This document shows positions 1-64,000 of a stretch of 64,000 nt of DNA, piece by piece; the first letter of the stretch is position 1, and every line of letters starts with the position of its first letter. Under the pieces are notes generated by a model. It did no database searches. It was not told the origin of the DNA and saw nothing but the letters and a program-made list of their open reading frames with translations. The position numbers and the translations under genes were made by a program. The stretch is from assembly GCA_903853805.1 (NCBI GenBank), contig CAINUN010000079.1, forward strand, positions 1-64,000, in the 5' to 3' direction. Origin of the DNA: an uncultured Bacteroidota bacterium. Lineage in GTDB: Bacteria > Bacteroidota > Bacteroidia > Chitinophagales > Chitinophagaceae.

Positions 1-170
1 TACACACATCGCGAACGTCCCTACCTACCCACAAAAAGGCTTAGAGAAGGAGACGTTCGCAACACTGAAAGTATTATGACGCAGGAAACAGTTAGGCATT
101 CGTCCGGTCAGGAGACCGGTTTTTATCCTTGGTTCCAGATGCCCTGCGGAACATTCGGAACAGCAGGTTG
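1..170 (+). other. Unidentified structured element (possible RNA), cut by window edge
   Basis: No protein-coding gene is apparent before 247. Several complementary segments lie close together: GCGAACGTC (11-19) with GACGTTCGC (52-60); GGCAT (95-99) with ATGCC (139-143), extended by GCAG (81-84) with CTGC (144-147); and CCGGTC (104-109) with GACCGG (114-119). CCTGC at 143-147 can pair either with GCAGG at 81-85 or with GCAGG at 163-167, so two folds compete. I cannot match it to tmRNA, RNase P RNA, SRP RNA or a riboswitch class I know. It may be the 3' part of an RNA, or the trailer of a gene, lying left of the window. Confidence 0.25.
104..124 (+). terminator. Hairpin with T-run, possible rho-independent terminator
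   Basis: A perfect 6-bp GC-rich stem (104-109 with 114-119, loop AGGA) is followed by five T at 120-124. It would end a plus-strand transcript entering from the left edge. It could equally be an internal hairpin of the structured element described at 1-170. Confidence 0.4.
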
Positions 171-246
171 TAAACTACAAACTTTGGAATAATAAATAAC
201 GAAACTAAGTACGAAGTAATCATTTATTGGAGCAATACTACTAATA

Positions 247-1188
247 TCACCCCCACACCAACGCACTTGCCCCCAAAACCCCTGCATTTTCATTCATCAA
301 AGCAGAAAGATGAAAAGCTACTTTGTTCTTATAAAGCGACAAGAGGTTTTCTTCGAAATACTTCCTTGTAGGCACCAATAATATATCGCCGGCATGAGCC
401 AAACCACCAAAGAAAACAATGGCTTCGGGCGAAGTAATAGCAACAGCATCGGCAAGGGTTTGCCCTAATATTTTTGCTGTGAAATCATACAGTTCAAGTG
501 CAAAATGGTCTCCTTTAATAGCCGCTTGTTGAATGGCATAAGCACTTAGTTTTTCTTCTTTTCTTAAAATGGTATCATAGTTTCTAGTACTCAACCATTC
601 TTTAGCCGTGCGCACAATTCCTGTTGCTGAACAATAGGTTTCCATGCACCCATTTCTACCACAACCACAAGGGCGTCCATCTCTCACAGCAATTACATGA
701 CCGAGTTCTCCTGCAAAACCATCGTGACCATAAATCAATTGTCCATTAGCAACAAAACCACTACCCACACCCGTGCCCAATGTGACCATGATGAAGTCAT
801 TCATTTCCTTTGCAATGCCATAAATCATTTCGCCAATAGCCGCAGCATTGGCATCGTTGGTAACCACTACTTTTTTATTCAGTTGTTGCTTCAAAAGTTT
901 TGCTAAAGGCAATACGCCCTTCCAAGGAAGATTGGCAGCATCTACCATTTCACCGGTGTAAAAATTGCCATTAGGCGCGCCCACACCAATGCCTTTTACG
1001 TGCTCCTTCCCTACCCTATCAATCATGGTCCGAACGTTGCTAGATAGGGCTTCAACAAATTCTTCAAAACTTTTGTAGGATGTTGTTTTCAGCCCATTGC
1101 TAAAAATAATTTTCCCTTCGCGGCTTACTAAACCGTAGGCAGTATTAGTACCTCCTATATCAATGCCAATAGCGTAGTTTTCATTCAT
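247..1188 (-). CDS. ROK family sugar kinase (glucokinase-like)
   Basis: A 313-residue cytoplasmic ROK kinase, likely phosphorylating glucose or a related hexose/hexosamine with ATP. The N-terminal phosphate loop is DIGGTN (from D10). The catalytic Asp is D112 in NDANA. The ATP loop is LGTGVGSG (around 137-144). The ROK zinc site is intact: H164 in ELGH, then C174, C176 and C181 in CGCGRNGC. Length is normal for the family. It is divergent from the sugar transporter starting 57 bp away, which suggests paired uptake and phosphorylation. Substrate specificity cannot be read from the sequence; N-acetylglucosamine, mannose and fructose kinases share this fold. Confidence 0.9.
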   Translation of the reverse strand: MNENYAIGIDIGGTNTAYGLVSREGKIIFSNGLKTTSYKSFEEFVEALSSNVRTMIDRVGKEHVKGIGVGAPNGNFYTGEMVDAANLPWKGVLPLAKLLKQQLNKKVVVTNDANAAAIGEMIYGIAKEMNDFIMVTLGTGVGSGFVANGQLIYGHDGFAGELGHVIAVRDGRPCGCGRNGCMETYCSATGIVRTAKEWLSTRNYDTILRKEEKLSAYAIQQAAIKGDHFALELYDFTAKILGQTLADAVAITSPEAIVFFGGLAHAGDILLVPTRKYFEENLLSLYKNKVAFHLSALMNENAGVLGASALVWG

Positions 1189-1245
1189 TGTTTGTTGGTC
1201 TCAATTTAAAAGATGTAAATTAGGGCTTTGCCTAAAAACATTTGC

Positions 1246-2493
1246 ATGTCGGAAAAAACAAAAGGCAGTAATGTCGCCATTTACCTCATTGGAATATTGT
1301 TCTTCATCTTTGGATTCATCACTTGGGCAAATAGCCAATTGATACCGTATTTAAAGATTGCCTGCGAACTCACCACTACACAATCTTACCTCGTAGCCAC
1401 TGCCTTTTTTGCTGCTTATTTTTTCATGGCAATTCCCTCTTCATGGGTATTGCAAAAGACAGGATTTAAGAATGGCATGTCGGTAGGTTTGTTTGTGATG
1501 AGCGCGGGAGCATTGTTATTTATTCCTGCTGCGCAAAGTAGAAATTATGCATTGTTTCTTACAGGGCTTTTTGTAATTGGTACTGGTTTGGCTTTACTGC
1601 AAACAGCATCGAATCCTTATGTAACCGTACTTGGACCGATAGAAAGCGCGGCAAAGCGTATTAGCATCATGGGCATTTGCAATAAAATTGCGGGTATTCT
1701 TTCTGTTTATGTTTTAGGCAGTATTACATTGAATAATGTTGATGAACTGAAAGCAAAATTACTCACGCTTAATGAAGCTGATAAAGCTGTTGAACTCAAT
1801 GCACTTGCTGCAAGAGTGATAACACCTTATACCATTATTGCCATTTCCCTTGCAGTATTAGGTTTGATTTTTCTCAAGCTTCATCTTCCTGAAATTAAAG
1901 AAGAAGAAAGTGTTGCCACTAATCAAGACAGAGGAAGCATTTGGCAATACCCTCAGTTGTTATGGGGTGCTGTAGCCATCTTTTTTTATGTGGGTGTGGA
2001 AGTCATTAGCTACGACACTTTCAGTAGCTATGGCGAGTCTTTAGGTTTTCCCCTAAGCGTTGCAAAAGGTTTCGCTACTTATACAGGTTATTGTTTGTTG
2101 GCAGGCTATATTGTAAGCATTGTGCTCATTCCAAAATACATTTCTCAAAGAAAAGCTTTGATAATTGCCACTCGAATGAGCATGATATTAATTCTCTCCA
2201 CCATTTTCTTAAAAGGATATGGCGCAGTTGCTTGCTTTGCTTTATTGGGGTTTACAAATTCGGTGATGTGGCCAGCTATTTGGCCATTGGCTATTGATGG
2301 TTTGGGCAAGCACACCAAAACAGGAAGTGCGTTTTTGATTATGGGCATTGTGGGTGGTGCTATTTTGCCGCCTATTTATGGAGCATTTGCAGAATCCCTT
2401 CAATCAAAACCAGTTGCATGTGCCGTCATCATGGTCATCTCCTACACAGTTATTCAGCTTTATGCAAAGAAAGACTGGACTAAAACCAATTAA
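1246..2493 (+). CDS. MFS sugar transporter, FHS (fucose/glucose/galactose:H+ symporter) family
   Basis: A 415-residue inner-membrane protein with about twelve hydrophobic segments. The first helix contains FIFGFITWANSQLIPYLK, a typical start of FHS-family glucose/galactose permeases (GluP/FucP type), and QTASNPYVTVLGP follows in the fourth helix region. It should import a hexose with protons. The start is set at ATG 1246; a TTG six codons upstream keeps the frame but adds a short polar stretch. It is divergent from the ROK kinase and 9 bp upstream of the next gene, so probably co-transcribed with it. The exact sugar is unknown. Confidence 0.9.
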   Translation: MSEKTKGSNVAIYLIGILFFIFGFITWANSQLIPYLKIACELTTTQSYLVATAFFAAYFFMAIPSSWVLQKTGFKNGMSVGLFVMSAGALLFIPAAQSRNYALFLTGLFVIGTGLALLQTASNPYVTVLGPIESAAKRISIMGICNKIAGILSVYVLGSITLNNVDELKAKLLTLNEADKAVELNALAARVITPYTIIAISLAVLGLIFLKLHLPEIKEEESVATNQDRGSIWQYPQLLWGAVAIFFYVGVEVISYDTFSSYGESLGFPLSVAKGFATYTGYCLLAGYIVSIVLIPKYISQRKALIIATRMSMILILSTIFLKGYGAVACFALLGFTNSVMWPAIWPLAIDGLGKHTKTGSAFLIMGIVGGAILPPIYGAFAESLQSKPVACAVIMVISYTVIQLYAKKDWTKTN

Positions 2494-2502
2494 TGCAGTA
2501 GT

Positions 2503-3543
2503 ATGTACGGACCTGAAAATCCTGAAAAAATAAACATCTCCAAGAAGAAGCCTTTCTTTCCCGTGACGGATGGGATGCGGGAATACTTGACCTATTATAG
2601 TCGTAAAATAGACTTGCCGGTGAAGTATGAAGACCTGCTGCATTTCAACATTTCCATTCCTGTTTACGATAAAAATGGTAAGGACACACTTTGGGAAACA
2701 GCCTTGTATGCACCCACTGAAGTCAATACTATTCATGAAGGTTTGAAGCAGATTTATTCTATCCTAAAAACAGAAGGACAAAGCCGTGTTCATCGTCATC
2801 TTACAGTTGAGAAAGTGGACTATTGTTCGTTTGGCAACTCCAACCCATTCCGCATCAAAATTGTCAACAACATCAACGACAACTACGATTATTTCTACAT
2901 CAAGCGCGTGGATGCTTCGCGTATTTATGGACTCGAATTAGAACATATTCTTTCGCCATCGCGCATCAACTATTTCGTGGACGAGGCAACATTGGTAGAA
3001 GAACATATTGCTGGCATTCCCGGCGATCATTTCATTGATGTTTACCTCAATAATCCTGAGTTTAACAAGGTGCGCATTGCCAAAGAATTGGTGAAGTTTA
3101 ATTATCGATGTTTTGTGCGTTTGTTGGGCGATATGCGAGCTTACAATTACGTCTTCGATATCACCCCCGATTTTGAAGAAGTGCAGTTTCGCATTCGCGC
3201 CATCGACTTCGACCAACAAAGTTTTGAAGGGCGCAAGAACATGTATTTGCCTCAGTTTTTTAAAGAGAATTATCCATTGGTAAAATTGGTGCAAGAATTG
3301 ATTGCCAAAGAAAGCATTGACCAATACCAACTCGAAGAAAAATCACTCATTACACGTCGCATCAAAGCAGCCAATAAACAACTCAATGCCTTGCTCGACA
3401 ATATGTGCGCCGACACGATTTCATTACCCGAAAAAGTAGTTCAGTTACGCGAAGAATTGTCAGCGCATTACAGCAATGACCGTTTTTTAAAAGCGAATAG
3501 TATGGGTGAATTGGTGAGAAAAAGTTTGGAGATGGTGCAATAA
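2503..3543 (+). CDS. Uncharacterised protein with kinase-like motif pattern
   Basis: A 346-residue soluble protein without a signal peptide or membrane segment. I do not recognise a named family. The order of charged motifs resembles the protein-kinase/HipA fold: FYIKRVD with K134, an acidic helix around E161-E168, then GDMRAYN with D210 and N215 (spacing 5, as in the kinase catalytic loop), and AIDFDQ with D235-F-D237 about 20 residues later (metal-binding position). The last 100 residues are helical and charged. It lies 9 bp after the sugar transporter and probably shares its transcript. A phosphotransferase or pseudokinase role is inference only. Confidence 0.6.
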   Translation: MYGPENPEKINISKKKPFFPVTDGMREYLTYYSRKIDLPVKYEDLLHFNISIPVYDKNGKDTLWETALYAPTEVNTIHEGLKQIYSILKTEGQSRVHRHLTVEKVDYCSFGNSNPFRIKIVNNINDNYDYFYIKRVDASRIYGLELEHILSPSRINYFVDEATLVEEHIAGIPGDHFIDVYLNNPEFNKVRIAKELVKFNYRCFVRLLGDMRAYNYVFDITPDFEEVQFRIRAIDFDQQSFEGRKNMYLPQFFKENYPLVKLVQELIAKESIDQYQLEEKSLITRRIKAANKQLNALLDNMCADTISLPEKVVQLREELSAHYSNDRFLKANSMGELVRKSLEMVQ

Positions 3544-3559
3544 ATGCATGACCAACTTT

Positions 3560-5638
3560 TTACTCTTTCATTACCTTAAAACATTCAGATCCTTGGGCTG
3601 AATGAACTTGCAAAAGATAAAAACCTTGCGCTAATTTTTCGTCCTGATGGATGATGTTGAAAACACTTCCTACAGTTATGTTTATTACTTTTTCAAGTAC
3701 AATCCTACCATCTATACCAACCAATTTTAAAGAGTAATAACCCGGATAATTCAACCTGACATTTAATTCATTGGTAAATGGATTTGGAAAGATAGTAAGA
3801 CTATTTTTAGAAACACCTTCTATAGAAACAGGTGGTGGGTAACAAGTGCCTGGAATATGCGCATCCATCCAATGCAATCGTTTTCTTAACCAAATTTTCA
3901 ACTCTTCAATTTCGCCGGCATAGCTTGCAGGTATTGGCGATGGATTGGGCCAAACATATAAGCCCAATATTGGCCAAATATCAAAGTTTCGGTCCTTTGC
4001 ATTGTTGAGGAATAAAGCAACAGAATCTATCCAATGAAATAAATTGGTAGTGTCTAAAATAGTAGTTCGGAGGCTATCGTAAGTACATTTTAAATGGTTT
4101 TGAAAACTTGTGTCGCTCATCAGTTTTTTCCACCAAAACGGCACCTGAAAAACATCACCACTACATTCCATACCAAAATTGAACGCCCAACCTGTATCTA
4201 CATTTCCACCACAATAATTGGCATTGGCAAAAGCAATATCATAATCCCATGGTGGTCCTATATGCAATTTGTTTCCATGAGTATCTTTTGATTTGTATAA
4301 ATAAGTGCTCAGCCGATAGCCATCTACATTTTTAGAAATTTCATTGAGGATAAAGTACTTCACAAAAGAATTTTCGCCGGCAAATCTTCTCCAACCTTTA
4401 AGTGTGTCATACAACGATACATTGTGCAGTGCATTTTCAAAACTATCAACAAACAATTGGATGTAGTGTTTTTGTTGTTGCGTAATTTTTGTGTCGGAAG
4501 GATAGTCGTATTGAAAGAAGATTGTTTGTCCATTGGCATTGACAAGTGGTGTGTAATTAGAAGTAAATCCACCACCGCCGCTTCCTGTATTTTTATCAAT
4601 CTTTAAGATATAGCCACCTGTAAGTGCACTACCCAAAGAATCATTAGTAGTGAGCTTTGAAACGTCAACCCTATTTGAGTCACGCTTAATTTTTTCCATC
4701 AAAACATAAACACCTTGGTATTGATTATTAATGATCAACTCCACAAATCTTGTTCTTGGAGCATAACTGCCCATCAACTGAAATAGTCTATAGGCAAGTA
4801 CATTATTCATCATGCTTTTGTCTGAGTAATTAGCACTCAATATCCATTCGCTCTCTTTTGGCATACCTAAAAGCATTGCTGAAGTATCGGCACCTGTATT
4901 TGTCCATGTATTAAACCCATAAGACTTCTTAGGAAAAGTTTGAGAAGTTGACCCTCTTAATTCAATGCCAATTTTTCCATTGTAATTATTATACACATCT
5001 GTAGTGTGGTTGAGCACCCCAACTCCATTGTACACGATGCCCATACTTGCCATGATTTTGGGATTGTCGGGTATGTTCTGATTGCCTGTGTTAATGATGA
5101 CTAAAGGCAGGTTGGATGTAGTGAATGGTGTGACTACCGGTGCATTATTATCGAAAGTTATTTCCCAATTTAATAAGGTTCCTTGGTCTTGCGGCACAGC
5201 ATCGAAAATGTGTAATTTCCAAACACCATTTCCATTTTGTCCGTTATTGCAATACCCCAAATTGCCTATGGGTTTCCATACACCCATAAAAGGAGCTGTG
5301 CCATTGATGATAGAATTAGACGCGCCTTGTTGAAAACAAGTATTGGTAAAATTATCGTCGCTGCCACCTACACTTGACGCAAGTGCAACCATAGTGCCAT
5401 CCGGTGCAATGAGTGAAATTTGCAGATCGGAATCCCAAGTATGATTGATATTCAAACACACAGCAACAACGCCATGAGCAGCATTGACATTGGCTGGCAA
5501 AAGCGAAGCAACATTGATGGGAAAATCAATTGCATTGGTAGCATCATCTGGAATTATTCCACCTGTGCCCACATAGGTTTGCGCCTTCATTGTAGCCGCA
5601 GAAAACATGAGTGCAAAAAGTGCGTAGCAGAACTTCAT
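3560..5638 (-). CDS. Secreted CotH-family protein with P-domain and T9SS type A tail
   Basis: A 692-residue exported protein with a signal peptide ending at about MKAQ. Residues about 30-170 resemble a proprotein-convertase P domain (TWDSDLQISLIAPDG, later GVWKLHIFDAVPQDQG). From about 225 comes the CotH kinase-like domain, marked by GIELRGSTSQTFPKKSYGF and later GPPWDYDIAFANANY. The final 80 residues (FPNPFTNELNV to the end KVMKE) are a type A T9SS sorting domain, so it is likely exported across the outer membrane. CotH proteins of Bacillus and fungi are atypical kinases; whether this one phosphorylates is unknown. It converges with the gene ending at 3543. Confidence 0.88.
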   Translation of the reverse strand: MKFCYALFALMFSAATMKAQTYVGTGGIIPDDATNAIDFPINVASLLPANVNAAHGVVAVCLNINHTWDSDLQISLIAPDGTMVALASSVGGSDDNFTNTCFQQGASNSIINGTAPFMGVWKPIGNLGYCNNGQNGNGVWKLHIFDAVPQDQGTLLNWEITFDNNAPVVTPFTTSNLPLVIINTGNQNIPDNPKIMASMGIVYNGVGVLNHTTDVYNNYNGKIGIELRGSTSQTFPKKSYGFNTWTNTGADTSAMLLGMPKESEWILSANYSDKSMMNNVLAYRLFQLMGSYAPRTRFVELIINNQYQGVYVLMEKIKRDSNRVDVSKLTTNDSLGSALTGGYILKIDKNTGSGGGGFTSNYTPLVNANGQTIFFQYDYPSDTKITQQQKHYIQLFVDSFENALHNVSLYDTLKGWRRFAGENSFVKYFILNEISKNVDGYRLSTYLYKSKDTHGNKLHIGPPWDYDIAFANANYCGGNVDTGWAFNFGMECSGDVFQVPFWWKKLMSDTSFQNHLKCTYDSLRTTILDTTNLFHWIDSVALFLNNAKDRNFDIWPILGLYVWPNPSPIPASYAGEIEELKIWLRKRLHWMDAHIPGTCYPPPVSIEGVSKNSLTIFPNPFTNELNVRLNYPGYYSLKLVGIDGRIVLEKVINITVGSVFNIIHQDEKLAQGFYLLQVHSAQGSECFKVMKE

Positions 5639-5780
5639 TGGGTGTTGTTTGAATAAAAATGAGCTTTAGCAAATTAATAAAGTAATTTCCACTTAGAGCC
5701 TTAACATTCTTATGATTTCAACTTCAACGATTTCAATGCTGCAAAACGCATCAATCTTCGACTTGCTTTATTTCTAAACA

Positions 5781-6527
5781 CTAATATACGTGTTGCCCGC
5801 CATTGATGGCATAATTGGCACCCGTAATAAAACTCGTTTCTTTAGAAGCAAGAAAGGAAACTAGATGTGCAATTTCCTCGGTACCGCCAAGACGCCCCAT
5901 TGGTATCTCCGCTACAATTTTATCTCTAATTTCTTGCGGAACTGCCATCACCATATCCGTAGCAATATAGCCCGGCGAAATAGTATTGACCGTAATTCCC
6001 TTGCGTGCCACTTCCATGGCCAAGGTTTTGGTAAAACCATGCATGCCCGCTTTTGCTGCCGAATAATTGGCTTGACCAAACTGACCTCTTTGTCCGTTTA
6101 CCGAAGAAATATTGATGATTCTACCGTAGTTTCTTTCCATCATTTGATTGATGACATGACGTGTGCAATTAAACACACTGTATAGATTTGTTTTGATGAC
6201 CGCATCCCAATTTTCCTTCGTCATTTTTCTAAACTGACCATCTTTGGTAATGCCTGCATTATTGACCAACACATCAATTTGACCAATAGATGCCTCCACC
6301 TTTTCTATCATATTGCCCACTGCATCAAAGTCGCTTACATCTGCCTGATACATATCGAAATGATAGCCTTCTGCCTCCATCTTTGTCTTCCAAATTTGGG
6401 CTTTCGCTTCATTGTTATAATTGGCAACCACATGAAAGCCGTCTTCCGAAAGTCTTTTGCAAATAGCAGTGCCTAAGCCACCCGTAGCACCTGTTACCAA
6501 AGCGATGTATTTCCTACTTGTATCCAT
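5781..6527 (-). CDS. phaB: Acetoacetyl-CoA reductase-like SDR
   Basis: A 248-residue short-chain dehydrogenase. The Rossmann motif is TGATGGLG (12-19). The catalytic triad is S142, Y155 and K159 (ISSVNGQRGQFGQANYSAAK). The segment NNAGITKDGQFRKMTKENWD and the ending INGGQHVY match PhaB-type acetoacetyl-CoA reductases more closely than FabG. It should reduce acetoacetyl-CoA to 3-hydroxybutyryl-CoA with NADPH. No phaA or phaC lies in the window, so a polyhydroxybutyrate role is unproven. ATG 6527 is chosen because it gives the usual length; an upstream in-frame ATG at 6563 would add 12 residues unlike the family. Confidence 0.85.
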   Translation of the reverse strand: MDTSRKYIALVTGATGGLGTAICKRLSEDGFHVVANYNNEAKAQIWKTKMEAEGYHFDMYQADVSDFDAVGNMIEKVEASIGQIDVLVNNAGITKDGQFRKMTKENWDAVIKTNLYSVFNCTRHVINQMMERNYGRIINISSVNGQRGQFGQANYSAAKAGMHGFTKTLAMEVARKGITVNTISPGYIATDMVMAVPQEIRDKIVAEIPMGRLGGTEEIAHLVSFLASKETSFITGANYAINGGQHVY

Positions 6528-6686
6528 AAAAATTGTTTTTAGCGTTCTACGCAATGTAAGCATTAATGGATATTCGTCAACGAAATTTTAAGCGAGGCAA
6601 TAAGAAAGATTGAGCCAATTTAATTAATGCAACTAAAAAAGCTCATTAAACAAATAGTAAAGTCTGGGCATTAAGTAATTGAGCCA

Positions 6687-8678
6687 CTATGCACGCTCTA
6701 CCCAAGCCCCGTTATCCTTCAGCAATTGAATCAACTCTTCTACCGCCGTTTCGCTAGGGATGTTTTTCTTCATCACTTCTTTGCTTTTATATAAAGTGAT
6801 TTTGCCCGGTCCGCTGCCCACATAGCCAAAGTCGGCATCGGCCATTTCGCCCGGTCCGTTCACAATGCAACCCATAATGGCAATCTTCACCCCTTTAAGA
6901 TGATGGGTTGCTGCTCGGATTTTAGCAGTGGTTTCTTGCAGGTCGAACAGTGTGCGCCCACAACTAGGGCAGGAGATGTATTCGGTCTTGGAAATGCGTG
7001 TGCGTGTGGCTTGTAAAATGCTGAAAGCGGTGTTGTTGGTAAACTGTTGCCGGTCTTTAACCTGAAGATAAGTTCTTCCTGAAACCTGAGCATTGTCCAT
7101 ACCTCCTGTTGAAGAATAGCCTAAACAAATTCCATCCCCGATGCCATCTAAAAACAAAGAGCCGGTTTCGGTAGCAAAATGAATAAGGTGTTCGTCGGGA
7201 GTATGCCAATTACTATCGGTAATGAGTAGGATAGGATTTTGGATGCCCATAGACTGTAGATGAATGGCTTTCCTTCGCACAGATTGCATGGCATTGGTGT
7301 TGGTAGTGCTTAGACAAATGACCACGGTTTTGTCTTGCCCCAATTGTTGAATAAGCGATTCCTCAATTGTTTCACCATTATTATAGCAGTTGAGCATGAC
7401 AAAATTGAGTTGTTTGCTTCTGTTCTTACAATTTAAAAATTGGGTTGCATCAAAAATCGGAAAGTGCTTATCATGGTTGGTGCTTGAAGCAAAAGCCTGT
7501 TCATAGCTGATGATGCTTAAAGTGCCGGGCAAAGCGAAATCAAGTGTATTGTTTCCAATAAAAATATAATCGGCAGCCTGGTCGCCAATCAGCCATTTGT
7601 CTGAATCGGAAAAATATTCGTAGCCAATACTCTTCAGTGTTGCCGGGCTGATATGTTCTAGCATACTTAAATCTGCAATTACCACTGGCACATGTGTGCC
7701 TCCAATATTTTTTACAGGAAAAGAAATCCTTCTAGAATAATTAAAAGGGTCGTAAGGCAGTTTTTCTATGGCTGGAACATTACTGCCTGTATCTCCAGAA
7801 TATCTTTTTACGATGTCCTTGCATACCGGAATTTCAAACTCTGGGTCTTCGGTCAATGAAACCCGAATGGTATCGCCAATGCCATCTTCCAACAAACTGC
7901 CAATGCCAATAGCGCTTTTAATTCTTCCATCTTCGCCATCGCCGGCTTCGGTAACGCCAAGGTGTAAAGGATAGATTTCTCCAAATTCTTCATCCATTTT
8001 TTGCACCAACAAACGGTAGGCTTGCACCATTACCTGCGGGTTACTCGACTTCATACTCAACACAATTTGATGATAGTTTTCATCGCGGGCAATGCGCAAA
8101 AACTCAAGAGCACTTTCCACCATGCCCATTGGTGTATCGCCAAAACGACTCATGATTCTATCGCTCAGGGAACCATGATTGGTACCGATACGCATGGCTG
8201 TGCCATAATGTTTGCAAATTTGCACCAAAGGCAAAAAACGTTCTCTAGTCTTTTCTATTTCAGCAAGGTATTCGGCGTCGGTATATTCTATGAAATCAAA
8301 CTTCTTTTTCTCGATATAGTTTCCCGGATTGATGCGCACTTTTTCAATGAGTCTTGCTGCAATTTCAGCAGCATTGGGTGTATAATGAATGTCGGCAATC
8401 AAAGGGGTACTAAAGCCCGCAGCACGAACTTTTTTCTTAATCTCCAATAAATTCTCCGCTTCTTTTTTGCTAGGTGCTGTTATCCGTACCATTTCTGCTC
8501 CAGCTTCAATACAACGAATGGTTTGTGCTACTGTGGCATCTGTATCCATCGTATCGGTAGTAGTCATCGTTTGTACTCGAATAGGATGATTCTTACCTAA
8601 AAGCAAATGACCAATGTTTACTTCCTTAGTATTAAGACGTTGGTATTGGGTGAGTGATGCAGCATAATATTGAAGCAT
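6687..8678 (-). CDS. ispG: 4-hydroxy-3-methylbut-2-enyl diphosphate synthase, long three-domain form
   Basis: About 663 residues, far longer than the roughly 370 of E. coli IspG, as in Bacteroidota, Chlamydiae and plants, where an extra domain sits between the TIM barrel and the iron-sulfur domain. It converts methylerythritol cyclodiphosphate to HMBPP in the MEP isoprenoid pathway. The barrel starts with PIRVQTMTTTDTMDT. The 4Fe-4S ligands are C570 and C573 (CPSCGRT) and C604 (GCIVNGPGE). ATG 8678 is preferred to 8708 because the extra ten residues look non-conserved. The gene stands alone between divergent and convergent neighbours. Confidence 0.95.
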   Translation of the reverse strand: MLQYYAASLTQYQRLNTKEVNIGHLLLGKNHPIRVQTMTTTDTMDTDATVAQTIRCIEAGAEMVRITAPSKKEAENLLEIKKKVRAAGFSTPLIADIHYTPNAAEIAARLIEKVRINPGNYIEKKKFDFIEYTDAEYLAEIEKTRERFLPLVQICKHYGTAMRIGTNHGSLSDRIMSRFGDTPMGMVESALEFLRIARDENYHQIVLSMKSSNPQVMVQAYRLLVQKMDEEFGEIYPLHLGVTEAGDGEDGRIKSAIGIGSLLEDGIGDTIRVSLTEDPEFEIPVCKDIVKRYSGDTGSNVPAIEKLPYDPFNYSRRISFPVKNIGGTHVPVVIADLSMLEHISPATLKSIGYEYFSDSDKWLIGDQAADYIFIGNNTLDFALPGTLSIISYEQAFASSTNHDKHFPIFDATQFLNCKNRSKQLNFVMLNCYNNGETIEESLIQQLGQDKTVVICLSTTNTNAMQSVRRKAIHLQSMGIQNPILLITDSNWHTPDEHLIHFATETGSLFLDGIGDGICLGYSSTGGMDNAQVSGRTYLQVKDRQQFTNNTAFSILQATRTRISKTEYISCPSCGRTLFDLQETTAKIRAATHHLKGVKIAIMGCIVNGPGEMADADFGYVGSGPGKITLYKSKEVMKKNIPSETAVEELIQLLKDNGAWVERA

Positions 8679-8823
8679 AGAATAATGGTTTGAGTGCAAA
8701 TTAATCAAGAAAAGATTTTGATGTTGAAACGAATGAAGGTTTGTGTTTTTAATCGTTCGGTCATATTATTGCACGATAATCTGCTAAACAATATTATTTT
8801 AGCGCTTTTAATAGCACCAGTTA

Positions 8824-9585
8824 ATGGAATACGAAATCAAGCATTTAGGCAAGTTTAAGTTTGTGGAAGAAGGAGAAGGTGAGCCATTGGTTTTGCTTCA
8901 TGGATTGTTTGGTGCACTAAGCAACTTTAAGGATCTCATTGAGTATTTCAAGAAATCATACCAGGTAATCATCCCCATGTTACCACTTTATGACCTCACA
9001 TTACTCGATACTTCGGTTTCAGGACTTGCAAAACATGTGACCAAGTTCATTGAAGCTCGCGGACTGAAGAATATTCATCTATTAGGTAATTCTCTCGGTG
9101 GGCATGTAGGATTGGTTTATTGCCTCAAACATCAGGAAATGGTTAAAACCTTAATCCTTACTGGAAGTTCAGGTTTATTTGAAAATGGAATGGGTGAAAC
9201 TTACCCAAAACGCAATGACTATGAGTTTATGCGTAAGAAAGTAGAGTTGACTTTTTATGACCCAAAGATTGCTACGAAAGAACTTGTGGATGAAGTGTAC
9301 AACATCGTCAACAATCGATTAAAAGCATTAAAAATCATTGCACTTGCAAAGTCGGCAATCCGCCATAATCTTGGAGAAGAGCTTCGTGAAATTACTGTTC
9401 CCACTTGCCTCATATGGGGTAAGAATGATACGATCACACCACCAATGGTAGCAGAGGAATTTCGTTCACTGATTCCAAATGCTGAGTTACATTGGATTGA
9501 TAAGTGCGGACATGCACCCATGATGGAAGTGCCTGATGAATTTAATCAAATTCTTGCAGGATTTCTTGAAAGACAAAAGGGTTAA
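8824..9585 (+). CDS. Alpha/beta hydrolase
   Basis: A 253-residue soluble hydrolase with a complete triad: S90 in the nucleophile elbow GNSLGG, D202 in GKNDTITPP and H230 in CGHAPMM. The oxyanion motif is LLHGLFGALSNF near the N-terminus. There is no signal peptide. Substrate is unknown; the family includes esterases and C-C bond hydrolases of the MhpC/BphD type. It ends 8 bp before the CBS-domain gene and probably forms an operon with it. Confidence 0.88.
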   Translation: MEYEIKHLGKFKFVEEGEGEPLVLLHGLFGALSNFKDLIEYFKKSYQVIIPMLPLYDLTLLDTSVSGLAKHVTKFIEARGLKNIHLLGNSLGGHVGLVYCLKHQEMVKTLILTGSSGLFENGMGETYPKRNDYEFMRKKVELTFYDPKIATKELVDEVYNIVNNRLKALKIIALAKSAIRHNLGEELREITVPTCLIWGKNDTITPPMVAEEFRSLIPNAELHWIDKCGHAPMMEVPDEFNQILAGFLERQKG

Positions 9586-9593
9586 CAGCTTTC

Positions 9594-10256
9594 ATGAATT
9601 ATCAACAACTTATTTCTCCTTTTGTTCCAATCCTCGAACCATCAGATACGGGAAACAGAGCCTTATTCCTGATGGACGAAAACAATTTATCACACTTACC
9701 ATTGGTAAATGATGAGAAATATATGACATTGGTCCGCGAAGAAGATATATTTAATTGGGAACAAAGAGACCAACCATTGAGTACTGCTGAATTCCTCACT
9801 TATCGCCCAGCTTTTTTTACAGGCAATCACCCCTTCGATGCACTTAAACTTTTTCACCAACAGCAATTACAATTATTGCCTGTAATAGATAAAGACAACC
9901 ATTATTATGGCTCAATAACCACTGAAATGTTGTTGCAATATTTTGCAGAAACAGTTGGCGTAGATGAACAAGGCGGTGTGATTGTTTTAGAAGTAGATGT
10001 GCGTGATTACAGCCTTGCCGCACTTGCCAGAATTACTGAATCAGAAAGTGTTTCTATTGTTCATTCGCATATTCATTTAAACAAAGCCAATGGCAAGCTG
10101 GAAGTGACACTAAAGACCAATAAAACCGACTTATCTGGCTTAATCGCTTCGCTCGAACGTTATAGTTTCAACATCTTGAAAATTTATGGAGAACAGGTGC
10201 ATCATGAAGAAATGCAAGACAGGTATCAAATGTTGATGAACTACTTAAACATGTAA
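9594..10256 (+). CDS. CBS-domain protein
   Basis: A 220-residue cytoplasmic protein. The first about 120 residues form a paired CBS module, visible in LSHLPLVNDEKYMTLV and LQLLPVIDKDNHYYGSIT. The C-terminal about 80 residues (VIVLEVDVRDYSLAALARI, then KLEVTLKTNKTDLSGLI) look like an ACT-type ligand-binding domain. Such proteins usually sense adenine nucleotides or amino acids; nothing here reveals the ligand. It follows the alpha/beta hydrolase by 8 bp. Confidence 0.8.
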   Translation: MNYQQLISPFVPILEPSDTGNRALFLMDENNLSHLPLVNDEKYMTLVREEDIFNWEQRDQPLSTAEFLTYRPAFFTGNHPFDALKLFHQQQLQLLPVIDKDNHYYGSITTEMLLQYFAETVGVDEQGGVIVLEVDVRDYSLAALARITESESVSIVHSHIHLNKANGKLEVTLKTNKTDLSGLIASLERYSFNILKIYGEQVHHEEMQDRYQMLMNYLNM

Positions 10257-10261
10257 CATGG

Positions 10262-10383
10262 TTAAATTCGAAGATCTAATTACTAATTTCCATATTCTAA
10301 ACACGTAATTCTAAATTCGAAGTACTAATTTCTAATTCCTAATTTTCCCAATCAAAAATCTAAAATCACAAATCATCAATAAT
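10262..10383. repeat. Degenerate CTAATT-type low-complexity repeat
   Basis: This A/T-rich intergenic stretch repeats variants of CTAATT, TCTAAA and AATTCGAA (for example CTAATTTCTAATTCCTAATT near 10324-10343). It contains no open frame and no clear terminator. Similar simple intergenic repeats occur in other Bacteroidota genomes. It separates the CBS gene from the DUF3109 gene. Confidence 0.5.
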
Positions 10384-10385
10384 AA

Positions 10386-10973
10386 ATGATTGCTATTGAA
10401 AACGTTTTGGTAAGCGATGATGTGGTGGAGCAACAGTTTGTTTGCGACCTCAATGCTTGTAAAGGCGGATGCTGTGTAGATGGAGATTGTGGCGCACCAC
10501 TGACGGAAGAAGAAACCCATATTCTTGCCGATATTTTTCCTAAAATAAAACACCTGATTCCTGAAAACTTCGTTGCAGAAATTGAATTTCAAGGCACACA
10601 TACTTTGGACGATGAACATGGTTTTGTGACACCCACTATTAATGGTGGTATTTGTGCTTACGGATATACAGATGAAATTGGCATTGTGAAATGCGGCATT
10701 GAAAAAGCTTGGAAAGAAGGCATTATTGATTTTCAAAAACCTATTTCCTGTCATCTTTACCCTATACGTATAGATAAATCGGAAAATTTCGAAGCTGTGA
10801 ATTATGAGCCGAGAAAAAAACTATGCAAACCTGCATGCAAACTCGGCAAACAACTTAAAATACCCGTTTACCAATTTCTAAAAGACCCACTGACAAGAAT
10901 GTATGGAGAGGATTTTTATAAGGCTTTGGATGCAGTGGCAAAGGAATATTTTGCTATTAAAACGAAAGGATAG
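10386..10973 (+). CDS. DUF3109 family cysteine-rich protein
   Basis: A 195-residue protein with a dense N-terminal cysteine cluster, CDLNACKGGCCVDGDCG (C20, C25, C29, C30, C35), and further cysteines in NGGICAYG, VKCGIEKAW, ISCHLYPIR and LCKPACKLG. The pattern matches DUF3109 and resembles the YkgJ-type zinc or iron-sulfur binding module. Function is unknown. There is no signal peptide, so it should be cytoplasmic. The following 203 bp up to the next gene are A/T-rich with no recognised feature. Confidence 0.85.
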   Translation: MIAIENVLVSDDVVEQQFVCDLNACKGGCCVDGDCGAPLTEEETHILADIFPKIKHLIPENFVAEIEFQGTHTLDDEHGFVTPTINGGICAYGYTDEIGIVKCGIEKAWKEGIIDFQKPISCHLYPIRIDKSENFEAVNYEPRKKLCKPACKLGKQLKIPVYQFLKDPLTRMYGEDFYKALDAVAKEYFAIKTKG

Positions 10974-11227
10974 AACTAACCACATTATTTATTTCCTAAA
11001 AAAAACCATCTTTTTCATCTGAAAACCTCAAAAGGGAATTTTCAGGTTATGCATCGGAAGTAAAGTACTCTTAGAGCATTTTCCAATAAATAACAATAGG
11101 TATTTACTCACTCGCATTTTGCTAACTACTTTTTTAGAAATAATTCAAGAAAAACAAGCTACTAACAGCAACTATAATGCTAAGGGCTTATTTTCGCCCC
11201 CCAACGGGAATTGTATTGAATCCAATG

Positions 11228-13276
11228 CTGTCGAAAGAAACATTACTAAAAGCCTATCGGCTAATGATGACTGCCAAGGCTATGGCAGATACTTATGACG
11301 CCAACAGGCAGATTTGTCGTTATGTTCACAGCACTTCGCGCGGACATGAAGCCATTCAATTGGCAACGGGTTTGCTGTTGCAGGATTGCGATTATGTAAG
11401 TCCTTATTACCGCGATGAGAGCATGATGTTGGGAATGGGTTATCGTCCATATGAACTCATGTTGCAATTGTTGGCAAAGGGTGAAGACCCTTTTACGGGA
11501 GGTAGAGAATATTACAACCACCCCAATATTCGCCGAGATGGCTTTCCAACCATTATTCATCAAAGTAGTGCAACGGGCATGCAGGTTATTCCTACAACCG
11601 GTGTTGCACAAGGCATTCAATATCGCGAAATACAAGGATTGAGCCATTACCCTATTCCGCCATTGGTGATATGTTCGCTTGGCGATGGTAGTGTGACGGA
11701 AGGTGAAGTGAGTGAGGCTTTTCAGTTTGCTTGTTTGCATCAGTTACCCATTATTTATTTAATTCAGGATAATGATTGGGGAATATCCGTAAGCAGCGAT
11801 GAAGCCCGCACAATGGATGCTTATGAGTATGCAGGGGGGTTTAAAGGACTGGAAAGAGTGCGACTCAACGGTAGTGATTTTGTGGACAGCTACAAGACAA
11901 TGGAATACACCATGGATTGGGTGCGCCGCGAACGAAAACCAATACTTGTTCATGCTAAAGTTCCATTGTTGGGACATCATACCTCGGGCGTAAGAAAAGA
12001 ATGGTATCGTAGCCACGAGGATTTGGAAAAACATTTGCAAGATGATCCTGCTCCGAAGCTGAAAAAAGTTCTTTTGCAAAGAGGCATTAAAGAAGAACAA
12101 TTGGCTGAAATTGAAGCCGAAGAATATAGTCGGGTGCAAGAAGATTTTAATCTTGCCGCTAATGCAGCAGAACCAGAAGCAAACACAGTAATGCATCATG
12201 TTTTTGCTGAAAATCCTATAAAAGAAGAATGTGGCAACCGCCAACCAGAAGGAAGGGAAAAGGTAGTGATGGTGGATGCGGCGCTACATGCGGTTGAAGA
12301 AATTTTACAAGAATATCCTGAAGCCTTGTTTTATGGTCAGGATGTGGGCAAGAGATTGGGCGGTGTTTTTCGTGAAGCCGCTACGCTTGCCGATAAGTTT
12401 GGTGACAACCGAGTGTTCAATACTGCCATTCAAGAAGCCTACATCATCGGCAGTACAGTGGGCATGAGTGCTGTGGGTTTGAAGCCAATTGTGGAAGTGC
12501 AATTTGCCGATTATATCTATCCGGGCATTAATCAATTAGTAACGGAAATTAGTAAGTCGTGCTACCTTAGTTGTGGTAAGTTTCCAGTGTCGTGCATTGT
12601 ACGGGTACCTATTGGTGCTTATGGCGGCGGTGGACCTTATCATAGTGGAAGTGTAGAAAGCACTTTGGCAACGATTAAAGGGATTAAAATTGCTTATCCA
12701 AGCAATGCAGCTGACTTGAAAGGTTTGATGAAAGCTGCTTTTCATGACCCCAACCCTGTAATCATGCTCGAGCATAAAGGGCTTTATTGGAGTAAAGTTC
12801 CAGGAACTGAAGAAGCCAAAACCATAGAACCCGACCGCGATTACATCCTTCCGTTTGGCAAAGCTGCTATTGCGCTTCAAGCCTCTCAAGAAGCAATTGA
12901 CAATGGAGAATCTATGTGCGTCATCACTTATGGAATGGGGGTCTATTGGGCAAAAAATGCAGCCAAAAATTTTCCGGGACAAGTAGAAGTAGTTGACCTG
13001 CGTACGATATATCCAATGGACGAAGCGCTTGTTTTTGAAACGGTGAAACGCCATGGAAAATGTTTGGTATTAACCGAAGAACAATTGCGTAATTCCTTAT
13101 GTGAATCCCTTGCAGGACGCATTGCTCAAGCATGTTTTTACCAACTCGATGCTCCTGTTCAAACAATGGGTGCGCTCGATCTTCCAGCTGTGCCTATGAA
13201 CGTTATTCTTGAAGCTGCAATGTTACCAAGCGCTGAAAAAGTAGCAGCAAAGATTCAGTGGTTGCTTTCTTATTAA
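11228..13276 (+). CDS. Fused E1 alpha/beta 2-oxoacid dehydrogenase (branched-chain type)
   Basis: A fusion of the two E1 subunits in one chain of 682 residues from ATG 11228; an upstream ATG at 11177 would add 17 residues. The alpha part carries the thiamine diphosphate motif, GDGSVTEGE through QDNDWGIS. A charged linker then leads to the beta part from about residue 345 (ALFYGQDVGKRLGGVF, RVPIGAYGGGGPYHSGS). It should decarboxylate branched-chain or related 2-oxoacids and acylate a lipoylated E2, which links it to the LipB gene at 49.5 kb. No E2 or E3 is adjacent. Fusion of this kind is common in Bacteroidota. Confidence 0.9.
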   Translation: MSKETLLKAYRLMMTAKAMADTYDANRQICRYVHSTSRGHEAIQLATGLLLQDCDYVSPYYRDESMMLGMGYRPYELMLQLLAKGEDPFTGGREYYNHPNIRRDGFPTIIHQSSATGMQVIPTTGVAQGIQYREIQGLSHYPIPPLVICSLGDGSVTEGEVSEAFQFACLHQLPIIYLIQDNDWGISVSSDEARTMDAYEYAGGFKGLERVRLNGSDFVDSYKTMEYTMDWVRRERKPILVHAKVPLLGHHTSGVRKEWYRSHEDLEKHLQDDPAPKLKKVLLQRGIKEEQLAEIEAEEYSRVQEDFNLAANAAEPEANTVMHHVFAENPIKEECGNRQPEGREKVVMVDAALHAVEEILQEYPEALFYGQDVGKRLGGVFREAATLADKFGDNRVFNTAIQEAYIIGSTVGMSAVGLKPIVEVQFADYIYPGINQLVTEISKSCYLSCGKFPVSCIVRVPIGAYGGGGPYHSGSVESTLATIKGIKIAYPSNAADLKGLMKAAFHDPNPVIMLEHKGLYWSKVPGTEEAKTIEPDRDYILPFGKAAIALQASQEAIDNGESMCVITYGMGVYWAKNAAKNFPGQVEVVDLRTIYPMDEALVFETVKRHGKCLVLTEEQLRNSLCESLAGRIAQACFYQLDAPVQTMGALDLPAVPMNVILEAAMLPSAEKVAAKIQWLLSY

Positions 13277-13303
13277 ACATGAACTTTCTTAGAAATGCGC
13301 CTG

Positions 13304-13312
13304 TAATTTTGC
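13304..13312 (+). promoter_or_regulatory. Promoter -7 element of mnmH
   Basis: TAATTTTGC matches the Bacteroidota -7 consensus TAnnTTTG and lies 9 bp before the mnmH start codon. It suggests a separate transcript for mnmH-selD although the E1 gene ends only 45 bp upstream. Confidence 0.6.
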
Positions 13313-13321
13313 CAATATCAA

Positions 13322-14413
13322 ATGGCTATCAGAAAAGTTACTATACTCGAATTTCTTGAACTGAGTTTATTACATCCTGTATTGGACGTTAGAAGCCCAG
13401 GAGAATACAATCATGCACATATACCCTGTGCTATTTCATTACCTTTATTTAATGATGAAGAACGAAAAGTAGTTGGTACTACCTATAAACAAACAAGCCG
13501 AGAAGCTGCCATCAAAATAGGACTCGATTACTTCGGACCTAAGATGAGAATGATGGTGGAAAAAGTAGAAGAAATAATTTTAAAATCCCAAACACTATCA
13601 ACTGAAAACCTACAACTGACAACTAAAAAAACTGTTCTTGTTCATTGTTGGCGAGGAGGAATGAGAAGCGGTGCAGTAGCATGGTTGCTGGATATGTATG
13701 GATTTGATGTGGTTTTGTTAGTAGGTGGCTATAAGTCCTTCCGTAACTGGGTGTTAAAGCAATTTGAAATAGACTATAATTTTCAACTCATTGGTGGTTA
13801 CACCGGCTCTGGAAAAACTATTGTTTTACAAGAATTGAAAAAGCAAAACCAAACTGTACTTGATCTTGAAGAAATTGCACAACACAAAGGTTCTGCATTT
13901 GGTGGATTGGATAACAAACAACAACCTTCCACCGAAATGTTTGAAAATCTATTGTCCATAGAATTGTATATACTCACCCAAAAAAACCGACAACAACTCA
14001 TTTGGACAGAAGATGAAAGCCAAAGAATTGGTCAGGTCAATCTTCATCCTGTGCTTTGGCAACAGTTGCGTAATAAGCCACTGCTTTTTATAGACATTCC
14101 ATTTGAGGAAAGACTGAATTATCTAGTAAAAGAATATGGTGAATATGACAAGGGACAACTTATAAAAGCCATAGAAAGGATTCAAAAACGGCTAGGTGGA
14201 TTGGAAACAAAAACCGCTATTAATGCCTTACAAGAAAACGATACAAAATATTGCTTTGAGGTGTTGCTGAAATACTACGACAAACATTATCTTAAAGGAC
14301 TTCACAATAGAAGTAACTTCAAAGAAATTGTACAGAAAATTGAATTAACCAATGTTGCTGCTTCAAATGCTGAACATCTTCTAACAATAACAAACAACCA
14401 CAAAAATGCCTAA
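13322..14413 (+). CDS. mnmH: tRNA 2-selenouridine synthase
   Basis: A 363-residue enzyme that geranylates and then selenates 2-thiouridine at the tRNA wobble position, using selenophosphate. The N-terminal rhodanese domain begins LDVRSPGEYNHAHIPCA. Its active-site cysteine is C109 in CWRGGMRSG. A P-loop, GGYTGSGKT (158-166), starts the C-terminal domain. C109 lies 12 positions after the equivalent Cys97 of E. coli, because of a low-complexity insert at about 88-103 just before the catalytic strand. It overlaps selD by 8 bp, so translation is probably coupled. Confidence 0.95.
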   Translation: MAIRKVTILEFLELSLLHPVLDVRSPGEYNHAHIPCAISLPLFNDEERKVVGTTYKQTSREAAIKIGLDYFGPKMRMMVEKVEEIILKSQTLSTENLQLTTKKTVLVHCWRGGMRSGAVAWLLDMYGFDVVLLVGGYKSFRNWVLKQFEIDYNFQLIGGYTGSGKTIVLQELKKQNQTVLDLEEIAQHKGSAFGGLDNKQQPSTEMFENLLSIELYILTQKNRQQLIWTEDESQRIGQVNLHPVLWQQLRNKPLLFIDIPFEERLNYLVKEYGEYDKGQLIKAIERIQKRLGGLETKTAINALQENDTKYCFEVLLKYYDKHYLKGLHNRSNFKEIVQKIELTNVAASNAEHLLTITNNHKNA

Positions 14414-15461
14414 CAATATTGCACTTACCGAATTTTCTCATGGCGCTGGATGCGGATGCAAAATTGCCCCTTCTGTTTTGCAAGAAATTTTGCACACAAA
14501 CAATCCGATGAAATCATACGCCTCATTGCTTATTGGTAATGAATCTAATGACGATGCTGCTGTTTATTTATTGAACAATGAACAAGCATTGATTTCAACT
14601 ACTGATTTTTTCCTACCTATTGTTGACGACCCTTTTACCTTTGGACAAATAGCTGCTGCAAATGCCATTAGCGATGTGTATGCTATGGGTGGAACACCTT
14701 TGATGGCAATTGCCATTCTTGGATTTCCTGTGAAAGAACTACCAATTGAAGTAGCAAAACAAATTATTGAAGGTGCTCGTAGAATTTGTTCAGAAGCTAA
14801 CATTCCTCTTGCAGGCGGACATAGTATTGATACGAAAGAACCGATATTCGGACTTGCTGTTAATGGTTTAGTACATCCTAAAAACTTAAAACAAAACAAC
14901 ACTGCTCAAGCCGGGGATTATTTATTTCTTACAAAGAAAATAGGTGCAGGTATTATTTCTACTGCTCAAAAAAGAAAACTACTTGAGCCTCAACATCAAA
15001 AAGACTGGTTGCAACAGCTAACACAACTCAATAAAATTGGAGAAGCTCTTGGTAAAATTTCAGGCGTTAATGCAATGACTGATGTAACTGGTTTTGGCTT
15101 GGTAGGACATTTGTTTGAAATGGCTTCAGGTAGTAATCTCTCTGCAAATATTAATTACCATAAAATTCAATTGCTTGATCCAACACGACAATATTTAGCT
15201 CTCAAAACAATCCCTGACGGCACCTACCGCAACTGGAATTCTTACAACACTCAAGTGCAATTTGAAGCAGGCGTTGATGTTATGGAAGCATTCAACATTC
15301 TACCCGACCCACAAACAAATGGAGGGTTACTTATTTCAGTGAGCCCTGATTCTGCTGAAGAGGTAAAACTTCTTTTCAAACAACAAGGATATGAAGCTTT
15401 TTTGGAGCCAATAGGACAGATGATTCCAACTTTTGAAAAGAGAATAATTATTTCTGCTTAA
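14406..15461 (+). CDS. selD: Selenide, water dikinase (selenophosphate synthase), Cys form
   Basis: A 351-residue enzyme making selenophosphate from selenide and ATP. The active-site loop HGAGCGCKI carries C16, C18 and K19; both are ordinary TGC codons, so no selenocysteine is needed. ATP and metal motifs include NDDAAVY and STTDFFLPIVDDPFTFGQIAA. Its start overlaps the end of mnmH by 8 bp, and its product is the selenium donor for MnmH. No selA, selB or tRNA-Sec gene is visible in the window. Confidence 0.95.
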   Translation: MPNNIALTEFSHGAGCGCKIAPSVLQEILHTNNPMKSYASLLIGNESNDDAAVYLLNNEQALISTTDFFLPIVDDPFTFGQIAAANAISDVYAMGGTPLMAIAILGFPVKELPIEVAKQIIEGARRICSEANIPLAGGHSIDTKEPIFGLAVNGLVHPKNLKQNNTAQAGDYLFLTKKIGAGIISTAQKRKLLEPQHQKDWLQQLTQLNKIGEALGKISGVNAMTDVTGFGLVGHLFEMASGSNLSANINYHKIQLLDPTRQYLALKTIPDGTYRNWNSYNTQVQFEAGVDVMEAFNILPDPQTNGGLLISVSPDSAEEVKLLFKQQGYEAFLEPIGQMIPTFEKRIIISA

Positions 15462-15499
15462 GATTTTCAATCACAAATTAGAGTCCAGCACATATTTAA

Positions 15500-16237
15500 T
15501 TAATAGAGTTTGCTCTTCATCAACGCCCATTTATGTAGGCGATGTGTCAGCGAAACTCGAAGCACACCCATGCCATATTTCATGCTGCGACTAAAGTTGA
15601 TGCTTGAGGCTTCTTTAAAATACTTGGTGGGGCATGTTACTTCGCCAATTTGAAATCCTTTCATAAACACCTGAGAAATCATTTCATTATCGAACACAAA
15701 ATCGTCGCTATTATGGGTGAAGTTGATGGCACGAATCACATCGGCATGAAAAGCACGATAGCCGGTGTGATATTCGCTCAGTTTTTGCCCAATCAATATG
15801 TTTTCAAACAAAGTGAGGCAACGATTGAAGACGTATTTATAAAGCGGCATACCGCCTTTGAGGGCACCATTGCCAAGAATACGCGATGCGAAACAAACGG
15901 GGTAAACATCATAAGCTATCATGCCCGCCATAGAATGAATGAGCGTAGGGGTGTATTGATAGTCGGGGTGAAGCATGATAACTATGTCAGCACCAAGCTC
16001 CAATGCTTTTTTATAGCAACTTTTTTGGTTGCCGCCATAGCCTTTGTTGCGCTCATGCACAATAATGTGCTTGATGCCTAATTTTTTGGCTACTTCCACT
16101 GTATTGTCAGGACTGTTGTCGTCCACCAACACCACTTCATCAACAATGTCGAAAGGAATTTCTCTGTAGGTTCTCTCGATGGTAAGCGCTGCTTTGTAGG
16201 CAGGCAATACGATGGCTATTTTTTTTCCGTTGAGCAT
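15500..16237 (-). CDS. Family 2 glycosyltransferase (dolichyl-phosphate-sugar synthase-like)
   Basis: A 245-residue GT-A fold glycosyltransferase. The nucleotide-sugar motif is EVVLVDDNSPDNT, and MLHPDYQYTP carries the metal/donor region. It has no C-terminal membrane helices, so it is the short DPM1-like type that transfers a sugar from a nucleotide to polyprenyl phosphate or a glycolipid. ATG 16237 (MLNGKK) is preferred to 16270, which would add residues unlike the family. It is 39 bp downstream of the broken thioesterase gene on the same strand. Confidence 0.85.
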   Translation of the reverse strand: MLNGKKIAIVLPAYKAALTIERTYREIPFDIVDEVVLVDDNSPDNTVEVAKKLGIKHIIVHERNKGYGGNQKSCYKKALELGADIVIMLHPDYQYTPTLIHSMAGMIAYDVYPVCFASRILGNGALKGGMPLYKYVFNRCLTLFENILIGQKLSEYHTGYRAFHADVIRAINFTHNSDDFVFDNEMISQVFMKGFQIGEVTCPTKYFKEASSINFSRSMKYGMGVLRVSLTHRLHKWALMKSKLY

Positions 16238-16276
16238 GAATATAAAAGGGTAAAAATAAGCATAGTGCATTAATAA

Positions 16277-16758
16277 CTAGTTGGCTACTTTAAAATCGCC
16301 ATCTGTAGGTTGCATATTGGTGACAATAAGATTGCTGCTTGCCTTGCCAAGCAAAGTGCCTTCGAGGTCATAAATCGTACACTCTACATGAATGATTTTC
16401 TTTCCCTCACGAATGACTTTGGCAGTGGCACGCAGAGTATTCCCTTCTTTGATAGCATAAAGAAAATCCACGTTTAAGTTCAGTGATGTATAATGATTGT
16501 TGGTATCAAGGCTCACTACGGCCAACCAATAATTTCATCCATCACACAAGCCATCATGCCCCCATGTATATTGCCATAAGGATTAGTCATTTCTTTTTTA
16601 ATAGGCAGCGTAAACTCGGCATATCCTCGATCTATTTTTTCGAGGGTAAAGCCCAACCAATTACCCGCATGAGAGCGGCTTTCTTTCACCAGTTTTCCTT
16701 CAAAATTGTCTTTGATAAATTGCAGAATACTTCCTTGTGTGTTTTTAGGTAATTCCAT
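16277..16758 (-). pseudogene. PaaI-type hotdog thioesterase, interrupted by a frameshift
   Basis: Two adjacent frames together encode one hotdog-fold thioesterase of about 160 residues. The first frame (16758 down to 16516) ends with GNIHGGMMACVMDEIIG and then hits a TAG. The second (16525 down to 16277) continues with AVVSLDTNNHYTSLNLNVDF and the rest of the fold. On the coding strand the junction reads GGTTGGCC; one extra T would restore an unbroken frame. It could be a real recent frameshift, a sequencing error in the T-run, or a recoding site. It lies 3 bp after the YdeI-like gene, so the two were co-transcribed. Confidence 0.75.
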
Positions 16759-16761
16759 AGG

Positions 16762-17412
16762 TTACTTCTTAGCTTTTAGTTTTTTTTCGCGCAGTGTTGA
16801 AACCATTTCCACCATTTTTTCAATGCGTCTTTGCCTTGTTTCAGGTTTTTTGGCTTCGGCAATTGCTTCAATATATTCTCGTTTATGAGAGAAAGCCATG
16901 CTGTTGAAAAATTCAGCCAATCCCTTATAGGGTTTCATGGATTCAAGAGCATCTTTAGGTAAGGTAGTTGTTCGATTGACATAATCTACGCCTTCTGTTG
17001 CTCTTGCTTCCATCGGCACCTCTCTTTTCAAATTCTTAATCAATGAATGATGTCTAAACCTTAATGCCGTCCAGTCATTGTCAATTGCTGAGCTTGCAAT
17101 GCCTTCCCAACCAAATTTGTACACTTCTTTCCAACTTTCATCCCTACCTAAATCAGAACGAATGTCACCTGTTTTTTTAGGATAAACAATCCAGAAAATG
17201 GCATCATCCACCAAGACTTCAAGAATACCAGGCAATTCTTTCAGCAAAGTGTTTTTATCCATTGCAAAGAAGAGCACTTGACGCACTTTTTCTTTTTGGG
17301 GAAGCCTTTTAATAAAGTCGGCATTTGCTAATTCTTTGTGCATTATTTGTGGCGCATGAAGCAAGTATAAAGGCAATAAGGGGTTTATCCTCAATTTGGC
17401 AAGCAGGCTCAT
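16762..17412 (-). CDS. YdeI/OmpD-associated-like protein with N-terminal DUF3052-like domain
   Basis: A 216-residue soluble protein. Residues 1-120 (AKLRINPLLPLYLLHAP, then IFWIVYPKK) resemble DUF3052, and the C-terminal part (FSHKREYIEAIAEAKKPETR) matches the YdeI/OmdA family. YdeI-type proteins have been linked to envelope stress or bacteriocin tolerance in enterobacteria, but the biochemical function is unknown. The start at 17412 keeps the complete N-terminal domain. It is the first gene of a probable pair with the PaaI-like thioesterase. Confidence 0.75.
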   Translation of the reverse strand: MSLLAKLRINPLLPLYLLHAPQIMHKELANADFIKRLPQKEKVRQVLFFAMDKNTLLKELPGILEVLVDDAIFWIVYPKKTGDIRSDLGRDESWKEVYKFGWEGIASSAIDNDWTALRFRHHSLIKNLKREVPMEARATEGVDYVNRTTTLPKDALESMKPYKGLAEFFNSMAFSHKREYIEAIAEAKKPETRQRRIEKMVEMVSTLREKKLKAKK

Positions 17413-17429
17413 AAAACAAAATGATTCAC

Positions 17430-17437
17430 CAAAATTA
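17430..17437 (-). promoter_or_regulatory. Promoter -7 element of the YdeI-like gene
   Basis: Read on the minus strand this is TAATTTTG, a match to TAnnTTTG, placed 17 bp before the start codon at 17412. Confidence 0.5.
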
Positions 17438-17496
17438 GTACAAAAGAAAAAGCGGATGAATTTGCATTCATCCGCTTGACAAAGTATTTGAGTGAA

Positions 17497-19359
17497 TTAC
17501 CTGACTATTTGAATTGGTTTGGTAATATTTCCTTCATTGGTTTTAATAGAAAGGAAGTAAGCACCTTGACTTAACTGTTTAAGGTTTAAAGAAAGCTTTA
17601 TATCGTTTTCATAGCTCTGTTTAAAAACCACTTCTCCAACTGTGTTAATAATGATAACATTTTGCAACAACGCAAAATCAGAAGTGATATCAATATTGTC
17701 GTTAGCAGGATTAGGGAAGCAATTGATTGAAGATTGCAATTCGGTTACATCATGAATACCTGTAGGAACCAACCTGTACAGAGTATCATACCCACAAATA
17801 TTACCATAAACCAATTTTACTTTATAATCTGGGTGAGGTACTCCATAGGAATAGGTGTGTGTTGGTGTATCAAGAGTAGAAGTGGTACCATCTCCAAAAA
17901 ACCATTCATAGTGTCCTACATTTAAAACACTTGAAGGCTTAAACTTGTAGGTATTTACCATACGGATATAGGAGATGCCAGAACAAAAAGGCTCAGGGTG
18001 AATAGTAACATGCGTTGTGTCAGTCACCACGCAATATTTATCAACCTTCACCCAATAAGTTCCTGTTTGTGTAGTCAATGTAATTGTTTGCGTAGTATCA
18101 CCAGTACTCCACAAATATTTCCCTCCAGAATTACCGCCATCAAGAATTAGTGATTTGGAAAGACAAAGAACGGTGTCATTTGGCAGAAAAATTTGTGGTG
18201 GTGTAGAAATTCTTACAGTAGCAATCCCTCTGTCGCTGACACAACCAGAAAAAGTTCCGGAGATGTAAAAACTTGTATCAACAGTTAGTCCGTTTAGTGT
18301 CAATACATTGCTGACATTAACCAAATTACCACCTGTTAATGCATCATACCATTGATAAGTTGTATTGGTTATAGGATTTACAACACCAAAGAATGCTGCC
18401 GCACCATTACAAACGGTATCATCGAATGTAATTGGCGTTGGCACTTGTGGTTTGTAATTAAAGCTGATTGAACTTAGGGTAGTGTCATTAAAATTCTTTG
18501 TATCAGAAGACAATTCAGTATAAGCTTTCATAGAATAATTGAAACCAGCAGGGGGCATAATTTTCCCTATAAAAAAAGTATCATTTACAAAGGGCTGAAT
18601 TGTAGCAGTATGAATTGCGGTAATGTGTGCAGTACCAGCTGAACTAGTATAAGCTGCTGTTACAGGGAAATTAGATTGTGCAACAGAACCCACATTTTTG
18701 ATAACCACCTTTACACCAGTGCTGTCATAAGAACAAAACTGAGCTCCGTTTGTAGGCAAAATTACTGAAAGCGCTGTAAGATTATTTGGAGCAGCTGTTT
18801 CAAAGGTAATAGAGCCTGAAAAAGTTGCTGGGGTAGTAGTGGCAGCGGGTACACCGCCAGCATATCCTGGACTAGTGGAATTATTTCCCGTAAGAATATC
18901 AACACCTCCTGAAGACCATATATTTGTAGTGCTTGTTGTATAATACATGTAACCTAAGCTTAGCGTTACAGCAAAACGATAAGTTGTAGCAGGTGGAATA
19001 ATGAGGTATTTATTAGTTAACACAGGCACAACACCAGTTGAAGCAGTAATGTTGGCGGATGCACCTAATTGCTGCCATCCGTTAGCAGAAGTAATATTAG
19101 GAGCACCTGTAAGTGACGAGGTATGATACCAAACAGTGTATTTACTCCCATTATTTGCTTGATTATGGAAAATACTAACAGTTGTTATTGCAATTGGGTA
19201 AGAATTATTATTCCTAACAGCGAAGGTGATACTACCTGGATTATTGGCTAAATTAAAAGCAGGAGTAATAGTTTGCAATGTAGTTTGTGAAAATGCTTTG
19301 AAGTTTATAAATAGCAAAGCAAATACACACGTAAATAGTGCTGATACAATTTTGTTCAT
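17497..19359 (-). CDS. Secreted PKD-domain protein with T9SS type A tail
   Basis: A 620-residue exported protein. The signal peptide ends near FKAFSQ. Residues about 25-195 form a Thr/Ser-rich beta domain, 195-290 look like a CARDB-type adhesive module (VVIKNVGSVAQSNFPV), and 300-450 hold Ig-like segments. A PKD domain follows (YEWFFGDGTTS). The last 75 residues (CFPNPANDNIDI to IQIVR) are a type A T9SS sorting domain. It is probably a surface or secreted adhesin-like protein without a visible catalytic site. It is divergent from oxyR. Confidence 0.85.
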   Translation of the reverse strand: MNKIVSALFTCVFALLFINFKAFSQTTLQTITPAFNLANNPGSITFAVRNNNSYPIAITTVSIFHNQANNGSKYTVWYHTSSLTGAPNITSANGWQQLGASANITASTGVVPVLTNKYLIIPPATTYRFAVTLSLGYMYYTTSTTNIWSSGGVDILTGNNSTSPGYAGGVPAATTTPATFSGSITFETAAPNNLTALSVILPTNGAQFCSYDSTGVKVVIKNVGSVAQSNFPVTAAYTSSAGTAHITAIHTATIQPFVNDTFFIGKIMPPAGFNYSMKAYTELSSDTKNFNDTTLSSISFNYKPQVPTPITFDDTVCNGAAAFFGVVNPITNTTYQWYDALTGGNLVNVSNVLTLNGLTVDTSFYISGTFSGCVSDRGIATVRISTPPQIFLPNDTVLCLSKSLILDGGNSGGKYLWSTGDTTQTITLTTQTGTYWVKVDKYCVVTDTTHVTIHPEPFCSGISYIRMVNTYKFKPSSVLNVGHYEWFFGDGTTSTLDTPTHTYSYGVPHPDYKVKLVYGNICGYDTLYRLVPTGIHDVTELQSSINCFPNPANDNIDITSDFALLQNVIIINTVGEVVFKQSYENDIKLSLNLKQLSQGAYFLSIKTNEGNITKPIQIVR

Positions 19360-19501
19360 TGATAATGAAGTTAACTCGAAACTAAATTAGAGATAATTAC
19401 GGTAATTCTTCACCTAAGGGAAATAATTTTTTTAAAGACAGGTTTAAAACTTAATCATCTACTATTAATTCAGTTGTATTTCCTATTTCAAAGGAATGCA
19501 T

Positions 19502-19509
19502 TAGGTTTG
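19502..19509 (+). promoter_or_regulatory. Promoter -7 element of oxyR
   Basis: TAGGTTTG fits the TAnnTTTG consensus and lies 17 bp before the oxyR start. A TTG at 19474-19476 is the nearest upstream -33 candidate, at a somewhat long spacing of 25 bp. Confidence 0.5.
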
Positions 19510-19526
19510 TTTTTCAATTCGTAATT

Positions 19527-20483
19527 ATGACTATCACTCAACTAGAATATGTTGTAGCAGTTGCTACTTATCGTAGTTTTATTCTGGCTGCAGAAAAGAG
19601 TTTCGTAACTCAGCCAACATTGAGTATGCAAATTCAAAAATTAGAAGATGAATTTGGTGTAAAGCTTTTTGACCGAAACAAACACCCTATTGAAGTGACT
19701 CCTTTTGGAGAAAAAATAATTTCACAAGCAAAAATTATTATTGCAGAATGTGAACGTATCAATGACATAATTGCTAAAGAGCAAAACAATATTTCTGGAG
19801 TTTTCAAACTTGCTGTCATCCCATCTGTTGCTCCATTTATTATTCCACCGCTTCTAGAAAAATACCACAAAAAATATCCGGAGGTAAAACTTCGCGTGAA
19901 AGAAATGGAGACTAATAGAATAATCTTGGCGTTAAGGAATAATGAAATTGATGCCGGTTTGGTAAGTACTCCATTGGAAGAAAATAACATCAAGGAGTAC
20001 CCTTTGTTTTATGAACCTTTTGTGGGGTATTTTTCAGAAAATGAAGCGGCTTTGAAAAAGAAACTCATCAATCCAAATGACATTTCATTAGATAGAATTT
20101 GGTTGCTTAATGAAGGGCATTGCATGCGCAATCAAATCATTAATCTTTGTAGCGACCAAGTAGAGAAACTACAAGCAGAAAGACCTTTTCGATATGACAG
20201 TAGCAATGTAGAAACACTTCGCAAGATGGTTGATAAGCATGGTGGAATGACCATTTTACCCGAGCTTGCTATTCTTGAATTTGATGAGGACATGGTGGAA
20301 AATGTTCGATATTTTGAGGAACCTGAACCAGTACGTGAAATTGGTTTGGTCACAACAGATCATTTTGTAAAACACTCCATTCTCGAAAGTCTATCGGAAG
20401 AAATTGCATCAATGGTTCCAGAAAAAATGAGAGCACAAAAGAAAACAAGAAAAGTACTTCGCATTCAGTCTGCTAAACTGTAG
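19527..20483 (+). CDS. oxyR: Hydrogen peroxide-sensing LysR regulator OxyR
   Basis: A 318-residue LysR-type regulator. The winged helix-turn-helix lies at about 1-65 (QLEYVVAVATYRSFILAAEK, TLSMQIQKLE), followed by a substrate-binding-like domain. The two redox cysteines of OxyR are present at C199 (NEGHCMRNQ) and C208 (NLCSD), the same positions and spacing of nine as in E. coli OxyR. It should form a disulfide under peroxide and activate antioxidant genes. Its end overlaps the convergent next gene by 11 bp. No catalase or ahpC is adjacent; trxB lies at 58.7 kb. Confidence 0.92.
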   Translation: MTITQLEYVVAVATYRSFILAAEKSFVTQPTLSMQIQKLEDEFGVKLFDRNKHPIEVTPFGEKIISQAKIIIAECERINDIIAKEQNNISGVFKLAVIPSVAPFIIPPLLEKYHKKYPEVKLRVKEMETNRIILALRNNEIDAGLVSTPLEENNIKEYPLFYEPFVGYFSENEAALKKKLINPNDISLDRIWLLNEGHCMRNQIINLCSDQVEKLQAERPFRYDSSNVETLRKMVDKHGGMTILPELAILEFDEDMVENVRYFEEPEPVREIGLVTTDHFVKHSILESLSEEIASMVPEKMRAQKKTRKVLRIQSAKL

Positions 20484-21123
20484 CAATAAAAATCTTGTTG
20501 ATTCCAAAACTTATGATTTGGTTTTGGGGGAAAATTTCTGAAAAATTTTTTTCAAGCAACTTCCATTCTTCATGGTTGTTTAGAATGTAGTTCAGAATGA
20601 TTTTACCTTGCTTTTTTGTTTTTTGTTTACAAGTAAGAAGGAACTTTTTTTTAGTTACAAAATCAGGAACAATTCTATCTTTAAAAACATCAATCACAAG
20701 GATATCAAATTGAAAATTGGCGTTGGCAATGAATTCAAAAGCATCTTCAAAAAAAAATTCGTAGTTCGCGCAATCTTTCCATCGCCACTCTTTGTTAATC
20801 CTTATTATTTCTTCATCATTATCTACCAACAATACAGAAGGGTTTATTCCCATTTTTTTAAGTACAGAAATTGCACTTCCTAAACCTGAACCTAGTACAA
20901 TAATTTTCGACTGATTACTTAATGATGTTTTGATAATTCTAAAAGCCTCTACTAATGGACGATACCTCGACCCGTCAGAATATATTGCATCTTCAGTAGC
21001 CAATTGCCACTCATCCCTGAATAAAAATATTTCGAGAATTGGGTGTATTTTACTACTCAATCTTTTTATCCTTACAGGATAAAGCCAACTCAATAGTTTT
21101 TGATATGCTGTAGGTCGAAGCAA
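20473..21123 (-). CDS. Spermidine synthase-like methyltransferase-fold protein
   Basis: A 216-residue Rossmann-fold protein with an S-adenosyl-binding glycine loop (IIVLGSGLGSAIS), the acidic ribose-binding residue in VLLVDNDEE and LVIDVFKDRIVP at the active-site strand, as in spermidine synthases. The preceding YSDGSRYRP resembles the substrate-entry segment of that family. It is shorter than true spermidine synthases and lacks their N-terminal beta domain, so polyamine synthesis is not certain. It converges on and overlaps oxyR by 11 bp and is 50 bp upstream of plsY on the same strand. Confidence 0.65.
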   Translation of the reverse strand: MLRPTAYQKLLSWLYPVRIKRLSSKIHPILEIFLFRDEWQLATEDAIYSDGSRYRPLVEAFRIIKTSLSNQSKIIVLGSGLGSAISVLKKMGINPSVLLVDNDEEIIRINKEWRWKDCANYEFFFEDAFEFIANANFQFDILVIDVFKDRIVPDFVTKKKFLLTCKQKTKKQGKIILNYILNNHEEWKLLEKNFSEIFPQNQIISFGINKIFIATV

Positions 21124-21172
21124 TTTATAGATTTACCGCTTCAAGATAATTTTATTATTAAAAAAGGGGGGA

Positions 21173-21808
21173 TTATTTTTCTTCTACTTTACGTTTTTTG
21201 AATAAAGGAACTTTATTCTCGTTGCCATTCAACAACCTGTTAATGTTTTTATAGTGAGTAAGAATTACCAATAAAGCAGTGCCAATAGCAAAAACTCTAT
21301 AACTTACTTCAGGTTCCTTGAAAATGAACAATATTAACAAGGGAAATGCAACACTCGCACTAATGGAACTTAAGGATACGTAACGAGTGAGAAACAGCAT
21401 CACAACAAATACGCCAATAAGACTAACTGCAACTAAAGGTTGAATGGATAAAATCATTCCGAATAAAGTTGCAATACCTTTTCCACCTTTAAACTCAGCC
21501 CAAATAGGAAAAATATGACCCACAACAGCAGCTAAACCTAAGAAAACTTGAAGGTTAGTAATAGCTTCACTATTCCAAGAGTAATTTGAAAACAATGCAA
21601 GCTTAGCAGCTAAAAAACCTTTCATAACATCAACTAACATAACTGCTGTACCTGCACGAGAACCTAGAATTCTAAAGGTATTCGTTGCACCTGCGTTTCC
21701 ACTACCATGTTCGCGGATGTCAATGCCAAAATATTTCTTGCTTACAAGAACTGCTGTTGGCAGCGATCCAACTAGGTATGCTAATATTACAAGGATGGCA
21801 ATAGTCAT
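21173..21808 (-). CDS. plsY: Acyl-phosphate:glycerol-3-phosphate acyltransferase
   Basis: A 211-residue integral membrane enzyme making lysophosphatidic acid from acyl phosphate and glycerol 3-phosphate. Conserved motifs are LVGSLPTAVLVSKK at the start, HGSGNAGATNTFRILG and FKGGKGIATLFG. Five or more hydrophobic helices are visible. ATG 21808 is chosen since it starts directly with the first helix and lies 23 bp from a good promoter; 21835 would start upstream of the predicted transcript start. No plsX is nearby. Confidence 0.95.
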   Translation of the reverse strand: MTIAILVILAYLVGSLPTAVLVSKKYFGIDIREHGSGNAGATNTFRILGSRAGTAVMLVDVMKGFLAAKLALFSNYSWNSEAITNLQVFLGLAAVVGHIFPIWAEFKGGKGIATLFGMILSIQPLVAVSLIGVFVVMLFLTRYVSLSSISASVAFPLLILFIFKEPEVSYRVFAIGTALLVILTHYKNINRLLNGNENKVPLFKKRKVEEK

Positions 21809-21831
21809 TAAACAAATTTGTTTTGAATTGT

Positions 21832-21840
21832 GCAAATATA
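21832..21840 (-). promoter_or_regulatory. Promoter -7 element of plsY
   Basis: On the minus strand this reads TATATTTGC, a full match to TAnnTTTGC. It supports the plsY start at 21808. Confidence 0.6.
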
Positions 21841-21907
21841 ATTTAAAGGTTCCAAAGTTCTAAATATCATACTAGCAATTGTGCTTTCAATAATATATTA
21901 GTGCCTC

Positions 21908-22720
21908 TTATTTTTGGAAAAGTAGTGAAATCCAATTCAAATCCTCTGTTCTATTTTTCAACACCAAGCCATTTTGATAAGCAATTTCTTCTATCACTTT
22001 TTGGTCTTCCACTAATAATCCACTCATCAATACAAAACCATTTTCTACTGTAATAGACGAGATCAACTTCATGTTTTCAAGTAGAATATTGCGGTTGATG
22101 TTTGCCAATAAAACATGAAACTGTTTTGTTGAAAACTTTTCAATTGAATCAATTGTCACTTCAACTTCTACATTATTTCTAAGTACATTTTCTTTTGCAT
22201 TTAAAACCGACCATTCGTCATTATCAATTGCAATTGTTTTTGACGCTCCTAACATCTTTGCTAATATAGCAAGTATTCCAGTTCCTGTACCAAAATCAAA
22301 AACTGTTTTTTCGTGAAAGTTCAAGTCTTTCATCTGGCTCATCATCTGTTGAGTGGTCGCATGATGTCCTGTTCCAAAAGACATTTTTGGAGTGATTATT
22401 ATTTCAAAAGGAGTGTTGATTAATATCTTATGGAAATCAGCACGAACAGTACAAAAGTCTTTTACAATTACAGGTTGAAAATTACTTTCCCATGTTTCAT
22501 TCCAGTTTGTTTTTAAAATGATTTCAGTTTGGTAACTAAGGTTGAATGGCTTTAAGAATTCATCAAGATTGAATGCGCTGAAATCATTAGTATTAATGTA
22601 AGCAACTAAAGTTTCTGGTAACTCTTCAAAACCTTCATAGCATGCATTTTCCAAAAGTGCCACAAGAATATCTGAAGTGTTTTCATCTACAGGAGCGATT
22701 GTAATTTTCTGGTAATCCAT
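21908..22720 (-). CDS. prmA: Ribosomal protein L11 methyltransferase
   Basis: A 270-residue S-adenosylmethionine-dependent methyltransferase modifying ribosomal protein L11. The family hallmark MSFGTGHHATTQQMM is present, followed by the SAM loop VFDFGTGTGILAILA and LLANINRNILL at the NPPY-like position. The N-terminal about 100 residues form the L11-binding domain. Its promoter element ends only 4 bp before the ATG, so the transcript may lack a leader. It is 32 bp downstream of the YitT gene on the same strand. Confidence 0.93.
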   Translation of the reverse strand: MDYQKITIAPVDENTSDILVALLENACYEGFEELPETLVAYINTNDFSAFNLDEFLKPFNLSYQTEIILKTNWNETWESNFQPVIVKDFCTVRADFHKILINTPFEIIITPKMSFGTGHHATTQQMMSQMKDLNFHEKTVFDFGTGTGILAILAKMLGASKTIAIDNDEWSVLNAKENVLRNNVEVEVTIDSIEKFSTKQFHVLLANINRNILLENMKLISSITVENGFVLMSGLLVEDQKVIEEIAYQNGLVLKNRTEDLNWISLLFQK

Positions 22721-22724
22721 TGAA

Positions 22725-22732
22725 CAAAGCTA
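22725..22732 (-). promoter_or_regulatory. Promoter -7 element of prmA, nearly touching the start codon
   Basis: On the minus strand this reads TAGCTTTG, followed by TTCA and then the ATG. Transcription beginning 4-7 bp downstream would start at or next to the start codon. Confidence 0.5.
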
Positions 22733-22752
22733 TTCTTTACAAAATAAAAATC

Positions 22753-23730
22753 TCAGTGTTTAAAAGGATGTTTTTTTATCATTCCACCTTTTGTGTCTTT
22801 TATTCTATTCATTACTACAAATGCATTTGGGTCAATACGTTCAATTTCAGTATTTAGTTTATTAATTTCCAAACGAGTAATGACAGTGTAAACAATATCA
22901 ATCTCATTGGTATGTCCATGTCTTCCAAAACCTCTTTTTCCTTTGTAAACTGTAACACCCCGTTCCATTTTTTCAACAATCATTTGCCTAATTTCTTCAC
23001 TGTGAGATGATACTATAGTAACGCCGGTATATTCTTCTATGCCTTCAATTACAAAATCAAGCGTTTTAGATGCAGCCAAATAAGTAAGCAAAGAATAAAG
23101 TGCAGTTTCTACGGAAAGAAAATATGCTGCTGATGAAAAAATGAGGATGTTAATGAAAATGATGACATCACCAACCGTTGCTCCAATTTTTCTACTGATG
23201 AAAATAGCCAATATTTCAGTGCCATCAAGTACAGCTCCTCCTCGAACTGAAAGTCCTATACCTGCACCAAGAAACATGCCTCCAAAAACTGCTACTAACA
23301 ATTTATCGTGTGTAATTTGTGGGAAATGAACCAACGTTATAATTATTGCAAGACCTGTAATTGCTATCATTGCCTTTAAAGCAAACTGACGACTAATTAC
23401 ATTGAGCGCAAGAATTAGGAAGGGAATGTTAATGATTACTATAAGTAATGAAAGTGGTGCATTGGTAAGTTCTGAAATAAGCAATGAAATACCAGTTACT
23501 CCACCATCAATAAAATTACTAGGTAATAGAAAACTTTCCAACCCAAATGCTGCAGACATAATGCCAATAGCAATAAGAAAAGTATCACGGAGTAAATCAC
23601 GAATAACTATTCTTAACTCCTTATACCCACTCGCAATTTCAAAAGGAGTAAATTGCTTTTTTTTTGCTTGCTTTTTACTCTTGTGACGTAGTACAGTGTT
23701 GATGATTATTGTCTTCCAAAACCTGTTCAT
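22753..23730 (-). CDS. YitT family membrane protein (DUF161 plus DUF2179)
   Basis: A 325-residue inner-membrane protein. After a basic N-terminus come about five helices of the YitT/DUF161 domain (GLESFLLPSNFIDGGVTGIS, GAVLDGTEILAIF). The C-terminal soluble DUF2179 domain includes GVTIVSSHSEEIRQMI and GVTVYKGKRGFG. Function is unknown; transport has been suggested for the family. ATG 23730 is favoured over 23769, whose extra 13 residues look non-conserved. It is divergent from the secreted protein at 23852. Confidence 0.88.
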   Translation of the reverse strand: MNRFWKTIIINTVLRHKSKKQAKKKQFTPFEIASGYKELRIVIRDLLRDTFLIAIGIMSAAFGLESFLLPSNFIDGGVTGISLLISELTNAPLSLLIVIINIPFLILALNVISRQFALKAMIAITGLAIIITLVHFPQITHDKLLVAVFGGMFLGAGIGLSVRGGAVLDGTEILAIFISRKIGATVGDVIIFINILIFSSAAYFLSVETALYSLLTYLAASKTLDFVIEGIEEYTGVTIVSSHSEEIRQMIVEKMERGVTVYKGKRGFGRHGHTNEIDIVYTVITRLEINKLNTEIERIDPNAFVVMNRIKDTKGGMIKKHPFKH

Positions 23731-23851
23731 TGTTAATTGCAAAGTTGAGCAACTTGATTGGAAAAGCAATTTAGTTTTGTCTCAAAAACATTGAATTACA
23801 TATTCACATCAAGTTGTGCTGACTAATCTTTTACCTACTTTAGTTTTCTGA

Positions 23852-24658
23852 ATGAAATCTCTTGTTTTAATTCTTTTTATTTCTTCTTTCACATTGACAA
23901 CAATTGCCCAATATTCAACTATTGTTTTCAAAGAAATAACCATTACTGCTAAATACTTAACTGCCGATCAAACAGGCAATGTATATGTTGTACGCAAGAA
24001 CAACGAATTGGTTCGTTTTAATGGCAAAGGGGATAGCACAGCGACTTACCAAAACTCTTACAACGGAGATTTAAGACAGGTAGAGGTTTCCAATCCTTTG
24101 AAACCTATACTCTTCTATCCAGCTTTTTCAAAACTTGTGATGCTCGATAGAATGCTTTCAGTAAAAAATGAAATCAATCTTCACGATGCTCAAATTCAAA
24201 ATGCAACAGTTGTTGCTCAAAGCATTCAAAATAGAATTTGGATTTACGATGCCTATCAAACGAAGCTAAAGTTGTTGGACGAACAAATAAATGTTGTAAT
24301 GCAAACAGGAGATTTAAGACAAGAGCTTCAAACTACACCCAACATTTCTTGCATTGTTGAAGCCGACTGGAAAGTATTGCTCTGTGATTCATTGAAAGGA
24401 ATTTTTGTTTTCGATTTTGCAGGAAATTACATCAACACAATTTCAATTTTCGCGAAGAGCATCAGGACCATCGGGGCTCAAATACAATACATTCAAAACG
24501 ACACTCTTTTTTCTTGGGATAAATTCAAGTTGAATCAACCTTTATTAGCATTACCAAAGAGAAAAGAAAAAATAATTGACGCTATCATCAACGAAAATCG
24601 TTTATTGGTTTTATATGATAACAAACTCATTTTATATGACATCTTAATGGTTAAATAA
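23852..24658 (+). CDS. Exported hypothetical protein, beta-propeller-like
   Basis: A 268-residue protein with a signal peptide (cut near TIAQ) and no membrane anchor or T9SS tail. Short repeats such as LTADQTGNVYVVRKNNELVRF, IWIYDAYQTKLKLLDEQ and VFDFAGNYINTISIF have the spacing of propeller or NHL-like blades. No catalytic motif is seen. I do not recognise a specific family. It should be periplasmic or an outer-membrane-associated protein. Confidence 0.65.
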   Translation: MKSLVLILFISSFTLTTIAQYSTIVFKEITITAKYLTADQTGNVYVVRKNNELVRFNGKGDSTATYQNSYNGDLRQVEVSNPLKPILFYPAFSKLVMLDRMLSVKNEINLHDAQIQNATVVAQSIQNRIWIYDAYQTKLKLLDEQINVVMQTGDLRQELQTTPNISCIVEADWKVLLCDSLKGIFVFDFAGNYINTISIFAKSIRTIGAQIQYIQNDTLFSWDKFKLNQPLLALPKRKEKIIDAIINENRLLVLYDNKLILYDILMVK

Positions 24659-24821
24659 TAGCTAAAGCCTTTCTGTAATTGAATTCCCATCTAGTTCACC
24701 TTGCTTACCAGTGAATTAAGAAAACAAAAATCCACACTTACTCTAACATTCCTACTGACTTCCACGTCTATTGTTTCAGAAAAATAATTGTTGGACCAAT
24801 TTCCTTACAATTTGATCAAAC

Positions 24822-25412
24822 TTGTCGGTAACAGAATACATAAATAGCATCCAATCAAAAGAGGAAGAAGCAAGCGATGTGCTTCAACAATTGCATTTGT
24901 TAATAGATGCTTGTATTGATAATAAACATGCTGCCCAAAGACTGCTCTATGAAACATATGCTCCTGCAACTTGGAACGTCATCAATCGTTATGTCTTTGA
25001 ACATGAAGCTGCTCAAGAAATATTGAATGATACCTTCTTCAAGGTTTTTACTCGTTTAGATCAATATAGCTATAAAGGTTCGTTTGAAGGTTGGATTAGA
25101 AAGATTGCTGTTAATACAATCGTCGACTATTTAAGAAAGTTCATGCCTAAAAAAGGTTTTATCACGTCACAGGCTTATGAAGAAAATTCTTGGGTTGAGG
25201 AAGATGCAGTAAGTAAAATTAGTTTTAAAGAGTTGGTGGCATACACCTACAAAATCCCCGACATGCATCGTGCTGTGTTCAACTTTTATGTTTTCGAAAA
25301 TTTAAGTCATAAAGAAATTGCTGAAGCACTTCAAATTTCGGAAGGAAACAGTAGATGGATTTTGAATGATGCTAGAAAACAACTCAAAAAAATAATCATG
25401 AAGAACACTTAG
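24822..25412 (+). CDS. ECF-type RNA polymerase sigma factor
   Basis: A 196-residue sigma-70 family factor with region 2 at about 35-105 (LLYETYAPATWNVINRY, LNDTFFKVFTRL, GWIRKIAVNTIVDYLRK) and region 4 at about 145-190 (FNFYVFENLSHKEIAEAL). The start is a TTG at 24822: an in-frame TGA lies three codons upstream and no ATG occurs before region 2, so a non-ATG start is required. It ends 10 bp before a membrane protein that is probably its regulator. Confidence 0.9.
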   Translation: MSVTEYINSIQSKEEEASDVLQQLHLLIDACIDNKHAAQRLLYETYAPATWNVINRYVFEHEAAQEILNDTFFKVFTRLDQYSYKGSFEGWIRKIAVNTIVDYLRKFMPKKGFITSQAYEENSWVEEDAVSKISFKELVAYTYKIPDMHRAVFNFYVFENLSHKEIAEALQISEGNSRWILNDARKQLKKIIMKNT

Positions 25413-25422
25413 TCGTTTTGTT

Positions 25423-27114
25423 ATGGAAACCAAAAGAATCAACATAGACCAGCTCTACAGGCAAAAAGAAATGCAGTTAGAACCACTGCCTTTCGGTGCT
25501 TGGGATGCCATGAACCAAAAGCTTCATGGCACACAAAGCAATAACAACACACCCGATGGAAAAATTTCTTCCGGTTCTTCCTTCTATGTGTTGATTGCTG
25601 CTGTTGCCGTTGTCATAAGTGGCATCTTATTTCACTATGCTCATTCAAAATCTGCCACTTCTTCTGTTTCAACTAATACTACATCTTCTATTACTACATC
25701 AACCACATCTCTAACTTCAGAAACACCTCAACAGAATCCAACTCAAAAAACCAATAATAATTCAATCTCATCTACAATAAAAACCAAACAGAATCATAAC
25801 AAAATCAGCTTTTCAGCTTCTAATACCGACACCTTTTCAAATGCTTCTGTTGCAATTAAAACAATGCCTAAAAAACGAATAGTTGAGGTAAAAAGACATT
25901 CTAAAGAAAAAGTACTTGCTGCAAATGTTTCTAAAAAGGAATGTTCTATTTTTAAAAAACATTTTGCTGAAAAGGCAATTAAAAAAGATACAACTACTTC
26001 AAATAACAGATCCATTCCGGAAATTAAAACAACTCAATCTAAAGCAGCCTTAGCCGATGAATTGCTATCAAACTTGATTGAAGAAAAACCAACCAAAAAA
26101 CACAAGCAGCATAATGCCCAAAAAGTAAAACCTACTCTATTCAATGGATTATTAGCAAAGAAAGCTGCAACTGAAACAACTAGCACTGAACAAAACCAAA
26201 CCCCTAATCCTTTAGAGGCTAATCCCGTTTTCTTAAATCCTAAACCAATTGAGCAGGCAATCTTTCCCCCCAAAATCATTTCACCTATTTTTCTCCTCCA
26301 ATCCAACAATTCCAACCCTATCAAAACCATTACTTTTGAAAACAACTTCAAAGACAGTAGTTCAAAAAAACACTTCGATTTATTGAAAGAAATTAATGGT
26401 GGCATCAAAGCTGGATACGAATTCGGCACAAGCAGCAATCCCTACAACAAGTCTGTTGTTGCTGGCTACCTTCAATACAAAATCTCCGAACATACTTCTA
26501 TTGCTATTCAACCTACTATTAAAATGGGTAATGGCATTGGCTATAATGCAAATAATGTTTCCTACTACCAACTCACAGGAACCAATGTGATTACTGTATT
26601 CGACAGTATGCAAAATTCCTCGGTGGTTACGCAACACTACGATTCTATTTTAGTTACTAGAAATGCTACCCAAAGCAGTAATGTACAACTAGAATTGTTG
26701 CTATCAGCCAAATACCGTTTCAATAATCACTTTGCTTTTAACGCAGGCATTGGTTTCAACAAAGGAACATTGCCTTATGCCACCGAAACCAAAACCAATC
26801 TCGGCAACTTCCAACAAGTAGATAGCTTTTTCGCTAACCCAGGAACAACACCAAATATTGACACTACTAATTCCTTCATTCACTCCTCTCGAAACATTGC
26901 ACAATACAACACTTTCAATGGACCTACTCAATCTACCAATCCTTTGCGCATTAACTATTTTGCTTCTGTAGAATATTGGTATAAACATTGGCTCATTGAA
27001 TTTGCGATTACGCAACAACTCACCAACCTCAATAGCCTCAACGACAAAAATCTTCAAAATAGCTACCAACAACCCTACATCCGAATCATGACGGGTTGGC
27101 GATTTGGAAAATAG
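25423..27114 (+). CDS. Probable anti-sigma/outer-membrane-barrel-like membrane protein
   Basis: A 563-residue protein 10 bp after the sigma factor. Residues 1-52 are cytoplasmic-like and could bind the sigma factor. One membrane helix spans about 54-72 (FYVLIAAVAVVISGILFHY). Residues about 77-330 are a long Ser/Thr/Lys/Asn-rich linker. Residues about 335-563 look like an outer-membrane beta-barrel: alternating strands such as VVAGYLQYKISEHTSIAIQP and ending WLIEFAI through PYIRIMTGWRFGK, with a terminal aromatic near the end. One chain may bridge both membranes. The functional pairing with the sigma factor is inferred from position. Confidence 0.65.
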   Translation: METKRINIDQLYRQKEMQLEPLPFGAWDAMNQKLHGTQSNNNTPDGKISSGSSFYVLIAAVAVVISGILFHYAHSKSATSSVSTNTTSSITTSTTSLTSETPQQNPTQKTNNNSISSTIKTKQNHNKISFSASNTDTFSNASVAIKTMPKKRIVEVKRHSKEKVLAANVSKKECSIFKKHFAEKAIKKDTTTSNNRSIPEIKTTQSKAALADELLSNLIEEKPTKKHKQHNAQKVKPTLFNGLLAKKAATETTSTEQNQTPNPLEANPVFLNPKPIEQAIFPPKIISPIFLLQSNNSNPIKTITFENNFKDSSSKKHFDLLKEINGGIKAGYEFGTSSNPYNKSVVAGYLQYKISEHTSIAIQPTIKMGNGIGYNANNVSYYQLTGTNVITVFDSMQNSSVVTQHYDSILVTRNATQSSNVQLELLLSAKYRFNNHFAFNAGIGFNKGTLPYATETKTNLGNFQQVDSFFANPGTTPNIDTTNSFIHSSRNIAQYNTFNGPTQSTNPLRINYFASVEYWYKHWLIEFAITQQLTNLNSLNDKNLQNSYQQPYIRIMTGWRFGK

Positions 27115-27202
27115 TTTCTAACATTTTCCCTTTAGCTGCGTCTTTATTAGTAACAGTATTTCCAGAACCAGTAATTTTATAACCTCTTAAAAAAGAAAAA
27201 CA

Positions 27203-28468
27203 ATGAAAAAAATCAATTTGCTACTTACATTCATGATGAGCTGCCTCATTTCATTTGGTGCAACCATCAGCGGAACAGTTATGAACACTAGTAATCAACC
27301 CGTTGCCAATCTCACTGTTTATTTAGTGGATTCAAACTTTAACTCTCCAGCGAACGGCTATACAGCCACTACCTTAACCAATTCATCTGGCGTTTATTCT
27401 TTCACTATTCCAAGTAATGTTCCTTCAGGCGATTGGATGGAAATCTATACCAACACTTGCGGCATGATGTACACCAACATGTATCAATACACTGGCGCAA
27501 ATGGCACTTCAAACTTCACTGTTTGCGGAAGCAGCAATCCACTTTATGACACTACAGGTGGTTTTGTCTCTTTCATCAGCCCTGCTCCATCAGGTGCGTT
27601 AACGCCTGCTTATCCGGCTGTTGTTTACCTCATTGAAAAGACTTATGATTCAATGAACAACTCTTTCATTCTTACAATGATTGATAGCACTAACACCGAT
27701 TCTAATGGCATGTATCAATTTGTTTATCTCGCAGGTAGCAATCCTCCTTACTTAATTAAAGCTGCTTTAGCTCCTGCTAATCCTTATTATGCCAATGTAT
27801 TGCCTACTTACTACGATTCAAGTCTTACTTGGGATCTTGCACTCTATGCAAATGGTCAAAACAATGACAACATTTACATGGTTACAGGCAACAACCCTGG
27901 CGGACCAGGTTTCATAGGTGGTTCTGTGCTTCAAGGGGCTAACAAAACAACCAACGTTGGCGACCCACTCAATAAGCGCATCATTTTCCTTACCAACATG
28001 AGCAACCATGCTATTGCCTACACTTACTCCGATGCAGCCGGCAATTTCAGTTTCAGCAACCTTGCTTATGGTAGCTACAAACTCTTTGGCGACGCTCCTG
28101 GCAAAACACACCCAACACTCATCGTCACTATTTCTGCCACCCAACAAAGCGTGAACAACGTAGTCTTCGAAGAAAACGACAAAACTTTCAAAGGACATAT
28201 TGGTACAAACGCCATTAACGATGTTGCTATAAAAGACATCATTAGCGTATATCCTAATCCTGTGAAAGACCAACTCAACATTAGCCACCTCGACCAAATT
28301 GATGGCACCAAAACCATTCGCTTAATGTCAATGACAGGTAGCTTATTGTTCCACCAAACCACCGAGAAAGCATCTCTTACTATTCCAACCAATCAATTGC
28401 CAACAGGCATTTACTCGCTCATCATCAACAGCGAAGCTGGAACGGCAGTTTATTCAATCAGTAAATAA
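27203..28468 (+). CDS. Secreted protein with carboxypeptidase-regulatory-like domain and T9SS type A tail
   Basis: A 421-residue exported protein with a signal peptide ending near ISFGA. A carboxypeptidase-regulatory-like beta domain follows (TISGTVMNTSNQPVANLTVY), then a second similar domain around 230-320 (GNFSFSNLAYGSYKLFGDAP). The final about 75 residues (VYPNPVKDQLNISHL to YSISK) form a type A T9SS sorting domain. No catalytic site is visible. It follows the anti-sigma-like protein by 88 bp and could belong to that regulon. A strong terminator follows. Confidence 0.82.
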   Translation: MKKINLLLTFMMSCLISFGATISGTVMNTSNQPVANLTVYLVDSNFNSPANGYTATTLTNSSGVYSFTIPSNVPSGDWMEIYTNTCGMMYTNMYQYTGANGTSNFTVCGSSNPLYDTTGGFVSFISPAPSGALTPAYPAVVYLIEKTYDSMNNSFILTMIDSTNTDSNGMYQFVYLAGSNPPYLIKAALAPANPYYANVLPTYYDSSLTWDLALYANGQNNDNIYMVTGNNPGGPGFIGGSVLQGANKTTNVGDPLNKRIIFLTNMSNHAIAYTYSDAAGNFSFSNLAYGSYKLFGDAPGKTHPTLIVTISATQQSVNNVVFEENDKTFKGHIGTNAINDVAIKDIISVYPNPVKDQLNISHLDQIDGTKTIRLMSMTGSLLFHQTTEKASLTIPTNQLPTGIYSLIINSEAGTAVYSISK

Positions 28469-28490
28469 GTTTCAAAATCCAATTCCTAAA

Positions 28491-28527
28491 AATCCATCTT
28501 GGCCATGCCAAGATGGATTTTCTTTTT
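28491..28527 (+). terminator. Rho-independent terminator
   Basis: A perfect 13-bp stem (28491-28503 with 28507-28519, loop CAT) is followed by a T-rich tract. It lies 22 bp after the secreted protein's stop codon. Confidence 0.85.
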
Positions 28528-28702
28528 ACTGCAATCCTCGAATCAACTTAAGCAGGTGTGATTTTGTCTTACTCAATTTCTCAAATGTTGCATACTAACC
28601 CTAGGAAATAGATGGTAGGTGGTGTTCTAACGATTGGGAAGTTCTATCTTATGTCGAGGATAGTTGTTTGTTGATAGAATGAAGTACCCCACCCAACTTC
28701 TT

Positions 28703-28756
28703 GGGTACAAAAGTCCCCTTAGTTGGGTACAAAATACTTATGCTCAGGGGACAAAA
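28703..28756 (+). repeat. Three 22-bp-spaced GGGnACAAAA motifs
   Basis: GGGTACAAAA at 28703, GGGTACAAAA at 28725 and GGGGACAAAA at 28747 are spaced exactly 22 bp apart. They lie upstream of a promoter-like TAACTTTGC at 28785. The spacing of about two helical turns suggests binding sites on one face of the DNA. The rest of 28528-28702 shows nothing I can name. Confidence 0.5.
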
Positions 28757-28784
28757 TCCCTTCTTTTCAACCAAGGCTTCGTCC

Positions 28785-28793
28785 TAACTTTGC
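28785..28793 (+). promoter_or_regulatory. Promoter -7 element before the small repeat ORF
   Basis: TAACTTTGC matches TAnnTTTGC exactly, 28 bp before the ATG at 28822. The -33 position is only T-rich (around 28761-28767), so the match is partial. Confidence 0.4.
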
Positions 28794-28821
28794 AGCGTAA
28801 TACCAAGGCAAGTTCTTAATA

Positions 28822-28980
28822 ATGCGATTGCAAAATCAATCGATTGGCTACTGCTATCCTATGTTTGCACTTCACCATCAATGGATGCGATACCCCAAAC
28901 ATTTGAGTGAGGTGTGGCTACCAATGTATGCTCTTCGCCATCAATGGATGCGATACCCCAAACATTTGATGGGGGAGTAA
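28822..28980 (+). CDS. Possible small protein with a 21-residue in-frame tandem duplication
   Basis: A 52-codon frame from ATG 28822 to TAA 28980, unknown to me. It contains two copies of a segment ending ALnHQWMRYPKHL (n is H or R), 63 bp apart, so the duplication keeps the frame. A promoter-like TAACTTTGC lies 28 bp upstream, and a 22-bp-spaced motif array lies above that. There is no signal peptide. The frame could be accidental, since the DNA repeat may serve as a binding site instead. Confidence 0.3.
   Translation: MRLQNQSIGYCYPMFALHHQWMRYPKHLSEVWLPMYALRHQWMRYPKHLMGE
28861..28969. repeat. Two 46-bp direct repeats with 63-bp period
   Basis: 28861-28906 and 28924-28969 match at 43 of 46 positions; the last 32 bases (from CCATCAATGG to CATTTGA) are identical. 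The period is three times 21. It lies within the possible small ORF. Confidence 0.85.
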
Positions 28981-29024
28981 AATCCTTTGATTTTGGAGCA
29001 AAAAAATTTGATTGGGGAGCACAA
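28974..29024 (+). repeat. Three 21-bp-spaced GGAGnAAAA-like motifs
   Basis: GGAGTAAAA at 28974, GGAGCAAAA at 28995 and GGAGCACAA at 29016 are spaced exactly 21 bp, with TTTGATT between them. The cluster resembles the 22-bp-spaced set at 28703. No gene lies between 28981 and 29347. Confidence 0.5.
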
Positions 29025-29145
29025 TCAAGGTTTTTTAAAATAGAAAATAATAATTTTATTGTGTAAATTATTGATTTTCAATATAAATAGTAAAATATCT
29101 CTGTTCCAAATGTTAGCGCAGCGCATCTGAAAGAAAAGGATAAAA

Positions 29146-29186
29146 ACAGGTTTGTAACCTGTCTTCAACTGATCTGCTAGTTCAGT
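29146..29186. repeat. REP-like double hairpin
   Basis: ACAGGTT (29146-29152) pairs perfectly with AACCTGT (29156-29162) across a 3-nt loop, followed by ACTGA (29168-29172) with TCAGT (29182-29186). Two neighbouring hairpins of this type resemble repetitive extragenic palindromes. No RAYT transposase is in the window. Confidence 0.4.
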
Positions 29187-29316
29187 GTAGCGCTCTCGGA
29201 CCCAACCAAGCCACCTTTCTTAGACTGGCAACCACACTTAAACATCTCATTACCACATTGCAAAATAGCTACAGCCTTTCTTAAAAAAATTGTTTCCATT
29301 GAGAGTAGGAGAACTA

Positions 29317-29325
29317 TAAATTTGC
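29317..29325 (+). promoter_or_regulatory. Promoter -7 element of the DUF5362-like gene
   Basis: TAAATTTGC is a full match to the Bacteroidota consensus, 22 bp before the ATG at 29348. Confidence 0.6.
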
Positions 29326-29347
29326 AGCGCAAAGCGCATCCTAAACA

Positions 29348-29809
29348 ATGGAAAAATTTCAAAAAGAAGAAGAGATTTTCAACCTTACCGTCAACGAAAC
29401 CGGCAAGACTTATATGCTGGAAATGGCGCGTTGGGCAAAATTTATTTCCTTGGTGCTCATCATTGTGCAAAGCATCATGGTATTGGTCATGTTGTTAGCC
29501 TCTTTTCAAAACGGCTTAGATGTTTCTAAGATTTTGGGCACTTCTATAATGAGTGGTCCGGGGTTAATCTTTTTAGCAATTTACATTTCCATCATCCTAC
29601 TTTTTTTCTACCCCTTAATATGCTTACTCAATTTTTCGAGGAAGATAAAACCCGCCGTTCAAACAGAGAATGTAGCCCTATTTAATACTGCCCTTAAAAA
29701 CCTGAAAAATATGTTTCGGTTTTTTGGCATAGTGATGATTCTTTTCGTGAGTATTTATGGCATCATCTTGCTGTTTATGTTGCTGTCAGCTTCTCAAAAT
29801 TTCAGTTGA
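29348..29809 (+). CDS. DUF5362-like membrane protein
   Basis: A 153-residue protein with three or four hydrophobic segments (ISLVLIIVQSIMVLVMLLAS, LIFLAIYISIILLFFYPLIC and a C-terminal FFGIVMILFVSIYGIILLF). The short soluble N-terminus and the basic segment FSRKIKPAVQTENVALFNTA fit the DUF5362 family, of unknown function. It converges with dnaE, 13 bp away. The family assignment is tentative. Confidence 0.65.
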   Translation: MEKFQKEEEIFNLTVNETGKTYMLEMARWAKFISLVLIIVQSIMVLVMLLASFQNGLDVSKILGTSIMSGPGLIFLAIYISIILLFFYPLICLLNFSRKIKPAVQTENVALFNTALKNLKNMFRFFGIVMILFVSIYGIILLFMLLSASQNFS

Positions 29810-29822
29810 TAAAAGCGCAGCA

Positions 29823-32800
29823 TCAACTCATTTCCATTTTGCATTGCATGGTTTCATTTTCTTCCACAAAGCGAAGCAATTCATCGTTCAACTCAATTTT
29901 ATGTTGAACAGGTCTTAGCGTTGTCATCATTTCTTCATCGCCATCTGCAATCTGCAACATCAGTTCTGTTTTACCCGGATATTGCTTTACGTTGCTCGAT
30001 AAAAAATCAATGAAATCTTTGTCAATTGCAGCAAGTGGTAATTGAATATAAAAACGTTTGGAAAGCATTTTTTTAACGTGGTCTAGCAATAATATATTTT
30101 GCACTCTCAACTCCATTTTCTTGAAGTATTCGTTGAATTGATAAGTGCCTTGAATCATTACTTTCTGCCCGTCTTCAATTAATAAATTGAACTTTACATA
30201 GTCATCTTTATACAAACTGATTTCAAAATTTCCGGTGTAATCATTCAATATAAAACGACAGAACTTGCTTCCTTTTTGATTGGTTCGATGATCGGCATTG
30301 GTAACGAAACCTGCCATACGCAAAGCTCTTCCTTTGTATGCTTCTAACTCATTGATGGCAACAAAACCATAGTGCTGCATCTCAAACTTATATCCATCGA
30401 GTGGGTGTGCACTCAAGTAAATGCCTATCACTTCTTTTTCTCTACTCAATAAATCAGGCAATGTCCAAGGGTCACAAGTAGGGATGATAGGTGGCTTTAT
30501 GTCGGGCATGGTAGTAGCACCAAACAAACTATTAGTTGCAGCCGAAGAACTTGCTTGCACTTGACTGCCAAATTGAATCAATCGTTCAAAACCTGTTTTA
30601 GTATCCGTAACAGGCGCATAAAAATATTGTGCTCTATGCAGTTCTTTAAAACTATCCATAGCGCCTGCAAGCACTAAGTTTTCGAGGGTTCGTTTATTGA
30701 CCGTTCGTTGATTGATGCGTTGTACAAAGTCGAAAACCGATTTATAATGCCCCTGCTTTTCTCTTTCAAGAATGATGTCTTCCACAGCTGCCTCCCCTAC
30801 TCCTTTAATAGCATTCAAACCAAAACGAACGACCCCTTTAATATTAACAGCAAAACCTTTCAAAGATTCATTCACATCTGGACCAAGCACCTCCAACCCC
30901 ATGCGTTGACATTCTTCCATGTAGAACTTAATCTTGTCAATATTCCCTTGGTTATTTAGCACAGCAGCCATGTATTCAGATGGGTAGTGTGCCTTTAAAT
31001 AAGCAGTTTGATAAGCAACTAATGCATAGCAAGTAGAGTGAGATTTATTGAAGGCATATTGGGCAAATTTTTCCCAGTCGGTCCACACTTTATTGAGCTT
31101 GTCTTCTGGATGACCTTTTGAAGTAGCGCCAGCAACAAACTGTCCTTTCATTTTATCAAGAACAGATTTTTGCTTTTTACCCATTGCTTTACGCAGCACA
31201 TCGGCATCTCCTTTACTAAAACCCGCAAGTGATTGAGACAACAACATCACCTGCTCTTGATAAACAGTGATGCCGTAAGTGTCTTCTAAATACTCCTTCA
31301 TTTCGGGCAGGTCATAAGCAATTTCTGAAAGCCCATGTTTGCGTTTAATAAACTCAGGAATATACTCCAATGGACCCGGACGATATAAGGCATTCATTGC
31401 GATAAGGTCTTCAAACTTATCGGGCTTCAGCTCTCTTAAATATTTTTGCATGCCCACACTTTCAAACTGGAAAGTGGCATTCGTTTCTCCTTTTTGGTAA
31501 AGATGAAATGTCGCTTCATCATCAAGCGGAATGTTGTCAATATCAATCTCGACATTGAAATTTCTTTTGATGAGCACCAAAGCATCTTTAATGATGGTTA
31601 AGGTTTTTAAACCTAAAAAGTCCATTTTAATGACTCCAGCATTTTCAATGATATTGCCTTCGAATTGTGTAATCAACAAGTCAACATCTTTGTTTGTGGA
31701 AACAGGAATTAACTCCGATAAATCTCTTGGTGCAATGATGATACCTGCCGCATGAATGCCTGTATTTCTTACAGAACCTTCGAGTTTTTCAGCTTCATGC
31801 AACACTTTTGATTGGAGCAAATTATCATTTGCATAAATCTCACGAAGTTGAGTTACACTTTCAATTTCGTCTCCTTGCAAACCTTCTTTTTCTTCCAATG
31901 ATTTGTCGCCTTTCAATGGAGCATGTAAAACTCTTTGCAATGAAATACCTGGCTTTTCAGGAACCATTTTTGCCAAAGTATTGGAATCCTGTAATGGCAA
32001 GTCTAATACACGAGCCACATCCTTGATTGACATCTTTGCAGCCATCGTTCCATAAGTAACAATATGAGCTACTTGGTTTTTACCATATTTCTGAACTACA
32101 TAATCGATTACTTTTTGCCTACCAATATCATCAAAATCGGTATCAATATCGGGCATGCTCTTACGTTCAGGATTCAAAAAACGTTCGAAAAGCAAATTGT
32201 ATTTTATAGGGTCAATATTGGTGATACCAATGCAATAGGCTACCACACTTCCAGCTGCCGAACCACGACCAGGTCCTACCAATACACCAAGATTTCTCCC
32301 TTCACGAATAAAATCGGAAACGATGAGAAAGTATCCTGCAAAACCCATTGTTTTGATGGTAAACAATTCGAATCGCAAACGCTCATCAACTTCTGGGGTA
32401 ATATCTCTATAGCGTTTTTTAGCTCCTGTCCAAGCAAGGTGTTCAAGATAGCTGTCTTGATCATTATGAAATTCATCTGGCACTTTAAAAAAAGGCAGGA
32501 GAATTTCTCTTTCTAGCTTTAATGGTTTTATCTTATCTACAATACGGTTTGTGTTATCAATTGCTTCGGGTAAATCCGAAAACAATTGCGTCATTTCTTT
32601 TGTGTTCTTAAAATAAAACTGGTCATTGAAAAATGCGAATCTTGTATTCTTCGGACGATTTTCATCATCATCTGCGAACTCTTTATTATTGGGTGTGCTT
32701 TGTTTTTCACCAGTGTTTATACAAAGCAATATGTCGTGGGCATTATAATCTTCACGTTCTACATAATGCGAGTCGTTTGAAGCAATGATGGGTACATTGT

Positions 32801-33437
32801 ATTTGTGAGCAAATTTCACAAGTACATCATTGACCTTAATTTGTTCAGGAATATCGTGGCGTTGAAACTCTACATAAAAATCTTCACCAAACAAATCAAG
32901 CCACCACTTGAATTCAATTTCACCTGCAGCTTCACCTTTTTTCAATATAGTCCTTGGAACTGAAGCACCCAAACAACAAGTGGTAGCAATAAGTCCTTCA
33001 TGATACTGCATGACAAGTTCCTTATCTATCCGAGGATATTTTCCATAAAGCCCTTCAATGAAACCAAGCGAGCAAAGTTTTACTAAATTCTTATACCCAA
33101 TTTCGTCTTTTGCCAAAAGCAATTGATGAAAACGTTGGTCTTTTTCTTCTCTAGAAAACTGTCTCTTATGTCTGTTTTCTACGAGATAAAACTCGCAACC
33201 AATAATTGGCTTTACTACTGGTTCTGTAATTTCCTTTCCTTCTGAAGTTGTACCTACTACTTTCTTGTTTTTCCAAGATTCAGCCACAAACTCAAAGACA
33301 CCATACATGTTTCCATGGTCAGTAATTGCAACTGCGGGCATCTCATCTTTACTTGCTTTGGCAAATAATTTAGAAATATTGGATGCGCCATCGAGTAATG
33401 AAAACTGAGTATGATTGTGTAGGTGTGAAAACTTCAT
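29823..33437 (-). CDS. dnaE: DNA polymerase III alpha subunit
   Basis: A 1204-residue replicative polymerase. The N-terminal PHP domain starts FSHLHNHTQFSLLDGA. The catalytic aspartates D430 and D432 lie in PDIDTDF; the palm also has GPGRGSAAGS. The polymerase body continues through YALVAYQTAYLKAHYPSEYM, then a helix-hairpin-helix and an OB fold (LRMAGFVTNADHR) and the tau-binding C-terminus. ATG 33437 is the true start: the open frame extends 39 codons further upstream, but only through the terminator of the neighbouring gene. Length and motifs are normal for Bacteroidota. Confidence 0.97.
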   Translation of the reverse strand: MKFSHLHNHTQFSLLDGASNISKLFAKASKDEMPAVAITDHGNMYGVFEFVAESWKNKKVVGTTSEGKEITEPVVKPIIGCEFYLVENRHKRQFSREEKDQRFHQLLLAKDEIGYKNLVKLCSLGFIEGLYGKYPRIDKELVMQYHEGLIATTCCLGASVPRTILKKGEAAGEIEFKWWLDLFGEDFYVEFQRHDIPEQIKVNDVLVKFAHKYNVPIIASNDSHYVEREDYNAHDILLCINTGEKQSTPNNKEFADDDENRPKNTRFAFFNDQFYFKNTKEMTQLFSDLPEAIDNTNRIVDKIKPLKLEREILLPFFKVPDEFHNDQDSYLEHLAWTGAKKRYRDITPEVDERLRFELFTIKTMGFAGYFLIVSDFIREGRNLGVLVGPGRGSAAGSVVAYCIGITNIDPIKYNLLFERFLNPERKSMPDIDTDFDDIGRQKVIDYVVQKYGKNQVAHIVTYGTMAAKMSIKDVARVLDLPLQDSNTLAKMVPEKPGISLQRVLHAPLKGDKSLEEKEGLQGDEIESVTQLREIYANDNLLQSKVLHEAEKLEGSVRNTGIHAAGIIIAPRDLSELIPVSTNKDVDLLITQFEGNIIENAGVIKMDFLGLKTLTIIKDALVLIKRNFNVEIDIDNIPLDDEATFHLYQKGETNATFQFESVGMQKYLRELKPDKFEDLIAMNALYRPGPLEYIPEFIKRKHGLSEIAYDLPEMKEYLEDTYGITVYQEQVMLLSQSLAGFSKGDADVLRKAMGKKQKSVLDKMKGQFVAGATSKGHPEDKLNKVWTDWEKFAQYAFNKSHSTCYALVAYQTAYLKAHYPSEYMAAVLNNQGNIDKIKFYMEECQRMGLEVLGPDVNESLKGFAVNIKGVVRFGLNAIKGVGEAAVEDIILEREKQGHYKSVFDFVQRINQRTVNKRTLENLVLAGAMDSFKELHRAQYFYAPVTDTKTGFERLIQFGSQVQASSSAATNSLFGATTMPDIKPPIIPTCDPWTLPDLLSREKEVIGIYLSAHPLDGYKFEMQHYGFVAINELEAYKGRALRMAGFVTNADHRTNQKGSKFCRFILNDYTGNFEISLYKDDYVKFNLLIEDGQKVMIQGTYQFNEYFKKMELRVQNILLLDHVKKMLSKRFYIQLPLAAIDKDFIDFLSSNVKQYPGKTELMLQIADGDEEMMTTLRPVQHKIELNDELLRFVEENETMQCKMEMS

Positions 33438-33504
33438 GATATTTTGAAAACCGGGAAACAAAGAAAGGCAAAAACTACTGCCATTTTCAATGAAGTTTTC
33501 CACC

Positions 33505-33536
33505 AAAAAAAATAACCCGAGACTAGCTCGGGTTAT
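33505..33536 (-). terminator. Terminator of the upstream type B T9SS gene
   Basis: A 10-bp stem (33512-33521 with 33527-33536, 5-nt loop) is followed on the minus strand by eight T. It ends the transcript of the gene at 33556-36747 and lies 68 bp before the dnaE start. Confidence 0.85.
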
Positions 33537-33555
33537 CAAATTATTTAAAGACAAA

Positions 33556-36500
33556 TTATCTTACTAAGGTCACATTTCCCTGATAGGTTTCTACATAACC
33601 ATCAGGATAAGCCACACGAATTAGGTATTGATAAACGCCCATGTCTTGTGGAACACCTTTCCAAGTACCATCCCAACCTTTCTTAGGATCGTTAGTTGCG
33701 TACAATTCTTGACCCCAACGATTGAAGACTCTAAATTCCATCAAACGTTGGAAGGTAATATTGGTAACTTTAAAATTATCGTTTTTACCATCGCCATTAG
33801 GAGTAAATGCAGAAGGAACAAAGAGGTTATCTCTATAATCAATGTTTACATGAATTGAATCAACATTACGACAGCCGTTTTCTGCAATACCATAAACAAT
33901 GTATGTTGTTGGTTCTGTTGGGCTAGCATAAGGATTTACAATATTAGGGTTAGTCAAAGAAGACATTGGTTGCCAACTATAAAGATAAGCTCCAGAAACT
34001 AAGAACTGAAGAGACTGACCATATTTAATAGTAGTGTCGTTATTAAGGATGTGAACATTTGGTAATGGTTTCACAATAGCTTTAACTAATGAGGTATCAC
34101 TACAACCATCTGCATCTGTCATAACACAATAATAATTTGTGTTAACTAATGGAGTACCAATAACACTAGAGCAAGTACCACAATCCAATGTAGTTGGCGG
34201 ATCAAAAGAAGGATTTGAAATAGATAATGTTTGATCTTGAAACCACTGTGTAGAAGCAAAACTACCCGTTGAAATAGCTTTAAATGACTCTCCATAACAG
34301 AAGGCAGTATCTTTAGGCCAAGTGCTATAATCGTGAATAGGTACTTTAATTAAAACAGAATCCTGAATTTTACAGCCATTTCCACCAATAGAAGTTACTA
34401 TATACTTAGCTGTTTTATCAACATATACTGATGGGCTTCCTGAGGTAGAATCGGAAAGATATCTACCAGGGTTCCAAGTAAAATGAAACGCATCATACGG
34501 AGCTCTACAAAAGCTAAACTTTATTTCTGGACGAACGGAATAATATACTGTACCAGCTGAAACAGTAGGATTGATACAAATATTTGCCGTACCAGAGTTA
34601 GCAAAATTAACACCCATTGATTCAGATGGTGTTGTAAGTGCACTGATAGATGCAGCTGTTCCAGTTCCAGGATTACTATAACAAATTTCAATAATAATAT
34701 TTTTAGTCGAATCCCAATTATATGGAGTATCAAAATTAAACCACTTCCAACCAGTTGCATTTAATGAAATTGGACCTGGTGCAGTATAAACAACTAATGC
34801 CCCTTGTTCAAAGCCACCATTTTGAGCATTAAGAATTTTTCGGTCGGTACAAACCATTGAAATTTTGAAATTATTGTAGGTAGTTGTTGTACCATTAGTA
34901 ATATTAAATCCTAATCCGTAAATAGTGGAAGGTTTCATACTATAATCATACAAGTCTTTTTTACGAATGAGAATTTGAATTCTTGAAGTACGGAAAGAAG
35001 GGAATGGCGTTTGGATATTAGTATTCAACAATACTGTACCCATTTCCTGACTTAGGATATCAGCTGTATCTTGAGTTGCACAAACTAAAGGATTGGATGT
35101 ACCACATGTAAGATTTGTTAACGGAGGATTACCAATTCCTTGGGCATCAATCTGCATATATCCAGGGCGGCAAACTACAGAATACTGTGGTGAAGCTTTA
35201 ACAGAATTGGATGTATCAATAATTACATTTACTGTATCTGAACCATGACATCCTATAGGGATAGCAGGTGTACTTACAATATATGTCATATTGTATGGCG
35301 GATAAGCGTAAGGATTTTTTACATTCGCATCGCTAATTCCAATTGGATTACTACCGCCGTTTCCATCAGTCCATGTATAAGGAACATTATTGGGACCAGT
35401 GACATTAAACTGCCATGGCTGACCATCAACTTTACAAATTTTCCCGTCAGGACCAGCATTTACAATAGGAACAACCTTAATAAATACAACTAAGAAGTTA
35501 GGCAATACAATAGGTTGTGTATTATTACAAGTTGAATCTTTAACTGTTACAATTAATGTATAATCTCCAATATCGCCAACTGTAGGTGTCCAAGTAAAAG
35601 TACCTGTTGGATTTTGACCTCCTTGACCAGATACAGTAAATGTTGAAGTTGGGAAAACCATGTTGTTATTACATGACATATACAACATATTAGTCACTGA
35701 GTTTGTATGACCTGAAACAGAAAAACTCATTTGACAATCTGGTGCAGCAACAATATACTTATCACCAGCAGGAGCTGTTGCCACATAACAGTTATTAGGA
35801 TTTTGAGGTACTGTATCAATTGAAGGTGCAGGTGCAATACAGTTCAATACAGATACCTGAACATCTCGCATAATTGAGCTTATAAGTACTCCAGTATTTC
35901 TATCATATTTATAACACTTGAATCCAAGAACATATTTACCAATAAGATTAGGCGTAAAAGTAGCTGTAGCTGTATTCGGATTTACAAAATAAGGAAAAGA
36001 AGATGCTATTGGTGATGTTAATGTATATGTTCCTTGGTAAGGAATAGTTACACCAGTTGTGGCGCAACCTGATGTGGTTCCAAGATCATTAGGCTGGCTA
36101 TTTACAGAGTATAATGAATCATTATTGGGATCGAATGGACCGTTAAGAAAGAACGCAGGCTGGTCAATACATAAATATGGAATAGGATCAATTAAAAATC
36201 TTGGTGAACTCGCATTCCATTTTGCTGCATTATTTAAAATACACTCAATATACATCCCACGACCAGAGGGACCATTTAAATTTGAAATTAAGGCATTCCT
36301 ACAACAAAGATTCCAAGAAAACTTCCAGTCAGTACATGCAGATGGAAGTGTGATAGTATCACTATATATTCTGCGTTCAAAACCAGGGTATTGAGAACCT
36401 GGAACACGACAAGAGTTGATGGATTTAAACGTATCGCATAGCTGATCTAAAGTATCAGGACCCTGTGTCATTGGTAAATTTCTATTACATGTACCAATAG

Positions 36501-36747
36501 GTCCTCCACAACTTGATGATATTTGAACATTTGCTGTATTTCCCAAACCTGCATTACCAGTCTCACATGCTTTGAATAATACTAATGTTACTCTGTATCT
36601 TAAATCATTGGGATGTAATCCAATAAAATCAACATACAAATCTGCAGCAGCAACGTGTGATGCAGATGCTTTGTTGGAAAATAAACAGAGAGACAACAGT
36701 AGAATACTGAAAAACTGGCTTCTGAGTGTTCTTAAATAATTAACCAT
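33556..36747 (-). CDS. Giant surface protein with T9SS type B (gliding-associated) C-terminus
   Basis: A 1063-residue exported protein. The signal peptide ends near NKASASHVAAADLYVDF. The body is a chain of Ig/PKD-like beta modules rich in Thr, Asn and paired cysteines. The final 90 residues, with FVPSAFTPNGDGKNDNF, FRVFNRWGQELY, GWDGTWKG and GVYQYLI, are the type B sorting domain (CHU_C). Such proteins are exported by T9SS, often together with PorP/SprF-like partners; no such partner is seen here. It is paralogous to the next gene upstream, sharing the opening ASHxAxAxL, 45 bp apart. Confidence 0.88.
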   Translation of the reverse strand: MVNYLRTLRSQFFSILLLSLCLFSNKASASHVAAADLYVDFIGLHPNDLRYRVTLVLFKACETGNAGLGNTANVQISSSCGGPIGTCNRNLPMTQGPDTLDQLCDTFKSINSCRVPGSQYPGFERRIYSDTITLPSACTDWKFSWNLCCRNALISNLNGPSGRGMYIECILNNAAKWNASSPRFLIDPIPYLCIDQPAFFLNGPFDPNNDSLYSVNSQPNDLGTTSGCATTGVTIPYQGTYTLTSPIASSFPYFVNPNTATATFTPNLIGKYVLGFKCYKYDRNTGVLISSIMRDVQVSVLNCIAPAPSIDTVPQNPNNCYVATAPAGDKYIVAAPDCQMSFSVSGHTNSVTNMLYMSCNNNMVFPTSTFTVSGQGGQNPTGTFTWTPTVGDIGDYTLIVTVKDSTCNNTQPIVLPNFLVVFIKVVPIVNAGPDGKICKVDGQPWQFNVTGPNNVPYTWTDGNGGSNPIGISDANVKNPYAYPPYNMTYIVSTPAIPIGCHGSDTVNVIIDTSNSVKASPQYSVVCRPGYMQIDAQGIGNPPLTNLTCGTSNPLVCATQDTADILSQEMGTVLLNTNIQTPFPSFRTSRIQILIRKKDLYDYSMKPSTIYGLGFNITNGTTTTYNNFKISMVCTDRKILNAQNGGFEQGALVVYTAPGPISLNATGWKWFNFDTPYNWDSTKNIIIEICYSNPGTGTAASISALTTPSESMGVNFANSGTANICINPTVSAGTVYYSVRPEIKFSFCRAPYDAFHFTWNPGRYLSDSTSGSPSVYVDKTAKYIVTSIGGNGCKIQDSVLIKVPIHDYSTWPKDTAFCYGESFKAISTGSFASTQWFQDQTLSISNPSFDPPTTLDCGTCSSVIGTPLVNTNYYCVMTDADGCSDTSLVKAIVKPLPNVHILNNDTTIKYGQSLQFLVSGAYLYSWQPMSSLTNPNIVNPYASPTEPTTYIVYGIAENGCRNVDSIHVNIDYRDNLFVPSAFTPNGDGKNDNFKVTNITFQRLMEFRVFNRWGQELYATNDPKKGWDGTWKGVPQDMGVYQYLIRVAYPDGYVETYQGNVTLVR

Positions 36748-36792
36748 TGTGTGTGCTTTTACTGTTAGTTGTAAATTTATTTTGAAAGTTTT

Positions 36793-39741
36793 TTATCGAA
36801 TTAATGTAATGTTTCCTTGCTTGGTAAATCTTCTTCCATTTGGAGAAACAGCTTCAACTGTATAAACATAAACGCCCATTGGTTGTGCTTTTCCATTAAA
36901 ATTACCATCCCAACCATCATTTAAGTTTGCTGTTTCAAATACTTTCTGACCCCAACGATTAAAGATTGTAAATGCAACCAAATTAGCATTGCCTAAATGA
37001 TTTATTTTAATCAAACCATTTGGTCCTGCTCCTGGAGTAAATGCATTTGGCACTCCTAAGTCAGAATCATAAGACACATACACATCAATTGAGTCGACAG
37101 CAGTACATCCAGCCTCAGTAGAAGTTTGTACAAAATACCTTGTATTTACGTTTGGTGTTGCTATTGGGTTAGAAATGTTTGTTTCACTTAATCCTAATGG
37201 TGGGAACCATTGGAAATATAAACCATTGCCACCTGGATCCATTTGATAACTATCACCAGGGTAAAGTCTTACAGAGTCTGGTAATGTTAAAACAGCATCT
37301 GGTTTAACTTCTACGGTAAGATATGCGGTATCCTTACAATTATTTGTGTCCACAGCTATTACAGTGTAAGTGGTAGTAGTAACTGGGAAAGCAACAGGTG
37401 TTTTTGTATTGGCATTATAGAGGTAATAATCTGGAGACCAAGCAATTGAAGAGATGGTGTTTCCATTAGCTCTAATATGCGCTGAATCACGTGGACATAT
37501 TGCTGTGTCGCTTGAAAGCTGCATAAACGTAGCATTGATTACCGTAAATTTCACTTGGTCACTTCCATTACATTTTGCAGGTGTTTTTACTGTTAATACA
37601 AGATTAGTAGTTTGTAATGCAGTAAAAATTGGATTTGGTGTATTTTGACTATTTAATCCTCCAGCAGGTGTCCAAGTATAAGAATAAAAAGGATAACTTG
37701 ATGGTGTAACTATTGATTTTAAATGAACAGTATCACCCATACACAATATTCTATCAACGCCTACATAAACGGTTGGATTTGGCTGAACATCAATATAAAT
37801 CTTAGCAATACTATCGGAACAACCAGGATAAGATGCTTTGATAACATACATGCGTGAAGTATCAGGTGAGATTCCTGGGTTAATGATATTTGGATTATTA
37901 ACACCAATTGTTGGAGACCACTTATAAGTATAAGCAGTTTCTCCTATTGCTTGAATTTGAACTGTTTGTCCTTTACATATTGCTGTATCAGAATTGAACA
38001 GTGTAAAGCCTTGAAGAACATTTACGAAGAGCGTATCTCTACCACCACACTGCCCTACTCCGCCAGGGATTACGGTAACTACATAAGTAGTATCGTGCAT
38101 TGGTTTTACCCAAGGATTGGCAATAGTATCATTGCTTAAGAAGGTACTTGGGAACCAATTGATGGAATATGAAGTATTAGGTGCAGGAATAAGATTAATA
38201 TTTAAGTGTGCACTATCACCATTACAAGTAGTAATATCTGGACCTAAGTTAAAATTAGGTGGCGGTAAAACATCGACAGTAACCGTGTCGCTATGTGTGA
38301 AACAAAGCGTGTTGCCTGAAGTAGAAGTAACTACATACTGCGTAGAAACACTAGGAGAAGCCCACGGATTAGCACAGTTGGTACAACTTAATGAACTTAG
38401 GGGAGCGCCACCCGGTAATACATCCCATTGATAAGTAAGACCACCATGTGCCCAAAGTTGAATAGAATCTATACTACAAATGGCTGTGTCAGGACCGCCT
38501 TTGGTTGGACCCCATACAAAAAGTGGAATCGTAAACGTATTGGACAACAATATGCCCGGTGGTGTACAAGTGGAGTCTTTAACGGTAACGTTAAGCACTG
38601 TTAAACCTGTATCTGCCATTGTTGGGTTCCAAGTAAAACAACCTTGAATATTTGCAGAACCATTTCCTGTAAAAACAAGGTTAGAACCAGCTGCTATTGC
38701 TGCATTGTTTGCAGTGGCTACCAATACCGCTGTAGGATTGGTAGGCGAGTTGATATTGAAACAGAAATTAAATGGCTGACCTGCACAACCTTGCACCTGA
38801 CCATTCACCAATTGAACACCTGTAAGTGTTGTAGAATCGGGAACTAAGTTAGGTGGGTTGCTCGAACAAGGCATTATTACCCATTGCATGTCGCGAATGA
38901 TAGAACCAATTTTCATTCCGTTTTTCCATTCGTTTACACGAATTGTCAAAACTTGTTTACCCAGCAAACTTGGTGTTAATGTCAAGGCACCTGTAGTTGC
39001 GCTCAAAGAAAATGTATTGTTACAACCAATTGGATTATTCGTAAGATTAAATACAGGAAGTGTTCCTCCGGTTGCAAATGTGCAAGGTGAACTTGGTGTT
39101 GTACAACTTCCGCCACCATCGAGTGGCATAATCAATTCATAAGAAAGAGAATCATTGTTTGGGTCAACAGCTCCGTTATTGAAGATAAAAGGAGAGTTCA
39201 CACACATATAACCAATTGGCTTTACTGTAAAGAATGGTGAGGAATTGCCTTGTGCATTCAAATTATCTAAAGTGGCTTCTACATAAAGTGCAGCACCACC
39301 TGGAGCATTAAGATTGACAATGGTAGAATTTCTTGCTGAAATAGAAACAAAGAAGGTCCAATAATTACATTGTGAAGGAAGTGTAACCGTTCCTGAGTAT
39401 TTCCATTCTTTGTATCCTGGTGTTGTTCCACCACTACATTCAGTAGGATAGCCTGGACAACCCGGGCTTACATCAACACCATTTACACCACCGGATTTTT
39501 GCATCGTTAAGTTTCCTGTACCGCCACAAGTATTGTGATAGCATAAAGAAACGGATGTAGGTTCAGTAATAGCCCCTGGTTCGCAAGAGCGATAGAATGT
39601 ATAAGTGAACTTGTAAGTAGAGCCACTTATCCAATCATACCTTAATTCGGCACCTGCTGCGTGCGATGCTTTTACCTGAGTATTGAACAAGAAAAACAAA
39701 CCGACTGTTAAAAACAGAAAGGAGTAAATTTTATTTTTCAT
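36793..39741 (-). CDS. Paralogous giant surface protein with T9SS type B C-terminus
   Basis: A 982-residue exported protein with a signal peptide ending near QVKASHAAGAELRYDW. It contains repeated beta modules with the recurring phrases TYxVxA, PNIxNP and GxDTxIC. The C-terminal type B sorting domain has GVPNAFTPGAGPNG, FTIFNRWGQKVFE, GWDGNFNG and GVYVYTV. The N-terminal about 280 residues align in pattern with the protein at 33556-36747 (NLNAPGGAALYVE against NLNGPSGRGMYIE), so the two arose by tandem duplication. ATG 39741 or 39747 are both possible starts. No enzymatic motif is visible. Confidence 0.88.
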   Translation of the reverse strand: MKNKIYSFLFLTVGLFFLFNTQVKASHAAGAELRYDWISGSTYKFTYTFYRSCEPGAITEPTSVSLCYHNTCGGTGNLTMQKSGGVNGVDVSPGCPGYPTECSGGTTPGYKEWKYSGTVTLPSQCNYWTFFVSISARNSTIVNLNAPGGAALYVEATLDNLNAQGNSSPFFTVKPIGYMCVNSPFIFNNGAVDPNNDSLSYELIMPLDGGGSCTTPSSPCTFATGGTLPVFNLTNNPIGCNNTFSLSATTGALTLTPSLLGKQVLTIRVNEWKNGMKIGSIIRDMQWVIMPCSSNPPNLVPDSTTLTGVQLVNGQVQGCAGQPFNFCFNINSPTNPTAVLVATANNAAIAAGSNLVFTGNGSANIQGCFTWNPTMADTGLTVLNVTVKDSTCTPPGILLSNTFTIPLFVWGPTKGGPDTAICSIDSIQLWAHGGLTYQWDVLPGGAPLSSLSCTNCANPWASPSVSTQYVVTSTSGNTLCFTHSDTVTVDVLPPPNFNLGPDITTCNGDSAHLNINLIPAPNTSYSINWFPSTFLSNDTIANPWVKPMHDTTYVVTVIPGGVGQCGGRDTLFVNVLQGFTLFNSDTAICKGQTVQIQAIGETAYTYKWSPTIGVNNPNIINPGISPDTSRMYVIKASYPGCSDSIAKIYIDVQPNPTVYVGVDRILCMGDTVHLKSIVTPSSYPFYSYTWTPAGGLNSQNTPNPIFTALQTTNLVLTVKTPAKCNGSDQVKFTVINATFMQLSSDTAICPRDSAHIRANGNTISSIAWSPDYYLYNANTKTPVAFPVTTTTYTVIAVDTNNCKDTAYLTVEVKPDAVLTLPDSVRLYPGDSYQMDPGGNGLYFQWFPPLGLSETNISNPIATPNVNTRYFVQTSTEAGCTAVDSIDVYVSYDSDLGVPNAFTPGAGPNGLIKINHLGNANLVAFTIFNRWGQKVFETANLNDGWDGNFNGKAQPMGVYVYTVEAVSPNGRRFTKQGNITLIR

Positions 39742-39772
39742 TTGCATAAAAATTTAAAAAAAACTTTGGAAA

Positions 39773-39780
39773 CAAATATA
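39773..39780 (-). promoter_or_regulatory. Promoter -7 element of the type B T9SS pair
   Basis: On the minus strand this reads TATATTTG, 31 bp before the ATG at 39741. It probably drives both large surface-protein genes. Confidence 0.55.
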
Positions 39781-39968
39781 ATGGTAAAGTTCTGAAACGC
39801 AAGCCATTCCTAAAACTTCTTTTTTTATTGCTTCATTCATACCTAAGACAAGTGCTTGATTGATTAAGTTGGGTGATGATGGCTATTTTTTAAAAGAAAT
39901 TCACAGGGCTTTAAGGTTTGAAGCCAAAAAGGAAAAATTTGTGCTCATAAAAAACGCCCTATTAAGGC

Positions 39969-40005
39969 AAAAAAACAGGCATTTAGAAAAATGCCCGTTT
40001 TTTTT
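39969..40005 (-). terminator. Bidirectional terminator hairpin
   Basis: A 9-bp stem with one mismatch (39976-39984 with 39989-39997) has an A-run before it and a T-run after it, so it can act in either direction. It ends the minus-strand gene at 40067. The rest of 39781-40066 holds no gene. Confidence 0.7.
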
Positions 40006-40066
40006 TCTTAACCATAAAAAAATGTAGGACTATGCCACCACCTACAAAAAGTTTAATTGAATTTCT

Positions 40067-40516
40067 TTACTTAAAAAACTGTTTTAGTTCAGCGGCTTTA
40101 GTATCAAAGCCTGTGCCCGCTTGTGTATCAGCCTTATACTGTGTGTATTTATAATCAACCAATGCGTTTTGAAAATTATCATAGTCATGCAAACGACGAG
40201 TTTCAATCAATGTTTGAGTTAATGCTTGTAAACGCAAAATAGAAGCTTCTAAAAATTTCCTATCGAAGCCATCAGCCGCAAACTCTGTCCAATCTACATC
40301 GGGGCTGCGCAAAGCTGGTTGGTTCACAGAATAATCGCTTACTTTATTCACCATCAATTTGTTGGTTTCATCAATAGTGCCATACTTATTGTTTTCATCC
40401 TCGCTCAGGTTTTGCGTTTTTGCAGTAAAAATAGCTTCAACCGCAGTCATGGTTGTGTTGAAAGAAGTTTGGTCGGCAGCAACAAAATGCTTTTGAATTA
40501 CATCTTGAAAAGGCAT
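40067..40516 (-). CDS. Uncharacterised 149-residue protein
   Basis: A soluble, probably mostly helical protein with no signal peptide, membrane segment or catalytic motif I recognise. It is polar, with NLSEDENNKYGTIDETNKLM near the middle and a conserved-looking LHDYDNFQNALVDYKYTQYK helix near the end. It is monocistronic: its own promoter (40559) lies under a palindromic operator at 40588, and a terminator follows at 39969. The tight control suggests a conditionally expressed gene. Function is unknown. Confidence 0.55.
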   Translation of the reverse strand: MPFQDVIQKHFVAADQTSFNTTMTAVEAIFTAKTQNLSEDENNKYGTIDETNKLMVNKVSDYSVNQPALRSPDVDWTEFAADGFDRKFLEASILRLQALTQTLIETRRLHDYDNFQNALVDYKYTQYKADTQAGTGFDTKAAELKQFFK

Positions 40517-40558
40517 TGTTTAAAAATTTTAAAGCGTGATAAATAAAGTTTGATTAAA

Positions 40559-40566
40559 CAAAGGTA
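40559..40566 (-). promoter_or_regulatory. Promoter -7 element of the 149-residue protein gene
   Basis: On the minus strand this reads TACCTTTG, 42 bp before the ATG. The palindrome at 40588-40603 covers its -33 region. Confidence 0.55.
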
Positions 40567-40587
40567 GAAAGTCATAAATGCAGAATT

Positions 40588-40603
40588 AATGACGCTCGTC
40601 ATT
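40588..40603. promoter_or_regulatory. Perfect 16-bp palindromic operator
   Basis: AATGACG-CT-CGTCATT is a perfect inverted repeat. Its distance from the -7 element places it over the -33 site of the minus-strand promoter, the position of a repressor operator. TGAC-GTCA half-sites are typical of TetR- or MarR-type dimers. The binding protein is unknown; the MarR gene at 44065 is one candidate. Confidence 0.5.
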
Positions 40604-40662
40604 GCTAAAAATATAATTTTCAGGAATAAAAACCTGAGATTAACTAAATAAGATGTTGTTAG

Positions 40663-40890
40663 CACAGTGAAGTAACTTTGGCATCCAAGCTAAATAACTT
40701 GGATAGCCAAGCTAAATAACTTGGTCAGCCAAGCCAAATAACTTGGACAGCCAAGCCAAATAACTTGGACAGCCAAGCCAAATAACTTGGACAGCCAAGC
40801 CAAATAACTTGGACGGCGAAGCCAAATAACTTGGACAGCCAAGCCAAATAACTTGGATGTCGAAGCTAAATAACTTGGACAACCAAGTGA
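40663..40890 (+). repeat. 22-bp tandem palindromic array (nine full units)
   Basis: Nine contiguous 22-bp units run from 40685 to 40882 with consensus CCAAGCCAAATAACTTGGAC plus AG, and degenerate half-units flank them (40663-40684 and from 40883). Units 3, 4 and 5 are identical; outer units diverge. Each unit is an inverted repeat, CCAAG-N8-CTTGG, and neighbouring units also pair as CTTGG-N4-CCAAG. There are no spacers, so it is not CRISPR. The last unit supplies the TTG at 40875-40877, 20 bp before the -7 element at 40898. Confidence 0.95.
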
Positions 40891-40897
40891 AGTCTAT

Positions 40898-40906
40898 TAT
40901 TTTTGC
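40898..40906 (+). promoter_or_regulatory. Promoter -7 element downstream of the 22-bp array
   Basis: TATTTTTGC matches TAnnTTTGC. The -33 TTG (40875-40877) lies inside the last array unit, so a protein bound to the array would compete with or contact RNA polymerase. Confidence 0.6.
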
Positions 40907-40926
40907 TGTTAAAAAGAAAAGTATTC

Positions 40927-41256
40927 ATGAAAAACAAAACCATAAGAAGAGTTGCCACGATGAATTACGGAGAAATTATTGGAAAGCAAGTAGCTCTTCA
41001 AAAGGAAGACTTAGTGAGCCTTGCAGCAAAACTGAATGTATTGAGCGGATATGATTTAAAACTTATCTTCAAACGTCCGCGCATTTATGCCGACTTTTTT
41101 TGGGATGCAGGCATTGCCATGAACCACAATTTTTTCACCGACCTCGCAGCCCTTCATCCTGTGAAGCAAGCCACCGCCCGAGAAAAAGAATTGGAGCAAG
41201 AAAATGCCGACCTTAAAAAAGAAAATGAGCTGCTGAAGAGCTTGATAAGAAGGTGA
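40927..41256 (+). CDS. Small HTH-like protein with C-terminal leucine zipper
   Basis: A 109-residue basic/charged protein; ATG 40927 is 21 bp after the promoter element, and ATG 40960 (MNYGEIIGK) is an alternative. Residues about 12-65 (YGEIIGKQVALQKEDLVSLAAKLNV, then a following helix) look like a degenerate Xre-type helix-turn-helix. The last 27 residues form a coiled coil with heptad Leu and Glu/Lys (ELEQENADLKKENELLKSL). DNA binding as a dimer is inference, supported by the palindromic 22-bp array overlapping its promoter. I do not recognise a named family. Confidence 0.6.
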   Translation: MKNKTIRRVATMNYGEIIGKQVALQKEDLVSLAAKLNVLSGYDLKLIFKRPRIYADFFWDAGIAMNHNFFTDLAALHPVKQATAREKELEQENADLKKENELLKSLIRR

Positions 41257-41278
41257 GGAAATGAATTTCACCGCGAAG

Positions 41279-41326
41279 GTGTAAAGATGTAAAGGTGTAA
41301 AGGTGTAAAGATGTAAAGGTGTAAAG
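41279..41326 (+). repeat. 8-bp tandem repeat, six units
   Basis: Units of RTGTAAAG (four GTGTAAAG, two ATGTAAAG) run without gaps 23 bp after the stop codon of the small zipper gene. Copy number of such a simple repeat may vary by slippage. No gene lies between 41257 and 41358. Confidence 0.9.
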
Positions 41327-41358
41327 TTGTAGCGAATGTTTTTTAACCTTAGCGACTT

Positions 41359-41619
41359 TCAGCCATTCAACTGCGTATCAATATGCTTTTGATGAAGATT
41401 GTTCAAAAATGCCTCTCTATCAAAGTTTTTTACAAAGCCCGATTGTTCTCCTTTTATCAATTCGTTTATAAGTTCTGTCTTTTTTGTTTCTTCATATTCA
41501 AACAAACGCAAAGCTGCTCTTACCACTTCGCTAACTGAGGAAAATTTCCCAGTTTCAATTTGCTTATGAATGAAGTTATCGTAATAATCGCTTAACAATA
41601 TAGAAGTGCTTTTAGCCAT
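41359..41619 (-). CDS. ParD-family antitoxin, apparently without its toxin
   Basis: An 86-residue protein with an N-terminal ribbon-helix-helix (STSILLSDYYDNFIHKQIETG, FSSVSEVVRAALRLFEYEE) and a C-terminal toxin-binding tail (LIKGEQSGFVKNFDREAFL), the layout of ParD antitoxins. Start ATG 41619 is favoured over an earlier frame start at 41658 and lies 14 bp from a promoter element. ParE usually follows directly, but downstream lie only 102 bp and the 8-bp repeat; upstream is a glycosyltransferase. It is either an orphan remnant, an anti-addiction copy, or paired with a distant toxin. Confidence 0.85.
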   Translation of the reverse strand: MAKSTSILLSDYYDNFIHKQIETGKFSSVSEVVRAALRLFEYEETKKTELINELIKGEQSGFVKNFDREAFLNNLHQKHIDTQLNG

Positions 41620-41633
41620 TAGAATGTTTTTTT

Positions 41634-41641
41634 CAAAAATA
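41634..41641 (-). promoter_or_regulatory. Promoter -7 element of the parD-like gene
   Basis: On the minus strand this reads TATTTTTG, 14 bp before the ATG at 41619. Confidence 0.5.
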
Positions 41642-41682
41642 ATATTTATTGGAATCACTTTTAGAATGACGGTTTAGAATTC

Positions 41683-42687
41683 TCACCCCCAACTCTTCTT
41701 CACAAAAGCCACTATAGCCTCCAAATTCAAATCGTTCATACACTTAAAATGTCGTTTGGGGCAGCGACCATAACCTAGTTTGGAACAAGGGTGACAAGAA
41801 ATATTTTTGTTTTCGGCTATGAAGGATAGCGGTGCAACGATTGTTTTCAAGTTGTTGTAGCCATAATACGGAAACATGCCCATTTCGGGCGAGGTGTTTC
41901 CCCACAGCGACACCAAAGGCTTTTTAAAAGCAGCTGCAATGTGCATCAAGCCCGTATCGTTGCTAATCACCACACGCGCTTTTTCTACCAACCTCGCCGA
42001 TTCGCTGAGGTTAAATTTTCCGCAAGCGTTATAGGTTTTCACGCTGTCGGGTTCGGCAATGAGGTCGCCCTCGTCGCGGTCGTCGGGTCCGCCCAAAAGA
42101 ATGACGGGGTAAGGAATGAGCGCAATGAGTTGTTTCCATTTTTCCACTGGCAGTTTTTTGGTGCCGTAAGAACCGCCAATGACACAGCCCACATAGCCCG
42201 CCCAATGACTCATAGGCACATCTCTATTGGTAAGCTGAAATTTTTCGTCAATAAAATAATCAAGCCCTTGCCCATCGTTTTTCACATCAAGGGTTTTCAC
42301 GGTTTCAAAGTAGCGCTCCACAATGCTTTGGTCGGGCATTCGGTTGATTTTAAGAATGACGTAGAGCCATTTTTCAATATTCAGTTTATTAAAAGAAAAA
42401 GCAGGCACTTGCAAAGCGCGTTTCACTTTAGCGGTGCGCAAGTTGTGGTGCAAGTCGAAGATGTAGTCGAACTTTTCTTTTTTCAAGATTTCGATAGTGG
42501 CATCAAGGTCGTTATCCAACAAATGAAGATAGTCGATATAGGGATTTGCCTTCAACACCGGCTCAAAAAAAGCTTTGGTGAGGAAGTGAATTTCCACATC
42601 GGGGCGCTGTAGTTTCAAACACCTGATGACGGGGGTAGTGAGTACAATATCTCCAATAGAAGAAAAACGAATGATGAGCGCTTTCAT
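41683..42687 (-). CDS. Family 9 glycosyltransferase (LPS heptosyltransferase-like)
   Basis: A 334-residue cytoplasmic/peripheral membrane enzyme. The N-terminus KALIIRFSSIGDIVLTTPVI is the GT9 signature. The C-terminal nucleotide-sugar domain has VISNDTGLMHIAAAFKKPLVSLWGNTSP, with the D-T-G-x-x-H-x-A motif of WaaC/WaaF/RfaQ. It should transfer heptose or another sugar to the lipopolysaccharide core. A Cys cluster near the end (ISCHPCSKLGYGRCPKRHFKCM) is common in GT9 proteins. ATG 42687 is chosen because the signature begins there. Confidence 0.9.
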   Translation of the reverse strand: MKALIIRFSSIGDIVLTTPVIRCLKLQRPDVEIHFLTKAFFEPVLKANPYIDYLHLLDNDLDATIEILKKEKFDYIFDLHHNLRTAKVKRALQVPAFSFNKLNIEKWLYVILKINRMPDQSIVERYFETVKTLDVKNDGQGLDYFIDEKFQLTNRDVPMSHWAGYVGCVIGGSYGTKKLPVEKWKQLIALIPYPVILLGGPDDRDEGDLIAEPDSVKTYNACGKFNLSESARLVEKARVVISNDTGLMHIAAAFKKPLVSLWGNTSPEMGMFPYYGYNNLKTIVAPLSFIAENKNISCHPCSKLGYGRCPKRHFKCMNDLNLEAIVAFVKKSWG

Positions 42688-42804
42688 GGGGCGAAAATTA
42701 GTACATAAATTTTTCCCATCACTCAGTTCAGTAATTGAGCTAATTTCGAACAAGTAATTCGTATTGTGGCGCACAAAAGCGTCTTATTAAAAAACTCCCA
42801 ACTC

Positions 42805-43986
42805 ATGCAAAGACTATTTTGGTCTGTGATTATTTTTTTGCCTTTTCTTTTTGCAAACACTCTTAAAGCAAATCCTAACGACACGCTTAAAGTGGTGAAT
42901 TGGAACCTTGAATATTTTGGCGATAAAGCATCGGAACTACCCAATGAAATGATTTATACCAAAACCATCATGGACAGCCTGAATGCAGATATTTATGCCT
43001 TGGTAGAAGTGGTGAATAAAGACTCTTTAATAAGCCTTGTCAATTCCTTAAACGGAGATTATGGTTACATGATAGCACCCTTTGGCACATTAGCAACATC
43101 AGAGTTATCCAGTTATTGGGCAAGCGACCAAAAGCAAGCAATTATTTATAGAAAATCGGTGGTAAGAAACGTTACAGGAAGAGCTTTTATGAAAACAAGC
43201 AGTAGTGCTTATAATGATTGGGGAAGTGGTAGATTTCCTTTTCTTGTCAATGCAGAAATTCTTGGGGCAGATAATAAATGGACTTCCATTCCCTTCATCA
43301 TCATTCACGCCAAAGCATATAGCGACGCCACATCTTGCACCCGCAGAAAAGATGGAGCCATTGAACTGAAAGATTCTTTAGATCAATATTTTGCTAACAA
43401 TCGCTTCCTATTATTGGGCGATTATAATGATGATTTAGACACCACCATTTGCAGCAATTATACCGTTAGCAACTATGAAAATTTTGTGAATGATAGTTTG
43501 CATTATTACTCACCAACACTAGCACTTTCAAGACAAGGAATTAGCTCAATTAAAGGCTACACAAGTTTCATTGACCATGTGATTATGAGCGATGAAATGC
43601 AAACCTATTATGTGCCTAATAGTACTGAAATGCTAAAAAGCAAAGTGAATAATTGGGTAAGCAATTACAACACTTACTTATCAGATCATTATCCGGTGGA
43701 ATCAAAATACATTATTACAACACCAACATCAGTAGCTGCTGTTTTTGAAAATAATTTTCGCGTTTTCCCAAATCCTTCAAGCACGTTATTGAACATTGAA
43801 CAAAAGCAAGCAAGTCCTTGTTTTTATGAGTTGTATTCCATGACCGGACAATTAATTTTCAATGCTAATTTTTCAACTAAAAGTGCAGCTATTTCTGTAG
43901 AAAATTTAGCTTCAGGCACCTACTTATTACGCATCACCAACCAACAAAAAACTGCTGCATTTTTTGCCCTAATTTCAAAGCCATAA
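42805..43986 (+). CDS. Secreted endonuclease/exonuclease/phosphatase-family enzyme with T9SS type A tail
   Basis: A 393-residue exported enzyme. The signal peptide is clean only from ATG 42805; the GTG at 42766 would add 13 residues before it. The EEP fold shows NWNLEYFGDKA, the acidic residue in ALVEVVNKD, LLLGDYNDDLD, FIDHVIMS and the catalytic SDHYPVESKY. It should cleave phosphodiesters, probably extracellular nucleic acid. The last 75 residues (VFPNPSSTLLNIEQK to LISKP) are a T9SS type A sorting domain. A DNase/RNase role in nutrient scavenging is inferred. Confidence 0.88.
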   Translation: MQRLFWSVIIFLPFLFANTLKANPNDTLKVVNWNLEYFGDKASELPNEMIYTKTIMDSLNADIYALVEVVNKDSLISLVNSLNGDYGYMIAPFGTLATSELSSYWASDQKQAIIYRKSVVRNVTGRAFMKTSSSAYNDWGSGRFPFLVNAEILGADNKWTSIPFIIIHAKAYSDATSCTRRKDGAIELKDSLDQYFANNRFLLLGDYNDDLDTTICSNYTVSNYENFVNDSLHYYSPTLALSRQGISSIKGYTSFIDHVIMSDEMQTYYVPNSTEMLKSKVNNWVSNYNTYLSDHYPVESKYIITTPTSVAAVFENNFRVFPNPSSTLLNIEQKQASPCFYELYSMTGQLIFNANFSTKSAAISVENLASGTYLLRITNQQKTAAFFALISKP

Positions 43987-44030
43987 ACTTCCTTAAAAAC
44001 CTTTTTGATAGCGACATCGAAGGTTTTTAT

Positions 44031-44061
44031 TTTGCAGATAGGTGTATGTACATATATTTGC
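44031..44061 (+). promoter_or_regulatory. Complete Bacteroidota-type promoter of marR
   Basis: TTTG at 44031-44034 (-33) is spaced 18 bp from TATATTTGC at 44053-44061 (-7). The ATG follows only four bases after the G, so the mRNA is likely leaderless. Confidence 0.65.
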
Positions 44062-44064
44062 AGC

Positions 44065-44520
44065 ATGAAACTGGAAGAAGCCTTAAAAACCGACCGGTTT
44101 AAAAACGAAAGTCACAAGGCAACACTTAATATTTTATACACCGCCTATTGGTTTAAAACGCACTTGAATAGCGTTATGAAAACTTATGGCATTACTGCTG
44201 AACAATTTAATGTAATGCGCATTCTTAAAGGCAAGCACCCTGAGGCTATGTGTGTGAAAGACATTGGTTCGCGAATGTTGGAAAACAACTCTAATGTTCC
44301 CCGAATCATTGACCGTTTATTGCTGAAAAAACTGGTGAAACGCACCACTTCAAAACTAGACAAAAGAGAAACCTTGATTTCACTAACGAATAGCGGCAAG
44401 GAACAACTCACCCAAATTAGCGAGGCAGTGGAAATGAAAACTAGCGACATTATTGGTCTTGAAAACGAAGAAGCGATTCAACTGAATTTATTAATTGAAA
44501 GACTTAGAAAAATAGATTAA
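44065..44520 (+). CDS. MarR-family transcriptional regulator
   Basis: A 151-residue regulator with a winged helix-turn-helix at about 50-115 (KTYGITAEQFNVMRIL, NVPRIIDRLLLKKLVKR, DKRETLISLTNSGKEQL). It starts at ATG 44065, directly after a strong promoter. It precedes a YceI-like gene by 25 bp; marR-yceI pairs are common in Bacteroidota, and the regulator probably controls its own operon. The ligand is unknown. The palindrome at 40588 could be one of its targets. Confidence 0.9.
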   Translation: MKLEEALKTDRFKNESHKATLNILYTAYWFKTHLNSVMKTYGITAEQFNVMRILKGKHPEAMCVKDIGSRMLENNSNVPRIIDRLLLKKLVKRTTSKLDKRETLISLTNSGKEQLTQISEAVEMKTSDIIGLENEEAIQLNLLIERLRKID

Positions 44521-44545
44521 TTAACCAAATAAAAAACCAACAAAA

Positions 44546-45076
44546 ATGGCAACAACAAACTGGAACATCGATTCCACACACTCAGAAGTGCAATTCAAAG
44601 TAAAGCACATGATGATTTCAACCGTTACTGGTCAATTCAACAATTTCACGGCTACAGTTGTTACTGAAGAAAACGATTTTAGTACCGCTAAGATTGATTT
44701 CACTGCAGAGATAAGCAGCATCAGCACCAACAACGAACAAAGAGATGGTCATTTGAAATCAGGCGATTTCTTTGATGCTGAAAACCATCCTCAAATTTCT
44801 TTCAAAGGCAATGGCATGACTAAAGTTTCTGACGAAGAATATCAATTGAATGGCGAATTGACAATGCGTGGCGTTACCAAACCGGTTTCTTTAAAAGCAG
44901 AATTTGGTGGCATTGCAACAGACCCTTGGGGAATGGTGCGTGCTGGTTTTACACTCGAAGGAAAAATAAACCGTAAAGATTTCGGCGTAAGTTTTTCTGC
45001 TATTACAGAAGCAGGTCATCTTTTAGTGAGCGATGAAATACGCTTGAACATTAATGCAGAGTTTGTAAAACAATAA
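44546..45076 (+). CDS. YceI family lipid-binding-like protein
   Basis: A 176-residue beta-barrel of the YceI lipocalin-like fold, with WNIDSTHSEVQFKVKHMMIS at the N-terminus, FDAENHPQISFKG and LTMRGVTKPVSL. It lacks a signal peptide, unlike E. coli YceI, so it should stay in the cytoplasm. The family binds polyisoprenoids or similar hydrophobic molecules. It is the second gene after marR and is closed by a terminator at 45097. Confidence 0.92.
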   Translation: MATTNWNIDSTHSEVQFKVKHMMISTVTGQFNNFTATVVTEENDFSTAKIDFTAEISSISTNNEQRDGHLKSGDFFDAENHPQISFKGNGMTKVSDEEYQLNGELTMRGVTKPVSLKAEFGGIATDPWGMVRAGFTLEGKINRKDFGVSFSAITEAGHLLVSDEIRLNINAEFVKQ

Positions 45077-45096
45077 TTAATATTAAGAAAACTAAG

Positions 45097-45120
45097 AGCC
45101 ACCAATTTTGGTGGCTTTTT
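45097..45120 (+). terminator. Rho-independent terminator after yceI
   Basis: AGCCACCAA (45097-45105) pairs with TTGGTGGCT (45108-45116), followed by T residues to 45120. Confidence 0.85.
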
Positions 45121-45134
45121 GCATTCAATGAGAT

Positions 45135-45143
45135 TACTTTTGC
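45135..45143 (+). promoter_or_regulatory. Promoter -7 element of surE, next to its start codon
   Basis: TACTTTTGC matches the consensus. The ATG at 45147 follows four bases after the G, as in marR and prmA. Confidence 0.6.
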
Positions 45144-45146
45144 TTT

Positions 45147-45929
45147 ATGAATCAAGACCAACCTATTATTCTTATAACCAACGATGATGGCATTACGGCA
45201 CCGGGCATTCGCAATTTGGTGGAAGCAGTAAAAGACCTCGGTCATGTGGTGGTGGTAGCACCCGATAGTCCTCAATCGGGCATGGGTCATGCCATTACTA
45301 TTGGTGAAGTATTGCGCCTTCATAAAGTAGCTGTGATGGAAGGAGTGGAATGTTGGCAAACAAGCGGCACACCGGCAGATTGTGTCAAACTTGCAAGAGA
45401 TAAAGTGCTTCATCGAAAACCAACAATTTGCCTTAGTGGCATCAATCATGGAGCTAATAATTCCATCAATATCTTGTATTCTGGCACTATGTCGGCAGCT
45501 ATGGAAGCGGCTATTGAGGGTATACCTTCAGTAGGATTTTCGCTACTTGATTATAGTTACGATGCCGACTTTACATTAGCGAGAAAAGTGGTGCGAACAA
45601 TAACAAAGCAATTGCTGAAAGTACAAATGCCAGAGCATACTTTGTTCAACGTAAACATTCCAAAAGGAGAAGAAAAAGATTTTAAGGGTATTAAATTTTG
45701 TAGACAAGCACATGCAAAATGGCAAGAAGAATTTGACGAACGCACCGACCCTCGTGGCGAAAAATATTATTGGATGACTGGCAAATTCCTCAATTTGGAT
45801 GAAGGTAGTGACACAGATGTAGCAGCATTGAAAGATGGATTTGCTTCTATTGTTCCGGTGAAATTTGACTTAACTGATTACAAAATGAAGCTAAGATTGG
45901 AAGTTGAGTGGAAAGGAATGAGCATTTGA
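45147..45929 (+). CDS. surE: 5'-nucleotidase SurE
   Basis: A 260-residue metal-dependent nucleotidase. The N-terminal acidic cluster ILITNDDGITAPGI binds the divalent metal; APDSPQSGMGHAIT and SGINHGANNSINILYSGTMS are the other conserved motifs. It dephosphorylates nucleoside 5'- and 3'-monophosphates in the cytoplasm and is linked to stationary-phase survival. It stands 49 bp before purM, which has its own promoter element. Confidence 0.95.
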   Translation: MNQDQPIILITNDDGITAPGIRNLVEAVKDLGHVVVVAPDSPQSGMGHAITIGEVLRLHKVAVMEGVECWQTSGTPADCVKLARDKVLHRKPTICLSGINHGANNSINILYSGTMSAAMEAAIEGIPSVGFSLLDYSYDADFTLARKVVRTITKQLLKVQMPEHTLFNVNIPKGEEKDFKGIKFCRQAHAKWQEEFDERTDPRGEKYYWMTGKFLNLDEGSDTDVAALKDGFASIVPVKFDLTDYKMKLRLEVEWKGMSI

Positions 45930-45953
45930 GTTTTAGCAATAATCTCATGTTGT

Positions 45954-45962
45954 TATCTTTGC
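45954..45962 (+). promoter_or_regulatory. Promoter -7 element of purM
   Basis: TATCTTTGC matches TAnnTTTGC and lies 16 bp before the purM ATG. Confidence 0.6.
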
Positions 45963-45978
45963 GGCTCATTCTCATTTC

Positions 45979-47151
45979 ATGACCGACAACAACCGCTATA
46001 ACCTTCGAGGAGTTTCTGCTAAAAAAGAAGACGTTCATAAAGCCATTTCAAAATTGGATAAAGGGCTATTCCCGAATGCATTCTGCAAAATTTATCCTGA
46101 TTTTTGGGGCAACGACGATGCTTTTTGCAACCTGATGCATGCAGATGGTGCAGGCACAAAATCGGTTCTCGCTTATCTTTATTGGAAAGAAACAGGTGAC
46201 CTCAGTGTGTGGAAAGGAATTGCGATTGACGCCATTGTAATGAATATTGACGACCTACTTTGTGTAGGAGCAACTGGGCCTTTTACTTATTCATCTACTA
46301 TTGGAAGAAACAAGAATTTAATTCCAGGAGAAATTATTTCAGAACTCATTAATGGAAGTCAAGAATACTTTGAAACACTTAATCAATATGGGATTGAAGT
46401 CAACTTTTTAGGCGGTGAAACAGCAGATGTTGGCGATGTGGTAAGAACAGTCATAGTTGATGGAACAATGGCTTGCAGAATGAGAAGAGACAAACTGGTA
46501 ACAACCGAAAAAATGATTGCAGGAGATGTAGTGGTGAGCCTTGCAAGCTACGGTCAAGCAAGCTATGAAACCGAATACAATAGTGGAATGGGTAGCAATG
46601 GCTTAACAAGTGCACGCCATGAAATGTTGCATAAAGATTATGCAAAGCAATATCCTGAAAGCGTTGACCCAAATCTACCAAGTGAAGTTGTTTACAATGG
46701 AAAATATCATTTGACAGACGCAACTACTACGCCTTTAAACATAGGCAAACTCATCCTATCCCCTACTCGCACTTATGCACCTGTTATCTTAAAGGTTTTA
46801 GAAAAACATTTCAATGCCATCCACGGCATTATACATTGCAGCGGTGGCGGACAAAGTAAGGTACTTCATTATTTGCCTAAAGCTTTGAAAGTGGTAAAAA
46901 ACAATCTTTTGCCAATCCCTCCTTTATTCAATATGATTCAAGAAGCCGCTGGAACAGATTGGAAAGAAATGTATCAGGTGTTTAACATGGGACAACGACT
47001 TGAAATATATACTGATACAGAAACTGCAAAGTCAATTATTGAAATTGCATCGACATTCAATATTGAGGCTTGTATATCTGGGTATGTTGCTGACTCAATG
47101 GTAAAAGAAGTAGTTATAGAATCGGATACAGGAAGCTTTATTTATCAATAA
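45979..47151 (+). CDS. purM: Phosphoribosylformylglycinamidine cyclo-ligase
   Basis: A 390-residue AIR synthetase of the purine pathway, closing the imidazole ring with ATP. Motifs are MHADGAGTKSVLAYLYW, MNIDDLLCVGA, FLGGETADVGDVV and HCSGGGQSKVLHYLP. The order matches the PurM/SelD superfamily. It is about 40 residues longer than E. coli PurM, as in several Bacteroidota. A terminator follows at 47181. No other purine gene is nearby. Confidence 0.93.
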   Translation: MTDNNRYNLRGVSAKKEDVHKAISKLDKGLFPNAFCKIYPDFWGNDDAFCNLMHADGAGTKSVLAYLYWKETGDLSVWKGIAIDAIVMNIDDLLCVGATGPFTYSSTIGRNKNLIPGEIISELINGSQEYFETLNQYGIEVNFLGGETADVGDVVRTVIVDGTMACRMRRDKLVTTEKMIAGDVVVSLASYGQASYETEYNSGMGSNGLTSARHEMLHKDYAKQYPESVDPNLPSEVVYNGKYHLTDATTTPLNIGKLILSPTRTYAPVILKVLEKHFNAIHGIIHCSGGGQSKVLHYLPKALKVVKNNLLPIPPLFNMIQEAAGTDWKEMYQVFNMGQRLEIYTDTETAKSIIEIASTFNIEACISGYVADSMVKEVVIESDTGSFIYQ

Positions 47152-47180
47152 AATTCTCTTAGAAATATTGAGAAAATAAA

Positions 47181-47208
47181 AAGCCAGGGAAGAATCCCCG
47201 GCTTTTTT
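47181..47208 (+). terminator. Rho-independent terminator after purM
   Basis: A 10-bp stem with one mismatch (AAGCCAGGGA with TCCCCGGCTT, 4-nt loop) is followed by T residues. It lies 30 bp after the purM stop. Confidence 0.8.
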
Positions 47209-47296
47209 AATAAACCTTATTAACAACTATGAGTTATACAAAAATACTAAAAAAATCATTCCACCAAATTATTTTGAAAAGGAAATATCTATTGGG

Positions 47297-48715
47297 CTAT
47301 TGCTTCATTACTTTTCCAGAACCTATAAGGCTTCCATTGTCAGAAATAATGTTGACAAAATAAATCCCTAAAGGCTTTCCACTTAAATTAATTGTAGCCC
47401 TTCCTTCAACTTGATTGGTTAAAATTAATTTTCCAAAGGCGTCATATACTTCACACATAAATTTCCCTTTCAAGTTTTTCAATTCAATTGTCAATTCTTC
47501 TTTTATTGGATTAGGAAAGAAACTTACTAAGGCTAGTTTAGTGTTTTCATCTCCTACAGATAGATCAGTGTATTCTTGATAAAAGAAATAGTGTTTTTGA
47601 GAAAGTTGTGGCGTTCCTGTAGAATAGGAATAATATTCTCTTAGTGTTGGATTATTGTAATTGTTGTAAGTGAAAGCATAAACATCTATAGTATCATAAA
47701 TAGCAAGTGAAGAATTCCACTTACCTATAGTTAGCGTATCCATTAGATTTTGAGGATTTAGATGACGGAATGTAAATCCGTCTTTCCCCCAAACTGCTCC
47801 ATTTCTTAACCAAGACCAATTTTTTGTAGCATAATCGAAATTTGCAGAATAAGCCATTGAATCTCTACTATATAGTGCCAAACCTGATCCTTGATTTTGA
47901 GAAAATACAATTGTTTTCACTTTTTTGTCTGGGTAAAAAGTGAAGTCAGCTTTTAATACTCCAATCCAAATTGAACCAGTAAAATAATAGAAAATAGTCT
48001 GTGTTTCATTCCCAGATAAATCAAACACATGTTCTATAGAAACTGAAGGTGTCCAATCACCCAAATCGTAGCTAAAAATAGTATCGTGTAATACGTAACC
48101 TTGGCTATTGTAAACAAACACTCGTTTTTCTGATGAATCAAATTGATTTGTGTTGTAGTTGATTCGATAAGTCCACATAGTTGTAAGCTTATTGTTGGCA
48201 TTATATTCATTAATAATTCTAAAAGTATCCTGATTGTAAGTATCCCAACTTTCAAAAGTGTTTATCTGACCATTACTGAAAGTTGCATAGTTCTTAGTAT
48301 TAGCAACTAAATTTTGGTTTTGTTGATCGAGACCATACATCAGCATTGTATCTGCACTTACACCTAATCTTGAATAATTATTAGTATCAGATCCAAACAC
48401 AATCATTGGTGGGTAATAAGTAATGAAATCAGTTGAACCATTTATAAATTTAGACCCATTATAACCTGTATAAATAAACTTGTTAGTATCCAACAAATAT
48501 GGAGTTGATTGAAGGGAGTCATAAGAGCTCTCCGCAATTAGCCGTTGCTTTATAACGGTTGTTTTATTAGCATACTGAATTTGGTTTTTAGATGAATGGT
48601 CAAGAATCTCGTTTCTAAGTTTGGCAAGACTTACAGTCTTTCCATTAATTGAGATTATTTGTGCATTTGCAACTAAACAAAAGGAGAGAAATGCCAGAGT
48701 TAAAATATGTTTCAT
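47297..48715 (-). CDS. Secreted protein with T9SS type A tail, no known domain
   Basis: A 472-residue exported protein with a signal peptide ending near VANAQ. The middle about 330 residues contain repeated YD/YN-rich beta segments (KTVVFVYNSQGYVLHDTI-like phrases, RVFVYNSQGY, MAYSANFDYATKNW) of a kind seen in YD-repeat-like or DUF-type surface proteins, without a catalytic motif. The final about 75 residues (FFPNPIKEELTIEL to SGKVMKQ) are a type A T9SS sorting domain. It converges with purM. Confidence 0.78.
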   Translation of the reverse strand: MKHILTLAFLSFCLVANAQIISINGKTVSLAKLRNEILDHSSKNQIQYANKTTVIKQRLIAESSYDSLQSTPYLLDTNKFIYTGYNGSKFINGSTDFITYYPPMIVFGSDTNNYSRLGVSADTMLMYGLDQQNQNLVANTKNYATFSNGQINTFESWDTYNQDTFRIINEYNANNKLTTMWTYRINYNTNQFDSSEKRVFVYNSQGYVLHDTIFSYDLGDWTPSVSIEHVFDLSGNETQTIFYYFTGSIWIGVLKADFTFYPDKKVKTIVFSQNQGSGLALYSRDSMAYSANFDYATKNWSWLRNGAVWGKDGFTFRHLNPQNLMDTLTIGKWNSSLAIYDTIDVYAFTYNNYNNPTLREYYSYSTGTPQLSQKHYFFYQEYTDLSVGDENTKLALVSFFPNPIKEELTIELKNLKGKFMCEVYDAFGKLILTNQVEGRATINLSGKPLGIYFVNIISDNGSLIGSGKVMKQ

Positions 48716-48813
48716 AAATTTTGGTGTTTGTATTACAAAGAAAGACGATTATCTACCAAAGGTTGGGCAGATATCCGTCTTTAATTGTAAAAGTTTTACT
48801 AAAAGTGCTCGAA

Positions 48814-49314
48814 CTACTTTGCAGAATCGTCAGCAGTAGGACCATACATTCCGGGAAGCTTTACGTTAAGCAAACGAAGGTATACCGTTAATTGCCCTCT
48901 ATGATGATACCAATGGTTTAAACACCAAGTGCGCACAACTGCAGCTTTGGGCATTGTAAAATAAATTTGATCACCATTGCGCATGGTCCATGGTTTATTA
49001 AATTCCTCTTCAGCAACATTGGATAAAATAACTTTTGCTTTTTCAACTAGATCATCATGTAATGCAAGAATTTCTGCAGTAGAAGTGATCACTTTGGGGG
49101 AATAATCACCCTTTGAAAAATCAAGCTCATCATTTGTTAAGCATTCTTTCCACCATCCCGAAATTTCGGCAACGTGCGTTGCTAACCTTTCAAGACTCAT
49201 TGATTTTTCGTGGGGTTTGAAGTCTGCTTTTTCAAAAGGGACTACTTCTAATAATTTTCGGGTGCTAGATGCTTCATGTAAAAATTCTGCAAGAAGTGCT
49301 TCACTTAATTTCAT
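48814..49314 (-). CDS. DinB family metal-binding protein
   Basis: A 166-residue four-helix-bundle protein of the DinB/YfiT type. The probable metal-binding histidines lie in LATHVAEISGWW and in CLNHWYHHRGQLTVYLR. The family includes thiol-dependent S-transferases and DNA-damage-induced proteins; which applies here is unknown. A promoter element on the minus strand lies 24 bp upstream. Confidence 0.9.
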   Translation of the reverse strand: MKLSEALLAEFLHEASSTRKLLEVVPFEKADFKPHEKSMSLERLATHVAEISGWWKECLTNDELDFSKGDYSPKVITSTAEILALHDDLVEKAKVILSNVAEEEFNKPWTMRNGDQIYFTMPKAAVVRTWCLNHWYHHRGQLTVYLRLLNVKLPGMYGPTADDSAK

Positions 49315-49338
49315 TTTTGATTATTTATTTTAAAAAAA

Positions 49339-49346
49339 CAAACTTA
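49339..49346 (-). promoter_or_regulatory. Promoter -7 element of the DinB gene
   Basis: On the minus strand this reads TAAGTTTG, 24 bp before the ATG at 49314. Confidence 0.5.
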
Positions 49347-49469
49347 GCTTTTAAACAAACAGTAGTTTATAGGTTTTTTATTGGTTCCTATTTAATAGTT
49401 TTATGCCAACCATACTATATTAGGCAGCTTAAAATTCTAAAAACTAATTTGTAACCGAATATTGGCAAG

Positions 49470-50180
49470 CTACTTTACTTCCGCCTCAAACACTTCAGCA
49501 AACTTTTCTTTCAAAACCTGCTTCACTTCCGCTTCATCAATCTTGCTGCCCAATTCTTTTTGCATTGAAGTAACCGATTTATCAGTGATGCCACACGGAA
49601 CTATGTAGTCGAAATACTTCATGTCGGTATTTAGATTCAATGCCCAACCATGAATCGTTACCCAACGACTACACTTCACACCCATGGCACATATTTTTCT
49701 TGCTTTAGAAGGAATATGCGGATCGAGCCAAACACCGGTAGCCCCTTCAAGTCTGTTGCCAACAATGCCCCAATGAGCTATTGTGCGAATAATCACTTCC
49801 TCTAGGCAACGCATATACCTGCCCAAATCCGTAAAAAACAATTCGAGGTCGAGGATAGGATAACCAACAATTTGTCCAGGACCATGGTAAGTAATATCAC
49901 CACCTCTGTTCGTTTTATAAAATGAAATGTTAAGTTCTTTCAGTCGGGCATCATTCAACAATAGGTTTTCCATCACCCCACTTTTGCCTAAAGTGTAGAC
50001 ATGAGGATGTGTGCAAAACAACAAATGATGCGTAGAAGTTTCAGTGATATTATGTTGGTCTCCTGCTGCATATTTAGCAGCCTTAAGGTCCAGGTTTTTT
50101 TTCATCAAAGCCTCTTGGTAATTCCAGGCTTCGCCATATTCTATATTGCCAAGGTCTTCGAAATAAACGGTATTCATCAT
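49470..50180 (-). CDS. lipB: Octanoyl-[acyl carrier protein]:protein N-octanoyltransferase
   Basis: A 236-residue enzyme transferring octanoate from ACP to lipoyl domains. The conserved motifs are RGGDITYHGPGQIVGYPI and GVKCSRWVTIHGWALNLN, with the catalytic cysteine in the late IVPCGI segment and the paired lysine in GVKC. It supplies lipoate for 2-oxoacid dehydrogenases such as the E1-containing complex at 11.2 kb. Two ATGs (50180, 50177) are equally possible; the promoter element lies two to five bases away. Confidence 0.94.
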   Translation of the reverse strand: MMNTVYFEDLGNIEYGEAWNYQEALMKKNLDLKAAKYAAGDQHNITETSTHHLLFCTHPHVYTLGKSGVMENLLLNDARLKELNISFYKTNRGGDITYHGPGQIVGYPILDLELFFTDLGRYMRCLEEVIIRTIAHWGIVGNRLEGATGVWLDPHIPSKARKICAMGVKCSRWVTIHGWALNLNTDMKYFDYIVPCGITDKSVTSMQKELGSKIDEAEVKQVLKEKFAEVFEAEVK

Positions 50181-50182
50181 GC

Positions 50183-50190
50183 CAAAAATA
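50183..50190 (-). promoter_or_regulatory. Promoter -7 element of lipB, touching the start codon
   Basis: On the minus strand this reads TATTTTTG, then GC, then ATGATG. A normal start site would fall on the start codons, implying a leaderless mRNA beginning at or near the second ATG. Confidence 0.45.
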
Positions 50191-50261
50191 GGGGAAGCCG
50201 TCTAGTTTTCTATTTGGTTTTTCTTAAATGCTGATTGGCTTTTTTTTAACGCTCAATCTGC

Positions 50262-50269
50262 TACATTTG
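50262..50269 (+). promoter_or_regulatory. Promoter -7 element of the S41 protease gene
   Basis: TACATTTG fits TAnnTTTG and lies 30 bp before ATG 50300. It excludes the earlier in-frame ATG at 50228 as start. Confidence 0.55.
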
Positions 50270-50299
50270 TTCCAATTGATTTTAACCAATAGAACAAGT

Positions 50300-52507
50300 A
50301 TGTTTCAATTCATGAAGAATAAAATTCTGATTCCCCTTTTTATTGTTGGAGCGCTTGCAGCGTTCTTTTCATTTCGCCTAGTTGAAGGCAGCAATGATGG
50401 GGGCGACCGCAAGAAAAAAGTATTGGAAACAGTCATGAAAACCATCCATGATGAGCACTTTGCTCCTAGAGCCTTGGATGATTCTTTTTCCACAAGAATT
50501 TATCATCGAGTAATTGAAAGCCTAGATTACGGCAAGCGTTTTTTCACACAAAAAGACATGGAAGCTTTAGATAAACATGAGTTTACGCTCGATGACGAAA
50601 TCAAAGCAGACAATTTCGATTTCTTTAACCAAATCAATGAACTATTCACCAAGCGCATCAACGATGCAGAGGTTATGTATAAGGAAATCCTTTCTAAACC
50701 ATTCAGCTTTAATGGTAATGACTCCATTATTCTTTCTGGCGAACGGCTTACTTTTCCAAAAGATGACAATGGACTCAAACAACGTTGGACTGAATACCTA
50801 AAATATGCTACACTTTCTAAGTTTGTGGATTTGAAAAAAGAACAAGAAAAGAGAAGTGAGAACAAAGACAAGAAAGCCGACACAGTGGCTATAAAATCTG
50901 AGGTTCAATTAGAAAAAGAAGCCCGCGAAAGTGTTACCAAAAACCAAGAATTGTTCTTTAAGCGCTTACGCAAAATAAAAGACGATGACCGTTTTGCTAT
51001 TTACATCAACGCCATTACCCAATCTGAAGACCCACACACAGATTATTTACCTCCAAAAGACAAGCAGCGTTTCGACGAAGCTATGAGTGGTTCATTCTTT
51101 GGTATTGGCGCACAGCTAAAAGAAGAAGAAGGAAAGATAAAAATCATTGCTGTATTGCCCGGCACTCCTGCCAAAAAACAAGGGCAGTTGAAAGCAGGCG
51201 ATGAAATTCAAAAAGTAGCGCAAGGCAGCGACGAACCTGTTGATGTTGCCGGATGGGATATTGATGATGTAGTACAAAAAATAAGAGGTAAAAAAGGTAC
51301 GGAAGTTCGCCTTACTGTGAAGCACTTAGATGCATCAACACAAGTTATTCCAATCATTCGAGATGCGGTGCAAATGGAAGAAACCTTTGCAAAATCAGTT
51401 ATCATCAAAGCCAAAGAAGGCAATATGGGCTACATCTATTTGCCTGAATTTTATGCCGACTTTAACCGCAGTGGAAATGGTCGTCGTTGTTTTATTGACG
51501 TGGCTATTGAAGTAGAAAAACTTAATAAATCAGGAGTGAAAGGTATCATTCTCGACTTACGTGGGAACGGTGGAGGTTCATTGGAAGACGTAGTGCAAAT
51601 GGGCGGATTGTTTATTGATAAAGGTCCGATGGTGCAAGTAAAAAGTAGTGGTGAAAATGCAATGCACATGGATGATGAACGTTCGGGCACGCTTTATGAT
51701 GGTCCACTCGTGATTATGGTAAATCAAGGAAGTGCTTCGGCTTCCGAAATCTTAGCTGCCGCTATGCAAGATTATAAACGTGCTGTGATTGTGGGCACAC
51801 CAACTTTTGGGAAAGGAACTGTTCAACGTTTAGTTTCTTTAGATGATAAATATGCACGTAGCAACCCTATTGATGCAATTGCTGACGCAGCCACTTTAAA
51901 TGGATCCGACAATAAATCGCCAATTGGAAGTATAAAAATAACCTTCCAAAAGTTTTATCGCATCAATGGTGGCAGCACTCAATTGAAAGGAGTGACACCT
52001 GACATTAGTCTACCCGACCCTTATTCTGAAATTGATATGGGCGAGCGCCGCGATAAAGCTGCTTTACAATGGGATGAAATTCCAGCTGCCAATTATGAAA
52101 CTGCCCCACAAGCAGTAAGTGCCGCACCTTTGGCAGACTTAAGCAAGAAGCGTATAGCATCCAATCCTTCATTCAAACTTATTCAAGAAAATGCACAGAA
52201 AATAAAAGCAAGGGAAGACGACAATGCTTCTTCCTTAAATGAAATAGCCTTCCGTAAGTCAATTGACGAATTGAATGCTACTTCTAAAAAAATGGAAGAG
52301 ATTGAAAAGAAAGGCAATCCACTTCAAATCATCAATGTAAAGGAAGACCTTGAAACTATTAATCAAGACAGTTCAAGAATTTCTAAAAATGCCGATTGGA
52401 TAAAGAACCTGCAAAAAGACATTTATCTTTCCGAAACTGTAAATATTCTCAGCGATTTATATAAGCTGCAACCCCGGGTAAATATTTCCGGAGACATCAA
52501 AAAATAA
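50300..52507 (+). CDS. C-terminal processing protease, S41 family (Prc/Ctp-like)
   Basis: A 735-residue periplasmic serine protease anchored or exported by an N-terminal hydrophobic segment (ILIPLFIVGALAAFFSF). An N-terminal about 180-residue domain precedes a PDZ domain (LKEEEGKIKIIAVLPGTPAKK). The S41 catalytic dyad is S480 (QGSASASEIL) and K505 (TFGKGTVQ), 25 residues apart as in E. coli Prc. A helical C-terminal domain (DUF3340-like) ends the protein. It trims C-termini of periplasmic substrates. A strong terminator overlaps the region after the stop. Confidence 0.93.
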   Translation: MFQFMKNKILIPLFIVGALAAFFSFRLVEGSNDGGDRKKKVLETVMKTIHDEHFAPRALDDSFSTRIYHRVIESLDYGKRFFTQKDMEALDKHEFTLDDEIKADNFDFFNQINELFTKRINDAEVMYKEILSKPFSFNGNDSIILSGERLTFPKDDNGLKQRWTEYLKYATLSKFVDLKKEQEKRSENKDKKADTVAIKSEVQLEKEARESVTKNQELFFKRLRKIKDDDRFAIYINAITQSEDPHTDYLPPKDKQRFDEAMSGSFFGIGAQLKEEEGKIKIIAVLPGTPAKKQGQLKAGDEIQKVAQGSDEPVDVAGWDIDDVVQKIRGKKGTEVRLTVKHLDASTQVIPIIRDAVQMEETFAKSVIIKAKEGNMGYIYLPEFYADFNRSGNGRRCFIDVAIEVEKLNKSGVKGIILDLRGNGGGSLEDVVQMGGLFIDKGPMVQVKSSGENAMHMDDERSGTLYDGPLVIMVNQGSASASEILAAAMQDYKRAVIVGTPTFGKGTVQRLVSLDDKYARSNPIDAIADAATLNGSDNKSPIGSIKITFQKFYRINGGSTQLKGVTPDISLPDPYSEIDMGERRDKAALQWDEIPAANYETAPQAVSAAPLADLSKKRIASNPSFKLIQENAQKIKAREDDNASSLNEIAFRKSIDELNATSKKMEEIEKKGNPLQIINVKEDLETINQDSSRISKNADWIKNLQKDIYLSETVNILSDLYKLQPRVNISGDIKK

Positions 52508-52540
52508 ATAAAAAGCCCCGCGATAGTGGGGCTTTTTATT
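52507..52540 (+). terminator. Rho-independent terminator after the S41 protease
   Basis: A 14-bp stem built around AAAAAGCCCC and GGGGCTTTTT (52507-52519 with 52528-52540, 8-nt loop) begins at the stop codon. Confidence 0.88.
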
Positions 52541-52628
52541 TATCTAAGTTTATAATTAGCATCATTACCTATAAAAACTTAGTAGCCTTTTTGTTTTAAT
52601 TTTATTCACTTAAGTCAAATGATTCAAC

Positions 52629-53276
52629 ATGAAAAACAAACAATTGCTGCTCACCTTTCTTGGCTTTCTCCTTTTTCAAATTTCTTATGCACAATCATTC
52701 ACCGTTTGCAACTTAAGAGAGAACATAGTATATGTGGGCATTCCTAACCCAATAGAGGTAACAGTAGAAAACACTGACAACAAAGACATTTTGCTCACAT
52801 CAAAAGATGCTACGCTTACCAAACAAGTTAATGGAACATATGATCTTGATGTTTCAAAAACAGGTAAGTTATCCTTAGTTGTTTGGAAGAAAAACAAAAA
52901 AGGCAAGTTAGATTCGTTGGGAAATGCTTTGTTTAGAGCTCATTCCATTCCTGAACCTATAGCTAAAGTATCGGGGATTCATTTTGGAGAAATAAAAAAG
53001 TCTGTGTTGACTGCAAGCAATGGGATAATAGTTTTGATAGAAGGAATGGATCTTGAAAGTAAATCTATAGTCACATCCTACAATTGTATCATCATCTACA
53101 AAAACGGAAATACCAAACTTTTCCCTTCAAATGATGCTTTGTTTACTGAGAATATAAAAATGGAGTTTTCTTTTCTGCAACCTAGCGAACAAGTTTTGTT
53201 CTGCAACATAAAATGTGTTGGTCCTGATGGCAAAGAAAGAAATATTGAGCCAATCGAATTGACCATTTCAAAATAA
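52629..53276 (+). CDS. Exported GldM C-terminal-domain-like protein
   Basis: A 215-residue protein with a signal peptide ending at QISYAQ. The phrases ENIVYVGIPNPIEVTVEN, FRAHSIPEPIAKVSGIHFGE and CVGPDGKERNIEPIELTISK follow the pattern of the C-terminal half of GldM, the periplasmic rod of the T9SS motor. It lacks GldM's N-terminal membrane helix and middle domains. It could be a stand-alone paralogue that contacts T9SS parts, or a domain reused elsewhere. No gldK-L-N cluster is in the window. The similarity is by eye and needs a profile search. Confidence 0.6.
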   Translation: MKNKQLLLTFLGFLLFQISYAQSFTVCNLRENIVYVGIPNPIEVTVENTDNKDILLTSKDATLTKQVNGTYDLDVSKTGKLSLVVWKKNKKGKLDSLGNALFRAHSIPEPIAKVSGIHFGEIKKSVLTASNGIIVLIEGMDLESKSIVTSYNCIIIYKNGNTKLFPSNDALFTENIKMEFSFLQPSEQVLFCNIKCVGPDGKERNIEPIELTISK

Positions 53277-53277
53277 T

Positions 53278-53303
53278 AAAGCCCCGCTTACGCGAGGCTT
53301 TTG
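53278..53303 (+). terminator. Terminator after the GldM-like gene
   Basis: AAAGCC-C-CGC pairs with GCG-A-GGCTTT across TTAC, with one internal mismatch, directly after the stop codon. The T-run is short. Confidence 0.6.
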
Positions 53304-53320
53304 TCTTCCTTTATTTCTTT

Positions 53321-54724
53321 TTACAGAATTGTCTTTTTCACTTCTTCTAAAATGTCTAAGGTTTCTTCCTTCGTGTTGCCTTCAGCATAGATACGCAATA
53401 AAGGTTCGGTGCCACTTGCACGCAACATCATCCATCCGCCATTATCGAGGTGATACTTCACTCCATCTATGGTTTCAATGCGATTGAAAGTATATTTTCC
53501 GAATCGAGGGTATCCGTTTTCGCCTGCTTTTTTTATGATGGCTTCCTTCTTACTGTTTTCAAGTTGAAGATCATTGCGCTCATACACAAACGTACCTACT
53601 ACATCGTACACTTCTTGTATCAATTCCTTCAGCGTTTTGCCACTTTTGGTCATAAATTCATAGATAACCAAGCCATCGTAAATGCCATCGCGTTCAGGGA
53701 TATGCCCTTTTACGGCAATACCACCACTTTCTTCTCCTCCCACCAATACATCTTCGTGCACCATGATTTCGCTGATATATTTAAAGCCAATTGGCGTCAC
53801 CTCTACAGGCAAACCGTAAGCCTCGCACATGCGTTTCACACGGTCGGTAGTAGAAAAGGCGATTGCCACCTTTCCTGTCATGTGCTTATATTTATAAAGG
53901 TAGTGTGTGAGCAATAGAATGATGTGATGAGCATCTACAAAGTTACCATCTTCATCATAAAGACCTATACGATCGGCATCACCGTCGGTTGCCAATCCTA
54001 TTTTCAGTTCCGGAGTGGTGCGAATGGTTTTAGCGAGCTCTTGTAAGTTTTTATCCAAAGGTTCAGGTGCTTGTCCATGGAAACCTGGATTATCATCGCA
54101 ATGCAACAATACCGCACTAGGCAACAAACGGCGAATCACATTTTGTCCGGCCCCAAACATGGCATCATAAGCTAGCTTGAAAGGGGATTTATTTAAAGCT
54201 TCAAAATCAAATTTCGATTGCAGATAGGTCACATACATTTCTTCTAGGTTTACATACTCTAGCAAACCCTTACTTTCCCAATGATCAAGCCCTTCTGTAG
54301 GAATCGTTACATCATCTTTTATTAAAGTTTCTACTGCTGTTATGTCCTTAGGGCTTGATGGCCCGCCATGCGCACCCTTTAGCTTATAACCATTATAAGT
54401 AGGAGGATTGTGCGACGCAGTAATCACCACTCCTTGTTGTGCTTTCAACTCCAACACGCCAAAAGATATCATCGGAGTGCTTATAAAGCCTTTAGCCAAT
54501 AAAACCTTAACGCCATTAGCACATAATACTTTCGAAACCACCTCAGTAAACAGCCCACCACCAAAACGACAGTCATGGCCCACCACTACTTTTGGGGAAG
54601 GATCTTGTGAATGAAGCCAATCTGCCAATGCTTGAGAAACACGGGCAACATTATAGACTGTAAAGTCTTGTGCGATTATTGCACGCCATCCATCAGTACC
54701 AAATTTTATTTTGTCTGCAATCAT
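53321..54724 (-). CDS. Phosphoglucomutase/phosphomannomutase family enzyme
   Basis: A 467-residue alpha-D-phosphohexomutase. The phosphoserine is S104 in ITASHNPPTYNGYK. The metal loop is TDGDADRIGLYDEDG, the sugar-binding loop is GGEESGGIAVKGH, and the phosphate-binding loop is RASGTEPLLRIYAEG. It interconverts hexose 1- and 6-phosphates for glycan or nucleotide-sugar synthesis. The start at 54724 begins at the expected KIKFGTDGWRA. It could be of the phosphoglucomutase type or act on mannose; sequence alone does not decide. Confidence 0.92.
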   Translation of the reverse strand: MIADKIKFGTDGWRAIIAQDFTVYNVARVSQALADWLHSQDPSPKVVVGHDCRFGGGLFTEVVSKVLCANGVKVLLAKGFISTPMISFGVLELKAQQGVVITASHNPPTYNGYKLKGAHGGPSSPKDITAVETLIKDDVTIPTEGLDHWESKGLLEYVNLEEMYVTYLQSKFDFEALNKSPFKLAYDAMFGAGQNVIRRLLPSAVLLHCDDNPGFHGQAPEPLDKNLQELAKTIRTTPELKIGLATDGDADRIGLYDEDGNFVDAHHIILLLTHYLYKYKHMTGKVAIAFSTTDRVKRMCEAYGLPVEVTPIGFKYISEIMVHEDVLVGGEESGGIAVKGHIPERDGIYDGLVIYEFMTKSGKTLKELIQEVYDVVGTFVYERNDLQLENSKKEAIIKKAGENGYPRFGKYTFNRIETIDGVKYHLDNGGWMMLRASGTEPLLRIYAEGNTKEETLDILEEVKKTIL

Positions 54725-54752
54725 AAATTCTTAACAGTTTTTTTGAAGTGTG

Positions 54753-54761
54753 GCAAAAATA
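54753..54761 (-). promoter_or_regulatory. Promoter -7 element of the phosphohexomutase gene
   Basis: On the minus strand this reads TATTTTTGC, 28 bp before the ATG. It is divergent from the element at 54789 for the dehydrogenase operon. Confidence 0.55.
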
Positions 54762-54788
54762 GAAAAACCTTTTAGGTCTGTGATTAAT

Positions 54789-54796
54789 TAATTTTG
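54789..54796 (+). promoter_or_regulatory. Promoter -7 element of the SSADH operon
   Basis: TAATTTTG lies 19 bp before the ATG at 54816. Confidence 0.55.
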
Positions 54797-54815
54797 AAGC
54801 TCAATAACATACCTG

Positions 54816-56186
54816 ATGCAATTGCTTCAATCCATTAACCCCACGAATGGCAAGCTCCTAAAAACCTATCCCATTACTTCAGAGAAAAAAGTAGCAAGCA
54901 ACATTCAGCTTGCAGAAACAACATTTGAAGAATGGCGACACAGAAGTTTAAAAGAAAGAGCTGCAGTTTTAAAGAAAATAGCTGTTGCGTTACGAAAATC
55001 AAAAACAAAGTTGGCATCACTAGCAAGCCTTGAAATGGGAAAACCCTATTTGCAAAGTGTTGCTGAAGTAGATAAATGTGCCAACACCCTTGATTTCTAT
55101 GCAAACAATGGTGCTTCATTTCTTGCAGATGAAATAGTAAAAACAGAAGCAAGCAAAAGCTACATTAGTTACCAACCACTCGGCATCATTCTTGCCATTA
55201 TGCCTTGGAATTTCCCCTATTGGCAAGTATTTCGGGCTATGGCTCCTGCATTGATGGCTGGGAATGTACTGTTATTAAAACATGCTTCAAACGTTAGTGG
55301 TTGTGCTTTAGCCATTGAAGCAATCTTACTGGAATCGGGCGCACCCGCGGGCTTGTTTCAAACCTTATTATTGCCATCATCGCAAGTGGAAAGGTTGATC
55401 GCTCATCCATCAGTTGCAGCAGTCACTTTTACAGGAAGCACAGAAGCTGGAAGAAAGGTAGCAAGCATTGCTGGTGCGCACATTAAAAAGCAAGTGTTAG
55501 AATTAGGAGGTAATGATGCCTACATCATTCTTGAAGATGCTGATTTAGATCTAGCGGCGACAACTTGTGTCAATGGAAGACTTATTAATAGCGGACAAAG
55601 TTGTGTGGCAGCAAAAAGATTTATTGCTGTGAAACCAGTGTTTAAAGCATTTGCCAATAAAGTAACTGCATTGATGAGTGCTGCAACTTATGGTGACCCT
55701 ATGGACACTCATTCTACCATTGGTCCTATGGCAAGAATGGATTTGCGCGACCAATTGCACGAGCAAGTAATGCAAAGTATTGCCAAAGGAGCAAAATTGG
55801 TTTGTGGTGGATTAATTCCTGAAGGAGAAGGCGCTTTTTATCCTCCAACTGTTTTAACGAATGTCAAAAAAGGAATGCCCGCTTATCACGAAGAATTGTT
55901 TGGTCCGGTGGCGGTCATCATTGAAGCTAAAGACGAAACTGATGCCATTCACATTGCCAACGACAGTGACTTTGGGTTGGGCGCAGGCATCTTTTCTAAG
56001 AATAAAAAAAGAGCAGAAGCTATTGCTGCAAAAGAATTGCAAGCGGGTAATTGCTTTGTCAATTCTTTTGTTCATTCCAATCCTCATTTGCCTTTTGGCG
56101 GTGTCAAGCAAAGTGGCTATGGTAGAGAATTAAGTGTGTTTGGCATTCGAGAATTTGTGAACATCAAAACCGTTTTCATTCAATAA
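54816..56186 (+). CDS. NAD(P)-dependent succinate-semialdehyde dehydrogenase-like enzyme
   Basis: A 456-residue aldehyde dehydrogenase. Catalytic residues are N132 (MPWNFPYWQ), E229 (LELGGNDAYI) and C263 (NSGQSCVAAKRFI); GQSCVAAKR is characteristic of the succinate-semialdehyde group. It oxidises succinate semialdehyde or a similar aldehyde to the acid. It is followed 12 bp later by an SGNH hydrolase, presumably in one operon. A GABA pathway partner is not visible. Confidence 0.9.
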   Translation: MQLLQSINPTNGKLLKTYPITSEKKVASNIQLAETTFEEWRHRSLKERAAVLKKIAVALRKSKTKLASLASLEMGKPYLQSVAEVDKCANTLDFYANNGASFLADEIVKTEASKSYISYQPLGIILAIMPWNFPYWQVFRAMAPALMAGNVLLLKHASNVSGCALAIEAILLESGAPAGLFQTLLLPSSQVERLIAHPSVAAVTFTGSTEAGRKVASIAGAHIKKQVLELGGNDAYIILEDADLDLAATTCVNGRLINSGQSCVAAKRFIAVKPVFKAFANKVTALMSAATYGDPMDTHSTIGPMARMDLRDQLHEQVMQSIAKGAKLVCGGLIPEGEGAFYPPTVLTNVKKGMPAYHEELFGPVAVIIEAKDETDAIHIANDSDFGLGAGIFSKNKKRAEAIAAKELQAGNCFVNSFVHSNPHLPFGGVKQSGYGRELSVFGIREFVNIKTVFIQ

Positions 56187-56198
56187 TTTGCAAGCATT

Positions 56199-56795
56199 AT
56201 GCTCACTTATCTTGCGCTCGGCGATTCTTATACTATTGGCGAATTGGTGCCAATGGAACAAAACTTTCCTTTTCAAACGACTCAGCTATTAAGAGCAAAA
56301 GGCATTGATATTGCCGACCCGGTTATTGTTGCCACCACTGGTTGGACTACTGATGAACTGGCAGCTGCCATAAGTGAAAGAAACATTCAGGAAAACTTTT
56401 CATTGGTCACGTTGCTTATTGGTGTCAATAATCAATATCGAGGCAGAAGCTTGGAAAATTATGAAGAAGAGTTTACCTCTTTACTCAATCAAGCCATTGC
56501 ATTTGCAGATGGCAATCGTCATCACGTTATTGTCCTTTCCATTCCCGATTGGGGGGTAACTCCTTTTGCATATGACCGCGATAGGCAACAAATTGCTCAA
56601 GAAATAGATACCTACAACCAAGCCAAAGAAAGAATCACTTTAGCACATGGCTGTCATTATATAGAAATTACTGAAAGCACAAGAGCCAACGGAACTAATC
56701 CTGAGTTTCTTGCCGAGGATGGTTTACACCCTTCGGGAAAGGAATATGCGATTTGGGCGGAGAAAGTAGTGGAGAAGATATTAAGTGAAAAGTGA
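56199..56795 (+). CDS. SGNH/GDSL-type esterase
   Basis: A 198-residue hydrolase without signal peptide. The GDSL block is ALGDSYTIGE with S10, block III is LIGVNNQYRGRS, and block V is EDGLHPSGKEY with the catalytic Asp/His. Substrate is unknown; the family covers lipases, acetylxylan and carbohydrate esterases. It follows the aldehyde dehydrogenase by 12 bp. The remaining 138 bp to the next gene show nothing I can name. Confidence 0.88.
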   Translation: MLTYLALGDSYTIGELVPMEQNFPFQTTQLLRAKGIDIADPVIVATTGWTTDELAAAISERNIQENFSLVTLLIGVNNQYRGRSLENYEEEFTSLLNQAIAFADGNRHHVIVLSIPDWGVTPFAYDRDRQQIAQEIDTYNQAKERITLAHGCHYIEITESTRANGTNPEFLAEDGLHPSGKEYAIWAEKVVEKILSEK

Positions 56796-56933
56796 AAACC
56801 ATTTAAGTCAATCAATCTATACGTTGATAATATCCAAAATCGAACGCTATATTTTAACACACAAGCTTTGTCCTTCTTATCCTGAAAATTTTTAGCTTGC
56901 AGTCCGCAGCATCAATTATTTGCGCACAAAAGT

Positions 56934-57695
56934 ATGTCGAGAGTTATCATTGCCATTTTATTAGTTTTTTTGAATCCTTTCAAGTCTTCTTCACAAGAAG
57001 ACATGGAGACGTTTAAAAAAAATCAACTCTCTTTTCCCAAAGTAACGAAGGCTTGGAATACCTGTAGTGATAGTTTGAAAAACATGTTTTCAAAAAAGGG
57101 ATTAGCATTTCCACCCCATCAAATTTTTATTCGTTCTTTCAAAAGCAGCAACGACATGGAACTTTGGGCACGCAACGATGATTCCTCTGTTTATACATTG
57201 GTGAAGAATTATCGTATCTGTGCATTGTCCGGTTTTTTAGGACCCAAACGCATGGAAGGCGATAGGCAAGTTCCCGAAGGTTTTTATTTCATTGACGAGT
57301 TTAACCCACAAAGCGAATATTACATGTCCTTGCAAATCAACTATCCAAACTACTCGGATTTGCACTTGTGTAATAAACAACGTCCCGGTGGCGATATTTA
57401 TATTCATGGTGGCTGTGTAACAGTGGGCTGCATTCCCATGACCGACGAATTGATTCAAGAGTTGTATATCATTTGTATGAGTGCCAAAGCCAATGGACAA
57501 ACCAATATTCCTGTGCATATTTTTCCAGCTCGCTATGACAGAGGCGGCATGAACCTGATGGCTAAAAATGTGCAAGGCGACCCTGCCAAACAACGCTTTT
57601 GGAACAACCTAAAAGGTGCTTACGATTATTTTGAGCAGACGCATCAATTGATGCCTGTGATGTATGACAAAGACGGACGTTACATAACCAACTAA
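56934..57695 (+). CDS. Exported L,D-transpeptidase (YkuD) family protein
   Basis: A 253-residue protein with a signal peptide (cut near SSSQ). The catalytic motif is IYIHGGCVTVGCIPMTDE with H158 and C166, the His/Cys pair of the YkuD fold. It should cross-link or modify peptidoglycan in the periplasm, as in the YafK-like group. An upstream region (FLGPKRMEGDRQVPEGFYFI) fits the fold. It lies 18 bp before the DUF4249 gene. Confidence 0.9.
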   Translation: MSRVIIAILLVFLNPFKSSSQEDMETFKKNQLSFPKVTKAWNTCSDSLKNMFSKKGLAFPPHQIFIRSFKSSNDMELWARNDDSSVYTLVKNYRICALSGFLGPKRMEGDRQVPEGFYFIDEFNPQSEYYMSLQINYPNYSDLHLCNKQRPGGDIYIHGGCVTVGCIPMTDELIQELYIICMSAKANGQTNIPVHIFPARYDRGGMNLMAKNVQGDPAKQRFWNNLKGAYDYFEQTHQLMPVMYDKDGRYITN

Positions 57696-57713
57696 ACGCA
57701 ACAAATTTCCACA

Positions 57714-58616
57714 TTGAAACCCCTAAAATTTCTTCTACTTCTTTTTCCTGTGTTTCTTTTTTCCTGTGTGAAAGAAGTGCATATGAACTTGAATACCGGA
57801 ACACCTAAATTGGTAGTGGATGGACAAATTGAAACCAATGGTTTTCCATTTGTGATGCTTACTAAATCTATCGGCTATTTTTCGGTAGTTGATTTTACGG
57901 TGCTACAAAATAGTTTTGTTCATGGTGCAGTAGTAAAGGTTTCGGATGGTATTGATACTATTCAACTGAAAGAATATTCAGTAGATACTGGCTTAAATGG
58001 CGCCAATAAGTTTAGCATTTACACGATTGATACTGCAGATGCAAAGTCATTGTCGTTCAGAGGTGTAGCAGAAAGGAGTTATTATTTGCGCATTGAGTCA
58101 GAAGGGAAAGTATATGAATCCTCTACTAAAATCCCTTCGGTAAAACCTATTGACTCTATGTGGTTTCATAAGCCTAAAGGACAAGCACCAATAGCTGCAT
58201 CTATGATGATGTATGTGCGTTATAAAGACCCTGATACCTTGGGGAATTATGGTCGCTATTTTACTAAAGAAAACAGCGCTCCTTTTTTACCCGGCTATAG
58301 TTCAACCTTCGATGATGCTATTGTGAACGGTCAAAAATTTGACAGCCTTCATCTATTGGCAGGTTATAATCACGAACGTAAAAGGAATATTGATTCACTT
58401 GGTTTCTTCTTCATGACCGATACCGTAACTTTAAAATGGTGCGCTATTGATAAAAGTGTTTTCAACTTCTTTAGAACATTTGAGTTTGCCACCTCAGGCG
58501 TAGGCAATCCTTTTGCAGCACCTACAAGTGTAATGACCAATATCAAAGGTGGTGGGTTAGGAATTTGGGCCGGGTATGGTAGTTTTTATATCACGGCTAT
58601 TGTTCCTGTGGAATAG
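57714..58616 (+). CDS. DUF4249 family lipoprotein, orphan
   Basis: A 300-residue protein. The lipobox LFSC ends a signal peptide that exists only if translation starts at TTG 57714; the first ATG is at 57783 after the lipobox. The body (GTPKLVVDGQIETNGFPFVML, AVVKVSDGIDTI) fits DUF4249, normally encoded beside a SusC/TonB-dependent receptor that it may partner. No such receptor is adjacent here. Outer-membrane anchoring is likely. Function is unknown. Confidence 0.8.
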   Translation: MKPLKFLLLLFPVFLFSCVKEVHMNLNTGTPKLVVDGQIETNGFPFVMLTKSIGYFSVVDFTVLQNSFVHGAVVKVSDGIDTIQLKEYSVDTGLNGANKFSIYTIDTADAKSLSFRGVAERSYYLRIESEGKVYESSTKIPSVKPIDSMWFHKPKGQAPIAASMMMYVRYKDPDTLGNYGRYFTKENSAPFLPGYSSTFDDAIVNGQKFDSLHLLAGYNHERKRNIDSLGFFFMTDTVTLKWCAIDKSVFNFFRTFEFATSGVGNPFAAPTSVMTNIKGGGLGIWAGYGSFYITAIVPVE

Positions 58617-58673
58617 AAGTTTGCACTCCCATTTTTCTTTCGCATTTTTACAGGCTAAAATTCTCTTTTCAAG

Positions 58674-59612
58674 ATGTCAACAAACGAAAAAGTTCACGTA
58701 CTCATTATAGGTTCTGGCCCTGCCGGATATACCGCTGCTATTTATGCTTCTCGTGCCGGACTTAATCCGGTTTTATACCAAGGTTTACAACCCGGTGGAC
58801 AATTGACTATTACTACCGAAGTAGAAAACTATCCCGGCTATCCCGAAGGTATAATGGGACCGCAAATGATGATTGATTTTGAGAAACAGGCGCAACGTAT
58901 GGGGGCAGATATTCGTTGGGGCTTGGCAACAAAGGTTGACTTTTCTCAACGCCCTTTCAAGGTGGAGATTGATGAAGAAAAATGGATAGAGGCTGATTCA
59001 GTAATTATTGCAACCGGTGCTTCTGCTAAATGGTTGAATATAGAATCGGAGCAACGACTCAACGGACAAGGTGTTTCTGCTTGTGCCGTGTGCGATGGTT
59101 TCTTTTTCAAACAGCAAGATGTGGCCATTGTGGGTGCAGGAGATACGGCTTGCGAAGAAGCCCTTTATCTTTCAAAAATTTGCAACAAAGTACACATGAT
59201 TGTGCGCAAAGGCGAAGATGGTATGCGTGCGAGCAAAGTGATGCAAGACCGTGTGAAAAACACTGCCAATATCACTGTTCATTGGAATGCTGAAACCGAT
59301 GAGGTTTTAGGCGAACAATCAGTAAGCGGCGCAAGAATTAAAAACCTAGTGACTGGTGAACTTACCGAAATCAGCATCAAAGCTTTCTTTGTTGCTATTG
59401 GTCATAAGCCTAACTCCGATATTTTTAAAGGTTGGTTAGATATGGACGAAACCGGCTACCTTCTTACACAACCTGGCACTTCAAAAACCAATATTGAAGG
59501 TGTTTTTGCCTGTGGCGATGTGCAAGACAAACATTACCGTCAGGCTGTAACCGCAGCAGGCAGCGGCTGTATGGCGGCACTCGATGCCGAAAGATATTTG
59601 GGGGCTTTGTAA
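58674..59612 (+). CDS. trxB: Thioredoxin-disulfide reductase
   Basis: A 312-residue flavoprotein. The FAD motif is IIGSGPAGYTAAIYASRAG, the NADPH motif is IVGAGDTACEEALYLS, and the redox pair C137/C140 lies in ACAVCDGFFF. The C-terminal FAD contact is FACGDVQDKHYRQAVTAAGSGC. It reduces thioredoxin with NADPH. Length is normal. It is co-oriented with the DUF4249 gene but separated by 57 bp. Confidence 0.96.
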   Translation: MSTNEKVHVLIIGSGPAGYTAAIYASRAGLNPVLYQGLQPGGQLTITTEVENYPGYPEGIMGPQMMIDFEKQAQRMGADIRWGLATKVDFSQRPFKVEIDEEKWIEADSVIIATGASAKWLNIESEQRLNGQGVSACAVCDGFFFKQQDVAIVGAGDTACEEALYLSKICNKVHMIVRKGEDGMRASKVMQDRVKNTANITVHWNAETDEVLGEQSVSGARIKNLVTGELTEISIKAFFVAIGHKPNSDIFKGWLDMDETGYLLTQPGTSKTNIEGVFACGDVQDKHYRQAVTAAGSGCMAALDAERYLGAL

Positions 59613-59692
59613 GTATTTTAGCTACTCCCTTTTCTTATTATAGTATTCCTCTGCAAGCATCTATGCTTTCGGATGATGTTGCTTTTGCGTAC

Positions 59693-59760
59693 TGCAAACG
59701 ACGCTCCATCGTCTACCATTTGAAAAGATGATGGTACTTTCGCTGCGAGTAGGGTTTGCA
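59693..59760. repeat. Long imperfect hairpin between convergent genes
   Basis: TGCAAAC (59693-59699) pairs with GTTTGCA (59754-59760), and inside it TACCAT (59714-59719) pairs with ATGGTA (59731-59736). GACG/CGTC (59700-59703 with 59710-59713) forms a side hairpin. It may act as a terminator for trxB or be a palindromic repeat. There is no T-run. Confidence 0.5.
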
Positions 59761-59795
59761 TCATTTTACTTCGCAAGAGAAAAGTTCAAAATTCA

Positions 59796-62222
59796 TCATT
59801 CCTTCACCACCTTCACCGTCTCACAAACCTCCCCATCTTCATACTGCAACAAATAAGTGCCCGATGGTAAACCGCTCATATCCACACTTGTTGTTTCGGT
59901 TTTTACGGATTGTTGTTTAAGCAACTTGCCTTCTATTGATTGTAGGCTGATGCTGCCACCCTTGCCTGTATATTCTTTGATGCTAACAGTGATTTTATCT
60001 TTTGCAGGATTTGGATAGACTTTGATAATAGAAGAAGATGGAGGTAATAACTCGCCTATACCAGTTGTAAATGTGCCATTAGAATCTAGGAAAGCAAGGA
60101 AGCCATCAAATAGACCAGGTGCCAAGGTATCACAATAAGAACCTTGTGTAGCAACTCCTGTATCAGATGCAGATACACCCGTAACAACAATATTACCATT
60201 GTTATCTAAATCCATTCCATTAATATCATCACCGGAATCTCCACCATAATAACTTCCCCATATACGCTGACCATTCGAATTAAATTTCTCAACGAATCCA
60301 TCACCACCTCCTAATAGATTAGGATGATGTCCATTTAACGAGCCTATACCAACTGATGAATTAGTCCCTCCACAAAAGATAATATTATCATGATTATCAA
60401 CTTTCATTTCATAAATAAATTGGTCGTTTGGTCCTCCAAAATAAGTACCCCAAATTCTTTGACCAGTGCTACTAAATTTTGCTAATATTAAAGGTTCACT
60501 ACTATTTGTAGGAGGAGCTGCTTGAAAAGCACCAGGTGTAGCAAAAAAGTTTGAGTAACCACCCCTACCAGTAATATAAATATTACCAATAGCATCTACA
60601 GCAACACAAGTGATATTTCCCTCATCTCCAGGACTACCATAATATGTTCCCCAAAGCCTTTGACCTAAGCTATTAAATTTTGTAATAAATAAATCCCCTA
60701 ACCCTCCATAACTTGTCTGAAAAATACCCATAGTTGCTATGTTAGTTGTCGACTCTGTATTTCCTGAAACTATTATATTGTCATTGTTATCTACTGTAAT
60801 ATTTCCATTTGACTCTACACCTAACCCTCCATAAAATGTAGCCCAAAACCTTATTCCATTTTGATTAAATTTACCAAAACATATATCATCTCCTTGATTT
60901 ATGGTTTGAAAAGCACCAAATGTTATGCAAGAAGTACCCCAGCCAGCAATGTCACTTTCAAATAATAAATTACCTTGATTGTCTATAGCTAAATATGGTG
61001 CAATGCAAGGGTAATATGTACTCCATTGTTTTATTCCTGAATTGTTAAATTTAGCAATGAATGAGATATAATAAGTACTGTCATATAAATTAGATATTGT
61101 TGGAAATAAAGAACCAGAAGTAGCTAGATTTGATGATGTATCTGTAGAACCACTGATATAAAAACTGCCAGATTCATTACAATCAATATCAAAGCCCATA
61201 TCATCTCCACCGCCCCCATAATAAGTACACCAAATAGGAAATCCGGATGAGTTAAATTTTCGCATGTAAACATCATAATTACCACCACCAAAAACAGTTT
61301 GATAGGCACCTGAAGTTGCTATATTCATTTGGTTGTTAGCTGTACCACAAACAATAATATTACCTGTTGCATCAATAGCTGGAATACCCGCAGTGGCAAC
61401 ATATACTGTCATAGAATCTTGCCAACCATAATAAGTACACCAAGGGTCAATGACTAAGGTTTGTTGAGGGTTGTAAACACTTGCATCAAAGCTATAAACA
61501 TTGTTGCTTGATTGGGTGTAGTTTACTTTTATTTCCTTTCCTGTTTCTTGTAGGTAGCTTGTAGGAATTTGTTCCGTAACATTTCCATAAGCAGTGGCAA
61601 TATTTAGGCTGCCCATTGCTGTCAGGTTAGTGCTGTTAGCACCGTTATATTGCAGTTGTATATCGCTCACTTTTCCGCCTGGGCGCACGATGAAGTTGTA
61701 CTTATAAGGTTGTTGGTTGGTGCCGTCTAACACAAATTCTAAATCAATATTGGGGTAGATGTTCGTGTAAGTTACTTTGTTGTATTGATGCACCATCGTT
61801 ACGCCTGCTTCGGGTGTACTAGTGGTGTAGTAATTGAGGTATTCTTTACCTGCTGTTCCTGTAATTATTTCAGGATGTTCACTAGCACCAAGTAGTGCCA
61901 CATCTATACGATGACTATAAAAAACAACCGAATCATCGGTCATTGACGGCTTATTATGATTACCTTTTTTTGAAGTAGGATTTACAACAGGAATCACTCT
62001 TTTAAAGTGTGTTGCTTTCATCGCCTCGTAACTGAAGGAATTGGCTTTGAGTTGCACTTTCATTCCATTTCCCTTCCACAAGAATTTCACCGCAGGATTC
62101 AGGTTATTGTTTTGGTCAATAATCTGTCCTTTGTTTTCTATAAAGCTATAAGGGGTGTTATAGGTTTTGGCTTGCAGGCTTATTGCCAACAAGAAACCGA
62201 AAAGAAGAAGGTGTGGTTTCAT
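59796..62222 (-). CDS. Large secreted beta-propeller (SBBP-like) protein with T9SS type A tail
   Basis: An 808-residue exported protein; the signal peptide ends near SLQAKT. After an N-terminal domain of the DUF7948 type (residues about 20-260, starting FIENKGQI) come about seven repeats of about 60 residues containing AxxGNIxxxG, GxYQTxxxG, DxFxxKFNxxGxxxWxTYYGG, typical of SBBP/beta-propeller proteins. The final about 75 residues (VYPNPAKDKITVSI to CETVKVVKE) form a T9SS type A sorting domain. Its 3' end shares 29 identical bases with the next gene. It is probably surface-displayed. Confidence 0.87.
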   Translation of the reverse strand: MKPHLLLFGFLLAISLQAKTYNTPYSFIENKGQIIDQNNNLNPAVKFLWKGNGMKVQLKANSFSYEAMKATHFKRVIPVVNPTSKKGNHNKPSMTDDSVVFYSHRIDVALLGASEHPEIITGTAGKEYLNYYTTSTPEAGVTMVHQYNKVTYTNIYPNIDLEFVLDGTNQQPYKYNFIVRPGGKVSDIQLQYNGANSTNLTAMGSLNIATAYGNVTEQIPTSYLQETGKEIKVNYTQSSNNVYSFDASVYNPQQTLVIDPWCTYYGWQDSMTVYVATAGIPAIDATGNIIVCGTANNQMNIATSGAYQTVFGGGNYDVYMRKFNSSGFPIWCTYYGGGGDDMGFDIDCNESGSFYISGSTDTSSNLATSGSLFPTISNLYDSTYYISFIAKFNNSGIKQWSTYYPCIAPYLAIDNQGNLLFESDIAGWGTSCITFGAFQTINQGDDICFGKFNQNGIRFWATFYGGLGVESNGNITVDNNDNIIVSGNTESTTNIATMGIFQTSYGGLGDLFITKFNSLGQRLWGTYYGSPGDEGNITCVAVDAIGNIYITGRGGYSNFFATPGAFQAAPPTNSSEPLILAKFSSTGQRIWGTYFGGPNDQFIYEMKVDNHDNIIFCGGTNSSVGIGSLNGHHPNLLGGGDGFVEKFNSNGQRIWGSYYGGDSGDDINGMDLDNNGNIVVTGVSASDTGVATQGSYCDTLAPGLFDGFLAFLDSNGTFTTGIGELLPPSSSIIKVYPNPAKDKITVSIKEYTGKGGSISLQSIEGKLLKQQSVKTETTSVDMSGLPSGTYLLQYEDGEVCETVKVVKE

Positions 62223-62284
62223 AAAAGAAAAGATTTTAGAAAACTAAAGGCAACTATTTATTCATTTCAAAGATAAGTTTTCTC

Positions 62285-62313
62285 CATCATTCCTTCACCA
62301 CCTTCACCGTCTC
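62285..62313. repeat. 29-bp exact repeat with 59794-59822
   Basis: The last 27 coding bases and stop codon of two neighbouring T9SS genes are identical over 29 bp, although the rest of the sorting domains differ. It marks shared sorting-tail ancestry or gene conversion. Confidence 0.9.
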
Positions 62314-63999
62314 GGTTTCATTTCCATCTCCATACTTCACAAAATAAACCTCTGACGAATATCCTTTCATATCTATGATCGTTTTAGGCTTGGACAGACT
62401 CAGGCTGACAACTTCTTTGCCGGTAGCATCAAAGACCATAATCGTTCCTTTGGCAGATGGGCAAATGATTGTAAAACTTTCATTGAAAGGATTAGGTGAA
62501 ACGCTAAACAAATGCCCAGCACTACTAAACGTAAAAAATAGGACATTAGAAATGCCGCTGCATCCGCTTGGTAAAGTTCCTTTTAAGGTATAATTCCCAT
62601 TTTGAACTGGAGAGTAGATTTGATTTGAGGCACCTGCTATAGGCGAACCATCTAAATTCCATTGGTAATTATAAAATCCTTTGATTGCAGACAATGAATT
62701 GCCCGATTGAACAATAGTAACTATTGGAGTTGTGATAAAAGAATCGAACATTGGTGCTGATTGAGTGGAACAACCCAAAGCCCTAACTGTAACTGTATAA
62801 TAACCTGTTGTATTAGCTTTGTAAAAATTATTGGTAGCACCTTGAATATTTTCTCCATTTTGTTGCCATTGATATGCCGGAACAACACTATTTGTATTTG
62901 CCAATATGCCTACAGTATCTCCTTCACACCAAATATCTATACTATCTTGATTCAGTGTAACTGTTGGTAAAGGGTTTACCTTAATTTCAATAGCTGTTGA
63001 AGTATCGATTGAATAACTGTTTGTAACTACTCTTTTATACCATGTTGTTGTATTAAGGGCTGTAGGTTGATAATTGGAACCATTATTAACACCAAATGCT
63101 GCTGAAAATCCACTACTGGAACTTGATGTCGATTTGAGCCAGGTATAGTTATATAAACTATTTCCTCCAATGGGTATATTTCCAATAATGATTGCCGGAA
63201 TTGTATTTATGCAAATAGTTTGGGGAGCGCTAATGTTATTATAACAATCAGGTAAATCAACTACCAAAGTATTTATTACCTCATTTGTAAATATAGGGGG
63301 GTTATTATCGAAATAAATTGCTGCTTTATTTTTTATTGTGCTTCCTATTGATGTAGCATTCAAATAATTAACTTGAAATAATACATGACCTCTACTAGCA
63401 GAATCATTATTATTAATGTAAGTAAGGTTGATATTGTCGAAATGAAACTTCAACACATTACCTGTTAATACTTCGGTGTACATATTGTGTGACTTACCAA
63501 TGACCGAAACAGTATTAATATCTAAATCTGTATCTAATGTATCTAAGATGTAAATTTTTTTTGCTGTGTCATTTCCTACGTTTTGAAAGTCGATTGTGTA
63601 AGTAAAAGTGGTATTAGGCAACACATAACCCGAATCACACACACCTTGAGGATAAACGGAAATATCATTTGGGTCAAAAGAACCTGTAATGACATAGCAA
63701 TTTGTCTTCGCGTTGTTAGCAGGATTTGCATCTCCTGTTATCGGGTCTATGATTGTAGTTACACAAACTGTATCGCCCATATTACCCAAGGGATTGACAG
63801 TAACATGGGGTTGAAAATGAGGCGAATTGTAATTCAGATTTGAGTAATTCCAAACAACAGTATCACCAATTATTTGACTTGGAGTTGGGTAAGCACTATA
63901 ATAAGTTAGAAGGCTGTCTAATACCATTTTTACGGTTCCTGTTTGTGGAATACAACCATCATTGAAAACATCTAATCCTATTGGTGAGTTTGTCCATGT
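62287..63999 (-). CDS. Secreted DUF11-like protein with T9SS type A tail, 5' end beyond window
   Basis: A minus-strand gene open to the right window edge; the visible part is 571 residues with no start codon required inside the window. It contains DUF11/CARDB-like repeats (FDPNDISVYPQGV, NTTFTYTIDFQNVGNDTAKKI), then Ig-like domains (PAYQWQQNGENIQGATNNFY). The end (VSPNPFNESFTIIC to ETVKVVKE) is a type A T9SS sorting domain. It is the upstream neighbour of the SBBP protein, 64 bp apart, likely in one operon. Confidence 0.85.
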   Translation of the reverse strand, partial: TWTNSPIGLDVFNDGCIPQTGTVKMVLDSLLTYYSAYPTPSQIIGDTVVWNYSNLNYNSPHFQPHVTVNPLGNMGDTVCVTTIIDPITGDANPANNAKTNCYVITGSFDPNDISVYPQGVCDSGYVLPNTTFTYTIDFQNVGNDTAKKIYILDTLDTDLDINTVSVIGKSHNMYTEVLTGNVLKFHFDNINLTYINNNDSASRGHVLFQVNYLNATSIGSTIKNKAAIYFDNNPPIFTNEVINTLVVDLPDCYNNISAPQTICINTIPAIIIGNIPIGGNSLYNYTWLKSTSSSSSGFSAAFGVNNGSNYQPTALNTTTWYKRVVTNSYSIDTSTAIEIKVNPLPTVTLNQDSIDIWCEGDTVGILANTNSVVPAYQWQQNGENIQGATNNFYKANTTGYYTVTVRALGCSTQSAPMFDSFITTPIVTIVQSGNSLSAIKGFYNYQWNLDGSPIAGASNQIYSPVQNGNYTLKGTLPSGCSGISNVLFFTFSSAGHLFSVSPNPFNESFTIICPSAKGTIMVFDATGKEVVSLSLSKPKTIIDMKGYSSEVYFVKYGDGNETETVKVVKE

Positions 64000-64000
64000 T

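Follow-up and report, generated by a model that had tools for sequence, protein, structure and literature searches.

The window considered here, that is the whole analysed stretch of 64,000 nucleotides from an uncultured member of the Chitinophagaceae, contains a phased repeat array which runs up to the start of a small gene, with a second small gene pointing away from it on the other side. Tandem Repeats Finder places the array at 40673-40887 with a period of 22 (9.8 copies, 89% matches, score 325), the top score among the six rows obtained for the 64 kb; two further, weak 21-bp rows of about three copies each lie at 10275-10344 and 28963-29027. Motif searching and phased listing resolve the array into nine contiguous 22-bp units on the forward strand (40685-40882), as an earlier, sequence-only reading of this DNA had described, preceded by one degenerate unit (40663-40684) and followed by a degenerate half unit, CCAAGTGAAGTCTAT (40883-40897), both also anticipated in that reading. 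The central copies had been called identical, which is true of three units (starting at 40729, 40751 and 40773), the next one differing by one base. Each unit had likewise been taken to be an inverted repeat CCAAG-N8-CTTGG; at up to one mismatch all nine are, two of them carrying that mismatch, and nine of the 11 such sites in the window fall within the array (mean 1.63 and largest 5 in 100 shuffles). The alternative hairpin CTTGG-N4-CCAAG, which had also been pointed out, is indeed present in the units, and the sequence does not discriminate which of the two dyads is used. CRISPR arrays combine repeats with unlike spacers; here the entire 22-bp units are near-identical, and no cas-like genes were noticed by eye among the open reading frames (ORFs) of 36000-46000.

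The array ends in a candidate promoter. Its last unit contains TTG at 40875-40877 as a candidate −33 element, and TATTTTTG at 40898-40905, also on the forward strand, is the candidate −7 element, with 20 nt between the two, exactly as had been proposed. The latter assignment uses TAnnTTTG, given as the flavobacterial sigma-A −7 consensus in PMC9723704, and the element is retained in a second genomic copy of the locus.

For the gene that follows, the ORF list gives a start at TTG 40903 (117 aa), while the ATG at 40927 yields a protein of 109 residues, the length expected from the earlier reading, with the stop codon ending at 41256 (40927-41256, forward strand). The AlphaFold2 model of this protein (pLDDT 85) has helices at residues 14-24, 29-35, 41-48, 55-64 and 69-76, plus one at 84-108, and it shows, as a prediction only, the five-helix XRE fold. 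Residues 41-48 (41047-41070, forward strand) form the predicted recognition helix, a role assigned by analogy with that fold, and the C-terminal helix of residues 84-108 (41176-41250, forward strand) appears by eye to be leucine-zipper-like. Foldseek searches with the model return mostly XRE proteins in the top rows with a probability of about 1, but with E values of only about 0.1 and no row at E ≤ 0.001. Sequence searches of Pfam, PHROG, NCBIfam and PDB with the protein, which has a pI of 9.6, give no convincing match; in Pfam and NCBIfam every model stays under its cut-off for it and for five relatives, HTH_3 appearing under the cut-off in four of the five relatives (E 0.028-0.15) and not in the window protein. 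The product of 40927-41256 is accordingly best described, as a prediction, as an XRE-fold helix-turn-helix (HTH) protein with a C-terminal coiled-coil-like helix, close to the likely helix-turn-helix and C-terminal zipper that had been read from the sequence.

The gene on the other side of the array (40067-40516, reverse strand) encodes an acidic protein of 149 aa (pI 4.9), all-helical in its predicted structure (pLDDT 90.5), which appears to be a remote member of what we term the partner family, a gene of about 160 aa found upstream of the HTH gene in eight loci. Against the eight-member profile of this family it scores 27.0 bits with hmmsearch (E 2.1e-7 among 999 shuffles, of which the best reaches 10.4 bits), and hhalign gives E 2e-5 with a probability of 77. 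The partner and HTH genes of the window are divergent, unlike the same-strand order of other loci. The family has no convincing relative in Pfam, NCBIfam, PHROG or PDB; the lowest E values in the fold search were 4.4 in PDB and 3.0 in a viral library, and a second structural comparison gave a best Z of 3.8 over 13 chains, in a range that is uninformative for that tool. Elsewhere in the neighbourhood, 8/24-bp repeats (AAGGTGTA) lie at 41276-41331, immediately 3′ of the HTH gene stop, and are not found beside the second copy of the gene on contig C36; a ParD-type antitoxin gene adjoins the module (41359-41631, reverse strand; Pfam ParD_antitoxin E 6.1e-25); and two adjacent large proteins of 1063 and 984 aa (33556-36747 and 36793-39747, reverse strand), with similar starts and ends, appear by eye to be secreted surface proteins.

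The second copy of array plus gene in the source genome (gene at C36:19004-19330) encodes a protein 95% identical to that of the window, and the DNA of the two copies, C79 and C36, is 91-92% identical from the array to a point within about 20 bp beyond the stop codon, outside which the flanks are unlike. It begins (L031:4225-4590, G000:C36) about 195 bp past the 3′ end of the tmRNA gene (tag GESTYAMAA), tmRNA ends being a common integration spot. Arrays of the same sequence family also occur without the gene, at C49:9942-10179 after a clpP-like gene (named by eye) and, in a short degenerate form, at C50:92088-92180. The idea that each copy of the array would sit beside a homologue of the protein is consequently upheld by the second copy and contradicted by at least two gene-less arrays, all within the source genome, to which the exact pattern CCAAG-N8-CTTGG-N4-CCAAG is confined among 294 genomes of the family. 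Six other genomes of the genus contain no close DNA relatives except one 28-base match, and a first search of genome contigs with the window HTH protein gave no matches. In viral contigs the pattern was met in 62 stretches with a single match each, taken as chance.

A third HTH paralogue of the source genome lies at contig edges, and the one upstream region examined (L139) has only a weak 21-bp signal, level with shuffles. Its near-identical copies stand at the ends of three contigs (G000 C49:3-344, C85:2-148 and C28:2-148); since these contigs end inside the copies, the multi-copy gene probably broke the assembly. Five other partner-family genes are present in the same genome, four of which adjoin arrays of other sequence in Tandem Repeats Finder (L200, L203, L204 and L205), with lag scores, as defined below, that are strong for L200 and modest for the other three. 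At L200:2747-3124, the end of G000:C85, the order is partner, terminator-like hairpin, 21-bp array, TATTTTTG and, truncated where the contig stops, a small ORF of a different kind (MEIKTAEEFRKM...); in other words, the gene behind an array can belong to another family.

The association of gene and array was measured, per distinct gene, as the best gapless tandem lag, freely chosen from 12 to 40, in the 600 bp upstream of homologues picked by protein similarity alone and not by array, using profiles built from the window HTH protein and its relatives. The HTH family is found in 20 of 294 family genomes (E ≤ 1e-3), 19 of 396 order genomes (1e-8) and 14 of 385 phylum genomes (1e-10), draws which overlap and include the source genome. 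Of 35 close homologues (>60 bits), 31 have a best upstream lag of 21 or 22, 22 of the 35 beating all 25 shuffles by more than 3, and the share with this lag falls with protein distance to 18 of 36 at 40-60 bits (12 strong) and three of 10 below. Downstream, the corresponding counts are 5/35, 1/36 and 1/10. Control regions, taken upstream of mechanical ORFs of at least 150 aa in stretches of two genomes that themselves carry such arrays (G544 and G174), have lag 21/22 in 32 of 268 cases, and three of the 268 a score above 18. Three HTH matches with less than 250 bp upstream are omitted from the tally (L208, L218 and the second L266 match), of which L208 has a 22-bp array. Homologues without arrays, which the sequence-only reading had named as evidence against itself, amount among the close members to four of 35 lacking a 21/22 lag, one of these (L117) having a 41/82-bp array; a 42/83-bp array is carried by L134.

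A later genome scan seeded with five relatives gave lag 21/22 in 24 of 26 named loci. When five repeats are dropped (L283, L291, L293, L294 and L297, four being copies from the same genome and L297 recognised by identical statistics), the new loci show it in 19 of 21 cases, 16 of the 21 strongly, and include Flavobacterium, Chryseobacterium and Kaistella. The motif TAnnTTTG occurs within 150 bp of the start codon in 15 of 56 loci (mean 5.4 and maximum 12 in 200 shuffles). Many loci are related by descent, and p-values that assume independence therefore make the case look stronger than it is. Judged from these comparisons, the array tends to track the HTH gene across one bacterial class, the Bacteroidia, and this association, together with the predicted fold, supports the earlier suggestion that an HTH/zipper protein, likely dimeric, has a phased array at the promoter of its own gene.

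Arrays without the protein, the other sign against that suggestion, were encountered in part. Besides those at C49 and C50, a 12.6-unit relative of the L113 array lies between other genes in G174 (G174:C4) with no HTH gene, and others adjoin partner genes in whose flanking DNA, over the length examined, no HTH relative occurs; an even sample of 400 kb from the contigs of G544 and G174 includes four arrays (at least five units; 21, 42 or 63 bp) in stretches without a match to either family. The array is, then, not tied to the HTH protein alone. Put differently, an array can be expected where the gene is present, but not the gene where an array is present, and the HTH protein appears from these comparisons to come with an array in most cases. 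For the L209 array, G249 contains no further copy. At L252:2410-3546 (G174) a 10-unit 21-bp array lies upstream of a 248-aa ORF without an assigned family; neither this ORF nor the small ORF of L200 has relatives in the loci compared, a set that leaves out the viral contigs L051-L112.

The sequence of the unit varies between loci, even between paralogues of one genome (G249), and the two-turn spacing persists across unlike arrays, often with palindromy. Similar units are found in the three closest protein pairs (C79/C36, L116/L206 and L275/L276). Orthologous loci of two Flavobacterium species (L284/L290 and L287/L288) retain their unit, so that fast array turnover is not general; in two species of another genus (L184 and L185) the partner proteins are nearly the same and the adjacent 15- and 16-unit arrays differ in unit. 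A palindrome test on the whole-unit consensus gives p < 0.05 in one of 20 arrays, the window array having p 0.22. A half-site test, chosen after the whole-unit test and comparing eight pairs around the best dyad with permuted columns, gives p < 0.05 in 13 of 33 arrays; every one of the 13 belongs to the 21 arrays whose members score above 80 bits (combined p 5e-12), and none of the 12 arrays of 41-53-bit members is significant. It is significant in six of 15 new arrays, some of them orthologues (combined p 9e-6). Dyad mispairs in the 13 palindromic arrays are balanced, at 20 G-T against 21 A-C, which argues for recognition of DNA rather than for RNA hairpins.

In the proteins of L144, L145, L146 and L160 the recognition-helix region is changed in 10 of 15 columns, against 16 of 59 elsewhere (p 0.0065, in a tally that omits residues 25-28), and dN/dS is 0.35 there against 0.07, so that the recognition-helix value stays under 1, with dS close to saturation. 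Of the arrays in this group, those of L144 and L146 resemble each other in part, and that of L160 resembles neither. Such a concentration is clear in one of six aligned protein groups, while in the other five it is not seen or the changes are too few to judge, and over 21 arrays there is no correlation between array similarity and protein identity (Mantel rho 0.05, p 0.31).

The partner family, found in 48 of 396 order genomes (E ≤ 1e-5), has arrays beside many of its genes. Among 65 distinct partners of at least 60 bits, lower-scoring ones being omitted, 58 have both flanks, and 31 of these 58 have, no more than 700 bp away, an array of lag 21/22 with a score over 17; other lags exceed this score in four of 60 upstream and one of 63 downstream flanks. 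The HTH gene is present near 12 of the 65. On the reading preferred below, the partner protein would be part of the older module. In one genus (L184, L185, L190, L225, L227, L229 and L230) the arrays precede the partner gene and the DNA examined around them contains no HTH relative; in several of these arrays two unit types take turns, so that the period becomes 42 bp.

Spacing, dyads and promoter position are most simply accounted for by a dimeric HTH protein on phased operators at its own promoter. The reading that we prefer, with a probability of a little over one half, is that a dimer of the HTH protein binds its own phased array and regulates its own gene, protein and array diverging together. 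The small XRE-type protein would dimerise via its C-terminal helix and place one dimer on each palindromic unit; with units 21-22 bp apart, about two helical turns, bound dimers would share one face of the DNA and could bind cooperatively. Since the array ends at the promoter of the HTH gene, its occupancy would set the expression of the protein, most simply by autorepression, and divergence of protein and array as a matched pair would give the differences in sequence between loci. Arrays of the same sequence elsewhere in a genome may be targets in trans or relics of lost copies. Against this stand the ten operators, which are many for simple repression, the absence of the HTH gene near many arrays, and the weak signal of the third paralogue, together with several results given above: the recognition-helix pattern clear in one protein group, its dN/dS under 1, the single positive among 20 arrays in the whole-unit palindrome test, the lack of significant palindromy in arrays of 41-53-bit members, and array similarity that does not follow protein identity.

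The most credible of the alternatives, though an unlikely one, is that the coiled-coil HTH protein coats one or more arrays in a partition-like or nucleoid-tethering role, as a chromosomal centromere-like complex, with autoregulation secondary. The locus shares with pSK1 Par and R388 StbA the placing of repeats around the promoter of the binding protein, no NTPase was noticed alongside, related arrays occur at several chromosomal sites, and at L184/L185 the units differ between two species of one genus beside a nearly constant partner protein. Set against this, the HTH protein of one relative has no tblastn match in 72,556 plasmid or 50,697 phage records (nor has the partner family in the plasmid records), the distribution is patchy (20 of 294 genomes of the family), a single centromere fits poorly with several unlike arrays in one genome, and the orthologous Flavobacterium arrays keep their unit. 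Speculative too, and improbable, is a satellite system of the Bacteroidia in which scattered arrays of phased 21/22-bp units, often palindromic, would act as chromosomal centromere-like or nucleoid-organising sites. Many of these arrays would be served by a recognition protein of their own and a helical partner, and sequence and reader would co-diverge, as a bacterial counterpart of centromere satellites.

It is doubtful that array and HTH gene are a mobile cassette spread together by the machinery of another element, with solo arrays as remnants. Such arrays do exist, the identity of C79 and C36 is confined to the array and gene, the homology of L116 and L206 (87%) covers everything between the end of the coding sequence and the array's outer edge, and L275 and L276 are near-identical over a shared 946 bp in one genome. 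On the other hand, no transposase was noticed in the ORF lists around both source-genome copies, L116 and L206 have a further block in common, and an acyl-CoA-dehydrogenase-like neighbour (named by eye), common to seven of the 26 named loci, looks vertical.

We consider it rather improbable that the array is the shared operator of a toxin-antitoxin-like or regulator-effector pair made up of HTH protein and partner. Where the HTH gene is present near a partner, it follows on the same strand in 11 of 12 loci, with 21/22 the best lag downstream of the partner in 10 of the 11; the window proteins are oppositely charged, and several copies occur per genome. Yet 53 of 65 partners have no HTH gene within about 1.5 kb on each side, 20 of the 26 named HTH loci have no partner (six have one), and a hairpin with T's behind it, terminator-like by eye, closes off the partner ahead of the array in L144-L146 and L200. 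Toxin models are moreover all far from cut-off, the best being HepT (E 0.061, 13.2 of 60 bits).

A neutral origin by slippage, the array being a satellite to which no protein binds, is very improbable: the arrays found away from HTH and partner genes would suit it, but the 21/22 spacing, the frequent palindromy and the position upstream of one protein subfamily would not. Finally, a role of the array as RNA, in the shape of transcribed hairpins, which the units can form and which the many arrays downstream of partner genes (lag 21/22 best in 34 of 63 downstream flanks) might suggest, can be virtually set aside in view of the near-equal mispairs without strand bias, the terminator-like hairpin ahead of the array in L144-L146 and L200, and the candidate promoter at its far end.

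A protein family and a DNA site that apparently diverge together, in dozens of natural pairs at fixed spacing, would help in learning how HTH specificity changes, and matched protein-array pairs would serve for building orthogonal regulators. Two unannotated protein families gain a testable link, and many repeat arrays in such genomes become placed rather than random. Were the arrays to organise or segregate DNA, this would be a motor-free chromosomal system, one without description in the open-access literature searched.

Among known systems, the one-operon layout of type II toxin-antitoxin loci is not seen here, the window genes being divergent and a terminator-like hairpin (by eye) separating partner and array in L144-L146 and L200. 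ParR of plasmid R1 has a ribbon-helix-helix fold; the present protein is predicted to be XRE-like, and no actin-like ATPase was noticed alongside. The promoter of the ParR/parC operon is reported to be flanked by ten direct repeats that make up the centromere, and the array lies likewise at a candidate promoter here. Proposed type IV plasmid partition, as in pSK1 Par and R388 StbA, uses one DNA-binding protein and a cis DNA site with no dedicated motor, according to PMC5016525, PMC3098194 and PMC11500499, the R388 stbDRs being described in the second of these as two groups, each of five 9-bp repeats, at the stb promoter. A single DNA-binding protein, its binding predicted, with a repeat array at its gene is common to both. 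The module differs in being chromosomal, in its units of 21-22 bp, often palindromic, where the R388 repeats, as given there, are 9 bp spaced by 2, in its recurring partner family and in arrays that vary between loci; Pfam and NCBIfam give the window protein no convincing family match bearing on Par or StbA. XRE-family repressors (434 Cro, SinR and HipB) are alike in predicted DNA-binding fold and in having the regulator gene behind its own operators. Unlike them, these loci carry arrays of some 3-20 units with two-turn phasing and a locus-specific sequence, and the window protein and five relatives fall below the Pfam and NCBIfam cut-offs. The sequence-only reading knew of no matching system, and searches of the open-access literature, which gave no description of such a module, agree with it; the same layout with different repeats in relatives points to an undescribed kind of matched protein-and-repeat module.
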